Origin: Bradyrhizobium sp. BR 10289
Lineage (GTDB): Bacteria; Pseudomonadota; Alphaproteobacteria; Rhizobiales; Xanthobacteraceae
Direction: 5' to 3'
Assembly: GCF_019455385.1 (NCBI RefSeq)
Contig: NZ_JACOFR010000019.1
Coordinates: 62,001-126,000 of the forward strand
DNA: 64,000 nt
Shown here: positions 1 through 64,000 of the stretch, piece after piece
How the letters are laid out: every line of letters starts with the position of its first letter
Numbering within the stretch: the stretch's first letter is position 1
The notes under the pieces: generated by a model
What the model was told of the DNA's origin: nothing
Database searches by the model: none
What the model saw: only the letters and a program-made list of their open reading frames with translations
Made by a program: the position numbers and the translations under genes

Positions 1-55
1 CAGGGACGACACGGCGCGGTTGATCCGCCCCTGATGGATGATCAAGGAGTGAGTG

Positions 56-349
56 ATGAAGCTTTTCCGTATGGCGGCGGTGCTGGCCGTGCTGGCGGGA
101 CCGGCCTACGCGCAAATGCCCAATATCAATTTGCTGCAGGAAGGCCCGGGCAAGACCCCCGAGGAGAAGGCTGCCGATGCCGAGCGTGACAAGGCCTACA
201 AGGAAACGCTGAAGAAGATTCCGGACGCCAAGGCCTCCAACGATCCCTGGGGCGGCATGCGCTCAGATCCGGCGACGAAGCCGGCCGCGCCGAAGGCGTC
301 GACCGCCTCCAGCGCGCCGAAGAAGAAGTCCGGCACGACTGCGAATTGA
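56..349 (+). CDS. Small secreted protein of unknown function
   Basis: A 97-residue protein starting with a clear Sec signal peptide: a short basic start (MKLFR), a hydrophobic stretch rich in Ala/Val/Leu, and a likely cut after AYA near residue 20. The mature part is small, charged and Lys/Glu-rich, and ends in an Ala/Pro/Lys/Ser-rich tail that looks disordered. AAGGAG at 44-49 lies six bases before the ATG at 56, which favours it over the GTG at 53. I recognise it only as a protein of the kind common in Bradyrhizobium genomes. A periplasmic location is inferred; no function can be given. Confidence 0.75.
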   Translation: MKLFRMAAVLAVLAGPAYAQMPNINLLQEGPGKTPEEKAADAERDKAYKETLKKIPDAKASNDPWGGMRSDPATKPAAPKASTASSAPKKKSGTTAN

Positions 350-455
350 TCGTAAGGCCCGAGCGGGGGGCGTTGACGCCTCCGGATCGGGACTCCACTT
401 CGCCCCGGCCGCTCCCTACATTGCTGATCGAGTATTGCGTAGAGGAGGGCGGATC

Positions 456-710
456 ATGGCCGATCGTCCGCGGGATCTTGCCGAGCGGATGGCGCGCCGG
501 CGAAAGATCGCCGGCAAGCCGGCGATGCGCGGCGGCGACGGCTATGTGCGCGAGACCTTCACGCTGCCGCGCGCAGCGGCGCGGGCGAGGGCGGAGGCCT
601 TCTTCGCCCGCTATCCCAAGGCCGGTTATATGAGCATGGTCGAGACTTGGTGCGAGCTGCCGGGCGGCGACATCGAATTCACCATGCGGCGGCTGCCGAG
701 CGCTGATTGA
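456..710 (+). CDS. Conserved small hypothetical protein
   Basis: An 84-residue soluble protein. The N-terminal half is very basic (several Arg/Lys in the first 30 residues) and the C-terminal half is more ordinary, with a WCELPGGDIEFTMRRLP ending. GAGGAGG at 442-448 sits just before the ATG at 456, so the longer reading from a TTG at 435 is less likely. No domain is recognised. The basic N-terminus could bind nucleic acid, but that is only a guess. Confidence 0.6.
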   Translation: MADRPRDLAERMARRRKIAGKPAMRGGDGYVRETFTLPRAAARARAEAFFARYPKAGYMSMVETWCELPGGDIEFTMRRLPSAD

Positions 711-730
711 GCCCTAGTCGAGGTTGAGCC

Positions 731-964
731 CTAGTCGAGACTCTCGGCGACGATGCGGATGCGGAACACCGGCTCCTTGGCCTCGTCCAACAGCTCCATG
801 TGCCATTCGGAATTTTCCTGGAGCTTGCGGGCAATTCCGGCCGCCATGTCGGCGCAGACCCTGGTCATCTCTTTCCATGCCGAATCGCGATCGGCAAATT
901 GGGTCGCTTGGTCCGCACAGCCGGAATAGCCGCCGTTCCGGATTCGAAAGAAATAGCGCGGCAT
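731..964 (-). CDS. DUF6894-type small protein
   Basis: A 77-residue protein beginning MPRYFFRIRNGG, the typical start of a very common family of small rhizobial proteins (DUF6894) whose N-terminus is MPRYFFHIxxG. The rest is a short alpha/beta-like sequence ending in VFRIRIVAESLD. Function is unknown across the family, which is usually present in many copies per genome. An AGGTGA lies about 15 bases before the ATG. Confidence 0.7.
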   Translation of the reverse strand: MPRYFFRIRNGGYSGCADQATQFADRDSAWKEMTRVCADMAAGIARKLQENSEWHMELLDEAKEPVFRIRIVAESLD

Positions 965-1148
965 GGCCGGTCCCGGTCACCTGATGGCCCGCCCTCCAGG
1001 GCCTGGGACCGCTAGTCCAATCCCAAACCCGCGGCAGATCAATTCCGGTCGGCTACGGACGACCGGCGGAGGCGCTTCCCCGCCGCCGAGCGGCACTGCG
1101 CGCTACGGTGCACCGGGATACCGGCCCAGCCCAGCGGGGCCGTGTCCT

Positions 1149-1337
1149 TCAAGCCGTCTTGCGCCCGATGGCCTTCAGCTCCCGATCGATCCGCAGTTGC
1201 ACGCGCCGGATCGCCAGCAGATCGATCTTGATCTCGGTCTTGCCGGTCTTGACCTGCTCACCGATGCGGAACTGCCACTGCCAGATCCCGGGAATTGCCG
1301 TCTTGGCGACGGTGAACTCAACGCCCCTGTGATTCAT
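1149..1337 (-). CDS. Small hypothetical protein
   Basis: A 62-residue protein starting MNHRGVEFTVAKT and ending with a charged helix. The ATG at 1337 is preceded directly by GGGGAGGTGA, a strong ribosome binding site, so the longer frame from 1367 is not preferred. The first half reads like a beta-sheet and the second half (EIKIDLLAIRRVQLRIDRELKAI) like an amphipathic helix. No family recognised; the function is unknown. Confidence 0.6.
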   Translation of the reverse strand: MNHRGVEFTVAKTAIPGIWQWQFRIGEQVKTGKTEIKIDLLAIRRVQLRIDRELKAIGRKTA

Positions 1338-1699
1338 GGTCACCTCCCCACGATTCACCTTCCACACTGCACAACATGTTGGGCATCACAATATTCCCGG
1401 GACAAGCAAAATCTGCCGGTAAGCCCTAGATAGTTCACGGAAATCTGGAAAACGCGCGAGCGCCGAAACAAACGAAATCGAATTCCGAAAGAAGCCGGCG
1501 ACGCGAGGCGGTGCGGACCCTCCGGCCCCCCGTCGGATGCGACCGGCGCGGCCGAGGAACTCTGTTCATGGTCGGAGAACCACGGGCTGATGGACGACGC
1601 GCTCATTCGAAAGAACCGGCGGGGTGTGCTCTTTTCCACTTTTGCGTGCGCTCCGACTATGCTCTGCTCAACCTTGAAGGGACATCGGAGGGGCAGGGT
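1338..1699. other. Intergenic stretch without a recognised gene
   Basis: About 360 bases between a leftward small gene and a rightward one. Open frames exist on both strands but they have shadow-like composition and no good start signals. The part next to 1337 presumably carries the promoter of the leftward gene. Nothing else recognised. Confidence 0.5.
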
Positions 1700-1951
1700 G
1701 TGAACTGGCTGAGGCATCTTGCGCTGCGCTGGGGGGCGCGGAATTTCTCACTGGTCTGTCCGCATTGCCGGCACCCGGCATCCTCGCCGACGTTCCGGCG
1801 CGGGCGCTACATGCTCGGCGACGAGAAGCTCGTCTGCGAAGCGTGCGGCGTGAGCAGCCTCGTCACCTTCTGGCGCTTTGAAGGATTGTCGTGCGGCGCC
1901 GATCGCATCGAAGCGCCACGCGCCGAGCCGCTGCCGAACTCACGGCACTGA
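1700..1951 (+). CDS. Small zinc-ribbon-like protein
   Basis: An 83-residue protein read from a GTG at 1700 with GGAGGGG a few bases upstream (1687-1693). It carries two CxxC pairs, CPHC near residue 19 and CEAC near residue 46, separated by about 24 residues. That is the layout of a zinc ribbon. The frame is open much further upstream (to 1511), but the upstream part has no start signal. The likely role is metal binding, perhaps nucleic-acid or protein contact; no named family is assigned. Confidence 0.5.
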   Translation: MNWLRHLALRWGARNFSLVCPHCRHPASSPTFRRGRYMLGDEKLVCEACGVSSLVTFWRFEGLSCGADRIEAPRAEPLPNSRH

Positions 1952-2037
1952 TCGGGCACCGTCCCAAATCCATCGCGATGCAAAGTGACGGCATGTGCCT
2001 TGCTTGCGCCGACGGCGGCAGGCAACACGGAACCATC

Positions 2038-2277
2038 ATGCTCGGCATTCCCCGCCGCTACAGTCATTTCGTCTTCGGCGTGATCCAGTCCGGACTGACC
2101 TCACTGATCGCGGCGGGCATCGCCAGCTTTCCCGCCGATGATGCGATGCTCTTCATCAGGCACTGGATGCTGTCATGGCTGATCGCGTGGGCCGCGATGC
2201 TGCCGGTGGTGCTGCTGGCGGCGCCCGCGATCCGCGCCTTCTCGCTGCGGCTGACGCGGGAGGAGCAAGCCTCGTGA
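2038..2277 (+). CDS. DUF2798 small membrane protein
   Basis: A 79-residue protein with two hydrophobic segments, roughly residues 10-28 and 42-65, joined by a short loop. It matches the DUF2798 pattern: a basic start (IPRRYSHFVF), then a helix with SGLTS, then a conserved W in the second helix. The frame is open upstream to 1891, but that part does not resemble the family and the usual family length is about 75-80 residues, so the ATG at 2038 is chosen. Inner-membrane location is inferred; family function is unknown. Confidence 0.7.
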   Translation: MLGIPRRYSHFVFGVIQSGLTSLIAAGIASFPADDAMLFIRHWMLSWLIAWAAMLPVVLLAAPAIRAFSLRLTREEQAS

Positions 2278-2293
2278 ACCGCCGGCAGGCATG

Positions 2294-2325
2294 AAAAAAC
2301 CCCGCCTGGGGAGAGCCAAGCGGGG
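2294..2325. terminator. Hairpin with A-tract, likely terminator
   Basis: Arms CCCCGCCTGG (2300-2309) and CCAAGCGGGG (2316-2325) pair with one mismatch around the loop GGAGAG. A run of six A at 2294-2299 gives a U-run on the minus strand only. It lies just after the DUF2798 gene, although the U-run faces the other way. Confidence 0.55.
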
Positions 2326-2440
2326 GAGAAGGTTATTGGAGGCTGAGGTGCTGGGCTGCAACACCATAGCCAACCGACCCTAGCGGTCCGAGCTTACGAC
2401 AGCCTGACAACGCCCGACGATCGCGCTCGCCGCAAAATAG

Positions 2441-2471
2441 AAAACCCCGCTCGGGGGGAGAGCGGGGTTTT
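2441..2471. terminator. Bidirectional rho-independent terminator
   Basis: A perfect 11-base-pair stem, AAAACCCCGCT (2441-2451) with AGCGGGGTTTT (2461-2471), around a nine-base loop. The A-tract on one side and T-tract on the other make it work in both directions. It shares the CCCCGC/GCGGGG core with the hairpin 140 bases upstream. Confidence 0.7.
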
Positions 2472-2707
2472 CGACTGGGTATGGAGGCCCGGTGTTGGCC
2501 CACCGGACGAGGCAAGTCTAGAAGAACAGGCTTACGGGCGCCTGACGGCCGCCGAAAGCTTCGCACCAGCCAGGCCGCAGACTGGCCCCGCACCGGTCCC
2601 AATTCGGCCACCCGATCGGACCACTCACGACACAGCCGCAGGCGAGATTCCGTTCCGCGAGGCGCAGCCATGGGGGAAACGTGGCGCGCCGGAAGCGGGG
2701 TGGCATC

Positions 2708-2797
2708 ATGGATAAGGTCGAGCGGTCATTCGCCGCCGCGACGGCGGCTGGCTTCGTGGTCCTGGTGATCGGACTGGCGCTGTTGGCGCTGCTGTAG
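2708..2797 (+). CDS. Very small single-pass membrane protein
   Basis: A 29-residue reading frame: an N-terminal charged segment (MDKVERSF), then Ala-rich and Val/Leu/Gly-rich residues forming one transmembrane helix running to the stop. The sharp polar-to-hydrophobic layout is typical of small membrane proteins rather than a chance frame. AAGCGGGG about 13 bases upstream is a weak ribosome binding site. Function unknown; too short to be assigned by similarity alone. Confidence 0.4.
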   Translation: MDKVERSFAAATAAGFVVLVIGLALLALL

Positions 2798-2912
2798 GGC
2801 GCGCGCCGGGGAACACCGGGCGCCCGCCAAAAATTTGAAAACAACCCCATGCACAGTAGACCGCTGCGCGGTTTCGCTGCGGAATCAACGGCCCCCGAGG
2901 CCGATGCCGGTC

Positions 2913-3080
2913 TCAGTGAACCTTGATCGCATCCAGCGGCAGATGCAGCTCGGCGGCACGCTCCTGGCGATCCTTCCTGCGGAACTCGTTTTCCTTCCGC
3001 TCGAACTTGACCATCTCCTCATGCGCCGCCTCGAGCAGAGAATTGCGCCTGGTCGCTTCGTGTTGCGTGCTTTCCGTCAT
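2913..3080 (-). CDS. Small charged helical protein
   Basis: A 55-residue protein, highly charged (many Glu, Lys, Arg), predicted to be almost wholly helical (LLEAAHEEMVKFERKENEFR) before a short tail, LPLDAIKVH. The ATG at 3080 is chosen over the one at 3095 because GGGAA lies upstream of it and the protein then starts MTESTQHEATRR. No domain recognised. It may be a small adaptor or stress-type protein, but that is speculation. Confidence 0.5.
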   Translation of the reverse strand: MTESTQHEATRRNSLLEAAHEEMVKFERKENEFRRKDRQERAAELHLPLDAIKVH

Positions 3081-3234
3081 GACCGAGATTCCCATTGTTG
3101 CGCTCGTACCCGAGAGAAGGCCGATAGCCGCGCAAAAGTTCGATGCCGCAGGATTACGGACTCATGACGGCAACCCGGCTGCGCGTCCTTGATGCGCGTC
3201 AGCCTCCCGCGGAAAACAGGCGAGCGGCGCGCGA

Positions 3235-3435
3235 CTATTTCGGCGGCCGAAGCCCGGGCGATCCCGCCCAGTCGTGCAGATGATTGGCGACGTCGGCCTG
3301 GCGCGCCTTCTTGAGCAGGGCGTCCCGCTCGGGGCCCGCCGGCAGCTTTGCAGCGTCCGCCTGAACCTGCTTCACCCATGCCGACAGTCGATCCTGAAGG
3401 GTCAGCTTGTGCTTGAAACGGCGCCGTTTGAACAC
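3235..3435 (-). CDS. Conserved small rhizobial protein
   Basis: A 66-residue protein starting at a GTG (3435) with AAGGAG seven bases upstream. The sequence FKRRRFKHKLTLQDRL, then PxGPERDALLKKARQAD, then a DWxxSPGLxPPK end, is a pattern I know from many small uncharacterised Bradyrhizobium proteins. It is soluble, basic at the N-terminus and helical. The frame runs upstream to 3639, but the ribosome binding site supports the short form. Function unknown. Confidence 0.65.
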   Translation of the reverse strand: MFKRRRFKHKLTLQDRLSAWVKQVQADAAKLPAGPERDALLKKARQADVANHLHDWAGSPGLRPPK

Positions 3436-3770
3436 GGCACGCTCCTTTCCGGAAGAGGAAGGCGGGAGCGCAATCGGCGTTCTCATCACCGATAATGGCC
3501 ACGATCCGTGCGGTGATGATCGATTAAGACCCATCGGCCGATTCCGGTCTGTCCATTTGTGCACACAGCGCCCATGGCGGACGGCCGCATCGGGCTCAAT
3601 TTTTGCGGAGGGGCGGAAGCACGGCCGGACGCCATCCAAAGCAAGCTTGAGAACCGACGTCGTGTCTCCTCCAGAGGTTGTTCGAAAAAGCGCGCGGTCC
3701 CTGGCGGCCGGCTGAACTCTGTCGTCCCCGGCTGGTTGGCCGGAGCAACTGCGATGATCGGCTTCTCAGC
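3436..3770. other. Intergenic stretch without a recognised gene
   Basis: About 335 bases between two leftward small genes. Only short shadow frames are present on either strand. The end next to 3435 should hold the promoter of the small gene there. No repeat or RNA was recognised. Confidence 0.5.
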
Positions 3771-3950
3771 TCAGGAGGGTTCACCGTCATTGAGGATGGT
3801 GCGGACGCGTTCGACCCCGATCTCCCGACCGTCCATGTCGCGAATTTTTGCGCCATCGGGCGCATCCCGGAGGCTGTCATACAATCTGATCGCCTCGGTC
3901 AGCGTCGGCACGACGACCAGGAACGAGCCTGCTTGGATCTGGTACGGCAT
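3771..3950 (-). CDS. Unrecognised 59-residue protein
   Basis: A short complete frame (59 residues) starting MPYQIQAGSFLVVVPTLTEA and ending ILNDGEPS. The composition is protein-like: a hydrophobic beta segment (FLVVVPT), a helix (AIRLYDSLRD), then a second alternating segment with IRDMDGREIG. This resembles the layout of small rhizobial proteins that carry a 'D-x-x-G-x-x-I' strand turn. No good Shine-Dalgarno is seen before the ATG, so the start is less certain. Function unknown. Confidence 0.55.
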   Translation of the reverse strand: MPYQIQAGSFLVVVPTLTEAIRLYDSLRDAPDGAKIRDMDGREIGVERVRTILNDGEPS

Positions 3951-4041
3951 AGGTAAAATATGCCGCCGTTTTCGGGCCGCGACTGTTCACAAGGGTACAG
4001 AGGGCGGCGGCTAAATCCGGTGAGTGGACAAATCGGCGAAA

Positions 4042-4056
4042 GAACATATTGCGAAC
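4042..4056. promoter_or_regulatory. LexA box of recA (GAAC-N7-GAAC)
   Basis: GAAC at 4042-4045 and GAAC at 4053-4056 are separated by exactly seven bases. This is the reverse complement of GTTC-N7-GTTC, the known direct-repeat LexA site of alphaproteobacteria. It lies 92 bases before the recA start, where an SOS operator is expected. A third GAAC follows at 4060. Confidence 0.8.
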
Positions 4057-4147
4057 AGAGAACAGATGGTGTACATTGTTTTTATCGACGACCCGCCGCC
4101 AATCGTTTGTCCCGCACCCGAATCCTCGCCATAAGGAGCACGACCCA

Positions 4148-5236
<1,089 letters not shown>

Positions 5237-5262
5237 GCCGCAAGTCGGAGTTTCGCGAGGAG

Positions 5263-5313
5263 CGGGCGCTGAGGACGTTGAGTTGCCGACGTCGTCAGCG
5301 CCCGTTTCTTTTT
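5263..5313 (+). terminator. Rho-independent terminator of recA
   Basis: CGGGCGCTGA (5263-5272) pairs with TCAGCGCCCG (5295-5304), with further internal pairing (GACGT/ACGTC), followed by TTTCTTTTT. It is 26 bases after the recA stop. Confidence 0.9.
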
Positions 5314-5343
5314 ATGTGTGCGTTGTCTTATGTGTGCGTTGTC
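5312..5343. repeat. 16-base perfect tandem duplication
   Basis: TTATGTGTGCGTTGTC occurs twice back to back (5312-5327 and 5328-5343), between the recA terminator and the next gene. It overlaps the terminator's T-run. Confidence 0.85.
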
Positions 5344-5359
5344 GTGATCGAGGGGCGTG

Positions 5360-6340
5360 ATGAAGCGTCTGATCCTGACCGGCTGGGGCGACAGCCATCG
5401 GCTTGCCCGATCGGGTTTGGCTGAGATCGTCATTCCGCTCCATTTCCAATTTGCGTGGGGGCCGCTGCCGCCGGCAGAAAATCTCTCGGCTTATTTCGTG
5501 GCCTACTCGACAGATCTAGGACCGGCCGAGCACTGGTCGGATTGGGTCCGCTGGCCGAAGGGCGCCAAGGGTCGCAAATTGTCGCTGGCCGAATTCTGCG
5601 AGCCGTATGACGAGATCGAGCTCTGGTTCGCAGCGACAGCCCAAGATCAGCTGCAACTTGTCTGGCTGCTCGATCACCTCGGCAACTGCCCGGCGCTGGC
5701 GGGGAAGCTCGGGCTGCGATTGCTGGATTCCGATCTGATATTCAGTCCCGATTATGATTTCGCCGAGGGCGAACGCCATATCCCCATCGGACACGTGGGT
5801 GCGGAGGAATTCGAGATCGCCCAGTCGGCCTGGTCGGCCTACCGCGCACCCACGCCGGAGGCCTGCATCGATCTGCTTCACCGCGATCTGAGTGCCTTGC
5901 TCATGCTGCGGCCGGCCTTGCTCGAGCTTCTGGCAGAACTCCCGTCTCCCGTGACAGGGCTCGGTGCGACCGAGATGCGATTTCTGGAGATGCTTGACTG
6001 GTATGTGAACACGAATGCGCTGTTCCATTTGCGCTCGCTACGGGGCACTTACGTGTGGGGTGAGGTCGAACTGGGATATTTGCTCGAAGGCCTCGCCCTC
6101 GGCCCCAGGCCAGCCGTGGCCGGGCTGGGCGAAGAATTGCGCACCATCGACCTTGGCCATCTCAGAGCCCGGCACGAGATTTATCTCCGCAGCCGGTTGT
6201 CGCTAACCGAATTCGGCAAGGCCGTCCTGGCCCATCAAGAAGATTTCAGCCGCCACAATCCGATCGATCGCTGGTGGGGCGGCACGCACCTCACCAACGA
6301 CCGGCTGTGGCGCTATGGCGCTGTTTTGACGAAATCTTGA
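5360..6340 (+). CDS. DUF1835-family protein, tandem copy 1
   Basis: A 326-residue soluble protein. It matches the DUF1835/DUF3658 pattern: an N-terminal strand with GDS (residues 10-12), 'EIELWF' and 'LQLVWLLDHL' in the first third, 'AWSAYRAPTPEACIDLL' in the middle, then 'LLAELPSPVTGLGATE'. The C-terminal end 'LTEFGKAVL...HNPIDRWWGGTHLTNDRLWRY' is shared with the next two genes. Family function is unknown. It is the first of three tandem paralogues in one direction downstream of recA; the ATG at 5360 is preferred to the GTG at 5357. The frame stops soon after the WGGT motif, so this copy lacks the short basic tail seen in the other two. Confidence 0.75.
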   Translation: MKRLILTGWGDSHRLARSGLAEIVIPLHFQFAWGPLPPAENLSAYFVAYSTDLGPAEHWSDWVRWPKGAKGRKLSLAEFCEPYDEIELWFAATAQDQLQLVWLLDHLGNCPALAGKLGLRLLDSDLIFSPDYDFAEGERHIPIGHVGAEEFEIAQSAWSAYRAPTPEACIDLLHRDLSALLMLRPALLELLAELPSPVTGLGATEMRFLEMLDWYVNTNALFHLRSLRGTYVWGEVELGYLLEGLALGPRPAVAGLGEELRTIDLGHLRARHEIYLRSRLSLTEFGKAVLAHQEDFSRHNPIDRWWGGTHLTNDRLWRYGAVLTKS

Positions 6341-6348
6341 GGCCGAAC

Positions 6349-7347
6349 ATGACGCGGCTTATCGTTACTACAGACTCGTCAATCGCCGGCGCCATTCAAC
6401 AAGCAAGCCCCACCGACCGCGTCATCGCGATCGAATGCCGGCTGGTTTGGGGACAATTGCCGTCCGTTGCGGAGTTCGACGCGTTCTTCGCGCCGCGTAC
6501 GACGCAGCCTCAAGGGCTGCATTGGCTTGACGACACGCCGCCCTGGCGGCTCGATGAGTGGGACCTGAAGGGCCACGGATTGATCGAACTGCTGTCGGAA
6601 TGCAGCTCGGCCGAATTGTGGATCGGGCAGGAGCCGAACGCGCAATTGCTTATGCTCTGGCTGCTTGATCATTGCAGAAGCGTTGATGCGGCGCTCTCCA
6701 AGCTCGTCATGCGTCGGCTGGATGCTGCTGATGGTGCTGTCGATCCAAGGCACTTTGTGCAACTCAAGCCGCCGATCGTCAGGCTTACGCATGATCACCT
6801 TGAACTCGCTGGTCGAGCCTGGCGGGCTTATCGTGCGCCGACGCCGCAGGCTTGGTTCGATCTCCTCAAAACGGACGAGAGTCTGTTTCCGCAGCTTGAG
6901 CGATCTATCGTCAATCTGCTCGAGGAGCTTCCGAGCATAACAACCGGACTGGGAGCTACGGAAACGCGGATCCTGGAGCTGGCTGCGCTCGGTAACGCGC
7001 GGCCCTTCGACGTCTTTCCGGGACACCAAAAGCGCAACGAGCGTCGCGTCTTCGACTATTGGGAGGTGGGGACGCTGCTCGATGGGCTCGTGCGCTGTCC
7101 GGTGCCAGTCGTTTCCGGGCTGGAGGAAGGACCGTTCACGCTCGAGATGCACAACGATGCCATCCGTCACGCACGGTACAAGCAATCCCGGTTACTGCTC
7201 ACTGAACTCGGAAGGGCCGTCTTGTCGGGCGAAGAAGATTTCCTTCGTCATAATCCGATCCACCGCTGGTGGGGCGGCTCTCTTCTCACCAACGAGCGAC
7301 TTTGGCGCTGGGATTCGCGGCGCCGCATGTTGGTCGCGCCAGCCTGA
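6349..7347 (+). CDS. DUF1835-family protein, tandem copy 2
   Basis: A 332-residue paralogue of the preceding protein. It shares 'AELWIGQEPNAQLLMLWLLDH', 'AWRAYRAPTPQAWFDLL', 'LLEELPSITTGLGATE' and the end 'NPIHRWWGGSLLTNERLWRWDSRRRMLVAPA'. It starts eight bases after the stop of copy 1 with TTGAGG upstream, so the two are probably co-transcribed. The N-terminus (MTRLIVTTDSS) aligns with the DUF1835 opening but lacks the GDS of copy 1. The central 'Q-rich' loop differs most between copies. Function unknown. Confidence 0.75.
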   Translation: MTRLIVTTDSSIAGAIQQASPTDRVIAIECRLVWGQLPSVAEFDAFFAPRTTQPQGLHWLDDTPPWRLDEWDLKGHGLIELLSECSSAELWIGQEPNAQLLMLWLLDHCRSVDAALSKLVMRRLDAADGAVDPRHFVQLKPPIVRLTHDHLELAGRAWRAYRAPTPQAWFDLLKTDESLFPQLERSIVNLLEELPSITTGLGATETRILELAALGNARPFDVFPGHQKRNERRVFDYWEVGTLLDGLVRCPVPVVSGLEEGPFTLEMHNDAIRHARYKQSRLLLTELGRAVLSGEEDFLRHNPIHRWWGGSLLTNERLWRWDSRRRMLVAPA

Positions 7348-7422
7348 TGTGTATTGTTCGAGGTTCTGAGTGTCGATGTTGAGAGGCGATTGCGTTTCGT
7401 TTTGGGATAGGACGCCGGGGCC

Positions 7423-8415
7423 ATGAGGCGTGTGATTCTGACCAGTTCGTCGGGTGTCGGTCTCACCTATGCAGATCGGGCCGACATGGTCGTCCCGCTG
7501 ATCTTTCGGTTCGTTTCGGGGCCGCTGCCGTCGGACATTCACCTCAATCGCTATCTCGGCGGGCGGGCGCCCAGGGAATTCCAAGAGGTTCACTGGGCTG
7601 ATTGCGTGCGCCGGTTGCGTTTTGCCGGCCCTGGCGATCGAGCATATCCATTTGTCTTGTTCTGCGAGGTTTACAGTGTCGATCTCATCGAGCTGTGGTT
7701 CGATTCTGAGCCCAACAGCCAATTGCTCTTGATCTGGATCCTCGACTATCTGCGTTCCGAACCGTCCGTTTCGGGGAGTCTGAGGTTGCGGCATGTCGAT
7801 TTCGACCTGCGCGGGGCAAATCCCGCGGACATTCGTCATCGCGACGTGCGGAGCCTCGATATCGCAGAGGGCGATCTCGAGATCGCCAGCATGGCCTGGG
7901 AGGCCTACCGCGCGCCGACGCCAGAGCTCTGCGCCGGGCTGCTCGACAGGCCGCTCGGCAAGCTGTCTTTGCTGAGGCCGGCCATGGAAGACCTGCTCGC
8001 AGAACTGCCGTCACCGGCGACGGGACTGGGGGCGACCGAGGCTGGGCTTCTCGAACTGATCGCGAGCGGACACAATCGTACCGACGAGCTGTTTCGGCCG
8101 GGCGTGCTCGGCACGCGCGTCTTCGATCCGTGGGAGTTGGGTGGGTTACTCGAAGGACTCGCTTTCGGCCCAGCGCCCGCCATCGCCGGTCTGGACGGCA
8201 AGCTGGCGACGCTCGATCCGGACGATGCGCGAGGTCGCAACGCGGCCTTTCGCCGGAGCCGGCTGTCACTGACAGAGTTCGGTCGGGCGGTTCTTGAAGG
8301 TCGCGAGGATTTTCGCCGCCACAACCCGATCAAGCGCTGGTGGGGCGGTACGCTTCTGACCAACGATCGGCTCTGGCGATGGGATCGCGAAAGCCGATCG
8401 CTGATTGCGCCCTAG
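7423..8415 (+). CDS. DUF1835-family protein, tandem copy 3
   Basis: A 330-residue third paralogue, starting MRRVILTSSSGVGLTYADRAD. It has 'LIELWFDSEPNSQLLLIWILDYL', 'AWEAYRAPTPELCAGLL', 'LLAELPSPATGLGATEAGLLEL' and the end 'NPIKRWWGGTLLTNDRLWRWD'. By eye it is closer to copy 1 than to copy 2 in the middle region (SPxTGLGATE, LLEGLAxGPxPAxAGL). A 75-base gap separates it from copy 2. Whether it is in the same transcript is open. Function unknown. Confidence 0.75.
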   Translation: MRRVILTSSSGVGLTYADRADMVVPLIFRFVSGPLPSDIHLNRYLGGRAPREFQEVHWADCVRRLRFAGPGDRAYPFVLFCEVYSVDLIELWFDSEPNSQLLLIWILDYLRSEPSVSGSLRLRHVDFDLRGANPADIRHRDVRSLDIAEGDLEIASMAWEAYRAPTPELCAGLLDRPLGKLSLLRPAMEDLLAELPSPATGLGATEAGLLELIASGHNRTDELFRPGVLGTRVFDPWELGGLLEGLAFGPAPAIAGLDGKLATLDPDDARGRNAAFRRSRLSLTEFGRAVLEGREDFRRHNPIKRWWGGTLLTNDRLWRWDRESRSLIAP

Positions 8416-8418
8416 AGC

Positions 8419-8515
8419 GCGTTCAGTGAAGCGCGATGAGATCAGGACGAATCATCATCGCGCTTTAGCTCATTGTTTGCGCGTGATCTTTCCGGCAAAC
8501 CAACCAAAACACTTC
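8419..8515. repeat. Degenerate intergenic palindromic repeat
   Basis: The stretch CGCGATGAG ... CATCATCGCG followed by GCGTGATCTTTCCGG resembles the repeat family also seen at 25682-25730 and 44500-44542, but with many changes. It lies between two convergent genes. Confidence 0.5.
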
Positions 8516-8547
8516 CCGCTTTGGTAAGCCACCCGACCAGATCGTCA

Positions 8548-9786
8548 CTAACCCGACGGTCCCGTGTCCTCGATGATCGGTCCGAACAGCTCCCAGCGTT
8601 CGCCGTTGAACTTCATCATCTGCATCTGCTTGTTGACGCGGTAGTCGTTCGGTCCGGTGTTGATCTTGATGCCGGGCAGGGCGAAGCTCGGGGTGAAATC
8701 CCGGATGTTGGCAACCTGCTTCATCACGTTCTCGCGCGTCAGGTCGTCGCCGCATTGCTTCAGCACCTGCGTCAGCAACTCGGCGACCGAATAGGCGTAG
8801 GTGTTGACGGTGTTGAGCTTGTCGCCTTCGGGGAAATACTTGTCCATGAAGGCGAAGAACGCCTTCACGCCCGGATCGTCCTTCCACTGCGGATCGCTCG
8901 GCTCCTTGCCGTACTGGGTCGAGATGATGCCCTTGGAGATGTCGAGGCCGGCCGGCTTCAGCGTCGCCGAGATCGGGCTCGCATTGATGTCGAGGATGTG
9001 CACCGGATTCCAGCCGAGCTCGGCCACCTTCTTGATCGCTTGCGCCGCAAACTTCGGTGTCGAGGCATCGTAGAAGAGGTCGGCGCCCATCGACTTCAGC
9101 TTGACCACCTGCGAGTCCACGGTGGGGTCGGTGACCTCGTAGGAGACCTCGCCGACGATCATGCCGGCTGCCTTGTCGCCGAGGCCGCTCTTGAGCCCGG
9201 CGAGATAATCGCGGCCCATGTCGTCGTTCTGGTAGAGCACGCCGATCTTGGCGTTCGGATGTTCTTTCAGAATGTATTTGGCGTAGATCCGCCCCTCGGA
9301 CACGTAGTTGGGATTGTAGGCGATGGTCCAGGGATAGTTTTGCGGATCGTTAAAGCGCGCGGCGCCGGTCGAGGCCAGCAGCTGCGGGATCTTCTTGCCG
9401 TTGAGATATTTCTGCACGGCCGCGTTGGCGGCGGTGCCGATGATCTGGAAGGTGAACAGTACCTCGTCGCCTTCGACGAGCTTGCGCACCTGCTCGACCG
9501 TCTTCGGCGGCGAATAGGCATCGTCATACTGGATCAGATTGATCTTGCGGCCGTTGATGCCGCCCTGATCGTTGATCATCCTGAAATAGGCCGCCTGCGT
9601 CTTGCCGATATTGGCGTAGACGGAATAGGGGCCGGAGAACGGCACGGTCTGGCCGATCTTGATCTCGGTGTCGCTCGCACCCGTGTCGTATTTCTTCTGG
9701 GCGAAGGCTGGACTGACGAAGGCTTGACTGGCGAACGCGACGGCGAGCGCTGCCGCGGCAGCGAGATAGGCTCTGCGAGTCTTCAT
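8548..9786 (-). CDS. Branched-chain amino-acid-type ABC binding protein
   Basis: A 412-residue periplasmic binding protein of the LivK/type I family. A signal peptide (MKTRRAYLAAAAALAVAFAS ending SPAFAQ) is followed by 'EIKIGQTVPFSGPYSVYANIGKTQAAYF', 'NDQGGINGRKINLIQYDDAYSPPKTVEQVRKLV' and 'IGVLYQNDDMGRDYLAGL', all hallmarks of this family. The ATG at 9786 has AGGAGG shortly upstream (around 9800). No permease or ATPase gene is adjacent, so it may serve a transporter elsewhere. The ligand cannot be told; such proteins in Bradyrhizobium often bind amino acids, urea or aromatic acids. Confidence 0.9.
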   Translation of the reverse strand: MKTRRAYLAAAAALAVAFASQAFVSPAFAQKKYDTGASDTEIKIGQTVPFSGPYSVYANIGKTQAAYFRMINDQGGINGRKINLIQYDDAYSPPKTVEQVRKLVEGDEVLFTFQIIGTAANAAVQKYLNGKKIPQLLASTGAARFNDPQNYPWTIAYNPNYVSEGRIYAKYILKEHPNAKIGVLYQNDDMGRDYLAGLKSGLGDKAAGMIVGEVSYEVTDPTVDSQVVKLKSMGADLFYDASTPKFAAQAIKKVAELGWNPVHILDINASPISATLKPAGLDISKGIISTQYGKEPSDPQWKDDPGVKAFFAFMDKYFPEGDKLNTVNTYAYSVAELLTQVLKQCGDDLTRENVMKQVANIRDFTPSFALPGIKINTGPNDYRVNKQMQMMKFNGERWELFGPIIEDTGPSG

Positions 9787-9932
9787 TGGGGATGTTCCTC
9801 CTGACGGAATTTTCCGGCCGACGGTCTTGTCCCGTTGCCTGCAACGGTCGCCATCGCTGCCGAAGAGTGTGGAGGAAGGTATCGTGCCGCGCAAGGATCG
9901 CGGCACTGCGCCGAAGCGTCTCAGGCCAAGAG

Positions 9933-10295
9933 CTAGGTGAGGAACAACGCCACCAGCGCGATCGCCGCCGGCAACGCCTGCACCATCAGGATGCGCGTGC
10001 TGACGGTCATCGCGCCATAGGCGCCGGCCACGATCACGCAGAGCAGGAAGAACGCCTTGATCTGGAACGCGAAGGCCGGGTTGCCGTGGAGCAAGCCCCA
10101 GACCAGGCCGGCGGTGAGGAAGCCGTTATAGAGCCCCTGATTGGCCGCCAGCACTTTCGTGATCTCGGCCTTGTCAGGCGTGTTGCGGAATGTCTTCAGG
10201 CCCAGCGGCTTGTCCCAGAGGAACATCTCCAGGACCAGGAAGTAGGCGTGCAGTGCAGCGACCAGCGCCACCAGGATATTGGCGATCCAGATCAA
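9933..10295 (-). CDS. DUF1304 membrane protein
   Basis: A 120-residue, four-helix membrane protein. 'LVALVAALHAYFLVLEMFLW', 'FRNTP', 'AANQGLYNGFLTAGLVWGL' and 'VAGAYGAMTVSTRILMVQALPAAIAL' match the DUF1304 pattern closely. It faces leftward into the gap before the LivK-type gene and lies back to back with ogt. Family function is unknown. Confidence 0.85.
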   Translation of the reverse strand: MIWIANILVALVAALHAYFLVLEMFLWDKPLGLKTFRNTPDKAEITKVLAANQGLYNGFLTAGLVWGLLHGNPAFAFQIKAFFLLCVIVAGAYGAMTVSTRILMVQALPAAIALVALFLT

Positions 10296-10377
10296 GTTGA
10301 GCTCCCAGCTTTCGGGTGGACGTTAGCACGGCCGGCATGGCAAGTGCGATGGGACTGTTTCGATCAATGGTGCCGCA

Positions 10378-10908
10378 ATGCCCGCGCGATCAATCAAACC
10401 GCCTGTCAGCCTCGGTCTCGACCGTCTGACGACGCCGATCGGGACCGCGCTGCTCGTCACCGATGCCGATGGCGCGTTGCGCGCGCTCGACTGGGATGAC
10501 TATGAGCATCGCATGCGCGAGCTGTTGCGCCTGCATTACGGGGCAGTCGACCTGCGTGATGCGTCCGCGCCGACGGAGATGCGGATGGCGCTGACGAACT
10601 ATTTCGAGGGCGATCTCGGAAAGCTCTCGGCCATCGCCTGGCGCATCGCCGGCACGCCGTTCCAGCAAAAGGTCTGGACGGCGCTCGCCAGCATCCCGGC
10701 CGGCACCACGATGAGCTATGGCGCCATGGCCGCGAAGATCGAGATGCCGAAGGCCATTCGCGCCGTCGGCCATGCCAACGGCTCAAACCCGATCAGCGTG
10801 GTGTTGCCGTGCCATCGCCTGATTGGCGCCGATGGTTCGCTGGTGAAGTACGGCGGCGGATTGGAGCGGAAGAAGTGGCTGCTGCGGCATGAAGGCCTCG
10901 AGGTCTGA
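10378..10908 (+). CDS. ogt: Methylated-DNA-protein-cysteine methyltransferase
   Basis: A 176-residue O6-alkylguanine-DNA alkyltransferase. The catalytic motif VLPCHRLIG is complete, with acceptor Cys145. Preceding it are the helix-turn-helix 'IPAGTTMSYGAMAAKI' and 'AIRAVGHANGSNPI', which include the conserved Arg and Asn. It repairs O6-methylguanine and O4-methylthymine by moving the alkyl group onto its own cysteine, once per molecule. It is of the free-standing Ogt type, with no Ada regulatory domain. It is convergent with glnD, four bases apart. Confidence 0.93.
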   Translation: MPARSIKPPVSLGLDRLTTPIGTALLVTDADGALRALDWDDYEHRMRELLRLHYGAVDLRDASAPTEMRMALTNYFEGDLGKLSAIAWRIAGTPFQQKVWTALASIPAGTTMSYGAMAAKIEMPKAIRAVGHANGSNPISVVLPCHRLIGADGSLVKYGGGLERKKWLLRHEGLEV

Positions 10909-10912
10909 CGCC

Positions 10913-13702
10913 TCACGCCGCCGGCTGAACCGCCTTGTCGCCAGCCATCACACGGGTCAGCGCGCTCTTGATCGCCGATTGCCGTGTCGGCGCGTTGATC
11001 TGCGCACCCAGCAGATCGGTGACGTAGAACACGTCGCGGGCGCGCTCGCCGAAGGTCGCGACGTGGGCCGAGGCGATGTTGAGATTGAGCTTCGAGATCG
11101 CAGTGGTGAGCTCGTAGAGCAGGCCGGGGCGATCGAGGCCGGAGACCTCGATCACGGTGTAGCGGTCCGACCACTGGTTGTTGATGGTCACCTCCGGCTC
11201 GATCACGAAGGGGCGCGCCTTGCTGCGCACGGTGCGCCGCGCCACCACTTCCGGCAGGCGCAGCTTGCCTTCCAGCACGTCTTCGATCATCTCGCCGATG
11301 CGCGTGGCGCGGCGGCCCTCGTCCTCGTCGCGGTCGTATTCCCTGGAGATTGAGATGGTGTCGAGCGCGCGGCCGTCGGTCGTGGTGTAGATCTGGGCAT
11401 CGACGATGTTGGCGCCGGCCGACGCACAGGCGCCGGCGATGATCGAGAGCAGCCAGGGATGGTCGGCCGCGAAGATCGTCAGCTCGGTGACGCCGCGCAC
11501 CTCGTCGAAGCCGACATTGATCGCGAGCTTGTGGCCGGCCTGCTCGCTGGAGCGGACGAAGCGGGCGTGGCGGATCTTTCGCGGCAGCTCGACCTTGAGC
11601 CAGTAGGCCGGATAGTGCCGGCCGATATAGGCATCGAGCTCGTCCTTCGGCCATTCGGCGAAGGCGTTGCGGAATTCGGCGTGGGCGGCGGTGAGGCGCT
11701 TGCCGCGATCGACCTCCGAGAAGCCGCCGGTCAGCACCGGCTCGGTCTCGTAATAGAGCGAGCGCAACAGCTGCGCCTTCCAGCCGTTCCAGACGCCGGG
11801 ACCGACGCCGCGGATATCGGCGGTGGTGAGGATCGTCAGCAGCTTCATCTGCTCGGTCGACTGCACCACGGCGGCGAAATTCTCGATGGTCTTGCGGTCC
11901 GACAGATCGCGCGACTGCGCGACCGTGGACATGGTCAGGTGCTCCTCGATCAGCCAGGCCACGAGCTCGGTGTCGGCCGGGCTGAAGCCGAGCCGCGGAC
12001 ACAGCCGCCGCGCGACCTTCGCGCCCGCGATCGAATGGTCCTCGGGGCGGCCCTTGGCGACGTCGTGCAGGAGCGTTGCGATATAGATCACGGAGCGGTG
12101 CTCGGGACGAATTTTGCGCATCAGGTCGCTGGCGACCGCGAATTCCTCGATGCCGCCGCGCTCGATGTCCTGGAGGAAGCCGACGCAGCGGATCAGATGC
12201 TCGTCCACCGTGTAGTGATGATACATGTTGAACTGCATCATCGAGACGATCTTGCCGAAGGCGCGGATGAAATGGCCGAGCACGCCGGTCTCGTTCATCC
12301 GCCGCAGCACGATCTCCGCGTTGTCCGAGGTCAGGATCTCCATGAAGAGGCGGTTGGCTTCGGGATTTTCGCGCATCTGCGCGTTGATCAGGCCGAGCGA
12401 GCGCGTCACGTCCCGCATCGCGTCCGGATGGAAGGCGAGGTTGTTCTTCTGCGCGAGGCGAAAGATGCGGATCAGGTTGACAGGATCGTGCTTGAACACG
12501 TCGGGCGCGGCGACGTTGATACGGTTGTTGTCGACGATGAAGTCGTCGCTGTCGGGCACGCGCCGCTTCACCTGCGGGGTGCGCAGCCGCGCCATCATCC
12601 GGCTCAGCACCGGCGCGGGCTTGGCCTGCTGGTCCTCGAGCTTGGCGCAGAGGATGGCGGTGAGGTTGCCGACTTCCTTGGCGACCAGGAAGTAGTGCTT
12701 CATGAAGCGCTCGACGTCCTGCATGCCGGGATGCGAGGTGTAGCCGAGCCGGATCGCGATCTCGCGCTGGAGGTCGAAGGAGAGACGCTCCTCGGGCCGT
12801 CCCGAGTAGAAGTGCAGATTGCAGCGCACCGACCAGAGGAAATCGGCGCAGCGGCGGAAGGTGCGGTATTCCTGCGCGTCGAACACGCCGCGCTCGACCA
12901 GCTCGTCGGTGTCGCGGACGCGGTAGACGTATTTGGCGATCCAGAACAGCGTGTGCAGGTCGCGCAGCGCGCCCTTGCCGTCCTTGACGTTGGGCTCGAC
13001 CAGGTAGCGCGACTGGCCGCCGCGGCGATGGCGCTCCTCGCGCTCGGCAAGCTTTGCGGTGACGAATTCGGAGGCCGTGCCCTGCACCACCTCCTTGTCG
13101 AAGCGGTCGACCAACTCGTCATAGAGCGGCCGGTCGCCGGTGAGGAAGCGCGTCTCCAGGATCGCGGTGCGGATGGTCATGTCGCCACGCGCCTGGCGGA
13201 TCGATTCATCGACCGAGCGGGTGGCGTGGCCGACCTTCAGGCCCATGTCCCACAGGCAGTAGAGAATGGCTTCGGCGACCTGCTCGCCCCAGGCGGTCTG
13301 CTTGTAGGGCAGGATGAAGAGCAGATCGATGTCGGACTCGGGGGCCATCAGGCCGCGGCCATAGCCGCCGGTCGCGACCACCGCCATGCGCTCGGCCCCG
13401 CTCGGGATCGGCGAGCGGTAGAGATGGCGCGTCGCCGCGGAATAGAGGATGCGGATGATTTCGTCCTGCACGTGGCAGAGACGTTCGGCGCAGCGGCGGC
13501 CGTGACGGTCCTTCAGCAGGATCGCCTGTGCCGCGGCGCGGGCGGCGATCAGCTCGGCCTTGAGCATTTGCGCCATGGCGGTACGGAACGCGTCCTCGCG
13601 CCCCTGATGCTTTTCGGCAAGCGCATCGACCGCGGCGGTGATCCGCGCGGTGTCGAAGCGGTCGTCCACCTCTGGCTTCTGCTCAGTCGCGACGCTGTCC
13701 AT
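10913..13702 (-). CDS. glnD: [Protein-PII] uridylyltransferase / uridylyl-removing enzyme
   Basis: A 929-residue GlnD, the nitrogen sensor that adds and removes UMP on PII proteins according to glutamine. The nucleotidyltransferase motif GGYGRGLMAPESDIDLLF is at residues 112-129. Around residue 540 is the HD-domain core (YIATLLHDVAKG), the uridylyl-removing site. Two ACT domains follow near the C-terminus, the first with 'ACASAGANIVDAQIYTTTDG', the second with 'DRPGLLYELTTAI'. The frame is full length. Its ATG at 13702 is preceded by a palindrome at 13721-13739. Confidence 0.97.
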   Translation of the reverse strand: MDSVATEQKPEVDDRFDTARITAAVDALAEKHQGREDAFRTAMAQMLKAELIAARAAAQAILLKDRHGRRCAERLCHVQDEIIRILYSAATRHLYRSPIPSGAERMAVVATGGYGRGLMAPESDIDLLFILPYKQTAWGEQVAEAILYCLWDMGLKVGHATRSVDESIRQARGDMTIRTAILETRFLTGDRPLYDELVDRFDKEVVQGTASEFVTAKLAEREERHRRGGQSRYLVEPNVKDGKGALRDLHTLFWIAKYVYRVRDTDELVERGVFDAQEYRTFRRCADFLWSVRCNLHFYSGRPEERLSFDLQREIAIRLGYTSHPGMQDVERFMKHYFLVAKEVGNLTAILCAKLEDQQAKPAPVLSRMMARLRTPQVKRRVPDSDDFIVDNNRINVAAPDVFKHDPVNLIRIFRLAQKNNLAFHPDAMRDVTRSLGLINAQMRENPEANRLFMEILTSDNAEIVLRRMNETGVLGHFIRAFGKIVSMMQFNMYHHYTVDEHLIRCVGFLQDIERGGIEEFAVASDLMRKIRPEHRSVIYIATLLHDVAKGRPEDHSIAGAKVARRLCPRLGFSPADTELVAWLIEEHLTMSTVAQSRDLSDRKTIENFAAVVQSTEQMKLLTILTTADIRGVGPGVWNGWKAQLLRSLYYETEPVLTGGFSEVDRGKRLTAAHAEFRNAFAEWPKDELDAYIGRHYPAYWLKVELPRKIRHARFVRSSEQAGHKLAINVGFDEVRGVTELTIFAADHPWLLSIIAGACASAGANIVDAQIYTTTDGRALDTISISREYDRDEDEGRRATRIGEMIEDVLEGKLRLPEVVARRTVRSKARPFVIEPEVTINNQWSDRYTVIEVSGLDRPGLLYELTTAISKLNLNIASAHVATFGERARDVFYVTDLLGAQINAPTRQSAIKSALTRVMAGDKAVQPAA

Positions 13703-13720
13703 GTCTCACCGGATATAAGA

Positions 13721-13739
13721 GGTGACAGGCGCTGTCACC
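13721..13739. promoter_or_regulatory. Perfect palindrome before glnD
   Basis: GGTGACAG and CTGTCACC form a perfect eight-base inverted repeat around GCG. It lies 18 bases before the glnD start, in the space between glnD and the divergent SsuA-type gene. It may be an operator or a 5'-leader hairpin; the protein that would bind it is unknown. Confidence 0.5.
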
Positions 13740-13890
13740 CGCCATTCTCGCGCAATAGTCGTTCCGTACTGGAAAAGCCTGGCCAGGAGCAGAATTGTTC
13801 TCGGAAGAAGGGCTTTCAAGGGGCGGATTTTCTCGTTGACCTCTAGGTGTAACTCATTGAAAAACAATGAAGTTTTGGAGGAGGCTGGGC

Positions 13891-14862
13891 ATGACCAGGA
13901 TAACACGACGTATTCTGCTGGCGGGAGCGATGGCGCTCGCTGTGACCCCCGCGGCACGAGCGGCCGATCCGCTCAAGGAAATCCGCATCGACTGGGCGAC
14001 CTACAATCCGGTGTCGCTGGTGCTGAAGCAGAAGGGCCTGCTGGAGAAGGAGTTCGCCAAGGACGGCATCACCATCACCTGGGTGCAGTCGGCGGGCTCC
14101 AACAAGGCGCTCGAATTCCTCAATGCCGGCTCGATCGATTTCGGCTCGACCGCAGGCTCCGCGGCGCTGGTGGCCAGGATCAACGGCAACCCGATCAAGT
14201 CGATCTACGTCTATTCGCGTCCCGAATGGACTGCGCTGGTGACGGGCAAGGAGTCCAAGATCGCTGCTGTCGCCGACCTCAAAGGCAAGCGCGTCGCGGT
14301 GACGCGCGGCACCGATCCGCACATCTTCCTGGTGCGTGCGCTGTTAGGGGCGGGCCTCACCGAAAAGGACATCACCCCGGTGCTGCTCCAGCATGCCGAC
14401 GGCAAGACCGCCTTGATCCGCGGCGACGTCGATGCCTGGGCCGGTCTCGATCCCATGATGGCGCAGGCCGAGGTCGAGGAGGGCGCAAAACTGTTCTACC
14501 GCAAGGCGGACGCCAACACCTGGGGCATCCTCAATGTGCGCGAGCAGTTCCTGAAGGATCATCCGGACGCCGTCCGCCGCGTGCTCGCGGTGTACGAGGA
14601 CGCGCGAAAATATTCGCTGGCGAATTATGATGATCTCAAGAAGACCTTCATCGCCGTAACCAAGCTGCCCGAAGCCGTCGTCGACAAGCAGCTCAAGGAG
14701 CGCACCGAGCTCACCCACAGCCGCATCGGCGCGCCCCAGCGCGAGTCGATCCTCGCCGCGGGCCTCGCGCTGCAGCAGGCCGGCGTCGTCGACGCCAAGG
14801 TCGACGTGAAGGCGACACTGGATGCGTTGATCGACGACCAGGTCCCGCTGCCGACGAATTAG
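13891..14862 (+). CDS. SsuA/TauA-type ABC substrate-binding protein
   Basis: A 323-residue binding protein for sulfonates or related anions. The signal peptide starts MTRITRRILLAG and is cut after 'AARA'. It has 'EIRIDWATYNPVSLVLKQKGLLEKEF', the family's typical first strand, then 'NAGSIDFGSTAGSAALVARING' and 'LKGKRVAVTRGTDPHIFLVRAL'. The GGAGGAGG at 13876-13883 fits the ATG at 13891 better than the one at 13867. The permease and ATPase follow at 15113 and 15963. Ligand class is inferred from family resemblance; no monooxygenase gene is adjacent, so taurine or sulfonate use is not proven. Confidence 0.88.
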   Translation: MTRITRRILLAGAMALAVTPAARAADPLKEIRIDWATYNPVSLVLKQKGLLEKEFAKDGITITWVQSAGSNKALEFLNAGSIDFGSTAGSAALVARINGNPIKSIYVYSRPEWTALVTGKESKIAAVADLKGKRVAVTRGTDPHIFLVRALLGAGLTEKDITPVLLQHADGKTALIRGDVDAWAGLDPMMAQAEVEEGAKLFYRKADANTWGILNVREQFLKDHPDAVRRVLAVYEDARKYSLANYDDLKKTFIAVTKLPEAVVDKQLKERTELTHSRIGAPQRESILAAGLALQQAGVVDAKVDVKATLDALIDDQVPLPTN

Positions 14863-14901
14863 GTCAGCGCGGAAGAGGCACGCGCGCGCAACAAACTCCG
14901 C

Positions 14902-15058
14902 TGTCGTCCCGGGCAAGCGTAAGCGAGACCCGGGTCCCATAACCACAGGGAGTGGTTGTTGTGCGAGGCGGTCACTCCGAGTCCCCGCAACCACGTCTTC
15001 CCGTGGTTATGGGTCCCGGATCTACGCGCGCTTGGGGCGCGCTTGTCCGGGACGACAA
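14902..15058. repeat. Large imperfect palindrome inside transporter operon
   Basis: TGTCGTCCCGGGCAAGCG at the left end mirrors CGCTTGTCCGGGACGACA at the right end. In the centre, CCCATAACCAC mirrors GTGGTTATGGG. This is a Bradyrhizobium-type intergenic repeat, and it separates the binding protein from its permease. Confidence 0.8.
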
Positions 15059-15112
15059 TGGAGATTGCCGCGTGCCCTTGCAATCTCACACAGGACGGGC
15101 TTCCTACCGGCC

Positions 15113-15958
15113 ATGACCTCCGACGCGCCAGTGCTGCAACAGACATTGGAACCAGCTGAGAGCACCGCTGCGCCGTCGCGCGCGGCCCACTATGCGCGGC
15201 CGTTGCTTGGGATATTGCTGCCGCTGACGCTCGCGCTCGGCTGGGAGCTGGTGGTCTGGTCCGGCTGGTCCAACGGCCGGCTGGTGCCGCCGCCCTCGCG
15301 CGTGTTTGCCACCATCGCCGATCTCGCCCGCTCCGGCGAGCTCATCCGCCACGTCGCCGCGACGCTGTGGCGCGTGGGTCTCGGCTTCGCGTTCGGCGTG
15401 GTCGCGGGCACGGTGCTGGGCGCGATCTCCGGCTATTGGTCGCTGGCGCGGCGGCTGCTCGATCCGACGGTGCAGGCGCTACGAGCGATCCCGTCGCTGG
15501 CCTGGGTGCCGCTGTTCATCCTCTGGCTCGGCATCTTCGAGACCTCGAAGATCGCGCTGATCGCGGTCGGCGTGTTCTTCCCGGTCTATCTCGGCGTGAT
15601 GGGGGCGATCCTCTCGGTCGACCGCAAGATCGTCGAGGTCGGCCGCACCTTCCGCCTCTCCGGCTTTGCCATGATCCGCCGCATCCTCTTGCCCGCGGTG
15701 CTGCCGGCCTATGTCGTCTCGTTGCGCGTCGGCCTCGGTCTCGGCTGGATGTTCGTGGTGGCGGCCGAGCTGATCGGCGCCTCCGAAGGCCTCGGTTATC
15801 TCCTGCTCGACGGCCAGCAGCTCGGCAAGCCGGCGCAGATCCTAGCCGCCATCGTGATCTTCGCCATTCTCGGCAAGCTCACGGACTGGCTGATCGAAAT
15901 TGCCGCCGCGCCGTTCCTGCGCTGGCAGGACGCCTTCTCCCGCGCGAGAGGAGCCTGA
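15113..15958 (+). CDS. SsuC/TauC-type ABC permease
   Basis: A 281-residue inner-membrane permease of the BPD_transp_1 type. It has about six hydrophobic segments and the family's cytoplasmic EAA-like loop ('GRTFRLSGFAMIRRILLPAVLPAYVVSLRVGLG'), which contacts the ATPase. The N-terminus is a polar stretch rich in Ala/Ser/Pro. It lies four bases before the ATPase gene and 250 bases after the binding protein, separated by a repeat. Confidence 0.92.
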   Translation: MTSDAPVLQQTLEPAESTAAPSRAAHYARPLLGILLPLTLALGWELVVWSGWSNGRLVPPPSRVFATIADLARSGELIRHVAATLWRVGLGFAFGVVAGTVLGAISGYWSLARRLLDPTVQALRAIPSLAWVPLFILWLGIFETSKIALIAVGVFFPVYLGVMGAILSVDRKIVEVGRTFRLSGFAMIRRILLPAVLPAYVVSLRVGLGLGWMFVVAAELIGASEGLGYLLLDGQQLGKPAQILAAIVIFAILGKLTDWLIEIAAAPFLRWQDAFSRARGA

Positions 15959-15962
15959 CGCG

Positions 15963-16748
15963 ATGCTGGCGCTCGACCGGGTCAGCAAGATCTATCCCAA
16001 CGGCGTCGAGGCGCTGGCGCGCTTCTCCGCCGAGATCAGGCAAGGCGAGATCATCGCCATCATCGGCGGCTCCGGCTGTGGCAAGTCCACGCTGCTCCGC
16101 GCCATCGCCGGCCTCGACCGCGCCAGTTCGGGCACGGTGACGCTCGATGACGAGGCCATCACATCGCCGCACGCAAAAATCGGCATTATCTTCCAGGAGC
16201 CGCGGCTTTTGCCCTGGCTGAGCGTCGCCGACAATATCGGTTTTGGCCTCGCCGATCTCCCCGCAGCCGAGCGGCGCGAGAAGGTGGCGCGTGCGCTCGA
16301 GCGCGTCGGTCTTGCCGACAAGGCGCAGGCCTGGCCGCGCGAGCTCTCGGGCGGACAGGCGCAGCGCGTCGCGATTGCCCGTTCGCTGGTGCCGCAGCCC
16401 GAGGTGCTCCTGCTCGACGAGCCGTTCTCGGCGCTCGATGCCTTCACGCGCAGGGATCTCCAGGATCATCTGCTCGACCTCTGGGCCGATACGCGCCCGA
16501 CCTTGATTCTCGTCACACATGACGTCGACGAGGCGGTGGTGCTGGCCGACCGCGTGCTGGTGATGCGGCCGCGGCCGGGCCGGCTGTTCGACCAGATCGA
16601 GATCAATCTGGGCCGGCCGCGCGACCGCAACGCGCCGCTGTTCGAGAATTTCAAGCGGAGTGTGCTGACGTCACTCGACCGTTCGCTCGATCGCAACGTG
16701 CCCGACCGTGACGCAACCCAGGGTCCCGGTCAGGCCATGTGGTGGTGA
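15963..16748 (+). CDS. SsuB/TauB-type ABC ATP-binding protein
   Basis: A 261-residue ATPase of the nitrate/sulfonate/taurine class. Walker A is GGSGCGKST (from residue 35), the signature is LSGGQAQR, Walker B is VLLLDEPFSALDA, and the switch histidine is in LILVTHDVDEAV. The C-terminus is a short tail with 'RPRDRNAPLFENFKRSVL', normal for this class. The ATG lies four bases after the permease stop, so translation is probably coupled. Confidence 0.93.
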   Translation: MLALDRVSKIYPNGVEALARFSAEIRQGEIIAIIGGSGCGKSTLLRAIAGLDRASSGTVTLDDEAITSPHAKIGIIFQEPRLLPWLSVADNIGFGLADLPAAERREKVARALERVGLADKAQAWPRELSGGQAQRVAIARSLVPQPEVLLLDEPFSALDAFTRRDLQDHLLDLWADTRPTLILVTHDVDEAVVLADRVLVMRPRPGRLFDQIEINLGRPRDRNAPLFENFKRSVLTSLDRSLDRNVPDRDATQGPGQAMWW

Positions 16749-16802
16749 CATTTTTGCTCTGAGCCGGTACATCAAGGGGCAATTTTTCCGGGAGAGAACG
16801 AG

Positions 16803-17312
16803 ATGGACGCCGCAGAACTGCGCCAGATGCAGGCCCCGATCAAGGAACGCTACAAGACCGATCCCAAGGCCGCGATGATCACGCTGAAGGCCAAGGGCTC
16901 GACCGACAGCGATGGCATCGCATGCAAGGTCGAAACCGGCCGCGCCATCGCGATGGCCGGCCTGCATCCCGCCACCGGCGGCTCCGGTCTCGAGCTCTGC
17001 TCCGGCGACATGCTGCTGGAAGCGCTGGTCGCCTGCGCCGGCGTCACGCTGAAATCGGTCGCGACCGCGATCGAGGTGCCGCTGAAGACCGGCAACGTCT
17101 ATGCCGAAGGCGATCTCGATTTCCGCGGCACGCTCGGCGTCGACAAGGAGACCCCCGTCGGCTTCGCCGAGATCCGCCTGCGCTTCGAGGTCGACACGGA
17201 TGCGCCGCAGGACAAGCTCGATCTGCTGTTGAAGCTCACCGAGCGCTATTGCGTGGTCTACCAGACCATCAAGAACGGCCCGAAGATTTCGGTATCGATG
17301 CAGCGGATGTGA
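16803..17312 (+). CDS. OsmC-family protein
   Basis: A 169-residue OsmC/Ohr-fold protein. The two redox cysteines of the family are both present: Cys78 in 'ALVACAGVTLKSVA' and Cys150 in 'TERYCVVYQT'. OsmC-like proteins reduce organic hydroperoxides with thiol donors, acting in the cytoplasm. GGGAGAGAACGAG sits just before the ATG. It follows the SsuABC-type operon by 54 bases and may be read with it. Confidence 0.85.
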   Translation: MDAAELRQMQAPIKERYKTDPKAAMITLKAKGSTDSDGIACKVETGRAIAMAGLHPATGGSGLELCSGDMLLEALVACAGVTLKSVATAIEVPLKTGNVYAEGDLDFRGTLGVDKETPVGFAEIRLRFEVDTDAPQDKLDLLLKLTERYCVVYQTIKNGPKISVSMQRM

Positions 17313-17318
17313 GGGGCC

Positions 17319-17427
17319 ACCTCTCCCATAGGGAGAGGTCGCGCGGGTGAGGGGCTGTGCTCTCTCGTGGGACCTGAAGCCCTCACCCGATTTGCTGCGC
17401 AAATCGACCTCTCCCTCCGGGAGAGGT
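17319..17427. repeat. Palindromic intergenic repeat (CCTCTCCC family), copy 1
   Basis: ACCTCTCCC ... GGGAGAGGT at each end, with GTGAGGGGC ... CCCTCACCC inside. The same layout occurs at 23852-24006 and 38916-39067. Confidence 0.85.
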
Positions 17428-17474
17428 GAACCGACCCCGCGGAAAATGTCCTCAACAATAATATCCCGCGTTAG

Positions 17475-18284
17475 ATGTCCCTCGACCTCCAGTTCATCGT
17501 CTTCCTTCTCCTGCGCATGGCGATCGCGGCGGCGTTCGTGGTGACGGCCTCGATCATCACTGAACGTTCCGGCCCCGTGATCGGTGCGCTGATCGCGACG
17601 TTGCCGGTGTCGGCCGGTCCGTCCTACGTCTTTCTCGCGATCGACCATGACGCCGGCTTCATCGCGCAAGGCGCGCTGGCGAGCCTGCCGATCAACGCGG
17701 CGACGATCTTCATGTGCCTCACCTATGTCGTGCTGGCGCAACGGCGCAGCATGCTCGCGAGTTGGGGAAGCGCGTTCGCGGTCTGGATCGTTCTGGCCTC
17801 GATCATCCGCCAGTTCGACTGGTCGCTCACTGCCGGCCTTGCCGCCAATCTGGTCGCGTTCGGCATCTGCATTCCGCTGCTGGCCGGCTATCGCCACGCC
17901 AAGATGCCGCTGGTGACGCGCCGCTGGTACGACATCCCGATGCGGGCTGCGCTGGTCGCGACCCTCGTCGCCATCGTGGTCTCGACATCGAGCTGGGTCG
18001 GCCCCCGCATCAGCGGCATCATCGCGATCTTTCCCGTGGTGTTCTCCAGCATCATGGTGATCCTGCATCCGCGCATCGGCGGCCCGCCGACCGCTGCCGT
18101 GCTCGCCAACTCCGCCTGGGGCCTGCTCGGTTTCGGCATGGCGATCGCGGTCATGCACGTTGCGGTGGTCCAGTTCGGATCCGCCATCGGCCTGTGTCTC
18201 GCGCTCGCCACCTGCGTGAGCTGGAATCTGACGCTGTGGGGGATCGGCCGGCGCGCAATGCACAAGCCGCATCGAGAGCCGTAG
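17475..18284 (+). CDS. Multi-pass membrane protein, unknown function
   Basis: A 269-residue protein with about eight to nine hydrophobic segments spread over its whole length. Conserved-looking turns include 'TERSGPVIGALIATLPVSAGPSYVFLAID' and 'GPRISGIIAIFPVVFSSIMVILHPRIGGP', two repeated half-motifs (G-I/L-I-A-x-x-P) that hint at an internal duplication, as in small transporters or permeases. No named family is assigned. The start at 17475 has no clear Shine-Dalgarno. Transport is a guess only. Confidence 0.7.
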   Translation: MSLDLQFIVFLLLRMAIAAAFVVTASIITERSGPVIGALIATLPVSAGPSYVFLAIDHDAGFIAQGALASLPINAATIFMCLTYVVLAQRRSMLASWGSAFAVWIVLASIIRQFDWSLTAGLAANLVAFGICIPLLAGYRHAKMPLVTRRWYDIPMRAALVATLVAIVVSTSSWVGPRISGIIAIFPVVFSSIMVILHPRIGGPPTAAVLANSAWGLLGFGMAIAVMHVAVVQFGSAIGLCLALATCVSWNLTLWGIGRRAMHKPHREP

Positions 18285-18666
18285 GACTACGGACGAGCGC
18301 GACATGGCGTCGCCAGATGAGACATCATTTCATGGGATAGAAAACCGCGTGGTCGCCCAAGCCATTGAATGAGAAGCATCATTCAAGCCATGCGGACGAT
18401 CGTGGCCGTCGCCGACGCCGGGTGGGGGCCGTGCGAATACTGCCGTTTTTCGACATCTCTATTAGAACTTTATTCGAGCTTTGCCCCTAAGAATCAAACC
18501 GTATGCCCGCTTCCGATGCGTCCGCGCGAATTCCGGCGGATCTTTATTCGAGCGATCGGACCCCGCGGCAACCACTGATTGGAATACGGCCTCGCCGCCG
18601 CAGTCATATCCCCTGGTTCCGACGGGCATATTCCTATCGGCGTTATTTCGAGACGGAGATTCCTTG
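18285..18666. other. Intergenic stretch upstream of the chemoreceptor
   Basis: About 380 bases. The chemoreceptor frame is open back to 18481, but that part looks unlike the protein and has no start signal. No repeat or RNA recognised; it presumably holds the chemoreceptor promoter. Confidence 0.5.
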
Positions 18667-20343
18667 ATGTTTGGTCGCAAGTCCCACGGTAATGCGGAAG
18701 CACAGCTGGCTGCCATCGGCCGCTCGCAGGCGATGATCGAATTCAACCTCGATGGGACGATCATCACGGCCAACAAGAATTTTCTCGATGCGCTCGGCTA
18801 CCAGCTCGACGAAATCAAGGGCAAGCACCACTCCATGTTCGTGCCGGCCGACCAGCGCGACGGCGCCGAGTACAAGGCGTTCTGGGATGCGCTGAAACGC
18901 GGCGAGTATCAGGCGCGCGAGTTCAAGCGCATCGCGAAGGACGGTCGCGAGGTCTGGATCGAAGCATCCTATAACCCGGTGCTCGATGGCGACGGCAAGG
19001 CGGTGATGGTCGCCAAGATTGCGACTGACATCACCGAGAAGAAGATCCGGAGCATGACGGACGCCTCGAAGATCGCCGCCATCAGCCGTGCTCAGGCGGT
19101 GATCGAGTTCAAGCTCGACGGCACCATCGTCACCGCCAACGAGAATTTCTGCAAGGCGCTCGGCTATTCGCTCGCCGAGATCCAGGGCAAGCATCACAGC
19201 CTGTTCGTGGAACAGGCCGAGCGCGACGGCGCGGCCTATCGCGAGTTCTGGGCCAAGCTGAACCGCGGAGAATATCAGGCCGGCGAATTCAAGCGCATCG
19301 GCAAGGGCGGCCGCGAGGTCTGGATTCTCGCCTCCTACAATCCGATGCTCGACGAGAACGGCAAGCCGTTCGGCGTCGTCAAGTTCGCGACCGACGTGAC
19401 CGCCGAGAAGCTGAAGAATGCCGATCTCGCCGGTCAGATTGCGGCGATCGACAAGGCGCAGGCCGTGATCGAGTTCAACATGGACGGCACGATCATCACC
19501 GCCAATGCCAATTTCCTCGCCGCGCTCGGCTACACACTGGCCGAGATCAAGGGACATCATCACAGCATGTTCGTCGATCCTGCGGAGCGCGACGGCACCG
19601 CCTATCGCGAGTTCTGGGCCGCGCTCAACCGTGGCCAGTACCAGGCGGCCGAATACAAGCGCATCGGTAAGGGCGGCAAGGAGGTCTACATCCAGGCCTC
19701 GTACAATCCGATCTTCGATCTCAACGGCAAGCCGTTCAAGGTCGTCAAATATGCCACAGACGTCACGAAGCAGGTGCTGGTCCGTATGGGCAACGAGCGC
19801 GTCCGCGGCATGATGGAATCGGTCGCTGCCGGCTCCGAGGAGCTCAACGCCTCGGTGCGGGAGATTTCCGAAGCGATGACCAAGTCGCGCGAGACCGCGA
19901 TGAGCGCGGTGGATCAGGTCGCCGCCGCCGACGCCCAGGCCCAGCGCCTGACCGAGGCCGCGCAGGCGATGAGCGGCATCGTCGAGATGATCAACAGCAT
20001 CACCGGGCAGATCAATCTGCTCGCGCTCAACGCCACGATCGAGTCCGCTCGCGCCGGCGAAGCCGGCCGCGGCTTCGCGGTGGTCGCCTCCGAGGTGAAG
20101 AGCCTCGCCAACCAGGCCAAGCAGGCAACCGACAAGATCGGCCAGGAGATCGGCAGCCTCAACGGCATCTCCGGCGACGTCGTCAGCGCGCTCAGTTCGA
20201 TCAAACAGGCGATCAACAATGTCAGCGAGTACGTGACTTCCACGGCCGCGGCCGTCGAGGAGCAGAGCACGGTGACCAACGAGATGTCGACCAGCATGCA
20301 GCGCGCCGCGGCAGAGGCCGCCGCGATCGCGGCGCGGGCGTAA
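18667..20343 (+). CDS. Soluble chemoreceptor with three PAS domains
   Basis: A 558-residue methyl-accepting chemotaxis protein with no transmembrane segment and no HAMP domain. Three near-identical PAS units of about 122 residues lie in tandem (about 8-125, 138-247, 260-369). Each carries 'IEFxLDGTI(I/V)TANxNF', 'GKHHSMF(V)-like', 'EYQAxEFKRI' and 'EVWIxASYNP'. The signalling domain follows from about 375, with the hairpin tip '[37 protein letters not shown]'. This layout resembles BdlA- and Aer2-like cytoplasmic sensors, in which PAS domains may bind heme or FAD. A GGAG lies about eight bases before the ATG. No che genes are adjacent. Confidence 0.9.
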
Positions 20344-20391
20344 GCCAAGCGCAAAGGAATCGGAGGGTGGGTAGAACCCGCCCTTCGAAGC

Positions 20392-23262
<2,871 letters not shown>

Positions 23263-23282
23263 GGGTCCTCGCTAGATTTCGC

Positions 23283-23402
23283 TGTCATGCCCCGCGAAGG
23301 CGGGGCATCCAGTAAACGCAGGCGTTAGTGCTTGAACCGAGAAGCCGCGGCGTACTGGATCATCCGCCCCAGTGCGCAGTGCGCACAAGGCGGGTGATGA
23401 CA
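23283..23402. repeat. Palindromic intergenic repeat between gcvH and gcvP
   Basis: TGTCATGCCCCGC at the left end mirrors GCGGGTGATGACA at the right end, and an inner GTACTGGATCATCC ... is typical of a Bradyrhizobium repeat family. It sits inside the gcv operon. Confidence 0.75.
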
Positions 23403-23431
23403 CCGAGTATGGGGCGGCTATTCTCGTCATC

Positions 23432-23800
23432 TCACGCCGTATGTGCCTTGTAGGCGGCTTCATCCATGAGGCCGCCGAGTTCGCTCTTGTCGGCAATCTT
23501 CATTTTGAAGAACCAGGCCTTGCCTTGCGCGTCCGAGTTCACCAGCGCGGGCTCGCTGGCGAGCTCGGCGTTGGTCTCGAGCACTTCGCCCGAGATGGGC
23601 GCGTAGACGTCGGAGGCGGCTTTCACCGATTCCACGACGGCGGCGGCTTCGGCCTTCTTCAGCGCGCGGCCGACCTTGGGCAATTCGACGAACACGACGT
23701 CGCCAAGCTGGGACTGCGCGTAGTCGGTGATGCCGACGGTTGCGACATCGCCGTCAATCGCGAGCCATTCGTGGTCGGAGGTGTACAGCGTCGTGGTCAT
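23432..23800 (-). CDS. gcvH: Glycine cleavage system H protein
   Basis: A 122-residue lipoyl carrier. It begins '[38 protein letters not shown]', the standard GcvH start. The lipoylated lysine is in '[23 protein letters not shown]'. It shuttles the aminomethyl group from GcvP to GcvT and then the electrons to the L protein (lpd, not in this window). The ATG at 23800 is chosen; the frame extends upstream only through repeat sequence. Confidence 0.97.
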
Positions 23801-23851
23801 TGGTGTTTCCTTGAAGTGATAAAGTCCGGTGACAGCCGCGGGCTCGGTCTT

Positions 23852-24006
23852 ACCTCTCCCGTAGGGAGAGGTCGGATCGCATCGCAAGATGCGGTCCGGG
23901 TGAGGGGATCTGGTCTCACTGGGTGTCGCGGCCCCTCACCCGGATTGCACTGGACGATGCTTCGCATCGCCAGATGCAATCCGACCTCTCCCCGCTGGGG
24001 AGAGGT
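23852..24006. repeat. Palindromic intergenic repeat (CCTCTCCC family), copy 2
   Basis: ACCTCTCCC ... GGGAGAGGT at both ends, with GGATCGCATCG and GGATTGCACTGG arms inside. It lies between gcvT and gcvH in the operon. Confidence 0.85.
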
Positions 24007-24045
24007 GACGTCGGGGCCGGCGGCTGTGCTAAATCTCATCATGCG

Positions 24046-25194
24046 TCAGCGTTTGTAGGTGTTTTTCACGAAAGGCATGGCCGCGACTTGAAGCGGCAAT
24101 CGCTGGCCGCGCACCTCGGCGAAGAGTTTGGTGCCGAGCGCGCTCTGGGCGGTGGGCACGTAGCCCATCGCGACCGGCGCATTCAGGCTCGGGCCGAAGC
24201 CGCCGGAGGTGACCTTTCCGATGGGGTCACCGCCTTCGCTGCCGGCAAACAGCAGCGCGCCCTCGCGCACCGGCGCGCGGCCTTCCGCGCGCAGGCCGAC
24301 GCGGCGGCGGGATGCGCCATTGTCGAAATGGGCGAGGATCTTTTCGGCGCCGGGAAAGCCGCCGGCGCGCGCGCCGCCGCTGCGGCGGCTCTTCTGCACC
24401 GACCATTCCAGCGCGGCCTCGACCGGCGTGGTGGCCGTGTCGATGTCGTGGCCGTAGAGGCAGAGGCCGGCTTCCAGCCGCAGGCTGTCGCGGGCGCCCA
24501 GGCCGATCGGCATCACATCGGGATTGTCGAGCAGCGTCTTGGCGAGACGTTCGGCGTCGGCGGCGGGGACCGAAATCTCAAAACCGTCCTCGCCGGTGTA
24601 GCCCGAGCGCGAGACGAAACAGGCAAGGCCGGCAACCTCGTGCGGGCCGGCGTCCATGAACTTCATGGCAGGCGCATCTGCACACAATTTCGCCAGCGCC
24701 GCTTCCGCCTTCGGGCCCTGCAGCGCGATCAGCGCGCGGTCGGCGAGCGAATCGATAATGCAGGTGTCCGACAGATTCGCACGCAGATGCGCCTCGTCCG
24801 CGTCCTTGCAGGCGGCGTTGACCACCAGGAACAGGTGATCGCCGAAATTGGCGACCATGAGATCGTCGAGAATGCCGCCGTCCGTATTGGTGAACTGGGC
24901 GTAGCGCTGCCGCCCCGGTGCAATCGCCAAAATATCCTGCGGCACCAGCCGCTCCAGCGCGCGGGCGGCGTCCTCGATCCTCCCCGATTTCGGCCTGAGC
25001 GCGATCTGGCCCATATGGGAGACGTCGAACAGGCCGGCGGAATTGCGGGTATGAAGGTGTTCCTTCAGCACGCCCGCGGGGTACTGCACGGGCATGCCAT
25101 AGCCTGCGAAGGGCACCATCTTGCCGCCGAGGGAGAGATGCAGGCCGTGAAGGGGCGTTTTCTTCAGGGAGTGTTGGTCGTCGCGCGCAAGCAT
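24046..25194 (-). CDS. gcvT: Aminomethyltransferase (T protein)
   Basis: A 382-residue T protein. It transfers the methylene group from GcvH to tetrahydrofolate and releases ammonia. The frame has 'GKMVPFAGYGMPVQYPAGVLKEHLHTRNSAGLFDVSHMGQI' near the start (with the conserved Asp of the folate site) and 'RSGYTGEDGFEISVP' in the middle. The start is preceded by GAGGG, itself next to the hairpin of the riboswitch leader. It is first in the operon, directly behind the glycine riboswitch. Confidence 0.97.
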   Translation of the reverse strand: MLARDDQHSLKKTPLHGLHLSLGGKMVPFAGYGMPVQYPAGVLKEHLHTRNSAGLFDVSHMGQIALRPKSGRIEDAARALERLVPQDILAIAPGRQRYAQFTNTDGGILDDLMVANFGDHLFLVVNAACKDADEAHLRANLSDTCIIDSLADRALIALQGPKAEAALAKLCADAPAMKFMDAGPHEVAGLACFVSRSGYTGEDGFEISVPAADAERLAKTLLDNPDVMPIGLGARDSLRLEAGLCLYGHDIDTATTPVEAALEWSVQKSRRSGGARAGGFPGAEKILAHFDNGASRRRVGLRAEGRAPVREGALLFAGSEGGDPIGKVTSGGFGPSLNAPVAMGYVPTAQSALGTKLFAEVRGQRLPLQVAAMPFVKNTYKR

Positions 25195-25213
25195 TACGGG
25201 GCCCTCGGCGGTT

Positions 25214-25234
25214 CCCCGGGGACGATTCCCCGGG
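25214..25234 (-). promoter_or_regulatory. GC-rich hairpin between riboswitch and gcvT
   Basis: CCCCGGG (25214-25220) pairs with CCCCGGG (25228-25234), since each is its own complement, around a short loop. On the transcript it is 10-15 bases before the GAGGG ribosome binding site of gcvT. There is no U-run after it, so it may act on translation rather than termination. Confidence 0.5.
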
Positions 25235-25251
25235 ACAAACCCATCGAAGCC

Positions 25252-25432
25252 CCATCTGTCGCTGTGCCTGAGAGTATTATCCCGTCGGCGGGCGCAATCC
25301 GGGTCTTAAGCCCGCCAGCGCCTCTTTCCAGATGTCGTCAAAGCCACGCGGTCCTTTTGCCTGAGAGTTTCCGGGGCGGTTGCTCCTTCGGCGCCGGCTA
25401 CCAGTTGCCGGTCTCTCCCGACGTGGCCGTAC
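25252..25432 (-). ncRNA. Tandem glycine riboswitch
   Basis: Read on the minus strand, it shows both glycine aptamers in order. The first starts GGGAGAGACCGG and ends with CTCTCAGGCAAAAGGACCG. The second has GGAAAGAGGCGCTGG and then ACTCTCAGGCACAGCGAC. CUCUCAGGCaaAAGGAC-type segments are diagnostic of this class. It lies in the 5' leader of gcvT, so glycine is expected to switch on the glycine cleavage operon. Confidence 0.93.
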
Positions 25433-25681
25433 GATACAGATGGGTACAGACCACAGGCCGGCCAAGCCTGTCAACGCGGCTTGAGCGGCTTTCCAGAGGG
25501 ATTGCAGCGCGATTGCGCTGATACGGCAACCCACTGATCCGGCTGCACAGTTTCTGGACAGGAAAGCTGGCCTTGTCTAAAAGCGCTGTGGCCCGCAGAT
25601 ATCAGCCAAATCACCGGTTTGGATGGCGGATTTGCGGGTTCTAAAGCGTGATGAGAGGCATCGCGCTTTGGCTCTTTGTTT

Positions 25682-25730
25682 GAGCATGATCTTTCCGGAA
25701 AACCGCTTCACACTTTTCCGGATCATGCTC
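25682..25730. repeat. Palindromic repeat (GCATGATC family), copy upstream of alaS
   Basis: GAGCATGATC (25682-25691) mirrors GATCATGCTC (25721-25730), with CCGGAAAA ... TTTTCCGG inside. A related copy is at 44500-44542. Confidence 0.85.
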
Positions 25731-25752
25731 CAGCACACCCGATTGGATGAAC

Positions 25753-28431
<2,679 letters not shown>

Positions 28432-28436
28432 GTCCC

Positions 28437-29663
28437 ATGCGCCTCGTTCCGCGAGGACGTGGGCTTCGCGATCCCGACTTGCGGGATCGCCTCTACGAAT
28501 TGCTGGAGCACGATCCCTTGGCCTATTCGGCCGGGTCGCGCTTCATCCAGATCATCATCAGCGTCATCGTGCTCAATGTCGCCGCGATGATCCTCGCCTC
28601 GGTGCCGGAGCTGGACGAGCAATACGGCACGTTGTTCTCGGCGATCACGATCTTGTCCGTGATCGTGTTCGCGCTGGAATATGCCGCGCGGCTATGGACC
28701 GTGGCAGGACACACCCAGCGCAAAGGCTCGGCCGTCGCCGACCGGCTCGGCTATATCTTCTCTGCGCTCGGCATCATCGACCTCATGGCGTTCCTGCCCG
28801 CCGCGGTCGTGCTGGTCACCGGCCGGCATGCGACGCTGGCCGCGCTCGGCGTGCTGCCGTTCTTCAAGCTGATCCGCTATTCACCCGCGATGCGCTCGCT
28901 GCTCGCCGCTGTGCATGCCGAGCGGCGAGCGCTGATTGGCTGCGTCGTCATCCTGACCGGCGCGGTGCTGACCTTCGCCTCGCTGCTCTACGCGATCGAG
29001 CGCGACGTGCAGCCGGATAAGCTCGGCACCATTCCGCAGGCGATGTGGTGGGCGATCGTGACGCTCGGCACGGTCGGCTATGGCGATGTCGTGCCGCTGA
29101 CGCCGCTCGGGAAGATCATCTCCACCTTCGCCATCATCAGCGGTTTTGCCATGATCGCGCTGCCGGTCGCGATCATCTCCACCGCGTTCGCCGAGGAAGT
29201 GAAGCGTCGCGATTTCGTCGTGACCTGGGGCATGCTGGCGCGGGTGCCGCTGTTCTCGCATCTGTCGGCCGCGGAGATCGCCGATATCATGCGGCTGCTC
29301 CGCGCGCGCACCATCGAGCAGGGCGAGGTCCTGGTCCGCCGCGGTGATGCGGCCTCGTCGATGTATTTTATCACCGCCGGCGAGGTCGAGATCGCGCTGC
29401 CGAGCCAGCATGTGCGGCTTGGCGACGGCACCTTCTTCGGCGAGATCGCGCTGCTGCACAAGACAAAGCGCAGCGGGACGGTCACGGCGAGGCGCAAGAC
29501 GCGGCTGCTGGTGCTCGATGCCCAGGATTTTCACGCTCTGATCGCGCGCATGCCGACGCTCGCCGAGCACGTCCACACCACCGCCAAGGCGCGGCTCGCC
29601 GACACCGGCGATCTCGCGCTGGCTGAGCTCGCACAGGGAGAGCAGGAAAGCTCGGATCGCTGA
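28437..29663 (+). CDS. Cyclic-nucleotide-gated potassium channel
   Basis: A 408-residue six-helix channel. S1-S4 lie in about 38-160 and the pore in 200-217, with the selectivity filter TVGYGD at 212-217. The last inner helix is 230-252. The C-terminal cyclic nucleotide binding domain (about 265-385) carries the phosphate-binding cassette 'FFGEIALLHKTKRSGTVTA', with Arg345. This is the architecture of MlotiK1 of Mesorhizobium loti, which binds cAMP; homology is inferred from the layout and motifs. The S4 segment has few positive charges, so it is probably not voltage-gated. It starts five bases after alaS. Confidence 0.9.
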   Translation: MRLVPRGRGLRDPDLRDRLYELLEHDPLAYSAGSRFIQIIISVIVLNVAAMILASVPELDEQYGTLFSAITILSVIVFALEYAARLWTVAGHTQRKGSAVADRLGYIFSALGIIDLMAFLPAAVVLVTGRHATLAALGVLPFFKLIRYSPAMRSLLAAVHAERRALIGCVVILTGAVLTFASLLYAIERDVQPDKLGTIPQAMWWAIVTLGTVGYGDVVPLTPLGKIISTFAIISGFAMIALPVAIISTAFAEEVKRRDFVVTWGMLARVPLFSHLSAAEIADIMRLLRARTIEQGEVLVRRGDAASSMYFITAGEVEIALPSQHVRLGDGTFFGEIALLHKTKRSGTVTARRKTRLLVLDAQDFHALIARMPTLAEHVHTTAKARLADTGDLALAELAQGEQESSDR

Positions 29664-29667
29664 GCGA

Positions 29668-30174
29668 TCAGTCCTTCCTGAGGAAGACGTAGTCCGCCGA
29701 GTACGGCGCGCTCTTGAAATCACCCGCCTTGTCGCAGGCACCATCGAGCTTGCCGCCACGGGTGTTGATGCGCTGGACGGTGGTCACGGGCGTCAGCACG
29801 CCGCTGCCCCGGCGGGAGGCGACCTCCAGCTTGAGCCAGGGAATATCGGCAGGCGTTGCGCCTGGCGCGTTGCCGATGACCTTGCCGACGACGGCGCTGC
29901 TGTCGGCGAGCTCCCAGTTCGGGCCGGCATAGTGGCGGCCGATGGTCTTGCCTTCGGAGAGCAGGGTGGCGATGGGCTCGCGGAAGGTCCAGGCGAGCTT
30001 GCCGTCGGCGGTGGCCTTGCACTCATAGACCTGCGCGCCCTCGGCATGGACGCTGAGCACGACGCTCTCGCCGGCTGCGGCAATGGCCTCTGGCAGCGTC
30101 TCGGCCGCGGAGGCGGGGCCGGCCATGGCCGCGAGCAAAAGCATGGAGGAGACTGCGAACTTGATGGTGGACAT
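29668..30174 (-). CDS. DUF3455 secreted protein
   Basis: A 168-residue protein with a signal peptide (ending 'AAMAGPASAAE') followed by the DUF3455 pattern: 'GAQVYECKA...AWTFREPIATLL', 'GRHYAGPNWELADSSAVVGKV' and the end 'RGGKLDGACDKAGDFKSAPYSADYVFLRK'. Probably exported. Family function unknown. It is convergent with the K+ channel gene. Confidence 0.85.
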   Translation of the reverse strand: MSTIKFAVSSMLLLAAMAGPASAAETLPEAIAAAGESVVLSVHAEGAQVYECKATADGKLAWTFREPIATLLSEGKTIGRHYAGPNWELADSSAVVGKVIGNAPGATPADIPWLKLEVASRRGSGVLTPVTTVQRINTRGGKLDGACDKAGDFKSAPYSADYVFLRKD

Positions 30175-30205
30175 GGGGGGCTCCGCACAATGGCATCAAA
30201 AACGA

Positions 30206-30231
30206 ATGGGCCGCGCCTGTGCGCGGCCCAT
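30206..30231 (-). terminator. Rho-independent terminator of icd
   Basis: A perfect 11-base stem (ATGGGCCGCGC with GCGCGGCCCAT) around CTGT, followed on the minus strand by TCGTTTTTGATG. It is 42 bases after the icd stop. Confidence 0.85.
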
Positions 30232-30272
30232 CATGATGTCTAACCCCGGTCGGGCGAAAATAATGCGCAGGC

Positions 30273-31487
30273 TTATGCCGCCAACGCTTTTGTGAGGTTC
30301 TCGGCGACCTTGTCCAGGAAGCCGGTGGTCGAGAGCCAGCGCTGGTCGGCGCCGACCAGCAGCGCGAGGTCCTTGGTCATGTAGCCGGCCTCGACGGTGT
30401 CGACGCAGACCTTCTCGAGCGTGGAGGCGAACTTGGCGAGCTCGGCATTGTTGTCGAGCTTGGCGCGATGGGCGAGGCCACGGGTCCAGGCGAAGATCGA
30501 CGCGATCGAGTTGGTCGAGGTCTCCTTGCCCTTCTGGTGCTCACGGTAGTGGCGGGTCACGGTGCCGTGGGCAGCTTCTGCCTCGACGGTCTTGCCGTCG
30601 GGGGTGAGCAGCACCGAGGTCATCAGGCCGAGCGAGCCGTAGCCCTGCGCGACGGTGTCGGACTGCACGTCGCCGTCGTAGTTCTTACAGGCCCAGACAT
30701 AGCCGCCGGACCATTTCAGCGCCGAGGCCACCATGTCGTCGATCAGGCGGTGCTCGTAGGTCAGGCCCTTGGCGTCGAACTCCTTCTTGAACTCCTTGTC
30801 GAAGATCTCCTGGAAGATGTCCTTGAAGCGGCCGTCATAGACCTTCAGAATCGTGTTCTTGGTCGAGAGATAGACCGGGTAGTTGCGCAGCAGGCCGTAG
30901 TTGAACGAGGCGCGGGCGAAGTCGATGATGGAGTCGTCGAGATTGTACATCTCCATGGCGACGCCGGCGCCGGGAGCCTTGAACACCTCCTTCTCGATCA
31001 CGGTGCCGTCCTCGCCGACGAACTTCAGCGAGAGGGTGCCCTTGCCCGGGAACTTGATGTCGGTGGCGCGGTACTGGTCGCCATAGGCGTGGCGGCCGAT
31101 GATGATCGGCTTGGTCCAGCCAGGAACGAGGCGGGGCACGTTCTTGCAGATGATCGGCTCGCGGAAGATGCAGCCGCCGAGGATGTTGCGGATGGTGCCG
31201 TTCGGCGACTTCCACATCTGCTTGAGGTTGAACTCCTTCACCCGGGCTTCGTCCGGGGTGATGGTGGCGCACTTGACGCCGACGCCGACCTTCTTGATCG
31301 CCTCGGCGGCGTCGATGGTCACCTGATCGTTGGTGTGGTCGCGGTACTCCATGCCCAGGTCGAAATAGAGCAGCTCGACATCAAGGTAGGGGTTGATCAG
31401 CTTGTCCTTGATGTACTGCCAGATGATCCGGGTCATCTCGTCGCCATCGAGTTCGACGACGGGATTGGATACCTTGATTTTTGCCAT
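30273..31487 (-). CDS. icd: NADP-dependent isocitrate dehydrogenase
   Basis: A 404-residue enzyme of the eukaryotic-like (type II) NADP-IDH group. It converts isocitrate and NADP+ to 2-oxoglutarate, CO2 and NADPH. The start '[26 protein letters not shown]' and the substrate region '[22 protein letters not shown]' are typical, as is '[35 protein letters not shown]' near the C-terminus. It is monocistronic and ends at the 30206-30231 terminator. Confidence 0.97.
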
Positions 31488-31835
31488 GGTCGGAGAAGCC
31501 CTCTTGGGAACGGCGCCGTTGGCGCCAATTTGAATATCCGCCGCCTCTTAGCACCTGATAGCAGCGGGCGAAAGCCAAGTGATTATGCACTTTTAGCTCA
31601 TCCAGCTTCCACAGATGGGGGACCGGCCGGCCGCCGCGGCGGGGCCGGGGCTGAGGTTTCGGGCGAGATTCAAAAACCGAATCCAACCCGTTATTTCCCT
31701 TGAGAATTTTGTCAGGACAGGCAAACGACAGGCTGAATGGACGGCCGGCCCAGCACCGGGCCTCGGCCGGCTTTGAATCAATTCCTGAAGAAGGCCCTGG
31801 CAAGGCCTTGAGCGACAGAGTGAAAGCGAAACCAG
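31488..31835. other. Divergent promoter region icd / trmJ
   Basis: About 350 bases between the two divergent genes. It contains a GGCGCC-GTT-GGCGCC hairpin near the icd side and a GC-rich stretch near 31630, but no recognised gene or repeat family. Confidence 0.5.
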
Positions 31836-33035
31836 ATGTCGGGGACTGACAAGAGCAAGGCGGGCCTGTCCCTCGACGGTCCCATCGTGATCCTGGTCGA
31901 GCCGCAGCTCGGCGAGAACATCGGCATGTGCGCGCGCGCCATGGGCAATTTTGCGCTGGGCGCCTTGCGCATCGTCAACCCCCGCGACGGCTGGCCCAAC
32001 ATCGCGGCCCAGCGGGCGGCGGCGGGCGCCGACCACATTCTGGAAAAGGTCGAATTGTTCGACACCGTGGAGCAGGCGGTGGCCGATCTCGATTTGCTGT
32101 TCGCCACCACCGCCCGGCCGCACGACCAGGCCAAGCCGGTGGTCGGACCGGAAGCCGCGGCCGGCGAGATCGCCGGGCATGTTGCGGCTGGCGGCAAAGC
32201 CGGCATCCTGTTCGGCCGCGAGCGCTGGGGCCTGACCAACGAGGAGGTCGGGCTCTCCAACCGCATCATCACCTTCCCGGTCAATCCGGGCTTTGCCTCG
32301 CTGAACCTTGCCCAGGCCGTGCTGCTGGTCGGCTATGAATGGTTCAAGCGGGCCACGTCCGGGGCGCTGCCGCATGCCATGCCGGAGCGCTCCGAGCGCG
32401 CCTCGCAGCACCAGATGCAGGCCTTCTTCGACAATCTCGTGCGCGAGCTCGACAAGGTCGAATTTTTGCGTCCCGCCGAGAAGCGCGACACCATGCTGGT
32501 CAATTTGCGCAACATCTTCACCCGGATGGAGCCGACCAAGCAGGACATGCACACCTTGCACGGCGTGGTGATGGCGATCGCGGAAGGGCGCAAGGGCCCG
32601 GCCAAGGGCGGCGTGCTCGACGGCGAGCAGGCGACGCGCCTGCGCGCGCTGCTGGCGGAGCACGGCCAGGGCGGCGGCGTGCCCGACAGCGGCTCGACCG
32701 TGCGCGGCCTTGCCCGCCTGCTCCGCCGCAACCCGACCGACGCCGAGCGCCTGCTCTGGCAGGCGCTCACGCGGGACCGCCGCTTTGCCGGCCAGTTCAA
32801 GCGGCAGACGCCTGTGGGCCGCCACATCCCGGACTTCGTCTCGTTCCCGCACCGGATCGCGATCGAGCTGGTCAACCCGGGCGAGGGTGAGACCATTGCG
32901 GCGGACCGCGCGGGGCGGCGGACGTGGCTGAAGGCGCGGGATTATCGGGTGATCGACATTCGCGCGGCCGACGTGGAGCGGGATCTCGAGACGGAGCTGG
33001 CGCGACTGCAGGGGATGATGGAGCAGGGCGCTTAG
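31836..33035 (+). CDS. TrmJ-type RNA methyltransferase fused to a DUF559-like domain
   Basis: A 399-residue protein in one continuous frame. Residues about 15-255 are a SPOUT methyltransferase of the TrmJ group: 'PIVILVEPQLGENIGMCARAMGNFAL', 'GILFGRERWGLTNEE' and the knot-like 'ITFPVNPGFASLNLAQAVLLVGYEWFK'. TrmJ makes 2'-O-methylated nucleotides at position 32 of tRNA. Residues about 287-395 match DUF559, a Vsr-like endonuclease-fold family: 'RLLRRNPTDAERLLWQAL', 'GQFKRQTPVGRHIPDFVSF', 'RIAIEL', 'WLKARDYRVIDI'. The catalytic-type Asp333 and Glu344 remain, but the 'DGGQH' of active members is replaced by 'VNPGEGE'. The ATG follows 'GCGAAACCAG'; no other methyltransferase gene is near. Confidence 0.85.
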   Translation: MSGTDKSKAGLSLDGPIVILVEPQLGENIGMCARAMGNFALGALRIVNPRDGWPNIAAQRAAAGADHILEKVELFDTVEQAVADLDLLFATTARPHDQAKPVVGPEAAAGEIAGHVAAGGKAGILFGRERWGLTNEEVGLSNRIITFPVNPGFASLNLAQAVLLVGYEWFKRATSGALPHAMPERSERASQHQMQAFFDNLVRELDKVEFLRPAEKRDTMLVNLRNIFTRMEPTKQDMHTLHGVVMAIAEGRKGPAKGGVLDGEQATRLRALLAEHGQGGGVPDSGSTVRGLARLLRRNPTDAERLLWQALTRDRRFAGQFKRQTPVGRHIPDFVSFPHRIAIELVNPGEGETIAADRAGRRTWLKARDYRVIDIRAADVERDLETELARLQGMMEQGA

Positions 33036-33056
33036 GTTTTGCCTCGCGCAATTCGC

Positions 33057-33440
33057 TCACTTCCCCGGTTGGTCGAGGAAGACGTAGAGCGCGGCGATCC
33101 GCCCGTCTCGCACGATGATCACGTCCCATCCGGTGTAGTCGGGCGCTTCGTCGCGAGGGCCTGAAGTCCAGGCCAGTCGTCCGGCATTGTGGAGCGCTTG
33201 CGGCTCGCCGGTCGGCGTGTAGACGAAGTGCGGATGCGTGGCGCGCAGGTCGCCGGCGAACTTGTCGATCGCCTCGCGCCCGACAAGGACACCGGGCGGG
33301 ACGTACAAGGCGCCGTCCTCGGTCCAGAGTTCGTCGATGGCGGCCCGGCGACGCTTTGCGTCGCCTTCGCCAAATACCTCCTGAAGATTGCGGTGAAGCA
33401 GTTCGTGAATGCGATCCGCAGATTCATTGGTCCTGGTCAT
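33057..33440 (-). CDS. NTF2/SnoaL-like protein
   Basis: A 127-residue small cone-fold protein. 'WTEDGALYVPPGVLVGREAIDKFAGDLRATHPHFVYTPTGE' and the end 'GWDVIIVRDGRIAALYVFLD' fit the SnoaL-like family. Such proteins are cyclases, isomerases or binding proteins; the substrate is unknown. It faces the same way as the SDR gene upstream (33483-34235), 42 bases apart, and may be in one transcript with it. Confidence 0.8.
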   Translation of the reverse strand: MTRTNESADRIHELLHRNLQEVFGEGDAKRRRAAIDELWTEDGALYVPPGVLVGREAIDKFAGDLRATHPHFVYTPTGEPQALHNAGRLAWTSGPRDEAPDYTGWDVIIVRDGRIAALYVFLDQPGK

Positions 33441-33482
33441 GGTACTTCTCTGATCTCGATGAATGGCGTGACAATCGCGTTG

Positions 33483-34235
33483 TTAGATCTGCGTCTGACC
33501 ACCATCGACGAAGAGCTCGACGCCGTTGACGAAGCTCGACTCGTCGGAGGCGAGGAACAGCACGGCCTTGGCGATCTCTTCGGGCTGGCCGACACGGCCG
33601 GCCGGGATCAGGCCGGCGAGATAGGTCTTGGTGCCTTCCGCCTGCTCGCCGGCGCCGAACAGATGGTTCAGCCCGGGCGTGTCGGTGACGCCGGGGCTGA
33701 CGGCGTTGACGCGGATGTGGCGATCTTTCAGGTCGAGGATCCAGTTGCGCGCGAAGTTGCGCACCGCGGCCTTGGTCGCCGAATAGACGCTGAAGGCCGG
33801 CGTGCCGGAGACGCTCGTGGTCGATGCAGTCAGGACGATCGAGGCGCCGTCGCGGAGCAAAGGCAGAGCCTTCTGCACGGTGAAGAGAACGCCCTTCACG
33901 TTGGTGTCGAACGTACGCTGATAGTGCTCCTCGGTGATGGCGCCGAGCGGTGCGAACGCGCCGCCGCCGGCATTGGCGAAGATCGCATCGATCTGCTGGT
34001 GCTTCTTCTGCACGGCATCGTAGAGCCGGTCGATGTCGGCAAGATTGGCCATGTCGCCCTGTACGCCGGTCACGCGGCCGCCGATCGCTTTTACGGCCGC
34101 GTCCAGCGCGTCCTTGCGGCGGCCGGTGATGAATACCGAGGCGCCCTCGGCGGCAAAAGCCTTCGCGGCGGCAAGGCCAATGCCGCTCGTACCGCCGGTC
34201 ACCACCACGACCTTGTTGTTGAACCTGTCCGTCAT
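33483..34235 (-). CDS. Short-chain dehydrogenase/reductase
   Basis: A 250-residue classical SDR. The cofactor motif TGGTSGIG is near the N-terminus, NAG is in 'DAIFANAGGGAFAP', and the catalytic Ser-Tyr-Lys lies in 'STTSVSGTPAFSVYSATKAAVRNFAR'. The C-terminus ends 'NGVELFVDGGQTQI', also usual. It oxidises or reduces an unknown alcohol or ketone with NAD(P). The ATG at 34235 follows from the family length; the frame extends to 34328 with no support. It is divergent from a LysR gene, which probably regulates it. Confidence 0.9.
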   Translation of the reverse strand: MTDRFNNKVVVVTGGTSGIGLAAAKAFAAEGASVFITGRRKDALDAAVKAIGGRVTGVQGDMANLADIDRLYDAVQKKHQQIDAIFANAGGGAFAPLGAITEEHYQRTFDTNVKGVLFTVQKALPLLRDGASIVLTASTTSVSGTPAFSVYSATKAAVRNFARNWILDLKDRHIRVNAVSPGVTDTPGLNHLFGAGEQAEGTKTYLAGLIPAGRVGQPEEIAKAVLFLASDESSFVNGVELFVDGGQTQI

Positions 34236-34350
34236 CGTCCGTCTCCGTTGAAAGCATCTGGCAGAAGCGCCGTTGCCCCTCGTAAATGGATGTAGAACGA
34301 TGATGCCAACAGACGCCAAATATGGCACACAGCGTTCTACTGGAGGAACG

Positions 34351-35247
34351 ATGAGGGCCGATTTGAACGACTTCGCCTATTTTGCCGAGGTGGTGGGGCA
34401 CGGCGGCTTTGCCGCCGCCGGGAGAGCCTTGCGCGAGCCCAAGTCGAAGCTCAGCCGGAGGATCGCCGGGCTCGAGGAGCGCCTCGGCCTCCGCCTGATC
34501 GAGCGATCCAGCCGGCGCTTTCGCGTCACCGAGGTGGGCCAGGCCTTCTATGAGCGCTGCCGCGCCATTCTGGCCGAAGCCGAGCAGGCCGAGGCGCTGG
34601 TGACGGAAGCGCAGGCCGAACCCCACGGCCGAATTCGCTTCAGCTGCCCGACCGGCATGGTGGCAGAAATCTCCGGACTGACATCGAGCTTCCTGGCCCG
34701 CTATCCCAAGGTGCGCCTGCAACTCGTCGCGGTCGACAGGCCCGTGGACCTGATCGAGGAGCGCATCGACGTCGCCCTGCGCGTTCGGTCCGAACTCGTC
34801 GGCGACGCCGCGCTCACGATGCGGTCGCTCGGGACATCCACGCGCATCCTCGTCGCGAGTGCGCAACTGGCAAGCCGCCTGCGAAGTGTGGACGATCTCG
34901 CTGCACTCCCGACGCTTGCCACATCCGATGACGACACGCTGGTCGAATGGCATCTGGAGACTGACGATGGGCAGTCTCGCATCCACAGGCACGAGCCGCG
35001 CATGGGCTGCGGTGACTTTGGCGCCGTGCGTGATGCGGCGGTCGCGGGCCTCGGTGTTGCGCTTCTCCCTGATCACGTCTGCCGGGACGCACTCGCGCAA
35101 GGCAAGCTCGTCCACGTGCTGTCAGACTGGCGCGGCCACCGCGGCACGGTGCATCTCGTGTTCACGACACGACGCGGTTTGCCGCGGGCCGTGCGCGCGT
35201 TGATCGATCATCTCGCGGCGGGGTTTTCAAAGACGTTGGTGTCGTAA
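34351..35247 (+). CDS. LysR-family transcriptional regulator
   Basis: A 298-residue LTTR. The N-terminal helix-turn-helix spans about 3-60 ('NDFAYFAEVVGHGGFAAAGRALREPKSKLSRRIAGLEERLGLRLIERS'), followed by a periplasmic-binding-like effector domain from about 90. The ATG at 34351 has GGAGG at 34342-34346; the frame from 34273 is upstream of the ribosome site. It is divergent from the SDR gene, so its target is probably that gene and the NTF2-like gene after it. Effector unknown. Confidence 0.93.
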   Translation: MRADLNDFAYFAEVVGHGGFAAAGRALREPKSKLSRRIAGLEERLGLRLIERSSRRFRVTEVGQAFYERCRAILAEAEQAEALVTEAQAEPHGRIRFSCPTGMVAEISGLTSSFLARYPKVRLQLVAVDRPVDLIEERIDVALRVRSELVGDAALTMRSLGTSTRILVASAQLASRLRSVDDLAALPTLATSDDDTLVEWHLETDDGQSRIHRHEPRMGCGDFGAVRDAAVAGLGVALLPDHVCRDALAQGKLVHVLSDWRGHRGTVHLVFTTRRGLPRAVRALIDHLAAGFSKTLVS

Positions 35248-35287
35248 GATGGATGACCCGAAGGCGTAATCCACCTTACTAGATCTT

Positions 35288-35359
35288 CGTAGCCCGGATG
35301 GAGCGAAGCGTAATCCGGGACGGTGTCCCCGCATTCCGCTTCGCTCCATGCGGGCTACG
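35288..35359. repeat. Palindromic repeat (CGTAGCCCGGATGGAG family), copy 1
   Basis: CGTAGCCCG ... CGGGCTACG at the ends, with TAATCCGGGAC and GCTTCGCTCC arms. The same family occurs at 53161-53250. Confidence 0.85.
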
Positions 35360-35371
35360 AGGACAAAGCGC

Positions 35372-36022
35372 TTACACGGCCTCCAACTGATCAGCGGCAC
35401 GCTTCTTCTTCGCCTTTGCCTGGCCGAGCAAGGGGCCCGCGGTGAGCGCGGCCGTATCGGCCACGCCGGGATCGCGGGAGATCATTGCAGCTACGATCGC
35501 TCCGTCGATCAGCAGGCCGAGCTGGTGCGCGAGCACCGCGGGCTCACTGGAGCCCAGCTCGCCGGCGAGCTTCTCGATATGGCCGAGCACGATCTTCTTG
35601 TGCTTGAGCGCGATGTTGCGGAATTGTTTGGCGTCCTTGTCGTGCTCGCCGACCGCGTTGATGAAGGGGCAGCCGTAGAAGCGCTCTTCGGCGAACCAGC
35701 TCTTCAGCGCCGGGAAGATGCGTGTCAGCTTGGCCTGCGCGTCACCGCCGCCTTGCTCCATGGCGCCGATGAACCATTCGCGCCATTGCTTGCCTTCGCT
35801 CTCCAGCACCGCGTTGACGAGGTTGGTCTTGGAGCCGAACAGCTTGTAGAGCGTCGTCTTCGCAGTGCCGGCTTCCTCGATGATCGCGTCGATGCCGGTG
35901 GCGTTGATGCCGTTCTTGCAGAACAGATGCGTCGCGGCGCTGAGCAGCCGCCCGCGCGCGGACTCGTCTTCGCCGGCACCGGCGTGGGTCGAACTGGAAT
36001 TCTTCTTTGACGTCTTTGCCAT
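35372..36022 (-). CDS. TetR-family transcriptional regulator
   Basis: A 216-residue TetR-type repressor. The helix-turn-helix is at about 20-75: 'ARGRLLSAATHLFCKNGINATGIDAIIEEAGTAKTTLYKLFGSKTNLVNAVLE'. The ligand domain has 'CPFINAVGEHDKDAKQFRNIALKHKKIV'. It is divergent from the OsmC operon at 36266. An operator-like sequence lies between the two (36221-36234), so it probably represses that operon and itself. The ligand is unknown; an electrophile or thiol-related compound is a guess from the neighbours. Confidence 0.93.
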   Translation of the reverse strand: MAKTSKKNSSSTHAGAGEDESARGRLLSAATHLFCKNGINATGIDAIIEEAGTAKTTLYKLFGSKTNLVNAVLESEGKQWREWFIGAMEQGGGDAQAKLTRIFPALKSWFAEERFYGCPFINAVGEHDKDAKQFRNIALKHKKIVLGHIEKLAGELGSSEPAVLAHQLGLLIDGAIVAAMISRDPGVADTAALTAGPLLGQAKAKKKRAADQLEAV

Positions 36023-36197
36023 GGTGGCAAACTTACCCGCAGCCGTGCCGCATCAGCAAGACGCATCTGTTCCGCGCTGAAAAGATTCGCAGAGAACAAG
36101 CCGTCTGCATCGGCTTTGAGCAAGCGGCGGCTGATCAATCCGCAGGCAGGATTCGCTAAGCGGCTTCAATGTCTCGCCTTTTGTTTTTGGCCGGCTC

Positions 36198-36212
36198 TGG
36201 CACGCCCTATGC
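36198..36212 (+). promoter_or_regulatory. Sigma54-type (-24/-12) promoter of the OsmC operon
   Basis: TGGCACGCCCTATGC matches the -24/-12 consensus TGGCACR-N4-TTGC in all but one of the specified positions (A for T at position 12), with GG and GC at the correct ten-base spacing. Transcription would start near 36224, about 42 bases before the OsmC start. Confidence 0.6.
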
Positions 36213-36220
36213 AAGGAAAC

Positions 36221-36234
36221 AGACCGTTCGGTAT
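36221..36234. promoter_or_regulatory. Putative TetR operator
   Basis: AGACCG-TT-CGGTAT is a near-palindrome with the ACCG/CGGT core often seen in TetR-type operators. It lies just downstream of the -24/-12 promoter, over the predicted start of transcription, in the gap between tetR and the OsmC gene. Confidence 0.5.
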
Positions 36235-36265
36235 CCTGCCGGATTCAACGGCTGCCAGGGAGAAG

Positions 36266-36811
36266 ATGATGACTGCCGTCGTTCAAAAGACAGTGCTGAC
36301 GGGTTGCCTCGCACCCATCGACAAGAATGGCCTCGAGCAACTGATCGCTAACGGCAAGGCCAATCCGAAGGTCATCAAGACCTTGAAATGCAAGACGGTT
36401 GCGGAAGGCAAATTCCGCCACGCCAACTACATCCGCAATCTGCCGCCCTACATCGTCGACGAGCCGCCGGGCCTTCTGGGTGACGATACCGCGCCCAATC
36501 CGTCGGAAGCCTCGCTCGCCGCGCTCGGCTCCTGCCTTGCCGTCGGCCTGCACGCCAACGCCGTGCATCGCGGCTGGATCGTCAACAAGCTCGAGCTGGA
36601 GCTCGAAGGCGACCTCAACATCACCGCGGTCTGGGGCACCGGCGACATGTCGGACAAGCCCGTTGGTTTCACCGACGTCCGCGTCAAGGTCGACATGGAG
36701 TGCGAGGGCATCTCGCCTGACGAGATCAACGCGCTGGTCGCCCATGTGAAGAAATGGTCGCCGGTCGCCAACACGTTTACCCGCCCGGTCAATCTCGAGG
36801 TCGGCATCTAG
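36266..36811 (+). CDS. OsmC-family protein, resolving cysteine replaced
   Basis: A 181-residue OsmC-like protein. The peroxidatic cysteine is present (Cys90, in 'ASLAALGSCLAVGLHAN'). At the position of the second, resolving cysteine, family members usually have 'CPVxxT', but here it is 'KKWSPVANTF' (Ser165). It may therefore use an outside thiol, or carry out a thiol transfer rather than peroxide reduction. Two ATGs (36266, 36269) follow AGGGAG; the second has better spacing. It is first in an operon with an acyl-CoA-dehydrogenase-like flavoprotein and a rhodanese. Confidence 0.85.
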   Translation: MMTAVVQKTVLTGCLAPIDKNGLEQLIANGKANPKVIKTLKCKTVAEGKFRHANYIRNLPPYIVDEPPGLLGDDTAPNPSEASLAALGSCLAVGLHANAVHRGWIVNKLELELEGDLNITAVWGTGDMSDKPVGFTDVRVKVDMECEGISPDEINALVAHVKKWSPVANTFTRPVNLEVGI

Positions 36812-36847
36812 CAGACGGCAATCAGGACAAGGGTGCGGGAGGCGATC

Positions 36848-37960
36848 ATGGGTTCACTGGCTTTATCGCGGGTCGAGACTTTGGATCAGCCCGCACCGTC
36901 CATAGCAGGGGAGGTGGCGCGGATTGCGAAGGAGCAGCTCGCGCCGCTCGCCGCCGGCATCGACGCCGGCACGGTCTATCCGGCCGAGGTGCTGCGTGCG
37001 TTCGGCAAGGTCGGGGCGTGGGGCAGTCACGTGCCGCACGAAGGGCCCGCGGATTTGCGCTGCGCCATCCAGGCGATGGCCGAGATCGGCCAGGTCTGCG
37101 GCGGCACCGCCTTCATGGCCTGGTGCCAGAACACGCTGGTCTGGTACGCCGCCAACTCGACCAACATGAATCTCGCCAAGCGCTTTGGCGACGCGTTTTC
37201 CACCGGCCGCGTACTCGGCGGCACCGGGCTCTCCAATCCCATGAAGAGCTTCTTCGGCATCGAGAAATTGAAGCTGAAGGGAAAGAAGGTCGAGGGCGGC
37301 TACATCGTCCGTGGTGCGCTGCCCTGGGTCTCCAATCTCGGTCCGGACCATTTTTTCGGCACGATCTTCGAGCGCGAGGACGACCAGGGCACGGTGATGT
37401 TCCTGGCCGATTGCGCGGACCCCGCCATCACGCTGACGCCATGCAAGCCGTTCCTCGCGATGGACGGCACCGGCACTTACGGCGTGCAATTCCGCGACGT
37501 CTTCGTGCCGGACGAGCTGATCCTCGCCGATCCCGCCGGGCCCTTCGTCAAGAAGATCCGCGCCGGCTTCATCCTGCTCCAGGCCGGCATGGCGCTCGGC
37601 GTCATCAAGGACTGTATCAACATCATGGACGAGGTCGACAATCCGCTCGGCCACATCAACCGCTATCTGCCGCAGCAGCCGGTGCATTTCCGCGATCTCG
37701 CCGCCGAGCTGGAGGCGGAAACGATGGCGCTGGCGCGCGATCCCTACAATGAAGAGGAGACCTATTGGCGCAAGGTGATTGCGCTTCGGCTTCGCGCGGG
37801 CGAAGCCAGCGTCGCGGCGGCGCATGCCGCGATGCTGCATTGTGGCGCGCGCGGCTATCTCAAGAGTCACCGCGCGCAGCGTCGCCTGCGCGAGGCCTAT
37901 TTCGTCGCGATCGTCACGCCGGCCACCAAGCAGCTGCGCAAGATGCTCGCCGATGCCTGA
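36848..37960 (+). CDS. Acyl-CoA-dehydrogenase-like flavoprotein
   Basis: A 370-residue protein of the ACAD fold. The N-terminal helical part has 'GGTAFMAWCQNTLVWYAANST'. The middle has the FAD-binding-like sheet with 'GGTGLSNPMKS', 'GYIVRGALPWVSN' and 'FRDVFVPDEL'. The C-terminus is a helical bundle ending in '…VTPATKQLRKMLADA'. The family includes both true acyl-CoA dehydrogenases and FMNH2-dependent monooxygenases (DszC/SfnC-like). Here the rhodanese and OsmC neighbours make a sulfur-compound role possible, but no catalytic Glu could be assigned with confidence. GGAGG lies six bases upstream of the ATG. Confidence 0.8.
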   Translation: MGSLALSRVETLDQPAPSIAGEVARIAKEQLAPLAAGIDAGTVYPAEVLRAFGKVGAWGSHVPHEGPADLRCAIQAMAEIGQVCGGTAFMAWCQNTLVWYAANSTNMNLAKRFGDAFSTGRVLGGTGLSNPMKSFFGIEKLKLKGKKVEGGYIVRGALPWVSNLGPDHFFGTIFEREDDQGTVMFLADCADPAITLTPCKPFLAMDGTGTYGVQFRDVFVPDELILADPAGPFVKKIRAGFILLQAGMALGVIKDCINIMDEVDNPLGHINRYLPQQPVHFRDLAAELEAETMALARDPYNEEETYWRKVIALRLRAGEASVAAAHAAMLHCGARGYLKSHRAQRRLREAYFVAIVTPATKQLRKMLADA

Positions 37961-38009
37961 GTTCTACGAGTCCACCTGAAGACCCCCCAACCTCAACGGA
38001 GAGGCTGCC

Positions 38010-38888
38010 ATGACTGACGTCCTGATCACTGCCGTCGAACTCGCCGATCTCTTGAAAACCGAACCGTGTGTCGTCATCGACACCCGCAATCCCGATGCCT
38101 ACGCCGCTGGCCATCTCCCCAATGCCGTCAACGTGCACGAGATCTTCACCTTCCTCGCGACCTCGACGCCGGAAGGCATGGCTGAGCTGAAGACCAAATT
38201 CGCCGACGCGTTCGGTGCGGCCGGTCTGTCCGGCAAGGAGACGGCTGTGATCTACGAGCAGTCGATGAACTCCGGCTTCGGCCAGTCCTGCCGCGGCTAT
38301 TACCTGCTCACCATGCTAGGCTATCCCAAGGTGAAGGTGCTGCATGGCGGCTTCGATGCCTGGTCGGCCGCGGGTTTTCCGGTGACGAAGGATGTGCCGA
38401 CGCCGACGAAGGCTTCGTTCTCGATCGTGCCGGAAGCCGGCGAGATCCTGATCGACGCCAAGACCATGCTCGCCGCCGTCGGCAAGCCCGGCATCGCCAT
38501 CCTCGACGTCCGCGATGTCGACGAGTGGATCGGCGACAGCTCGTCTCCGTATGGGAAGGATTTCTGCCCGCGCAAGGGCCGCATCCCCGGCGCGGTCTGG
38601 CTGGAATGGTACCGCATGATGAAGCCGACCGCCGAAGGCCCGCGCTTCAAGTCCAAGGATGAAATCCTGGCGGAATGCGCCACCGTCGGCATCTCCACGA
38701 CGACGCCGGTCTATCTCTACTGCTTCAAGGGCGCGCGCGCCTCGAACACCTTCCTCGCGCTCAAGAACGCCGGCGTGAAGGACGTGCGGATGTATTTCGG
38801 CTCCTGGAACGAATGGTCGCGCGATCCGTCGCTGCCGATCGAGCAGGGGCTGCCGATCGCAACGGAGGTGACGACCAAGGCGGCGTGA
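38010..38888 (+). CDS. Two-domain rhodanese (sulfurtransferase)
   Basis: A 292-residue tandem rhodanese. The first domain starts 'LLKTEPCVVIDTRNPDAYAAGHLPNAVNV'. The second has 'GIAILDVRDVDEWIG', 'KGRIPGAVWLEWYRM' and the active loop 'YLYCFKGARASNTFLAL', with catalytic Cys238. The first domain's loop ('YEQSMNSGFGQSCRGYY') is not a standard active-site loop. The enzyme moves a sulfane sulfur from a donor such as thiosulfate or 3-mercaptopyruvate to a thiol acceptor. It is third in the operon with OsmC and the flavoprotein, 49 bases after the latter. Confidence 0.9.
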   Translation: MTDVLITAVELADLLKTEPCVVIDTRNPDAYAAGHLPNAVNVHEIFTFLATSTPEGMAELKTKFADAFGAAGLSGKETAVIYEQSMNSGFGQSCRGYYLLTMLGYPKVKVLHGGFDAWSAAGFPVTKDVPTPTKASFSIVPEAGEILIDAKTMLAAVGKPGIAILDVRDVDEWIGDSSSPYGKDFCPRKGRIPGAVWLEWYRMMKPTAEGPRFKSKDEILAECATVGISTTTPVYLYCFKGARASNTFLALKNAGVKDVRMYFGSWNEWSRDPSLPIEQGLPIATEVTTKAA

Positions 38889-38915
38889 GCCGCCAGCGGC
38901 CGCAGCGTTCGGTCC

Positions 38916-39067
38916 ACCTCTCCCCAACGGGGAGAGGTCGGATTGCTTCGGCGCGCAATTGCGCGCCTGAGCAATCCGGGTGAGGGGGCGCCGTACTCGG
39001 TGGAACGGAAACCCCTCACCCGGATCGCATCTTTCGATGCGATCCGACCTCTCCCTTCGGGAGAGGT
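38916..39067. repeat. Palindromic intergenic repeat (CCTCTCCC family), copy 3
   Basis: ACCTCTCCCC ... GGGAGAGGT at both ends, and GGATTGC ... GCAATCC-type arms inside. It separates the rhodanese operon from the convergent sigma54 activator gene. Confidence 0.85.
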
Positions 39068-39097
39068 GTTCCCCGTCTCACATCGAGCCGATCAAGA

Positions 39098-41032
<1,935 letters not shown>

Positions 41033-41034
41033 TG

Positions 41035-41065
41035 CGAAATCTCGTAATTGAACTACGAGATTTCG
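41035..41065. promoter_or_regulatory. Perfect 12-base inverted repeat, probable enhancer site
   Basis: CGAAATCTCGTA (41035-41046) and TACGAGATTTCG (41054-41065) form a perfect inverted repeat with a seven-base spacer. A third, imperfect half-site, CACGAGTTTTCG, is at 41071-41082. The centre is 94 bases upstream of the GG of the -24/-12 promoter, a normal place for an activator bound by a sigma54 regulator. Confidence 0.75.
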
Positions 41066-41142
41066 TTTATCACGAGTTTTCGTAGTGGCCAAGTCACAGC
41101 GAAAACGCTGCGTCATCAAGGCACTGGCTGCTCCCAAGGCGG

Positions 41143-41157
41143 TGGCACACTCCTTGC
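41143..41157 (+). promoter_or_regulatory. Sigma54 (-24/-12) promoter of the cyanate operon
   Basis: TGGCACACTCCTTGC matches TGGCACR-N4-TTGC at every specified position. GG (41144) and GC (41156) have the correct spacing. Transcription should begin near 41169, some 24 bases before the operon's first start codon. Confidence 0.85.
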
Positions 41158-41192
41158 GTAACCCGTCCGTGCAATGACGCAGGGGAGCTCCG

Positions 41193-42572
41193 ATGTCCAC
41201 GTTCGACAATCCGTTTGATCCGAACCGCAACCTTCGAGCCGGCTGTGTCTGTGGCCAGCACCAATCCGCGGCGGAGCATGAGCAGGCCACGGCGCTGGCT
41301 TGCGAGACGGTCGAGAGCGAAGAAAAGCGCTACGAGGGAGTCGTCGCCTCCGCCGTAATGCGCGCGATGTTTCCGCAGGATGTGGCGCGGCGCGCCTTCC
41401 TGAAGTCGGTCGGTGCATCGACGGCGCTCGCGGCTCTCTCGCAATTCTTTCCACTCAAGACGGCGACGGAAGTGTTCGCGCAAACCGGCGCGCCCGAGAA
41501 GAAGGACCTCAAGGTCGGCTTCATCCCGATCACCTGCGCGACGCCGATCATCATGGCGGCGCCGCTGGGGTTCTACTCGAAGCATGGTCTCAATGTCGAA
41601 GTGGTGAAGACCGCCGGCTGGGCCGTGATCCGCGACAAGACCATCAACAAGGAATACGACGCCGCGCACATGCTGGCGCCGATGCCGATCGCGATCTCGC
41701 TTGGTCTTGGTGCCAACGCCATTCCCTTTGCCGTCCCTGCGATCGAGAACATCAACGGGCAGGGCATCGTGCTGGCGACCAAGCACAAGGACAAGCGCGA
41801 TCCGAAGGACTGGAAGGGCCTGAAATTCGCGATCCCCTTCGACTACTCCATGCACAATTACCTGCTGCGCTATTATCTCGCCGAGCACGGTCTCGACCCC
41901 GATACCGATGTGCAACTGCGCTCGGTGCCGCCGCCGGAGATGGTCGCGAATTTGCGCGCCGACAACATCGACGGCTTCCTTGCGCCCGACAACATCTGCC
42001 AGCGCGCGATCTATGACGGCGTCGGCTTCATGCACTTGCTCTCCAAGGAGATCTGGGACGGCCATCCTTGCTGCAGTTTTGCCGCCAGCCGCGAGTTCAT
42101 CACGACGGCGCCGAATAGCTTTGCCGCGCTGACCCGCGCCATCGTCGATGCCACTGCCTATGCGTCGAAGGCGGAGAACCGCAAGCAGATCGCGGAAGCG
42201 ATCGCGCCCGCCAACTACATCAACGCGCCGGTCACGGTGCTGGAGCAGGTCCTGACCGGCACCTATGCCGACGGACTTGGCGGGGTGAAGACCGACGCCA
42301 AGCGCGTCGATTTCGATCCATTCCCGTGGCAGTCCTTCGCGGTGTGGATGCTGACGCAGATGAAGCGTTGGGGCCAGATCAAGGGCGATGTCGACTACAA
42401 GGCGGTGGCCGAGCAGGTCTACCTCGCCACCGACACCAAGAAGCTGATGACGGAGATGGGCCTGTCGCCGCCGGCGAGTGCCTACAAATCGTTCGCGGTG
42501 ATGGGCAAGACCTTCGATCCGGCCAAGCCCGAGGATTACCTCGCCAGCTTCAAGATCAGGAAGGCGTCGTGA
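41193..42572 (+). CDS. CynA/NrtA-type ABC substrate-binding protein
   Basis: A 459-residue protein of the nitrate/cyanate/bicarbonate binding class (NrtA, CmpA, CynA). 'LKVGFIPITCATPIIMAAPLGFYSKHGLNVEVVKTAGWAVIRDKTINKEYDAAHML' is typical. A twin-arginine-like export signal, RRAFLKSVGASTALAAL, starts at residue 66. Before it lies a 65-residue extension with GCVCGQH (from residue 17), which is unusual. Cyanate as ligand is inferred from cyanase at the end of the operon. It is the first gene behind the sigma54 promoter. Confidence 0.88.
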   Translation: MSTFDNPFDPNRNLRAGCVCGQHQSAAEHEQATALACETVESEEKRYEGVVASAVMRAMFPQDVARRAFLKSVGASTALAALSQFFPLKTATEVFAQTGAPEKKDLKVGFIPITCATPIIMAAPLGFYSKHGLNVEVVKTAGWAVIRDKTINKEYDAAHMLAPMPIAISLGLGANAIPFAVPAIENINGQGIVLATKHKDKRDPKDWKGLKFAIPFDYSMHNYLLRYYLAEHGLDPDTDVQLRSVPPPEMVANLRADNIDGFLAPDNICQRAIYDGVGFMHLLSKEIWDGHPCCSFAASREFITTAPNSFAALTRAIVDATAYASKAENRKQIAEAIAPANYINAPVTVLEQVLTGTYADGLGGVKTDAKRVDFDPFPWQSFAVWMLTQMKRWGQIKGDVDYKAVAEQVYLATDTKKLMTEMGLSPPASAYKSFAVMGKTFDPAKPEDYLASFKIRKAS

Positions 42573-42585
42573 TGATCTCCGCTCT

Positions 42586-42703
42586 CGTGTCCCGGACGCG
42601 ATGCAGCACGCAGTGCTGCTTCGCAGAGCCGGGACCCAGCTTGTCCGCATGGGTCCCGGTTCTGCGTCGCACCGCTTCGCGCTGCGCCGCGCCCTGGACA
42701 CGA
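42586..42703. repeat. Palindromic repeat inside the cyanate operon
   Basis: CGTGTCCCGGACGCG at the left end mirrors CGCCCTGGACACG at the right end, with GGGACCCAGCTTGTCC and GGGTCCCGGTTCTGCG inside. It separates the binding protein from its permease, like the repeat at 14902-15058. Confidence 0.75.
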
Positions 42704-42720
42704 AACCTGGGATATACGAA

Positions 42721-43560
42721 ATGACATCCTCCCTCCGCCTCCGCGCCGGCCTCGTCTCGATTGCGCTGCTCGCCGCGTTCCTCGGCATCTGGCATCTCGC
42801 CACGCGCTCGACGGCGCCGGTGGCGACGATGAGCCCGGAATACGCCAAGCTGATGGGCCTGACCGCCACGCAGGGCAAATCCGCCATGCCCGGTCCGCTC
42901 GATGTCGGCGCAAAGCTCTGGGAGCATTTCAAGCGGCCGTTCTACGATAACGGGCCGAATGACAAGGGGCTCGGGATCCAGCTCGCTTATTCCATCGCGC
43001 GCGTCGGCACCGGCTATCTGCTGGCGGTGCTGGTTGCGATCCCGCTCGGCTTCCTGATCGGCATGTCGCCGCTGCTGAGCAAGGCGCTGGATCCCTTCAT
43101 CCAGGTGCTGAAGCCGATCTCACCGCTGGCCTGGATGCCGCTCGCGCTCTACACGATCAAGGATTCCTCGATCTCGGCGATCTTCGTCATCTTCATCTGC
43201 TCGATCTGGCCGATGCTGCTCAACACCGTCTTTGGCGTGGCGAGCGTGCGCAAGGAATGGATCAACGTCGCACGCACGCTGGAGGTCGGCACCGTCAGGC
43301 GCGCCTTCACGGTGATCCTGCCCGCGGCGGCGCCGACGATCTTGACCGGCATGCGCATCTCGATCGGCATCGCCTGGCTCGTGATCGTCGCGGCCGAGAT
43401 GCTCGTCGGCGGCACCGGCATCGGCTATTTCGTCTGGAACGAGTGGAACAACCTCTCGATCACCAATGTCATCATTGCGATCCTGCTGATCGGTGTCGTC
43501 GGCATGCTGCTCGACCAGATCCTGGCGCGGTTCACGCGCATGGTGACGTTTCCGGAGTAG
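42721..43560 (+). CDS. CynB/NrtB-type ABC permease
   Basis: A 279-residue permease of the NrtB group: one N-terminal membrane segment (about 9-30), a periplasmic loop with 'MPGPLDVGAKLWEHFKRPFYDNG', then five or so helices. The EAA-like cytoplasmic loop is 'ARTLEVGTVRRAFTVILPAAAPTILTGMRISIG'. The ATG at 42721 is chosen over the frame to 42601, which only covers the repeat. The ATPase gene follows six bases later. Confidence 0.92.
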   Translation: MTSSLRLRAGLVSIALLAAFLGIWHLATRSTAPVATMSPEYAKLMGLTATQGKSAMPGPLDVGAKLWEHFKRPFYDNGPNDKGLGIQLAYSIARVGTGYLLAVLVAIPLGFLIGMSPLLSKALDPFIQVLKPISPLAWMPLALYTIKDSSISAIFVIFICSIWPMLLNTVFGVASVRKEWINVARTLEVGTVRRAFTVILPAAAPTILTGMRISIGIAWLVIVAAEMLVGGTGIGYFVWNEWNNLSITNVIIAILLIGVVGMLLDQILARFTRMVTFPE

Positions 43561-43565
43561 GGGCA

Positions 43566-44489
43566 GTGACCGACAAATTCGTCTCCATCGAAGGCATTGC
43601 GAAACGCTATCCGGGCGCCAATGGCGCCACCACCACTGTGTTCGAGAATCTGTGGCTGTCGATGGCGCGGGGCGAGTTCTGCTGCGTGATCGGCCATTCC
43701 GGCTGCGGCAAGACCACCGTGCTCAACATCCTCGCCGGCCTCGATACGCCGAGCGAGGGCGCCGTCATCGTCGACGGGCAGGCGATATCAGGCACCAGCC
43801 TCGACCGCGCGGTGATCTTCCAGAGCCATGCGCTGCTGCCCTGGCGCACCGTGCTCGGCAATGTCTCCTACGCCGTGAGTTCGAAATGGCGCAGCTGGGA
43901 TCGTGCCAAGGTCAAGGCGCATGCGCAAAAGTTTATTGACCTGGTCGGTTTGACCGGCTCGGAGCACAAGCGGCCGTCGGAACTGTCGGGCGGTATGAAG
44001 CAGCGCGTCGGCATCGCCCGGGCGCTGTCGATCACGCCGAAGATGATGCTGATGGACGAGCCGTTCTCGGCGCTCGACGCGCTGACGCGTGGCACGCTGC
44101 AGGACGAGGTGCGGCGGATTTGCCTGGAGACCGGGCAGACCGCGTTCATGATCACCCATGACGTCGACGAGGCGATCTATCTTGCCGACAAGATCTTTCT
44201 GATGACCAACGGACCCGGCGCGGTGCTGGCCGAGGTCGTCGAGAACCCGCTGCCGCGGGATCGCGGCCGCACCGATCTGCACCGCCATCCGCTCTATTAC
44301 GCGCTACGCAATCACATCATCGATTTCCTGGTGACGCGCAGCAAGACCTTCACCACCGAGAAGCCCGATCATGATCCGCGCAATGTGCCGGTGGTGCGGA
44401 TCGGCAAGCCCGGTTTGACGATCGCGTCAAACGGCGAAGAGCAACGACAGACCTGGACGCCCGGGACCACCCCCGGACTGACTGCCTGA
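43566..44489 (+). CDS. CynD/NrtD-type ABC ATP-binding protein
   Basis: A 307-residue ATPase. Walker A GHSGCGKTT, signature LSGGMKQR, Walker B 'MMLMDEPFSALDA' and the switch His in 'AFMITHDVDEAI' are all in place. It begins at a GTG (43566) with GGAG ten bases upstream, just after the permease stop. The tail after the domain ('LRNHIIDFLVTRSKTF') is usual for the nitrate/cyanate class. It runs straight into cynS. Confidence 0.92.
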   Translation: MTDKFVSIEGIAKRYPGANGATTTVFENLWLSMARGEFCCVIGHSGCGKTTVLNILAGLDTPSEGAVIVDGQAISGTSLDRAVIFQSHALLPWRTVLGNVSYAVSSKWRSWDRAKVKAHAQKFIDLVGLTGSEHKRPSELSGGMKQRVGIARALSITPKMMLMDEPFSALDALTRGTLQDEVRRICLETGQTAFMITHDVDEAIYLADKIFLMTNGPGAVLAEVVENPLPRDRGRTDLHRHPLYYALRNHIIDFLVTRSKTFTTEKPDHDPRNVPVVRIGKPGLTIASNGEEQRQTWTPGTTPGLTA

Positions 44490-44499
44490 TTTTGTAGAC

Positions 44500-44542
44500 G
44501 CATGATCTACGGAAAACCGCTTCACACTTTTCCGGATCATGC
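44500..44542. repeat. Palindromic repeat (GCATGATC family) before cynS
   Basis: GCATGATC (44500-44507) mirrors GATCATGC (44535-44542), with GGAAAA ... TTTTCC inside. It lies between the ATPase gene and the cynS ribosome binding site, within the operon. Confidence 0.85.
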
Positions 44543-44562
44543 TTTTGAAGGGAGACCTCAAC

Positions 44563-45045
44563 ATGAAGCGCGAAGACCTCACCGAAAAACTGCTCGACAT
44601 CAAGCGCGAGAAGGGATGGACCTGGAAATACATCTGCGAGAAGATCGGCGGCTATTCGGAAGTGCTCATAACAGGCGCAATCCTCGGACAGATGAAGTTG
44701 ACAAAGCCGCAAGCGGCCAACGCGGCTGAGCTATTCGGCTTGTCGAAGGCCGAGACGGCGATGCTGAACGAAACGCCGATGCGCGGCATGCCGATGCCGC
44801 CGACCGATCCCCTGATCTATCGCTTCTACGAGCTGGTGATGGTCAATGGCCCGGCCTGGAAGGCGTTGATCGAGGAAGAGTATGGCGACGGCATCATGTC
44901 GGCGATCGACTTCGACATGGTGATGGAGCGCCTGCCGAACCCCAAGGGTGATCGCGTCAAAATCACGATGTCAGGCAAATTCCTGCCGTACAAATATTAC
45001 GGCGCCAGCGGCAACGTGCCGGAGTATGGATTCAAAGAGGGGTGA
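44563..45045 (+). CDS. cynS: Cyanase (cyanate hydratase)
   Basis: A 160-residue cyanase. It breaks down cyanate with bicarbonate to ammonia and CO2, so cyanate can serve as nitrogen source. The catalytic residues match E. coli Arg96, Glu99 and Ser122 as Arg87 and Glu90 ('PLIYRFYELVMVNG') and Ser113 ('GDGIMSAIDF'). The N-terminal helical domain is also present. GGGAG sits nine bases before the ATG. It closes the transporter operon and is convergent with purB. Confidence 0.96.
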   Translation: MKREDLTEKLLDIKREKGWTWKYICEKIGGYSEVLITGAILGQMKLTKPQAANAAELFGLSKAETAMLNETPMRGMPMPPTDPLIYRFYELVMVNGPAWKALIEEEYGDGIMSAIDFDMVMERLPNPKGDRVKITMSGKFLPYKYYGASGNVPEYGFKEG

Positions 45046-45055
45046 GTGGCGAATT

Positions 45056-45093
45056 GCGAATAGCGAATGGAATCTGTTCCATTCGCTATTCGC
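45056..45093. terminator. Perfect 17-base hairpin between cynS and purB
   Basis: GCGAATAGCGAATGGAA (45056-45072) mirrors TTCCATTCGCTATTCGC (45077-45093) around TCTG, in a field of GCGAATN heptamers. It lies between convergent genes; no clear U-run follows on either strand, so a terminator role is likely but not certain. Confidence 0.55.
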
Positions 45094-45106
45094 TACTCAC
45101 CATTCG

Positions 45107-46540
45107 CTAGAGAATCGCGCCCGGCGCGTAGCCGGCTGCCACAGGATTGGCCTTCGCCAGCGCATCGACCTGCTCGGCGAAATGATCGACTTGCGCGCCG
45201 GCATCGCCCGAATTGGCGCGGCCGTGATCGAGCACGCGCTCAAGCTCGGCTTCGCTGAGGCCGAGACGCTTGTCGGCCGCGAGGCGCTGAAGCAAGTCGT
45301 TCTGCACGATCTTGCCGGTGCGGAGGTCGCGGATGGCCGCGACCGCGTGCTCCTTGATCGCCTCGTGCGCGCCTTCGCGGCCAGCGCCCTTCTTCACCGC
45401 TTCCATCATCACCGTGGTGGTGAGCAGGAAGGGCAGATAGCGGTTGAGCTCGGTCGCGACGACGGCGTCGAAGATTTCCATCTGGTCGAGCACCGAGAGC
45501 AGGGTCTCGAGCAGGCCGTCCATGGCAAGGAACGCGTCGGGCAGCATGACGCGGCGGACCACGGAGCAGGAGACGTCGCCCTCATTCCACTGGTCGCCGG
45601 CGAGCCCGGCGGCCATCGCGAGATAGCCCTTCAGCACCACATGCAGGCCGTTGATGCGCTCGCAGGAGCGGCTGTTCATCTTGTGCGGCATCGCCGACGA
45701 GCCGACCTGGCCTTTGGCAAAGCCTTCGCTGGCAAGCTCGTGGCCCGCCATCAGCCGCAGCGTCTTGGCGAAGCTGCCGGGGCCGCTGGCGAGATCGACC
45801 AGCACGCTGACCGCGCGGAAGTCGAGGCTGCGCGGATAGACCTGGCCGACGGCATCGAAGCTCTTGGGCAGGCCGAGATGGACGAGGATGCGCTGCTCGA
45901 GCGCACGCGCCTTGCCGGCATCGCCATTGAACAGGGTGATCTGGTCGAGCCGCGTGCCGACCGCGCCCTTCAGCCCGCGCGCGGGGTAGGTGCCGAGCAC
46001 GTTGACGAGGCTCTGATGCGCCAGCAGCAACTCCTCGCCGAACATGGCGATGCGCTTGCCGAGCGTCGTGACCTGCGCGGCCACGTTGTGCGTGCGCGCG
46101 GTGAACGGGATATCGCGCAGCTGTTTTGCATGCCTGGCAAAACGGATCAGCGCGGCGATGGTCTTGGTCTCGATCAGCTGCAGTCCGCGATAGACCTGGA
46201 GCTGCTCGACGTTCTCGGTGAGGTCGCGGCTGGTCATGCCCTTGTGCAGATGCTCGTGACCGGCGAGCTCGCAGAACTCCTCGATCCGCGCCTTGACGTC
46301 GTGGCGGGTGATGCGCTCGCGGCGCATGATGGAGGCAAGATCGACTTGGCCCTTGACCCGCTCGTAGGCCTCGATCACGCCATCTGGCACCGGGATACCG
46401 AGATCGCGCTGACCTTTCAGCACGGCGATCCAGTAGTCGCGTTCGAGACGAACCTTGCCTTCGCCGCTCCAGATGGCGCGCATGGCGGGCGAGGCATAGC
46501 GCTCGGCGAGGACGTTGGAGATGTGATCTTGCTGGGACAT
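45107..46540 (-). CDS. purB: Adenylosuccinate lyase
   Basis: A 477-residue PurB. It acts twice in purine synthesis: on SAICAR (to AICAR) and on adenylosuccinate (to AMP), releasing fumarate. The fumarase-family signature 'GSSAMPHKMNSRSCERINGL' is present, as are 'KGMTSRDLTENVEQLQVYRG' and 'TRTHNVAAQ'-like 'FTARTHNVAAQVTTLGKR'. Two ATGs are possible (46540, 46549); the first has GGGCGG upstream. It is opposite in direction to purC-purL but in the same neighbourhood. Confidence 0.96.
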   Translation of the reverse strand: MSQQDHISNVLAERYASPAMRAIWSGEGKVRLERDYWIAVLKGQRDLGIPVPDGVIEAYERVKGQVDLASIMRRERITRHDVKARIEEFCELAGHEHLHKGMTSRDLTENVEQLQVYRGLQLIETKTIAALIRFARHAKQLRDIPFTARTHNVAAQVTTLGKRIAMFGEELLLAHQSLVNVLGTYPARGLKGAVGTRLDQITLFNGDAGKARALEQRILVHLGLPKSFDAVGQVYPRSLDFRAVSVLVDLASGPGSFAKTLRLMAGHELASEGFAKGQVGSSAMPHKMNSRSCERINGLHVVLKGYLAMAAGLAGDQWNEGDVSCSVVRRVMLPDAFLAMDGLLETLLSVLDQMEIFDAVVATELNRYLPFLLTTTVMMEAVKKGAGREGAHEAIKEHAVAAIRDLRTGKIVQNDLLQRLAADKRLGLSEAELERVLDHGRANSGDAGAQVDHFAEQVDALAKANPVAAGYAPGAIL

Positions 46541-46634
46541 GCCGCCCATTTGGCATTGCCCGGGTCCGGCTGCAAGGCCGTTATGGAGCGAGCGGCGAAC
46601 GGGGTTACCTCGCCATTCGCCGCTCCGGGCCGGT

Positions 46635-46958
46635 CTATTTCCCGGCCTTCACTTCGGCGGCCGCGACCGCGAGCAGTTCGCTCATTTTCGCGCGAATCGC
46701 CTGCTCGGTAATCGCCACGTTCTTGGCGGCGAAATCGCCCATGACCTTGCGCAGGACGTCGGCATCGCCGGCTTCCTCGAAATCGGCCGCGACGACCTCC
46801 TTGGCATAGGCGGTGGCGGCATCGCCGGTGATTCCGAGCTTTTCGGCGGCCCACAGGCCGAGCAGGCGGTTGCGCCGAGCCTCCGCCTTGAACTTCTGCT
46901 CCTCGTCGAGGGCGAACTTCTTCTCAAAGCCCTCCTCGCGCTTGTTGATTTCGCTCAT
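46635..46958 (-). CDS. F1-ATPase inhibitor subunit zeta (DUF1476)
   Basis: A 107-residue protein of the DUF1476 family, the alphaproteobacterial zeta subunit that blocks F1-ATPase hydrolysis (first known from Paracoccus). The start 'MSEINKREEGFEKKFALDEEQKFKAEARRNRLLGLWAAEKLGI' carries the inhibitory region, and 'VAADFEEAGDADVLRKVMGDF' is the conserved helical body. GGAAGAGG precedes the ATG at 46958. It is not near an atp operon here; the link to purB is only by place. Confidence 0.9.
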   Translation of the reverse strand: MSEINKREEGFEKKFALDEEQKFKAEARRNRLLGLWAAEKLGITGDAATAYAKEVVAADFEEAGDADVLRKVMGDFAAKNVAITEQAIRAKMSELLAVAAAEVKAGK

Positions 46959-47277
46959 TCCTCTTCCAACTCCTGCCTGGCTGGACCTCAAGGCCCTCGT
47001 TGCGAGCGGCCCGGTGCATGCCTAGATAAGGGGCACGAATCGGCAAAACAACGAGCCGTTAAGCCGCAGGCAAGGCGGTATAAGTCAGCACCGGATGGGC
47101 CGGATCGATTGTGCTGAGACAGCCAATCGGATAGGTTGCCTGAAGGCTTGGTTCCCGTTCTGTTTCCAAGGGTTAAGGATGGGTTCCGGGCCGTTCACGG
47201 CAGCTCCGCTGTGGGTCGTAACCTGGTAACCGGAGCACACCAAATACATGGATTTCAACAAAACACGGTACATCCCC
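46959..47277. other. Divergent promoter region zeta / purC
   Basis: About 320 bases between the two divergent genes. It should hold the promoters of the zeta gene and of the purC operon. No repeat, riboswitch or known operator was recognised. Confidence 0.5.
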
Positions 47278-48045
47278 ATGAGCCGTCGGCGTCGCATTTA
47301 TGAAGGCAAGGCAAAGGTTCTGTATGAAGGTCCCGAGCCCGGTACTCTGATCCAGCACTTCAAGGACGACGCCACCGCGTTCAATGCCAAAAAGCATCAG
47401 GTGATCGAGGGCAAGGGTGTCCTCAACAACCGGATCTCGGAGTACCTGTTTCAGCACCTCAACGACATCGGGGTGCCGACCCATTTCATCCGCCGTCTCA
47501 ACATGCGCGAGCAGTTGATTCGCGAGGTCGAGATCGTGCCGCTCGAGGTGGTGGTGCGGAACGTTGCCGCCGGCTCGCTGTCGCAGCGCCTCGGCATCGA
47601 GGAGGGCACGCAGCTGCCCCGCTCGATCATCGAGTTCTATTACAAGAACGACCAGCTCAACGACCCCATGGTGTCGGAAGAGCACATCACCGCGTTCGGC
47701 TGGGCGACCCCCCAGGAGATCGACGACATCATGGCGCTCGCCATCCGCGTCAACGACTTCCTGACCGGCCTCTTCCTCGGCATCGGCATCCGCCTCGTCG
47801 ATTTCAAGATGGAGTGCGGCCGGCTGTTCGAAAACGAGATGATGCGCATCATCGTCGCCGACGAGATCTCGCCGGACTCTTGCCGTCTGTGGGATATCAA
47901 GTCGAACGAGAAACTCGACAAGGACCGCTTCCGCCGCGACCTCGGTGGCCTGCTCGAGGCCTATACGGAAGTCGCCAAGCGTCTCGGCATCCTCATGGAG
48001 AACGAGCGTCCGCAGGGCACGGGTCCCGTGCTGGTGAAGAGCTGA
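47278..48045 (+). CDS. purC: SAICAR synthase
   Basis: A 255-residue PurC. It joins aspartate to CAIR with ATP. The start '[38 protein letters not shown]' and the motif '[21 protein letters not shown]' are typical, as is '[12 protein letters not shown]'. The ATG at 47278 fits the family; the ATG at 47248 adds ten residues ([10 protein letters not shown]) and has GGAG 12 bases upstream, so the start is open. It is first in the purC-purS-purQ run. Confidence 0.96.
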
Positions 48046-48058
48046 GAGGGATAGCGAC

Positions 48059-48301
48059 GTGAAGGCACGTGTGACGGTTACGTTGAAGAACGGCATCCTC
48101 GATCCGCAAGGCAAGGCCATTGAAGGCGCGCTGAAGTCGCTCGGCGTCGACGGCGTCGCCAGCGTCCGCCAAGGCAAGGTGTTTGACATCGAGCTCGCCG
48201 GCGCGGACAAGGCCAAGGCGGAGGCGGTGTTGAAGGACGCCGCCGACAAGCTGCTGGCCAATACCGTGATCGAGAACTACGCGATCGAGATGAAAGCATA
48301 G
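48059..48301 (+). CDS. purS: FGAM synthase subunit PurS
   Basis: An 80-residue PurS, the small subunit of the three-part formylglycinamidine synthase. 'KARVTVTLKNGILDPQGKAIEGALKSLG' and 'GVASVRQGKVFDIEL' match the family. It starts with a GTG (48059) after GAGAGG, 13 bases after purC. It bridges PurL and PurQ in the complex. The usual partner order is kept except for the extra gene that follows it. Confidence 0.95.
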   Translation: MKARVTVTLKNGILDPQGKAIEGALKSLGVDGVASVRQGKVFDIELAGADKAKAEAVLKDAADKLLANTVIENYAIEMKA

Positions 48302-48312
48302 GAGTTGGCGTT

Positions 48313-48567
48313 ATGGCCGACGTCACTGCGGAATTGATGTTCGAAGTGATGAAGTCCATTCAAGCCCGGCTTGCGCAGGTCGATGGAAAGATCGACGAGC
48401 TCAAGCAGGAAATGCAGGCGATGCGAACGTCCCAAACAGGCATTCGTCACGAAATCACCAGCGTTTTCCAGGAGATTTCCAGCATTCACGCCACGCTGGT
48501 CCGGCACGAAGGTCGCTTGGATCGTATTGAAAACCGCCTCGAACTGAGCGACGCACCCGCACCATGA
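48313..48567 (+). CDS. Small coiled-coil protein between purS and purQ
   Basis: An 84-residue protein, nearly all helix, with heptad-like spacing from about residue 8 to 78 ('[34 protein letters not shown]...[28 protein letters not shown]'). AGGAG lies about nine bases before the ATG. Its last four bases overlap the start of purQ, so it is translated within the purine operon. I recognise no family beyond 'coiled-coil rhizobial protein'. Its role may be structural or regulatory for the synthase, which is only an inference. Confidence 0.75.
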
Positions 48568-49265
48568 AAGCCGCAATCCTCGTCTTCCCCGGAATCAACC
48601 GCGAGCGCGACATGGCTCGTGCTCTAAGACTTATCTCGGGCCACGAGCCCTCGATGGTCTGGCACGCCGAGACGTCTTTGCCTGCGGGCACCGACCTCGT
48701 CGTCGTGCCGGGCGGTTTCTCCTATGGCGATTACCTGCGCTGTGGTGCAATCGCGGCGCGGTCGCCGGTAATGGATGCGGTGCGCGACTATGCGGGCAAG
48801 GGCGGTCTCGTGCTCGGCGTCTGCAACGGTTTCCAGATCCTCTGCGAGTCCGGCCTGTTGCCGGGCGTGCTGATGCGCAATGCGCGGCTGAAATTCATCT
48901 GCAAGGACGTGCATCTGCGGGTCGAGCGCTCCGACACCCCGTTCACCCGCGGCTACAATGCCGGCCAGGTGATCCGTGTGCCGGTCGCACATGGCGAAGG
49001 CAATTACGAGGCGGATGAAGAAACCATCAAGCGCATCGAAGGCGAGGGGCGGGTGCTCTATCGCTACTGCTCGGCCGACGGCGTGGTCGACGAGAGCCAC
49101 AACATCAACGGCGCGGCGCATTCCATCGCCGGCCTGGTCAACGACAGGGGCAACGTGCTCGGCATGATGCCGCATCCGGAAAATCACGTCGAAGACATCA
49201 TGGGCTGCACCGACGGCCGCGGCCTGTTCGCTGGTCTCACTGCGCATCTGGAAAAGGCCGCGTGA
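48564..49265 (+). CDS. purQ: FGAM synthase subunit PurQ (glutaminase)
   Basis: A 233-residue class I glutamine amidotransferase. It frees ammonia from glutamine for PurL. The catalytic Cys is in '[20 protein letters not shown]'; the His/Glu of the triad are in '[12 protein letters not shown]'. The start '[21 protein letters not shown]' is the alphaproteobacterial form; many other PurQs have GSNCDRD. It overlaps the coiled-coil gene by four bases and the next gene (49262) by four. Confidence 0.96.
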
Positions 49266-50236
49266 TCTCGTTCGTGTTGAAGCGGCTGTCGGTCGCCATC
49301 GCTGCGCTGGCGTTTGCGGGTGCAGCGTTCGCCCAGGATTTTCCCAAGCGTCCGATCACGATGATCGTGCCGTTCGCGGCCGGCGGCACCTCGGACGTGA
49401 TCGCGCGCACCGTTGCCGAGCAGATGGGGATCGCCCTCGGCCAGACCATCGTGATCGAGAACGTTGCGGGTGCCGGTGGCTCGACCGCGCTGGCCCGCGC
49501 CTCGCGCGCCGAGCCTGACGGCTACACGATCGCGATCGGCAATGCCGGCACCAATGCCGCGACCTATACGATCTATCCAAAGCTGCCGTTCACGCCCGAC
49601 TCCTTCGTGCCGATCGCGATGGTGGCGAAGACGTTCGGCATCGTCGCGGTCCGCAAGGATTTTCCGGCGAAGGACCTGAAAGAGTTCATCGCCTATGCCA
49701 AGGCCAATCCCGGCAAGATCAATCTCGGCCATGCCGGCGTCGGCTCGTCGAACTATCTGATCTGCAAGAGCTTCGTCACAGCGGCCGGGATCGATGCGAC
49801 GCTGGTCGGTTATCGCGGCGCCGCGCCCGCGCTGACCGACGCGATCGGCGGCCAGATCGACGGCGTCTGCGACGCGGCGGCCTCGGTGTCGCAGTCGATC
49901 AACGAGAAGCTGGTGCGGGGCCTCGTGGTCGGCTCGACTGTACGGCTCGCAACGGTGCCTGAACTGCCGACGTCGGCAGAGGCAGGCCTGCCAGAGTTCG
50001 AGGCGCAGGGCTGGAACGGCCTGTTCGCGCCGAAGGGTACGCCACAGGCCGTCATCGCCAAGCTGAATGCCGCGGCGCGGACCGCGGTCGAGACCGATGC
50101 GGTGAAGAAGCGTTTTGCCGAGCTGTCGACCGTTGCGCCCGACGACAACGAGCATGCGCCGGAATTGCTTCAGCAACTGGTGACGCGCGACGTCGAGAAG
50201 TACCGGAAGATGCTGGCGGACGACGCCAACAAGTAG
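49262..50236 (+). CDS. TctC/Bug-family substrate-binding protein
   Basis: A 324-residue periplasmic binding protein of the tripartite tricarboxylate transporter family. The signal peptide ends '[32 protein letters not shown]', as in Bug proteins. '[10 protein letters not shown]'-like and '[27 protein letters not shown]' are family motifs. The start is a GTG (49262) overlapping the purQ stop, which points to translation coupling. No TctA or TctB membrane gene is near. The ligand is unknown; carboxylates are usual. Confidence 0.88.
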
Positions 50237-50264
50237 CGTCCGCAGTCCCGCAGATCGCGACGAG

Positions 50265-50744
50265 CTATGCGTTTGGCTGAGGTGGCGACTTCCACTTCGC
50301 CCGCTTGATCGTCCCGGAGAAGGTGAACAGCAGGCGCTCGGCTGCCATCATCTGCCCGCGCAGGAAGATCAGCGAGCCGCCCGCGCGGGTGACCTCGCCG
50401 GTGCACTCGATCAGCTCGCCCTCATGGCCGGCATCCAGGAACTCGCAGCCGAAATTGACCGTCACGCCGCGCCCCTGCAGCGCATTGCGGCCGATCGCGA
50501 ACAGGCAATAATCGGCGAAGGCCATGAAGCAGCCGCCATGGACGTTGCCGGAGCCGTTCAGATGCTTCTTTTCGACCCGGAAGGCGCAGCGGACGGCGCC
50601 ATCGGCCTCCAAGCGGTGCCAGAAGGGGCCGATATGGTTCTCAAAACTATCGCGGATCCAGGTCTGCCATCCCATAAACTCGCCCTCAGTGGCGACATAC
50701 AGCTCGGGGCGGGGGGACGGGGCCGTTTTGGTCAATTCGTGCAA
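50265..50744 (-). CDS. PaaI-type hotdog thioesterase
   Basis: A 159-residue acyl-CoA thioesterase-like protein. 'NGSGNVHGGCFMAFADYCLFAIG' holds the HGG motif and the likely catalytic Asp; the other strands ('VTVNFGCEFLDAGHEGELIECTGEVTRAGGSLIFLRGQM') follow the hotdog pattern. It lies against the purine operon direction, between the Bug gene and purL. Substrate not known. Confidence 0.85.
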   Translation of the reverse strand: MHELTKTAPSPRPELYVATEGEFMGWQTWIRDSFENHIGPFWHRLEADGAVRCAFRVEKKHLNGSGNVHGGCFMAFADYCLFAIGRNALQGRGVTVNFGCEFLDAGHEGELIECTGEVTRAGGSLIFLRGQMMAAERLLFTFSGTIKRAKWKSPPQPNA

Positions 50745-50928
50745 GGAAATGGGCCTTCAATTACGGGTGTTTTGCCCTTAAATCCGATCCATCCGCGCCG
50801 TGCAATTCCCGTTCCCGCAAGGGCCGGCCGCAAAACGTGGGACAGCGGGAAAATGCGCCATAAAGGGCTTTCAACGGCCCCCCGATGTTCCTAAGAACGG
50901 CCAAAGCCCGCCGAAAGCCCCTGAAGCC

Positions 50929-53139
<2,211 letters not shown>

Positions 53140-53160
53140 GGCGCCGCAACACTCTCAATC

Positions 53161-53250
53161 CCGTAGCCCGGATGGAGTGCAGCGTAATCCGGGACCGCTG
53201 GTCACTTGCGGCAACGCCCCGGATTGCGCTGCGCTCCATCCGGGCTACGG
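53161..53250. repeat. Palindromic repeat (CGTAGCCCGGATGGAG family), copy 2
   Basis: CCGTAGCCCGGATGGAG (53161-53177) mirrors CTCCATCCGGGCTACGG (53234-53250), with TAATCCGGGAC ... CCCGGATTGCG inside. It follows purL. A second copy is at 35288-35359. Confidence 0.85.
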
Positions 53251-53276
53251 ATCTCGTCGTGACGAGAGTCCGTGCC

Positions 53277-54464
53277 TCACAGCACGTGCGAGGCGCCCGG
53301 GATCTTCCGTAACGCCGCCGTCAGTCCCCAACTCAGGATCACCGTGAGCACGAAGCCGATCGCCGCTTTCACAATTGCGGGCCATCCGTAGTCGTACAGC
53401 GCGTACTGGATCCACAGGGCGATCGGGTAATGCACCAGGAACATGCCGTAGGCATCGGCCTGCATGCGGTCGAGCAGGGTCGGGCCCGGCGTCTTCGAAT
53501 GCAGGAAGAAGGCGAGGATTGCGAGCAGGATCGACGCCGAGAACAGCACGAAGAACGTGCCGTAGATCGCCTGGTACCAGTGCGGCTGCGGATCGGGATT
53601 GCCCAAAATCTCGCGCTTGACGTAGATCATCACCCACATCAGGCAATAGGGGATCAATGTCACGCTGACCCACCGCCAGCGGTTCTTCGGCAACTGGCCC
53701 TCGGCGCTGAGAATGCCATGATCGAAGTTCGCGGCGCCCACGCTGGCGCCGATGAAGAAATAGCCGAAATAGAGCAGGATGCGGCTCGCCTGCACCGAAA
53801 ACGGCCCGAACTCGAACCATCTGCTGCCGCCGAAATAGACCAGCGCGGGCACGTAGGCGATGATCGAGATGACAGCGAGCATCAGCCAGAACACGAACGG
53901 CTGTTCAAAGCCGCGAAGCGAGATGCGGTTGCCGGGATCGACGAGGTGCGCCGAGACCCGGTAGAGCAGGCTGGCGGTGAGGTCGAAGGCCAGCAGCACC
54001 CATACGAACCAGATCGGGCCGCTCGGCCATGGTCCAACGGTGATCGTCTTCCACCAGAACGCGGCGAAGGTCAGCGCGGGATCGGCGCGCAGCGCGATCG
54101 CGTAATAAGCGAGTGGAATCACGGTGAAGGCCGCGATCGCGAACGGCAGCCCGAGCCGCAACAGCCGGTCGCGCAGGAACACCGATGGCGCCTTGCGCGC
54201 GATGCCGGGCCAGGTGAAGAGGCCCGACAGGAAGAAGAACATCGCCATGAAGAAACTGTCGGTGGCGAGCACGACCATGTCGAAGCCGATCCAGGAGGCC
54301 GGATCGGTGTGGCCGAAATGAGTATAGGGGATGACGGCGTGATGCAGCAGCACCACCAGCGTCAGGAAGGTGCGGGCGCGGTCGAGCGACAGATTGCGCG
54401 CCTTGGCCTTGGGTGCGGCGTGCGCTTCTGCGCCGATCGCCGCGGAATGTGACATCGTGATCAT
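53277..54464 (-). CDS. Acyltransferase-3 family membrane protein
   Basis: A 395-residue protein with about ten membrane helices. It starts 'NLSLDRARTFLTLVVLLHHAVIPYTHFG', with the His pair of the family, and has 'SFFMAMFFFLSGLFTWPGIARK'. The end has 'DAYGMFLVHYPIALWIQYALYDY'. Acyltransferase-3 proteins move acyl groups to sugars, lipids or glucans; the OpgC-like start is suggestive but the substrate is unknown. It faces leftward against purL, the repeat lying between. Confidence 0.85.
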   Translation of the reverse strand: MITMSHSAAIGAEAHAAPKAKARNLSLDRARTFLTLVVLLHHAVIPYTHFGHTDPASWIGFDMVVLATDSFFMAMFFFLSGLFTWPGIARKAPSVFLRDRLLRLGLPFAIAAFTVIPLAYYAIALRADPALTFAAFWWKTITVGPWPSGPIWFVWVLLAFDLTASLLYRVSAHLVDPGNRISLRGFEQPFVFWLMLAVISIIAYVPALVYFGGSRWFEFGPFSVQASRILLYFGYFFIGASVGAANFDHGILSAEGQLPKNRWRWVSVTLIPYCLMWVMIYVKREILGNPDPQPHWYQAIYGTFFVLFSASILLAILAFFLHSKTPGPTLLDRMQADAYGMFLVHYPIALWIQYALYDYGWPAIVKAAIGFVLTVILSWGLTAALRKIPGASHVL

Positions 54465-54645
54465 GGCCGCCCCGGTTGCGCTCCTGTCTCGGCCGGACTG
54501 TGCCGCCGGGAACCGGATTCAGCAAGCGCCGTTTGCGCCGCAAAAGCCTCCAGTCGTGCGCTCAGGAACCAGCTCCGCGCAGCGAAGTTAGCGTCCACGT
54601 AGAGGTTGAGGGCCGTGGAGTCGGGGCCTGAAGTCGGAGTTGGCG

Positions 54646-54819
54646 ATGACGATCCTGAAATGGGCGCTGATTTTCTTACTGATCTCGATCGTGGCCGGCG
54701 TGCTCGGCTTCACCGGCATCTCGGCCGCCTCCGCCGACATCGCCCGCTTCCTGTTCTACGTCTTCGTCGTGATCTTCCTGGTGCTGCTGATTCTCGGGCT
54801 GACGATATTCAGGGCGTAG
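54646..54819 (+). CDS. DUF1328 small membrane protein
   Basis: A 57-residue protein with two hydrophobic segments (about 5-22 and 33-55). '[23 protein letters not shown]' and the end '[17 protein letters not shown]' match DUF1328 (YtjA-like) proteins. The ATG at 54646 has GGAG seven bases upstream. These small proteins are common in alphaproteobacteria and have no known function. Confidence 0.8.
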
Positions 54820-54846
54820 CCGGGACCGCGTCAGCTATCGCTGCCG

Positions 54847-54967
54847 TCATGGCCGGGCATAGCCGTCCAAAGGACGGCGTCGCTTACGCTCGCCTATGTC
54901 CCGGCCATCCATGCTCCTCCGCGTACGACAAAGAACGTGGATGCCCGGGACAAGCCCGGGCATGACG
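54847..54967. repeat. Palindromic intergenic repeat (GTCATGGCCGGGC family)
   Basis: GTCATGGCCGGGCATAGCC on the left and GCCCGGGCATGACGA on the right form the outer arms, with TATGTCCCGGCCATCC and GGATGCCCGGGACAAG inside. A frequent Bradyrhizobium-type element; only one clear copy seen here. Confidence 0.75.
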
Positions 54968-54979
54968 AAGTCCCAGCAA

Positions 54980-55339
54980 CTACCCCACTTCCTCGATCTT
55001 CACCTTGTCCGGATAAAAGGCGAGATGGCCTGATATCTCCGCCATCGCCGGGAAGGGCGTCTCGTATGTCCAGATCGCGTTGTCGAGTGTCTTGTCGCCG
55101 GCCTTGATGCTGTAGTAGTTGGCGTCGCCCTTGTAGGGGCAATGGGTGGTGCGTTCGGTGCGCTCCAGCAGCGCCATATTGGCATCCTGCCGCGGCAGAT
55201 ATTGCACCGCCGGATATTTGGCCTCTTTCAGGGTCAGCGCCTTGGTGCTTTCGGCAATCACGATGTCGCCTGCCGTGACGCGGACCCGGCGGGGGTTCTG
55301 GGTGATGGTGATGGGGTGGTCGGGGCCTGGAAGCTTCAT
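54980..55339 (-). CDS. DUF427 protein
   Basis: A 119-residue protein of the DUF427 family. 'HPITITQNPRRVRVTAGDIVIAESTKAL', 'RTTHCPYKGDANYYSIKAGDKTLDNAIWTYETPFPAMAEISGHLAFYPDKV' are the typical two halves, with the conserved CPYKG. Function unknown; the fold is a small beta barrel. Confidence 0.9.
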   Translation of the reverse strand: MKLPGPDHPITITQNPRRVRVTAGDIVIAESTKALTLKEAKYPAVQYLPRQDANMALLERTERTTHCPYKGDANYYSIKAGDKTLDNAIWTYETPFPAMAEISGHLAFYPDKVKIEEVG

Positions 55340-55529
55340 GATTTCACGCCTTTTCGATCAATCTGCCGCGCGCGGCACTTTGTCGTGCCTTTATCCTGAT
55401 GGGATCAGGGATATAGTGCCTGGAAGCGTGACGTAGAAGGCCGTTCACGCTAAGTTTGGCCCTGCCGGCCAGTTCAGCTTTGCAGATCCGGACCCCGGCG
55501 CGATTCGACGAGACAGGAGCAAGACCCGA

Positions 55530-55763
55530 ATGCCCATGGACGCCCACGATATCGAGGCGATGATCAAGGCAGCGATCCCCGATGCCGAGGTGACCATCCG
55601 TGACCTCGCCGGCGATGGCGACCATTATGCCGCGACCGTGATCTCGGAATCCTTCCGCGGCAAGTCCCGCGTCCAGCAGCACCAGATCGTCTATCAGTCC
55701 CTGCAAGGCCAGATGGGCGGCGTGTTGCACGCCTTGGCCCTGCAGACGGGCGTCCCCGGCTGA
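55530..55763 (+). CDS. BolA-family protein
   Basis: A 77-residue BolA. 'AMIKAAIPDAEVTIRDLAGDGDHYAATVISESFRGKSRVQQHQIVYQSL' carries the BolA core, with His in 'GDHY' and 'QQHQIVY' as possible [2Fe-2S] ligands in the complex with a CGFS glutaredoxin. The frame is complete with GGAG about 13 bases upstream. In many alphaproteobacteria bolA is directly followed by grxD; here the CGFS glutaredoxin is at 59558, with ltrA and the egt genes between. Confidence 0.9.
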   Translation: MPMDAHDIEAMIKAAIPDAEVTIRDLAGDGDHYAATVISESFRGKSRVQQHQIVYQSLQGQMGGVLHALALQTGVPG

Positions 55764-55785
55764 CCTGACCGGCGCGACGGGGGCG

Positions 55786-56982
55786 ATGATGGCTGCGGAC
55801 AATGCGCGCGGCGCGATGTTTCGCGTCATCCTGCCGAACCAGCCCAGCCGCGTCACCAATGCCGAGCTGTTCTTCGACCTGGTCTTCGTCTTCGCCGTCA
55901 CGCAGGTGTCGCACACGCTGCTGCACCATTTCACGCCGCTTGGCGCGGTCGAGGTCACGCTGCTGTTCCTGGCGGTGTGGTGGGTATGGGTCTACACCGC
56001 CTGGGTCACCAACTGGCTCAATCCGGAGCTGACGCCGGTCCGCATCCTGATTTTCCTGATGATGCTGGGCGGCCTCGTGCTGTCGACGACGATCCCGACC
56101 GCCTTCGACGGCCGTGGCCTCTGGTTCGCGGTCGCCTATGCGACGATGCAGGTGGGACGCACCGCGTTCTGGCTGTTCGCCACGCCGCGTCACCGGACCG
56201 CGGTCCGCCACAACGCGATCCGTATCCTGGTCTGGCTGTGCGGCTCGGCGATCTTCTGGATCCTTGGCGGCCTTTCGCACGGGGAGGAGAGGCTGTGGTT
56301 CTGGATCGTGGCGCTGACGATTGAATATGTCTCGCCGGCGGTGCGCTTCTGGGTCCCGAAGCTTGGCTTCTCGTCGGTCGAGGCCTGGGCCGTCGAAGGC
56401 GGGCACATGGCGGAGCGCTGCGCCGGCTTCATCATCATCGCGCTCGGTGAAGCCGTCGTCGTCAACGGCGCGACGTTTGCCGAGCTGGACTGGACCGCGG
56501 ATAACATTTTGGCCTTCGTCTCGGCGCTGGTCGGCAGCATCGCGATGTGGTGGGTCTATTTCCACAAGGGCGCAGAGGCCGGCTCCGAGCGGCTCTCGAA
56601 GTCGTCCGAGTCCGGCCGGCTGGCGCGGCTTGCCTACACCTATCTGCATCTTCCGATCGTCGCCGGCATCATCCTGACCGCGGTCTCGGACGAGCTGGTG
56701 CTGAAACATCCGACCGGGCACGCCGATATCAGGACCGCCGTGAGCACGATCGGTGGTCCGCTGGTGTTTCTGGTCGGCACCATCCTGTTCAAGTACGCGA
56801 TCCGCGGCTTCCTCCAGCTCTCGCACGGCATCGGCATCATCCTGCTGCTGGTGCTGTGGTGGTTCGCGTCGGATCTGTCGCCGCTCTGGCTGTCGGTGGC
56901 GACGAGCGTGATCATGATCGTGGTCGCGGTGTGGGAGTCGGTGTCGCTGAGCTCGAAAGTGGAGGAGGCCGCGGAGCATTGA
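55786..56982 (+). CDS. LtrA-family membrane protein
   Basis: A 398-residue protein with about ten to eleven membrane helices. The start 'RVTNAELFFDLVFVFAVTQVSHTLLHHFTPLGAVE' and 'AVEGGHMAERCAGFIIIALGEAVVVNGATF' match low-temperature-requirement protein A of Listeria and its many homologues. The true role of LtrA is unclear (transport or folding at low temperature). The ATG (55786 or 55789) is 22 bases after bolA. Confidence 0.85.
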   Translation: MMAADNARGAMFRVILPNQPSRVTNAELFFDLVFVFAVTQVSHTLLHHFTPLGAVEVTLLFLAVWWVWVYTAWVTNWLNPELTPVRILIFLMMLGGLVLSTTIPTAFDGRGLWFAVAYATMQVGRTAFWLFATPRHRTAVRHNAIRILVWLCGSAIFWILGGLSHGEERLWFWIVALTIEYVSPAVRFWVPKLGFSSVEAWAVEGGHMAERCAGFIIIALGEAVVVNGATFAELDWTADNILAFVSALVGSIAMWWVYFHKGAEAGSERLSKSSESGRLARLAYTYLHLPIVAGIILTAVSDELVLKHPTGHADIRTAVSTIGGPLVFLVGTILFKYAIRGFLQLSHGIGIILLLVLWWFASDLSPLWLSVATSVIMIVVAVWESVSLSSKVEEAAEH

Positions 56983-56996
56983 AGCTCCCGGAGCGC

Positions 56997-57968
56997 TTAT
57001 TCCGCCACCTCCAGTGCATGCACCGAGAACATCTTCGCCGCATCCGTCCAGCTCTCGCGCACCCGCCAGCCGGCGCCCTGCGCCAGCGCGGCGAAGCGTT
57101 CGAGGCTGTATTTGTAGCTGTTCTCGGTATGGATGCTCTCACCGGGGCGGAACGAGAAGCTGGTGCCGAGCAGGCGCACCGTCTGGCTCTTCTTGCTGAT
57201 CAGGTGCATCTCGATGCGGTGCCGCTCGCGGTTGTAGATCGCGCGATGGGTGAAGGCGGACAGGTCGAAATTGCCGCCGAGTTCGCGGTTGATCCGCACC
57301 AGAACATTGAGGTTGAAGCGGGCGGTCACGCCGGCCGCATCGTTGTAAGCGTCATGGAGCACGCGCTCGTCCTTTTCGAGGTCGGCGCCGATGATCATCT
57401 GCGCGCCCTTGCCCAGGATCTGGCGCGCGCTCTTCAGAAACGCCTGGGCTTCATGCGGCTCGAAATTGCCGATGGTGGAGCCCGGGAAGAAGCCGACCTT
57501 GGGCATCGAGGCGACTGCCTTCGGCAACTCGAACGGCGTCGTGAAGTCGGCCGCCACCGGATAGATGCCGAGCGAGGGGAAATCCCGCTTCAGGCCGTTG
57601 GCCTGCGCCTTCAGGAAGTCGCCGGAGATGTCGACGGGCACATAGGCCGCGAACTTGCAGTGGTTGAGCAGCAAGCGAACCTTCGTGGTCGCGCCGGCGC
57701 CGAACTCGACGAGAGCCGCGTGCTCCGGGATGATCTTTGCGATCTCGCGGCCGCGCTCCTTCAGGATCGATAGCTCGGTGCGCGTCGGATAATATTCCGG
57801 CAGCTTCGTGATCGCCTCGAACAGTTCGGAGCCGGTCGCGTCATAGAAATATTTCGGCGACAACTTTTTCGGCTGCTGCGAGAGGTCCTCGATGGCCTCG
57901 CGGGCGAAGGCGGTGGTCTGCTCGTCGGGAAGATGGGCTTCGGCCAAAGCGCTGGCGTGCACATTCAT
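56997..57968 (-). CDS. egtD: L-histidine N-alpha-methyltransferase
   Basis: A 323-residue EgtD. It trimethylates histidine with SAM to make hercynine, the first step of ergothioneine synthesis. 'SPKYFYDATGSELFEAITKLPEYYPTRTE' is the family start, with 'LVEFGAGATTKVRLLL' the SAM-binding loop. Length agrees with mycobacterial EgtD (about 320). The ATG at 57968 has CAGGAG six bases upstream. It lies 50 bases after egtB, in the same direction. Confidence 0.93.
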   Translation of the reverse strand: MNVHASALAEAHLPDEQTTAFAREAIEDLSQQPKKLSPKYFYDATGSELFEAITKLPEYYPTRTELSILKERGREIAKIIPEHAALVEFGAGATTKVRLLLNHCKFAAYVPVDISGDFLKAQANGLKRDFPSLGIYPVAADFTTPFELPKAVASMPKVGFFPGSTIGNFEPHEAQAFLKSARQILGKGAQMIIGADLEKDERVLHDAYNDAAGVTARFNLNVLVRINRELGGNFDLSAFTHRAIYNRERHRIEMHLISKKSQTVRLLGTSFSFRPGESIHTENSYKYSLERFAALAQGAGWRVRESWTDAAKMFSVHALEVAE

Positions 57969-58018
57969 GATACTCTCCTGAACGCGCTGTCCGGCGCGCA
58001 TTGATCGTCGGATGAGAA

Positions 58019-59266
58019 CTAGTTGTAGTCTGCGAGCCGCAGTCCGGTGAACTGCCAGCGGTGGTGCGGATAGAAGAAGTTGCGATAGGTGATACGGCTG
58101 TGGCCCTCCGGGGTTGCAAGCGAGGAGCCGCGCAGCACCAATTGATTGACCATGAACTTGCCGTTGTACTCCCCGAGCGCGCCTTCGACGGCCCGATAGC
58201 CGGGGTAGGGCGAGTAAGACGAACGCGTCCATTGCCAGACGATGCCGAAGGCATCGTTGAGCTGCTTGGTGCGCGCCGCGACCTCCCACTCCATCTCGGT
58301 CGGCAGATGTTTTCCGGCCCAGCGGGCGAAGGCGTCGGCTTCGTAATAGCCGACGTGGCATACAGGTGCGTCCGGATCGACCGGCTTGAGGCCGGCCAAC
58401 GTCATCATCTGCCATGCGCCGTCGACCTCGCGCCAATGGCCCGGCGCCTGCCAATCCTCCTTGCTGGCGGCGGCAAAGCCGTCCATCAGCCAGAGCGTTG
58501 CCTTCGCGTAGCCGCCGTCGCGCATGAAGGCGAGCCATTCGCCATTCGTAACGAGGTTGCGGGCGATCTTGACGGGGCCGACGAGGGCGCGATGCGCCGG
58601 CTTCTCGTTGTCGAAATGAAAGCTGTCGTCGGCATGGCCGACGGTGTGGATGCCTTCCTTCAAGGCCAGCCAATCTTCGCCGCCGCGTGTCGAGGCCGGA
58701 AAACGCCAGCTCGTATCGTAAGCCGGATAGATCGGGTTTTGCGCAAAGGCATGCAGGATGTCGGTGAGCATCAACTCCTGATGCTGCTGCTCGTGGTTGA
58801 GCCCGACTTCGACCAGGGGCGCGAGGGCGCGAAGCTGGTCTTCGCCGGTCTCGCGGAAGAACTTGACGACGGCCGCATCGACATGGCTGCGATAGGCGCC
58901 GACCTCGGTGGCGCTGGGACGGGTGATGTCACCGCGATGGCCGCGCGCGTGGCGTGGGCCGGCGCTGACGTAATAGGAATTGAACAGGAAGGCGAAGTCC
59001 GGGTGGAAGGGCCGGTAGCCCGGCGAATGCTCGCCGAGCAGGAATTGCTCCCAGAACCAGGTGGTGTGCGCCCGGTGCCATTTGATGGGGCTCGCGTCCG
59101 GCATGGACTGGATCTGCTGGTCCTCCGGCGAGAGCGCCGCCGCCCGGCGTTCGGTCTCACCGCGGACGGCGAGAAACGAGTCCTCCAGCCTCCGGGCGAG
59201 GCCGCCGGGGGCAGCCGATTGTGACGAAAGCGGCGGACTGGCCGGTGCGGAAGCTTGTTTCGTCAC
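58019..59266 (-). CDS. egtB: Hercynine oxygenase
   Basis: A 415-residue EgtB-type non-heme iron sulfoxide synthase. The DinB-like half starts the protein; iron ligands are in 'KWHRAHTTWFWEQ' and 'GLNHEQQHQELMLTDIL' (HxxxH-x-E). The C-terminal half is the FGE-sulfatase-like domain, from about 'GGYAKATLWLMDGFAAAS' on. It joins hercynine to a thiol donor. The GTG at 59266 has GGAG six bases upstream, better than the ATG at 59317. Genes for EgtA, EgtC and EgtE are not in the window, so the thiol (cysteine or gamma-glutamylcysteine) is not told. Confidence 0.92.
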   Translation of the reverse strand: MTKQASAPASPPLSSQSAAPGGLARRLEDSFLAVRGETERRAAALSPEDQQIQSMPDASPIKWHRAHTTWFWEQFLLGEHSPGYRPFHPDFAFLFNSYYVSAGPRHARGHRGDITRPSATEVGAYRSHVDAAVVKFFRETGEDQLRALAPLVEVGLNHEQQHQELMLTDILHAFAQNPIYPAYDTSWRFPASTRGGEDWLALKEGIHTVGHADDSFHFDNEKPAHRALVGPVKIARNLVTNGEWLAFMRDGGYAKATLWLMDGFAAASKEDWQAPGHWREVDGAWQMMTLAGLKPVDPDAPVCHVGYYEADAFARWAGKHLPTEMEWEVAARTKQLNDAFGIVWQWTRSSYSPYPGYRAVEGALGEYNGKFMVNQLVLRGSSLATPEGHSRITYRNFFYPHHRWQFTGLRLADYN

Positions 59267-59338
59267 GTTTTTCTCCAGACAGGACAAGAGAACGTTGTTG
59301 GCGTTGCCCGGTTCCAAAACCGAGGTTCGTCCTAGATA

Positions 59339-59432
59339 GGGGCTCCGTTACGGTATGAAAGTCCTCCCCGGTGATGATATTCGTGTCATCATGCAATAAG
59401 GCTGGAGCCCCCCAGGACCGGCTGTCGGGGGC
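59339..59432. other. Structured leader between egtB and grxD
   Basis: GGGGCTCC (59339-59346) can pair with GGAGCCCC (59404-59411), with TGATGA/TCATCA inside. GCCCCC (59407-59412) can instead pair with GGGGGC (59427-59432). The two pairings exclude each other. It could act in the egtB leader (minus) or the grxD leader (plus). No known RNA family was recognised. Confidence 0.4.
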
Positions 59433-59557
59433 CGTTCGCCGCCATTTTACTTTGGATGCACAACGGTTTGGGCTACATATATAGGCAAGGATCGGGTTAG
59501 ATCGGCTGAGCCGGCCCGAAGCATTTGTTGAGGGCTCCGCCCCAGAAGGACACGGAT

Positions 59558-59884
59558 ATGAGCATCGCGGAATTCATCGCCAACGAAGTGAAGTCGAACG
59601 ACGTGGTTCTGTTCATGAAGGGTACGCCGCAATTCCCGCAGTGCGGTTTCTCCGGCCAGGTCGTCCAGATCCTCGACCATATCGGCGTCGGCTATAAGGG
59701 CCTCAACGTTCTCGAATCCGCCGAGCTGCGCAACGGCATCAAGGAATTCTCGAACTGGCCGACCATTCCGCAGCTCTATGTGAAGGGCGAATTCATCGGC
59801 GGCTGCGATATCGTCCGCGAGATGTTCCAGGCCGGCGAATTGCAGCAGCTCTTTTCCGAGAAGGGCGTCGCCGTCGCGGCGTGA
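59558..59884 (+). CDS. grxD: Monothiol glutaredoxin (CGFS type)
   Basis: A 108-residue Grx4/Grx5-type protein. The active site is CGFS, with Cys29 in '[19 protein letters not shown]'. '[23 protein letters not shown]' contains the glutathione-binding TIPQ and the GGCD motif. These proteins hold [2Fe-2S] clusters with glutathione and BolA. AAGGA lies ten bases before the ATG at 59558. It runs into the macrodomain gene after three bases. Confidence 0.96.
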
Positions 59885-59887
59885 TCA

Positions 59888-60439
59888 ATGACCCGGCTGT
59901 CGCGCCGGATTGGCGGCGCGGAGCTCGAGGTCATCATTGCCGACATCACGACACTCGGCGTTGACGCCATCGTCAACGCCGCAAATTCGTCCCTCCTTGG
60001 CGGAGGCGGCGTCGACGGGGCCATCCATCGGGCCGCAGGGCCCGAGCTTCTTGCCGAGTGCCAGACGCTTGGCGGATGTTCGACTGGCGATGCCAGGATC
60101 ACCAAGGGCTATCGTCTGCCCGCCCGCCACGTGATCCACGCTGTCGGCCCCGTCTGGCACGGCGGCACCCGCGGCGAGGACGATCTGCTCGCCTCCTGCT
60201 ATCGCCGCGCGCTTGAACTCTCCCGGGCCAATGGACTGAACTCGTTGGCGTTCTCCGCGATCTCCACGGGGGTCTATCGCTTTCCAGCCGACCGCGCTGC
60301 GAAGATTGCGGTCCATACGACCATTGACGCCCTGCCAGCGGCGCCTTCGGTCGGGCACGTCATATTCTGTTGTTTTTCCGAGGCAAGCGCCGCACTGCAT
60401 ACGGATGCTTTGACGCGGTACGGCAGGCCTTGTGCCTGA
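59888..60439 (+). CDS. Macrodomain O-acetyl-ADP-ribose deacetylase-like protein
   Basis: A 183-residue macrodomain protein of the YmdB kind. '[26 protein letters not shown]' forms the ADP-ribose loop (with catalytic Asn and Asp), '[27 protein letters not shown]' and '[14 protein letters not shown]' the other signature parts. It removes acetyl or ADP-ribose groups from ADP-ribose derivatives. It is four bases after grxD, so the two probably share a transcript. Confidence 0.92.
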
Positions 60440-60485
60440 ACTCGCGGTCAGTACACTCCGCCCGCCATGTTCCTTGGAGGGGGAT

Positions 60486-61772
60486 ATGATTTTACAATCT
60501 GGATTGCGGACGTTCGTCTGCGGTGCGCTGATATCGCTGGGGGTAATGTCCCTGGCGCGCGCCGAGGGCACCTACGAAATTCCCGCCGGCGCTCATTTCA
60601 ATCAGGAGAAGCTCGGCAAGATCAGCGAGTTCTTCAAGAACGAGGTCGCAACCGGCAAGATCGCCGGCGCGACCGTGCTGATCAAGCAGCACGGCAAGCC
60701 GGTCTATCACGAAGCCTTCGGCGTGCAGGACGTGGTCAGCAAGGCGCCGATCACCGACAAGACGATCTTCCGCCTGTTCTCGATGACCAAGGCGATCACC
60801 TCCGTGGTTGCGATGAGGATGGTCGAGGACGGCACGATCAAGCTGGACGATCCCGTCTCGAAGTACATTCCATCCTTCGCCAATGTGAAGGTCGGTGTCG
60901 AAAAGAAGGCCGACGACGGCACCAAGTCGCTCGAACTGGTGCCGCTGAACCGGCCGATCACGGTGAAGGATCTGATGACGCACACGTCGGGCGTCACCTA
61001 CGGCTTCTACGGCGACAGCCTGGTCCGCAAGGCCTATCGGGACGCCAACATCTATGCCGGCGATTTCGATCTCGCCGAGTTCGCCGAACGGATCGCGAAG
61101 CTGCCGCTGCACAACCAGCCCGGCGCGCTCTGGCAGTACGGTCATTCCACCGACATTCTGGCGCGTGTGATGGAGGTCGCGGCCGGCAAGCCGTTGATCG
61201 ACATCCTGCGGGAGAAGCTGCTCGACCCGCTCGGTATGGTCGACACCGGCTTCCTGGTCACGGATCCCGAGAAGCAGAAGCTGCTGGCGCAGCCGGTGCC
61301 GAACGACAGTGATTTCCGGGTCGGCCGGATCAACGATCCGACGGTCGTCAAGAAGATCCAGTTCGCCAGCGGCGGCATGGTGACGACCATGGCCGATTAC
61401 GAGCGCTTTGCGCAGATGCTGCTCAACGGCGGGACGCTCGACGGCAAGACCATCCTCAAGCCCGAGACGTTCAAACTGATGGTGACCGACCAGGTCGGCC
61501 CTGGCTCGGGCGTCGAGCGCGACTATTTCTACTTCCCGGGCGACGGTTTCGGCTTCGGTCTCGGCCTTGCGGTGCGCACCGATCCCGGCAACGCAAAGCC
61601 GCCGCCGCCGGGCGATCTCGGGGAATTGAAGTGGGACGGCGCCTCCGGCTGCTATTTCGTGATCGACCCCAAGCAGGACATGTTCTTTGTCCTGCTGGAA
61701 CAGACCCCGACCGAGCGCCAGCGTGTGCAGCGGACATTGAAGCAGTTGGTTTATGAAGCGATGGAGAAATGA
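60486..61772 (+). CDS. Serine hydrolase (beta-lactamase family), copy 1
   Basis: A 428-residue secreted serine hydrolase. The signal peptide ends near 'SLARAEG' (residue 27). The catalytic SxxK is S99-M-T-K102 in 'FRLFSMTKAITSV', the Tyr is in 'LWQYGHSTDILA', and the final 'GLA-like VRTDPG' region replaces the KTG box. GGAGGGG precedes the ATG. This class includes esterases, D-aminopeptidases and class C-like enzymes; the substrate is unknown. Copy 2 follows at once. Confidence 0.88.
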   Translation: MILQSGLRTFVCGALISLGVMSLARAEGTYEIPAGAHFNQEKLGKISEFFKNEVATGKIAGATVLIKQHGKPVYHEAFGVQDVVSKAPITDKTIFRLFSMTKAITSVVAMRMVEDGTIKLDDPVSKYIPSFANVKVGVEKKADDGTKSLELVPLNRPITVKDLMTHTSGVTYGFYGDSLVRKAYRDANIYAGDFDLAEFAERIAKLPLHNQPGALWQYGHSTDILARVMEVAAGKPLIDILREKLLDPLGMVDTGFLVTDPEKQKLLAQPVPNDSDFRVGRINDPTVVKKIQFASGGMVTTMADYERFAQMLLNGGTLDGKTILKPETFKLMVTDQVGPGSGVERDYFYFPGDGFGFGLGLAVRTDPGNAKPPPPGDLGELKWDGASGCYFVIDPKQDMFFVLLEQTPTERQRVQRTLKQLVYEAMEK

Positions 61773-61773
61773 C

Positions 61774-63036
61774 ATGTTCGGGCGCCGCGCGATCGTCGCG
61801 GCGCTCGTTCTTCTGTGCGGCGTTGCCGGCGCACAAGCAGGCTCCGAGAGGCGCGCCCACAATTTCTCGCCCGAGGGCCTTGCAAAAGTCTCCGACTACA
61901 TCCGGAACGAGATCGTCGCCGGCACGTTTCCGGGCGCCATCCTGTTGCTGCAGCAGCACGGCAAGCCGGTCTACTACGAGAATTTCGGCGTCCGTGACGT
62001 CGCCACCCAGATCTCGATGAGCGCGGACACCATCTTCCGCCTCTATTCGATGTCGAAGCCGATCACGACCGTGATGGCGATGATGCTGGTCGAGGAGGGC
62101 AAGCTTTCGCTCGACGATCCCGTCGCAAAACACATTCCGGCCTTTGCCGAGATGAAGGTCGGCGTCGAGAAGAAGGCCGAGGACGGCAAGGTTTCGCTGG
62201 AGCTGGAGTCGCTCAATCGCCCCGTGACGATCAAGGACCTGATGCGCCACACCGCCGGGATTCCTTACGGCTATTATGGCGGGAGCCTGGTGAACAAGCT
62301 CTATGCCGACGCCGGTCTGTTCGACAACAAGGCTTCGACCAATGCCGAGCTCGTGGCGAAGATCACGGCGCTGCCGCTCGCCGAGCAGCCCGGCACGAGT
62401 TGGGATTACGGCCATTCCACCGACGTGCTCGGCCGCATCGTCGAGGTGATCTCGGGCAAGACGCTGTTCGCGTTCGAGAAGGAGCGGCTGCTCGATCCGC
62501 TCGGGATGACGGACACGGCCTACTATGTCGCCGATCCCGGCAAATTCCCGCGCATTGCCGAGCCGATGCCGAATGATCGCGCGATCAGCCCGATGACGCA
62601 GGTCAAGGATCCCAGGAAGCCTTTGAGATGGGAGTCGGGTGGCGGCGGCCTAGTCGGCACGATCGGCGACTACGCGCGCTTCTCGCAGATGCTGCTGAAC
62701 GGCGGCACGCTTGACGGCCGCCGCTATCTCAAGCCCGAGACCATCGCGCTGATGGCGACGGATCATATCGGGCCGGAGACGAAGGTCGCACGCGACCAGA
62801 ACTATTATCCCGGCGAGACCAGCGGCTTCGGCCTCGGTTTCGCCGTGCGCACCTCGGTGCCCCCGGGGACGTCGTGGCCAACAGGCGAATATCGCTGGGA
62901 CGGCGTCGGCGGCACTTTCTTCTTCATCGATCCAGAGGACGATCTGTTCGGGATCTTCATGGTGCAGACCCCCTCGCAGCGCGGCCGGGTCCAGCTGGCG
63001 CTGAAGACGCTGATCTACCAGGCGATGGGGCGGTAG
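61774..63036 (+). CDS. Serine hydrolase (beta-lactamase family), copy 2
   Basis: A 420-residue paralogue of the preceding enzyme. The signal peptide is shorter (end near 'GAQAGSE'). SxxK is S92-M-S-K95 ('FRLYSMSKPITTV'), Tyr is in 'SWDYGHSTDVLG'. The two share 'EKKA(E/D)DGxxSLELxxLNRPxTIKDLMxHT' and the C-terminal 'MxxVLLxQTPxxR'-like end. Its ATG is one base after the stop of copy 1, so they are one operon. Function unknown. Confidence 0.88.
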   Translation: MFGRRAIVAALVLLCGVAGAQAGSERRAHNFSPEGLAKVSDYIRNEIVAGTFPGAILLLQQHGKPVYYENFGVRDVATQISMSADTIFRLYSMSKPITTVMAMMLVEEGKLSLDDPVAKHIPAFAEMKVGVEKKAEDGKVSLELESLNRPVTIKDLMRHTAGIPYGYYGGSLVNKLYADAGLFDNKASTNAELVAKITALPLAEQPGTSWDYGHSTDVLGRIVEVISGKTLFAFEKERLLDPLGMTDTAYYVADPGKFPRIAEPMPNDRAISPMTQVKDPRKPLRWESGGGGLVGTIGDYARFSQMLLNGGTLDGRRYLKPETIALMATDHIGPETKVARDQNYYPGETSGFGLGFAVRTSVPPGTSWPTGEYRWDGVGGTFFFIDPEDDLFGIFMVQTPSQRGRVQLALKTLIYQAMGR

Positions 63037-63050
63037 ACTCTCGTTTTGAC

Positions 63051-63094
63051 GCGTTTTCTTGACGCGAACCGGTCTCCACTTCGCTCGAAAACGC
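63051..63094. repeat. Hairpin / palindromic repeat between convergent genes
   Basis: GCGTTTTC (63051-63058) mirrors GAAAACGC (63087-63094) around a 28-base loop containing CGCGAACCGG and CACTTCGCTC. It resembles a common Bradyrhizobium repeat and may end transcription from both sides. Confidence 0.65.
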
Positions 63095-63099
63095 TTTGA

Positions 63100-64000
63100 T
63101 TACGCTCCCCGCACGATCTCTCTGACGTATCCGATCGTTTCCTCGGCCTGGGCCGCATTGACGTCGAGATGGGTGCAGGCGCGGATGCGGCCGTCCATCA
63201 TCGCGAGTGTCACGCCGCGCTGACGCAGCGCCGCCACCATCTTGTCGCCGGTAACGCCGGCGCCATCGGGCTTGAAGAATACGAGATTGGTTTCGGGCTC
63301 CTGCACCTCGATGCCAGCGATCTGCGAGAGGCCGCGGGCGAGCGCGCGCGCATTGGCGTGGTCGTCGGCGAGGCGATCGACGTGATGGTCGAGCGCGTAG
63401 ATGCAGGCGGCCGCGCAGACACCGGCCTGCCGCATCGAGCCGCCGAGCCGCTGCTTCCACTGCCAGACCGCGTCGACGAAGGCGCGCGTGCCGGCAAGCA
63501 CGCCGCCGATCGGTGCACCCAGGCCCTTGGAGAAATCGATCCAGGCCGAATCCCAGCCCGCGGTCATGTCGCGGGGAGAGATGCCGCTCGCCACCGTGGC
63601 GTTGAGCAGGCGGGCGCCGTCCATGTGGGTGACGAGGCCGTGCTGCTTGGCGATCGCGACGATCTCGTCGAGCGCCGCTTTCTTCCAGATCGTGCCGCCG
63701 CCGATATTGGCGGTCTGCTCGACGCTGACGACGGTCTGCGCCGGCTGGTAGCGCGTGCGCGGATGCAGGGCTTTCCGGAACGTCTCCGGCGTGAACTGGC
63801 CGTCTGCGCCCTTGAGCTGCGTGACCTGGAAGCCGCCGATCGCGGCATGCGCGCCGCCCTCGCGGGCGATAATGTGCGCGGTCTCGTGCGCCAGAATCTC
63901 GTCGCCGGGGCGGCAATGCACCAGCGTTGCCGTGACGTTGCACATCGTGCCCGAGGGCATATAGACCGCGGCCTCCTTGCCGAGCAGATCGGCCACCCGC
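63100..64000 (-). CDS. ltaE: Threonine aldolase (N-terminus beyond the window)
   Basis: About 300 residues of a PLP-dependent aldolase, open to the window end at 64000; family members are near 345, so some 45 residues should lie outside. 'GKEAAVYMPSGTMCNVTATLVHCRPGDEILAHETAHI', 'HMDGARLLNATVASG' and the PLP lysine in 'IDFSKGLGAPIGGVLAG' mark the low-specificity L-threonine aldolase/beta-eliminating lyase family. It splits threonine to glycine and acetaldehyde. The GTG at 63996 is within the gene, not its true start. It is convergent with the serine hydrolases. Confidence 0.88.
   Translation of the reverse strand, partial: RVADLLGKEAAVYMPSGTMCNVTATLVHCRPGDEILAHETAHIIAREGGAHAAIGGFQVTQLKGADGQFTPETFRKALHPRTRYQPAQTVVSVEQTANIGGGTIWKKAALDEIVAIAKQHGLVTHMDGARLLNATVASGISPRDMTAGWDSAWIDFSKGLGAPIGGVLAGTRAFVDAVWQWKQRLGGSMRQAGVCAAACIYALDHHVDRLADDHANARALARGLSQIAGIEVQEPETNLVFFKPDGAGVTGDKMVAALRQRGVTLAMMDGRIRACTHLDVNAAQAEETIGYVREIVRGA

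Follow-up and report, generated by a model that had tools for sequence, protein, structure and literature searches.

A predicted TrmJ-type tRNA methyltransferase fused to a DUF559 domain with a replaced active-site set in Bradyrhizobium and related bacteria

Genes and domains at the trmJ locus

We analysed a window of 64,000 nucleotides from Bradyrhizobium sp. BR 10289, in which one reading frame on the forward strand is open from the ATG at 31836 through the stop codon ending at 33035 and encodes a protein of 399 aa. Two Pfam domains are found in it above the cut-off: SpoU_methylase at residues 17–167 (E 9e-23) and DUF559 (PF04480) at residues 291–392 (E 1.6e-15; 57.4 bits against a gathering cut-off of 20.6). 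The initial annotation, according to which a single frame joins a complete SPOUT methyltransferase to a DUF559 domain, is thereby confirmed. The PF04480 profile also matches all 24 fused tails of a set of relatives (A1; E up to 1). The features of the locus are the following:

31836..33035, + strand: trmJ–DUF559 fusion gene, 399 aa plus stop; two Pfam domains; relatives of 394–415 aa at 69 loci
31884..32336, + strand: SPOUT (SpoU) methyltransferase domain, residues 17–167; from Pfam, TIGR00050 and TrmJ structure alignment
32337..32597, + strand: helical C-terminal domain (CTD) of TrmJ, residues 168–254; from alignment to 3onp and 5gra
32598..32699, + strand: linker, residues 255–288, with the fused-only motif GPA[KR]GGVLD..LR.LLAE (with variants); from comparison by eye
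32700..33011, + strand: DUF559 putative pseudonuclease domain, residues 289–392, predicted Vsr-like PD-(D/E)XK fold; from Pfam and predicted structure
32865..32891, + strand: lost DGGQH site, residues 344–352 (ELVNPGEGE); active-site D346 replaced by V and H350 by E
32907..32909, + strand: R358, in place of the invariant active-site Asp of stand-alone DUF559 proteins
30273..31487, − strand: icd, divergent neighbour marking the trmJ locus

The divergent neighbour is named from its sequence and is presumably the isocitrate dehydrogenase gene. An ORF at 28437–29663 (+) resembles, judged from its sequence, a potassium channel with a cyclic-nucleotide-binding domain. No tRNA genes were found within the window. 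One TrmJ-like gene was found in this genome; two further matches in the genome cover the tail only and are stand-alone DUF559 genes.

A two-domain protein of the same kind, 394–415 aa long, is encoded at 69 loci selected as fused: the window gene, its 28 best (near) relatives and 40 loci chosen to span genera. A second copy of the window gene (L006) and L024, which is the same gene as L066, were excluded from this set. Compared by eye, the linker motif is common to the fused proteins, with variants in family f17, and its full form is found in 0 of 30 unfused TrmJ proteins. A linker helix is predicted at residues 263–278 with low confidence.

The methyltransferase part

The first part of the protein scores 171.2 bits with TIGR00050 (TrmJ/COG0565; the TrmJ/YjtD family of NCBIfam), for which the cut-off is 167.15, and misses the cut-off of the E. 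coli-type TrmJ equivalog NF011694 (113.5 bits vs 280). The solved TrmJ chains 3onp and 5gra align with it through the helical CTD, up to residues 249–257, and the full-length predicted model matches TrmJ structures. Residues N28, R34, E129, S155 and N157 are invariant in all 69 fused proteins. Based on the alignment and numbering by hand, R34, E129, S155 and N157 are the equivalents of R23, E116, S142 and N144 of E. coli TrmJ, the catalytic roles of which are in part assumed here. The gene product is predicted to be a tRNA 2'-O-methyltransferase, with position 32 as its predicted site of action.

The SPOUT domain and the catalytic positions are shared with TrmJ of E. coli, P. aeruginosa and Z. 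mobilis (tRNA Cm32/Um32 methyltransferases), and the chains of E. coli and Z. mobilis also have the helical CTD; unlike the fused protein, none of the three enzymes has a third domain. The CTD of E. coli TrmJ is reported to be positively charged and essential and to help RNA binding, and TrmJ CTDs are not exchangeable between species (PMC9508554).

Predicted fold of the tail

The structure prediction of the tail had been named beforehand as a possible refutation of the nuclease-like assignment, and it came out in favour of that assignment. Modelled alone (from residue 276) with AlphaFold2, the tail is confidently predicted to have a Vsr/DUF559 PD-(D/E)XK-like fold (pLDDT 90.3, pTM 0.82), with the order helix-helix-strands-helix-strand-helices. 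In the full-length model (mean pLDDT 69.4, pTM 0.47) confidence is low outside the tail, and the blocks from residue 301 onwards lie at 78–93. One alignment used as input for structure prediction drew on 80 Bradyrhizobium loci, two of them incomplete, from whose 78 full proteins 39 were taken, and on 15 of 18 viral DUF559 proteins, the three left out being those with in-frame stops; a second input consisted of 17 + 15 sequences. TrmJ relatives were also sought in viral contigs to deepen the alignment and none was found.

In a Foldseek search with the tail model, the top solved match is 3hrl with E 1e-4, the sole match below 0.001, followed by I-Bth0305I (1.1e-3). The VIA-align Z scores are 14.2 for 3hrl (1.7 A rmsd over 93 residues), 13.0 for I-Bth0305I and 11.1 and 10.4 for Vsr. 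After Vsr come Toxoplasma and Tetrahymena mitoribosome chains (Z 9–10.4), which we guess to be RAP domains. The RAP profile of Pfam gives no match to the tail at E up to 10.

Active-site residues of the tail

In the Caulobacter DUF559 protein VsrA, residues E73, D102, D115, H119 and D124 have been proposed to match the Vsr active site (Matthey et al. 2026, PMC12907096). Compared by hand, their spacing fits E304, D333, D346, H350 and D358 of the tail, the last gap being longer in the fused proteins. The stand-alone set used for comparison comprises 46 rows (43 distinct) from the same bacterial family, picked by PF04480 or by likeness to the tail and at least 85 aa long, a choice which favours intact copies. 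The complete five-residue site (E-D-D-H-D) is found in 0 of 69 fused proteins vs 46 of 46 stand-alone ones, which lends support at the sequence level to the earlier proposal that the tail has ceased to act as a nuclease. Among weaker-scoring stand-alone loci (20 loci, three of them broken, leaving 17 full frames), all five residues are present in 13 of 17 and the His together with the last Asp in 15 of 17.

Of the 69 fused proteins, 67 show the pattern E-D-x-x-x and the other two E-D-D-x-x. E304 and D333 are kept in every fused protein, D346 in two, and H350 and D358 in none: H350 is replaced by E in 65 proteins and by Q in four, and D358, which is D in all 46 stand-alone rows, by R in 68 of 69 (L100 has a gap there, or A in another alignment). 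At position 344, E is found in 43 proteins and D in 24, and the acid is lost in two (L093 and L099). As had been noted from the window sequence, its protein keeps Asp333 and Glu344 and has lost the motif DGGQH of stand-alone members, residues 346–350 reading VNPGE. Nearly all fused proteins also lack R374 and N377, two residues that every stand-alone row has.

Other positions differ in the opposite direction. R290, G291, R298, N299, R305, W364 and R368 are variable in stand-alone DUF559 proteins and nearly fixed in the fused ones, and F317–A318 are also among the conserved residues of fused proteins; the RR pair at 315–316 is common in stand-alone DUF559 as well. The fused tails carry a net charge of +2.3 vs +4.1 for stand-alone DUF559; a gain in positive charge, which would have favoured RNA binding, was looked for and not found.

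Two fused proteins of genus g44 (L100 and L215) still read ELDDG at the lost motif and have lost the His and the last Asp; they are possibly an intermediate. One g44 protein with ELDDG branches first among the fused tails as the tree is drawn (support for the others 93/82), and the methyltransferase tree leaves this order open. Unfused DUF559 proteins with a broken site exist too, since two of the weaker stand-alone frames have lost D333 and the catalytic His. These proteins (L254 and L255, from genomes G053 and G009) lie outside trmJ, are alike, and perhaps represent a second, unfused line of pseudonucleases.

Distribution of the fusion across genomes

Among the matches listed, the fusion is found in well over a hundred genomes, and its occurrence is far beyond chance. 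It occurs in a part of the window's family and in family f17; H350 and D358 are lost in all 69 fused proteins and D346 in 67 of them. Of the 198 genomes of the window's family, 153 (counted by hand) have a best match with E 1e-103 or better. The matches listed for this group extend to residue 340 or beyond, except in G064, where the contig ends; three of its genomes (G044, G096 and G172) are outside the match list, and G044 was read later. A further 32 genomes, belonging to genera g2, g7, g14, g19, g23 and g41, have best matches between 1e-67 and 1e-85. TrmJ was read from 12 of these 32: 11 proteins are complete, 265–298 aa long and tail-less, and one is cut by a contig end. Ten of the 198 genomes match weakly (best 3.7e-46) and three have no match.

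Two genomes of genus g11 were also looked at. G010, rated 100% complete, has several DUF559 matches but lacks a TrmJ orthologue, its best match to the methyltransferase being at E 4.8e-4; in G054 (81% complete) nothing matches the fusion.

At the level of the order, family f17 carries the fusion in 10 of 10 genomes, and none is seen among the matches listed for the other 271 genomes outside the window's family. In the class, two of 389 genomes show it among the matches listed, and both belong to the window's genus. In 396 genomes of the phylum, searched with a profile built from the tail alone (at most 11 candidates scored per genome), 12 fused genes score at least 135 bits and the best other DUF559 listed scores 86.8. 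In this sample the fused type of tail is seen only fused.

The best 80 named relatives of the tail all belong to Bradyrhizobium, except for one record labelled Frankia sp. RB7 (L154). This record carries the fusion gene with a tail 92% identical to that of the window protein, like neighbouring Bradyrhizobium records, and the genome behind it is probably mixed or wrongly labelled. A spread through phages or plasmids was considered and rejected: phage records give no match to the tail at E 1e-5, viral contigs contain no relative of it, and the 11 plasmid records that match do so in the methyltransferase part only, over at most 38% of the query.

Origin and selection

All fused proteins lie on one side of a branch both in the tail tree (45 fused and 43 stand-alone sequences, few columns; support 100/100) and in the tree of the methyltransferase part (46 fused, 30 unfused; support 99/94). 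With a midpoint root, the clade of unfused proteins from the same family adjoins the fused ones in the methyltransferase tree. icd is found near the fused trmJ in 25 of 40 loci; of the remaining 15, six are too short to judge, and the other nine lack it although about 3 kb is available on either side. It is near trmJ in 12 of 12 unfused loci of the window's family. Most simply, the tail would have been gained in a single event, in place, at the icd-linked trmJ locus. A free DUF559 gene beside trmJ, as a donor of the tail, was sought in the 12 unfused loci, within about 1.5 kb on each side (less in one), and none was found.

Concerning selection, the median dN/dS values of the methyltransferase, the CTD and the tail are 0.068, 0.040 and 0.072 among the 21 pairs from seven close genomes, and 0.169, 0.075 and 0.182 among the 28 pairs of a wider, eight-genome set. 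Purifying selection acts on the tail as it does on the methyltransferase. The mean column entropy over the 69 fused proteins is 0.85 bits for the methyltransferase, 0.83 for the CTD, 1.18 for the tail and 1.63 for the linker: the tail is more variable across genera than the methyltransferase, yet constrained. The initial annotation had called the tail decayed, a label which is wrong because the tail evolves at a dN/dS of 0.072 vs 0.068 for the methyltransferase and its substitutions are nearly fixed. We rejected a recent decay or a pseudogene on the basis of the dN/dS, the protein length and the near-fixation of the substitutions. As far as the sequences can tell, the tail is a uniformly re-tooled and selected pseudonuclease, not a decaying nuclease and most likely not an active one either.

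Discussion

The fusion itself has been known since 2007, from a paper on the SPOUT superfamily which we take to be that of Tkaczuk et al. That paper describes a few alphaproteobacterial COG0565 proteins with a C-terminal PD-(D/E)XK (DUF559) domain, with bll5746 of Bradyrhizobium japonicum as exemplar, treats the tail as a putative deoxyribonuclease with stand-alone orthologues as its relatives, and asks what the role of the nuclease domain is and whether it has any link to methylation (PMC1829167). bll5746 has the architecture and the genus of the window protein. The two were matched by description, not by sequence; bll5746 is very likely the orthologue of the window gene, since the genome has one TrmJ and loci labelled B. 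japonicum carry the fusion. In contrast to the 2007 description, the active-site set is missing here in 69 of 69 proteins and the tails form a branch of their own. What is new is the loss of this set, which was not in print within the literature searched: no other paper on fused TrmJ–DUF559 proteins was found by titles and the beginnings of abstracts, most subscription journals being outside the search. The 2007 paper also reports the COG0565 protein ELI_05635 of E. litoralis, with an N-terminal GIY-YIG domain (PMC1829167), and nuclease-type domains seem to have joined the COG0565 family at least twice.

The tail shares its fold and the first E and D with stand-alone DUF559/Vsr-like endonucleases (Caulobacter VsrA, NGO0050 (3hrl) and E. 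coli Vsr), but these keep the active-site D, H and D that are replaced in the fused tail. The C-terminal domain of RecC is, as in fused TrmJ, an inactivated nuclease within a larger enzyme, although presumably of a different subfamily from the TrmJ tail. It is a PD-(D/E)XK domain reported to have lost catalysis and to have been reused inside that enzyme (PMC1185551); unlike fused TrmJ, RecC acts on DNA, in RecBCD. FASTKD4, a RAP-domain protein, also has a Vsr-like fold with an altered site: N is found where Vsr has the catalytic H69, and its authors conclude that it binds RNA without cleavage (PMC11879112). Unlike the fused TrmJ tail, FASTKD4 is a eukaryotic mitochondrial protein with no methyltransferase joined to it.

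The best explanation, to which we give about an even chance, is that the tail is a non-cleaving accessory module of TrmJ which contacts or positions the tRNA. A DUF559 domain would have joined TrmJ once, in place, in the ancestor of the part of the family that contains Bradyrhizobium; it would then have lost its nuclease chemistry and stayed as a folded accessory module, with its old nucleic-acid-binding surface contacting and positioning the tRNA behind the TrmJ CTD. Such an extra domain of nucleic-acid type behind the CTD would be well placed for added tRNA contacts, and may thus affect methylation. The RNA-binding or target-finding role suggested in the initial annotation is plausible by analogy with FASTKD4, the closest precedent. 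The parts of the explanation differ in strength: the tail is very probably not a nuclease, while its contact with the tRNA on behalf of the methyltransferase could go either way, the net charge, lower than in stand-alone DUF559, speaking against it. Methylation as such does not require the tail, since a tail-less TrmJ is found in unfused relatives both within the family and outside it.

Instead, the tail may serve the structure of the enzyme or stabilise its dimer, held in place by the conserved linker helix and making no direct RNA contact, which we consider possible but rather unlikely. The linker motif confined to fused proteins, the conserved W364, F317–A318 and G291, and a net charge that is not raised would all fit packing; however, arginines (R290, R298, R305, R358 and R368) make up roughly half of the positions fixed in the fused proteins, and the unfused sister enzymes manage without a tail. 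A tail that still cuts, perhaps tRNA, with a rebuilt active site of E304, D333, E/D344 and E/Q350 together with R358, is improbable. Because acids remain at E304, D333, E/D344 and E/Q350, an altered metal site is conceivable, the first two being present in 69 of 69 proteins, the third in 67 and the fourth in 69, and an active site of a new type has been reported for a PD-(D/E)XK family (PMC551604). Against it, the DUF559 site has lost H350, D358 and, in 67 of 69 proteins, D346, the classic (D/E)XK Lys is absent at 346 except in L087, and L093 and L099 have no acid at 344. That such a rebuilt site would destroy tRNAs unmethylated at position 32, as a tRNA-level counterpart of restriction-modification, or would be the relic of one, is highly improbable.

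We give hardly any credence to a recent gene-fusion accident with a tail drifting towards loss. Drift would account for the lost active-site residues, for a DUF559 score of 60.7 bits in the fusion vs 128 in the stand-alone copies of the genome and for the higher entropy of the tail; it is contradicted by the tail dN/dS and by the fused-genome matches listed, which have no internal stops, and the length held in 69 loci and the single origin common to many genera also stand against it. Just as little can be said for a second, internal start yielding a free DUF559-like protein, so that one gene would give two products. There is a GTG at codon 289, but no Shine-Dalgarno-like run was seen by eye in the 15 bases upstream of it, residue 289 is other than V in 15 of 69 proteins, and no free version of the subfamily stood out in the 396 genomes.

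The non-cleaving accessory module thus remains our preferred reading of the tail. The comparison answers the question raised in 2007 with a sharp expectation, namely that the tail would be non-cutting, kept by selection and most likely serving the methyltransferase. If this is true, the fused TrmJ would hold a bacterial Vsr-like domain turned into an RNA-handling module, comparable with the inactive Vsr-like site of the mitochondrial FASTKD4.
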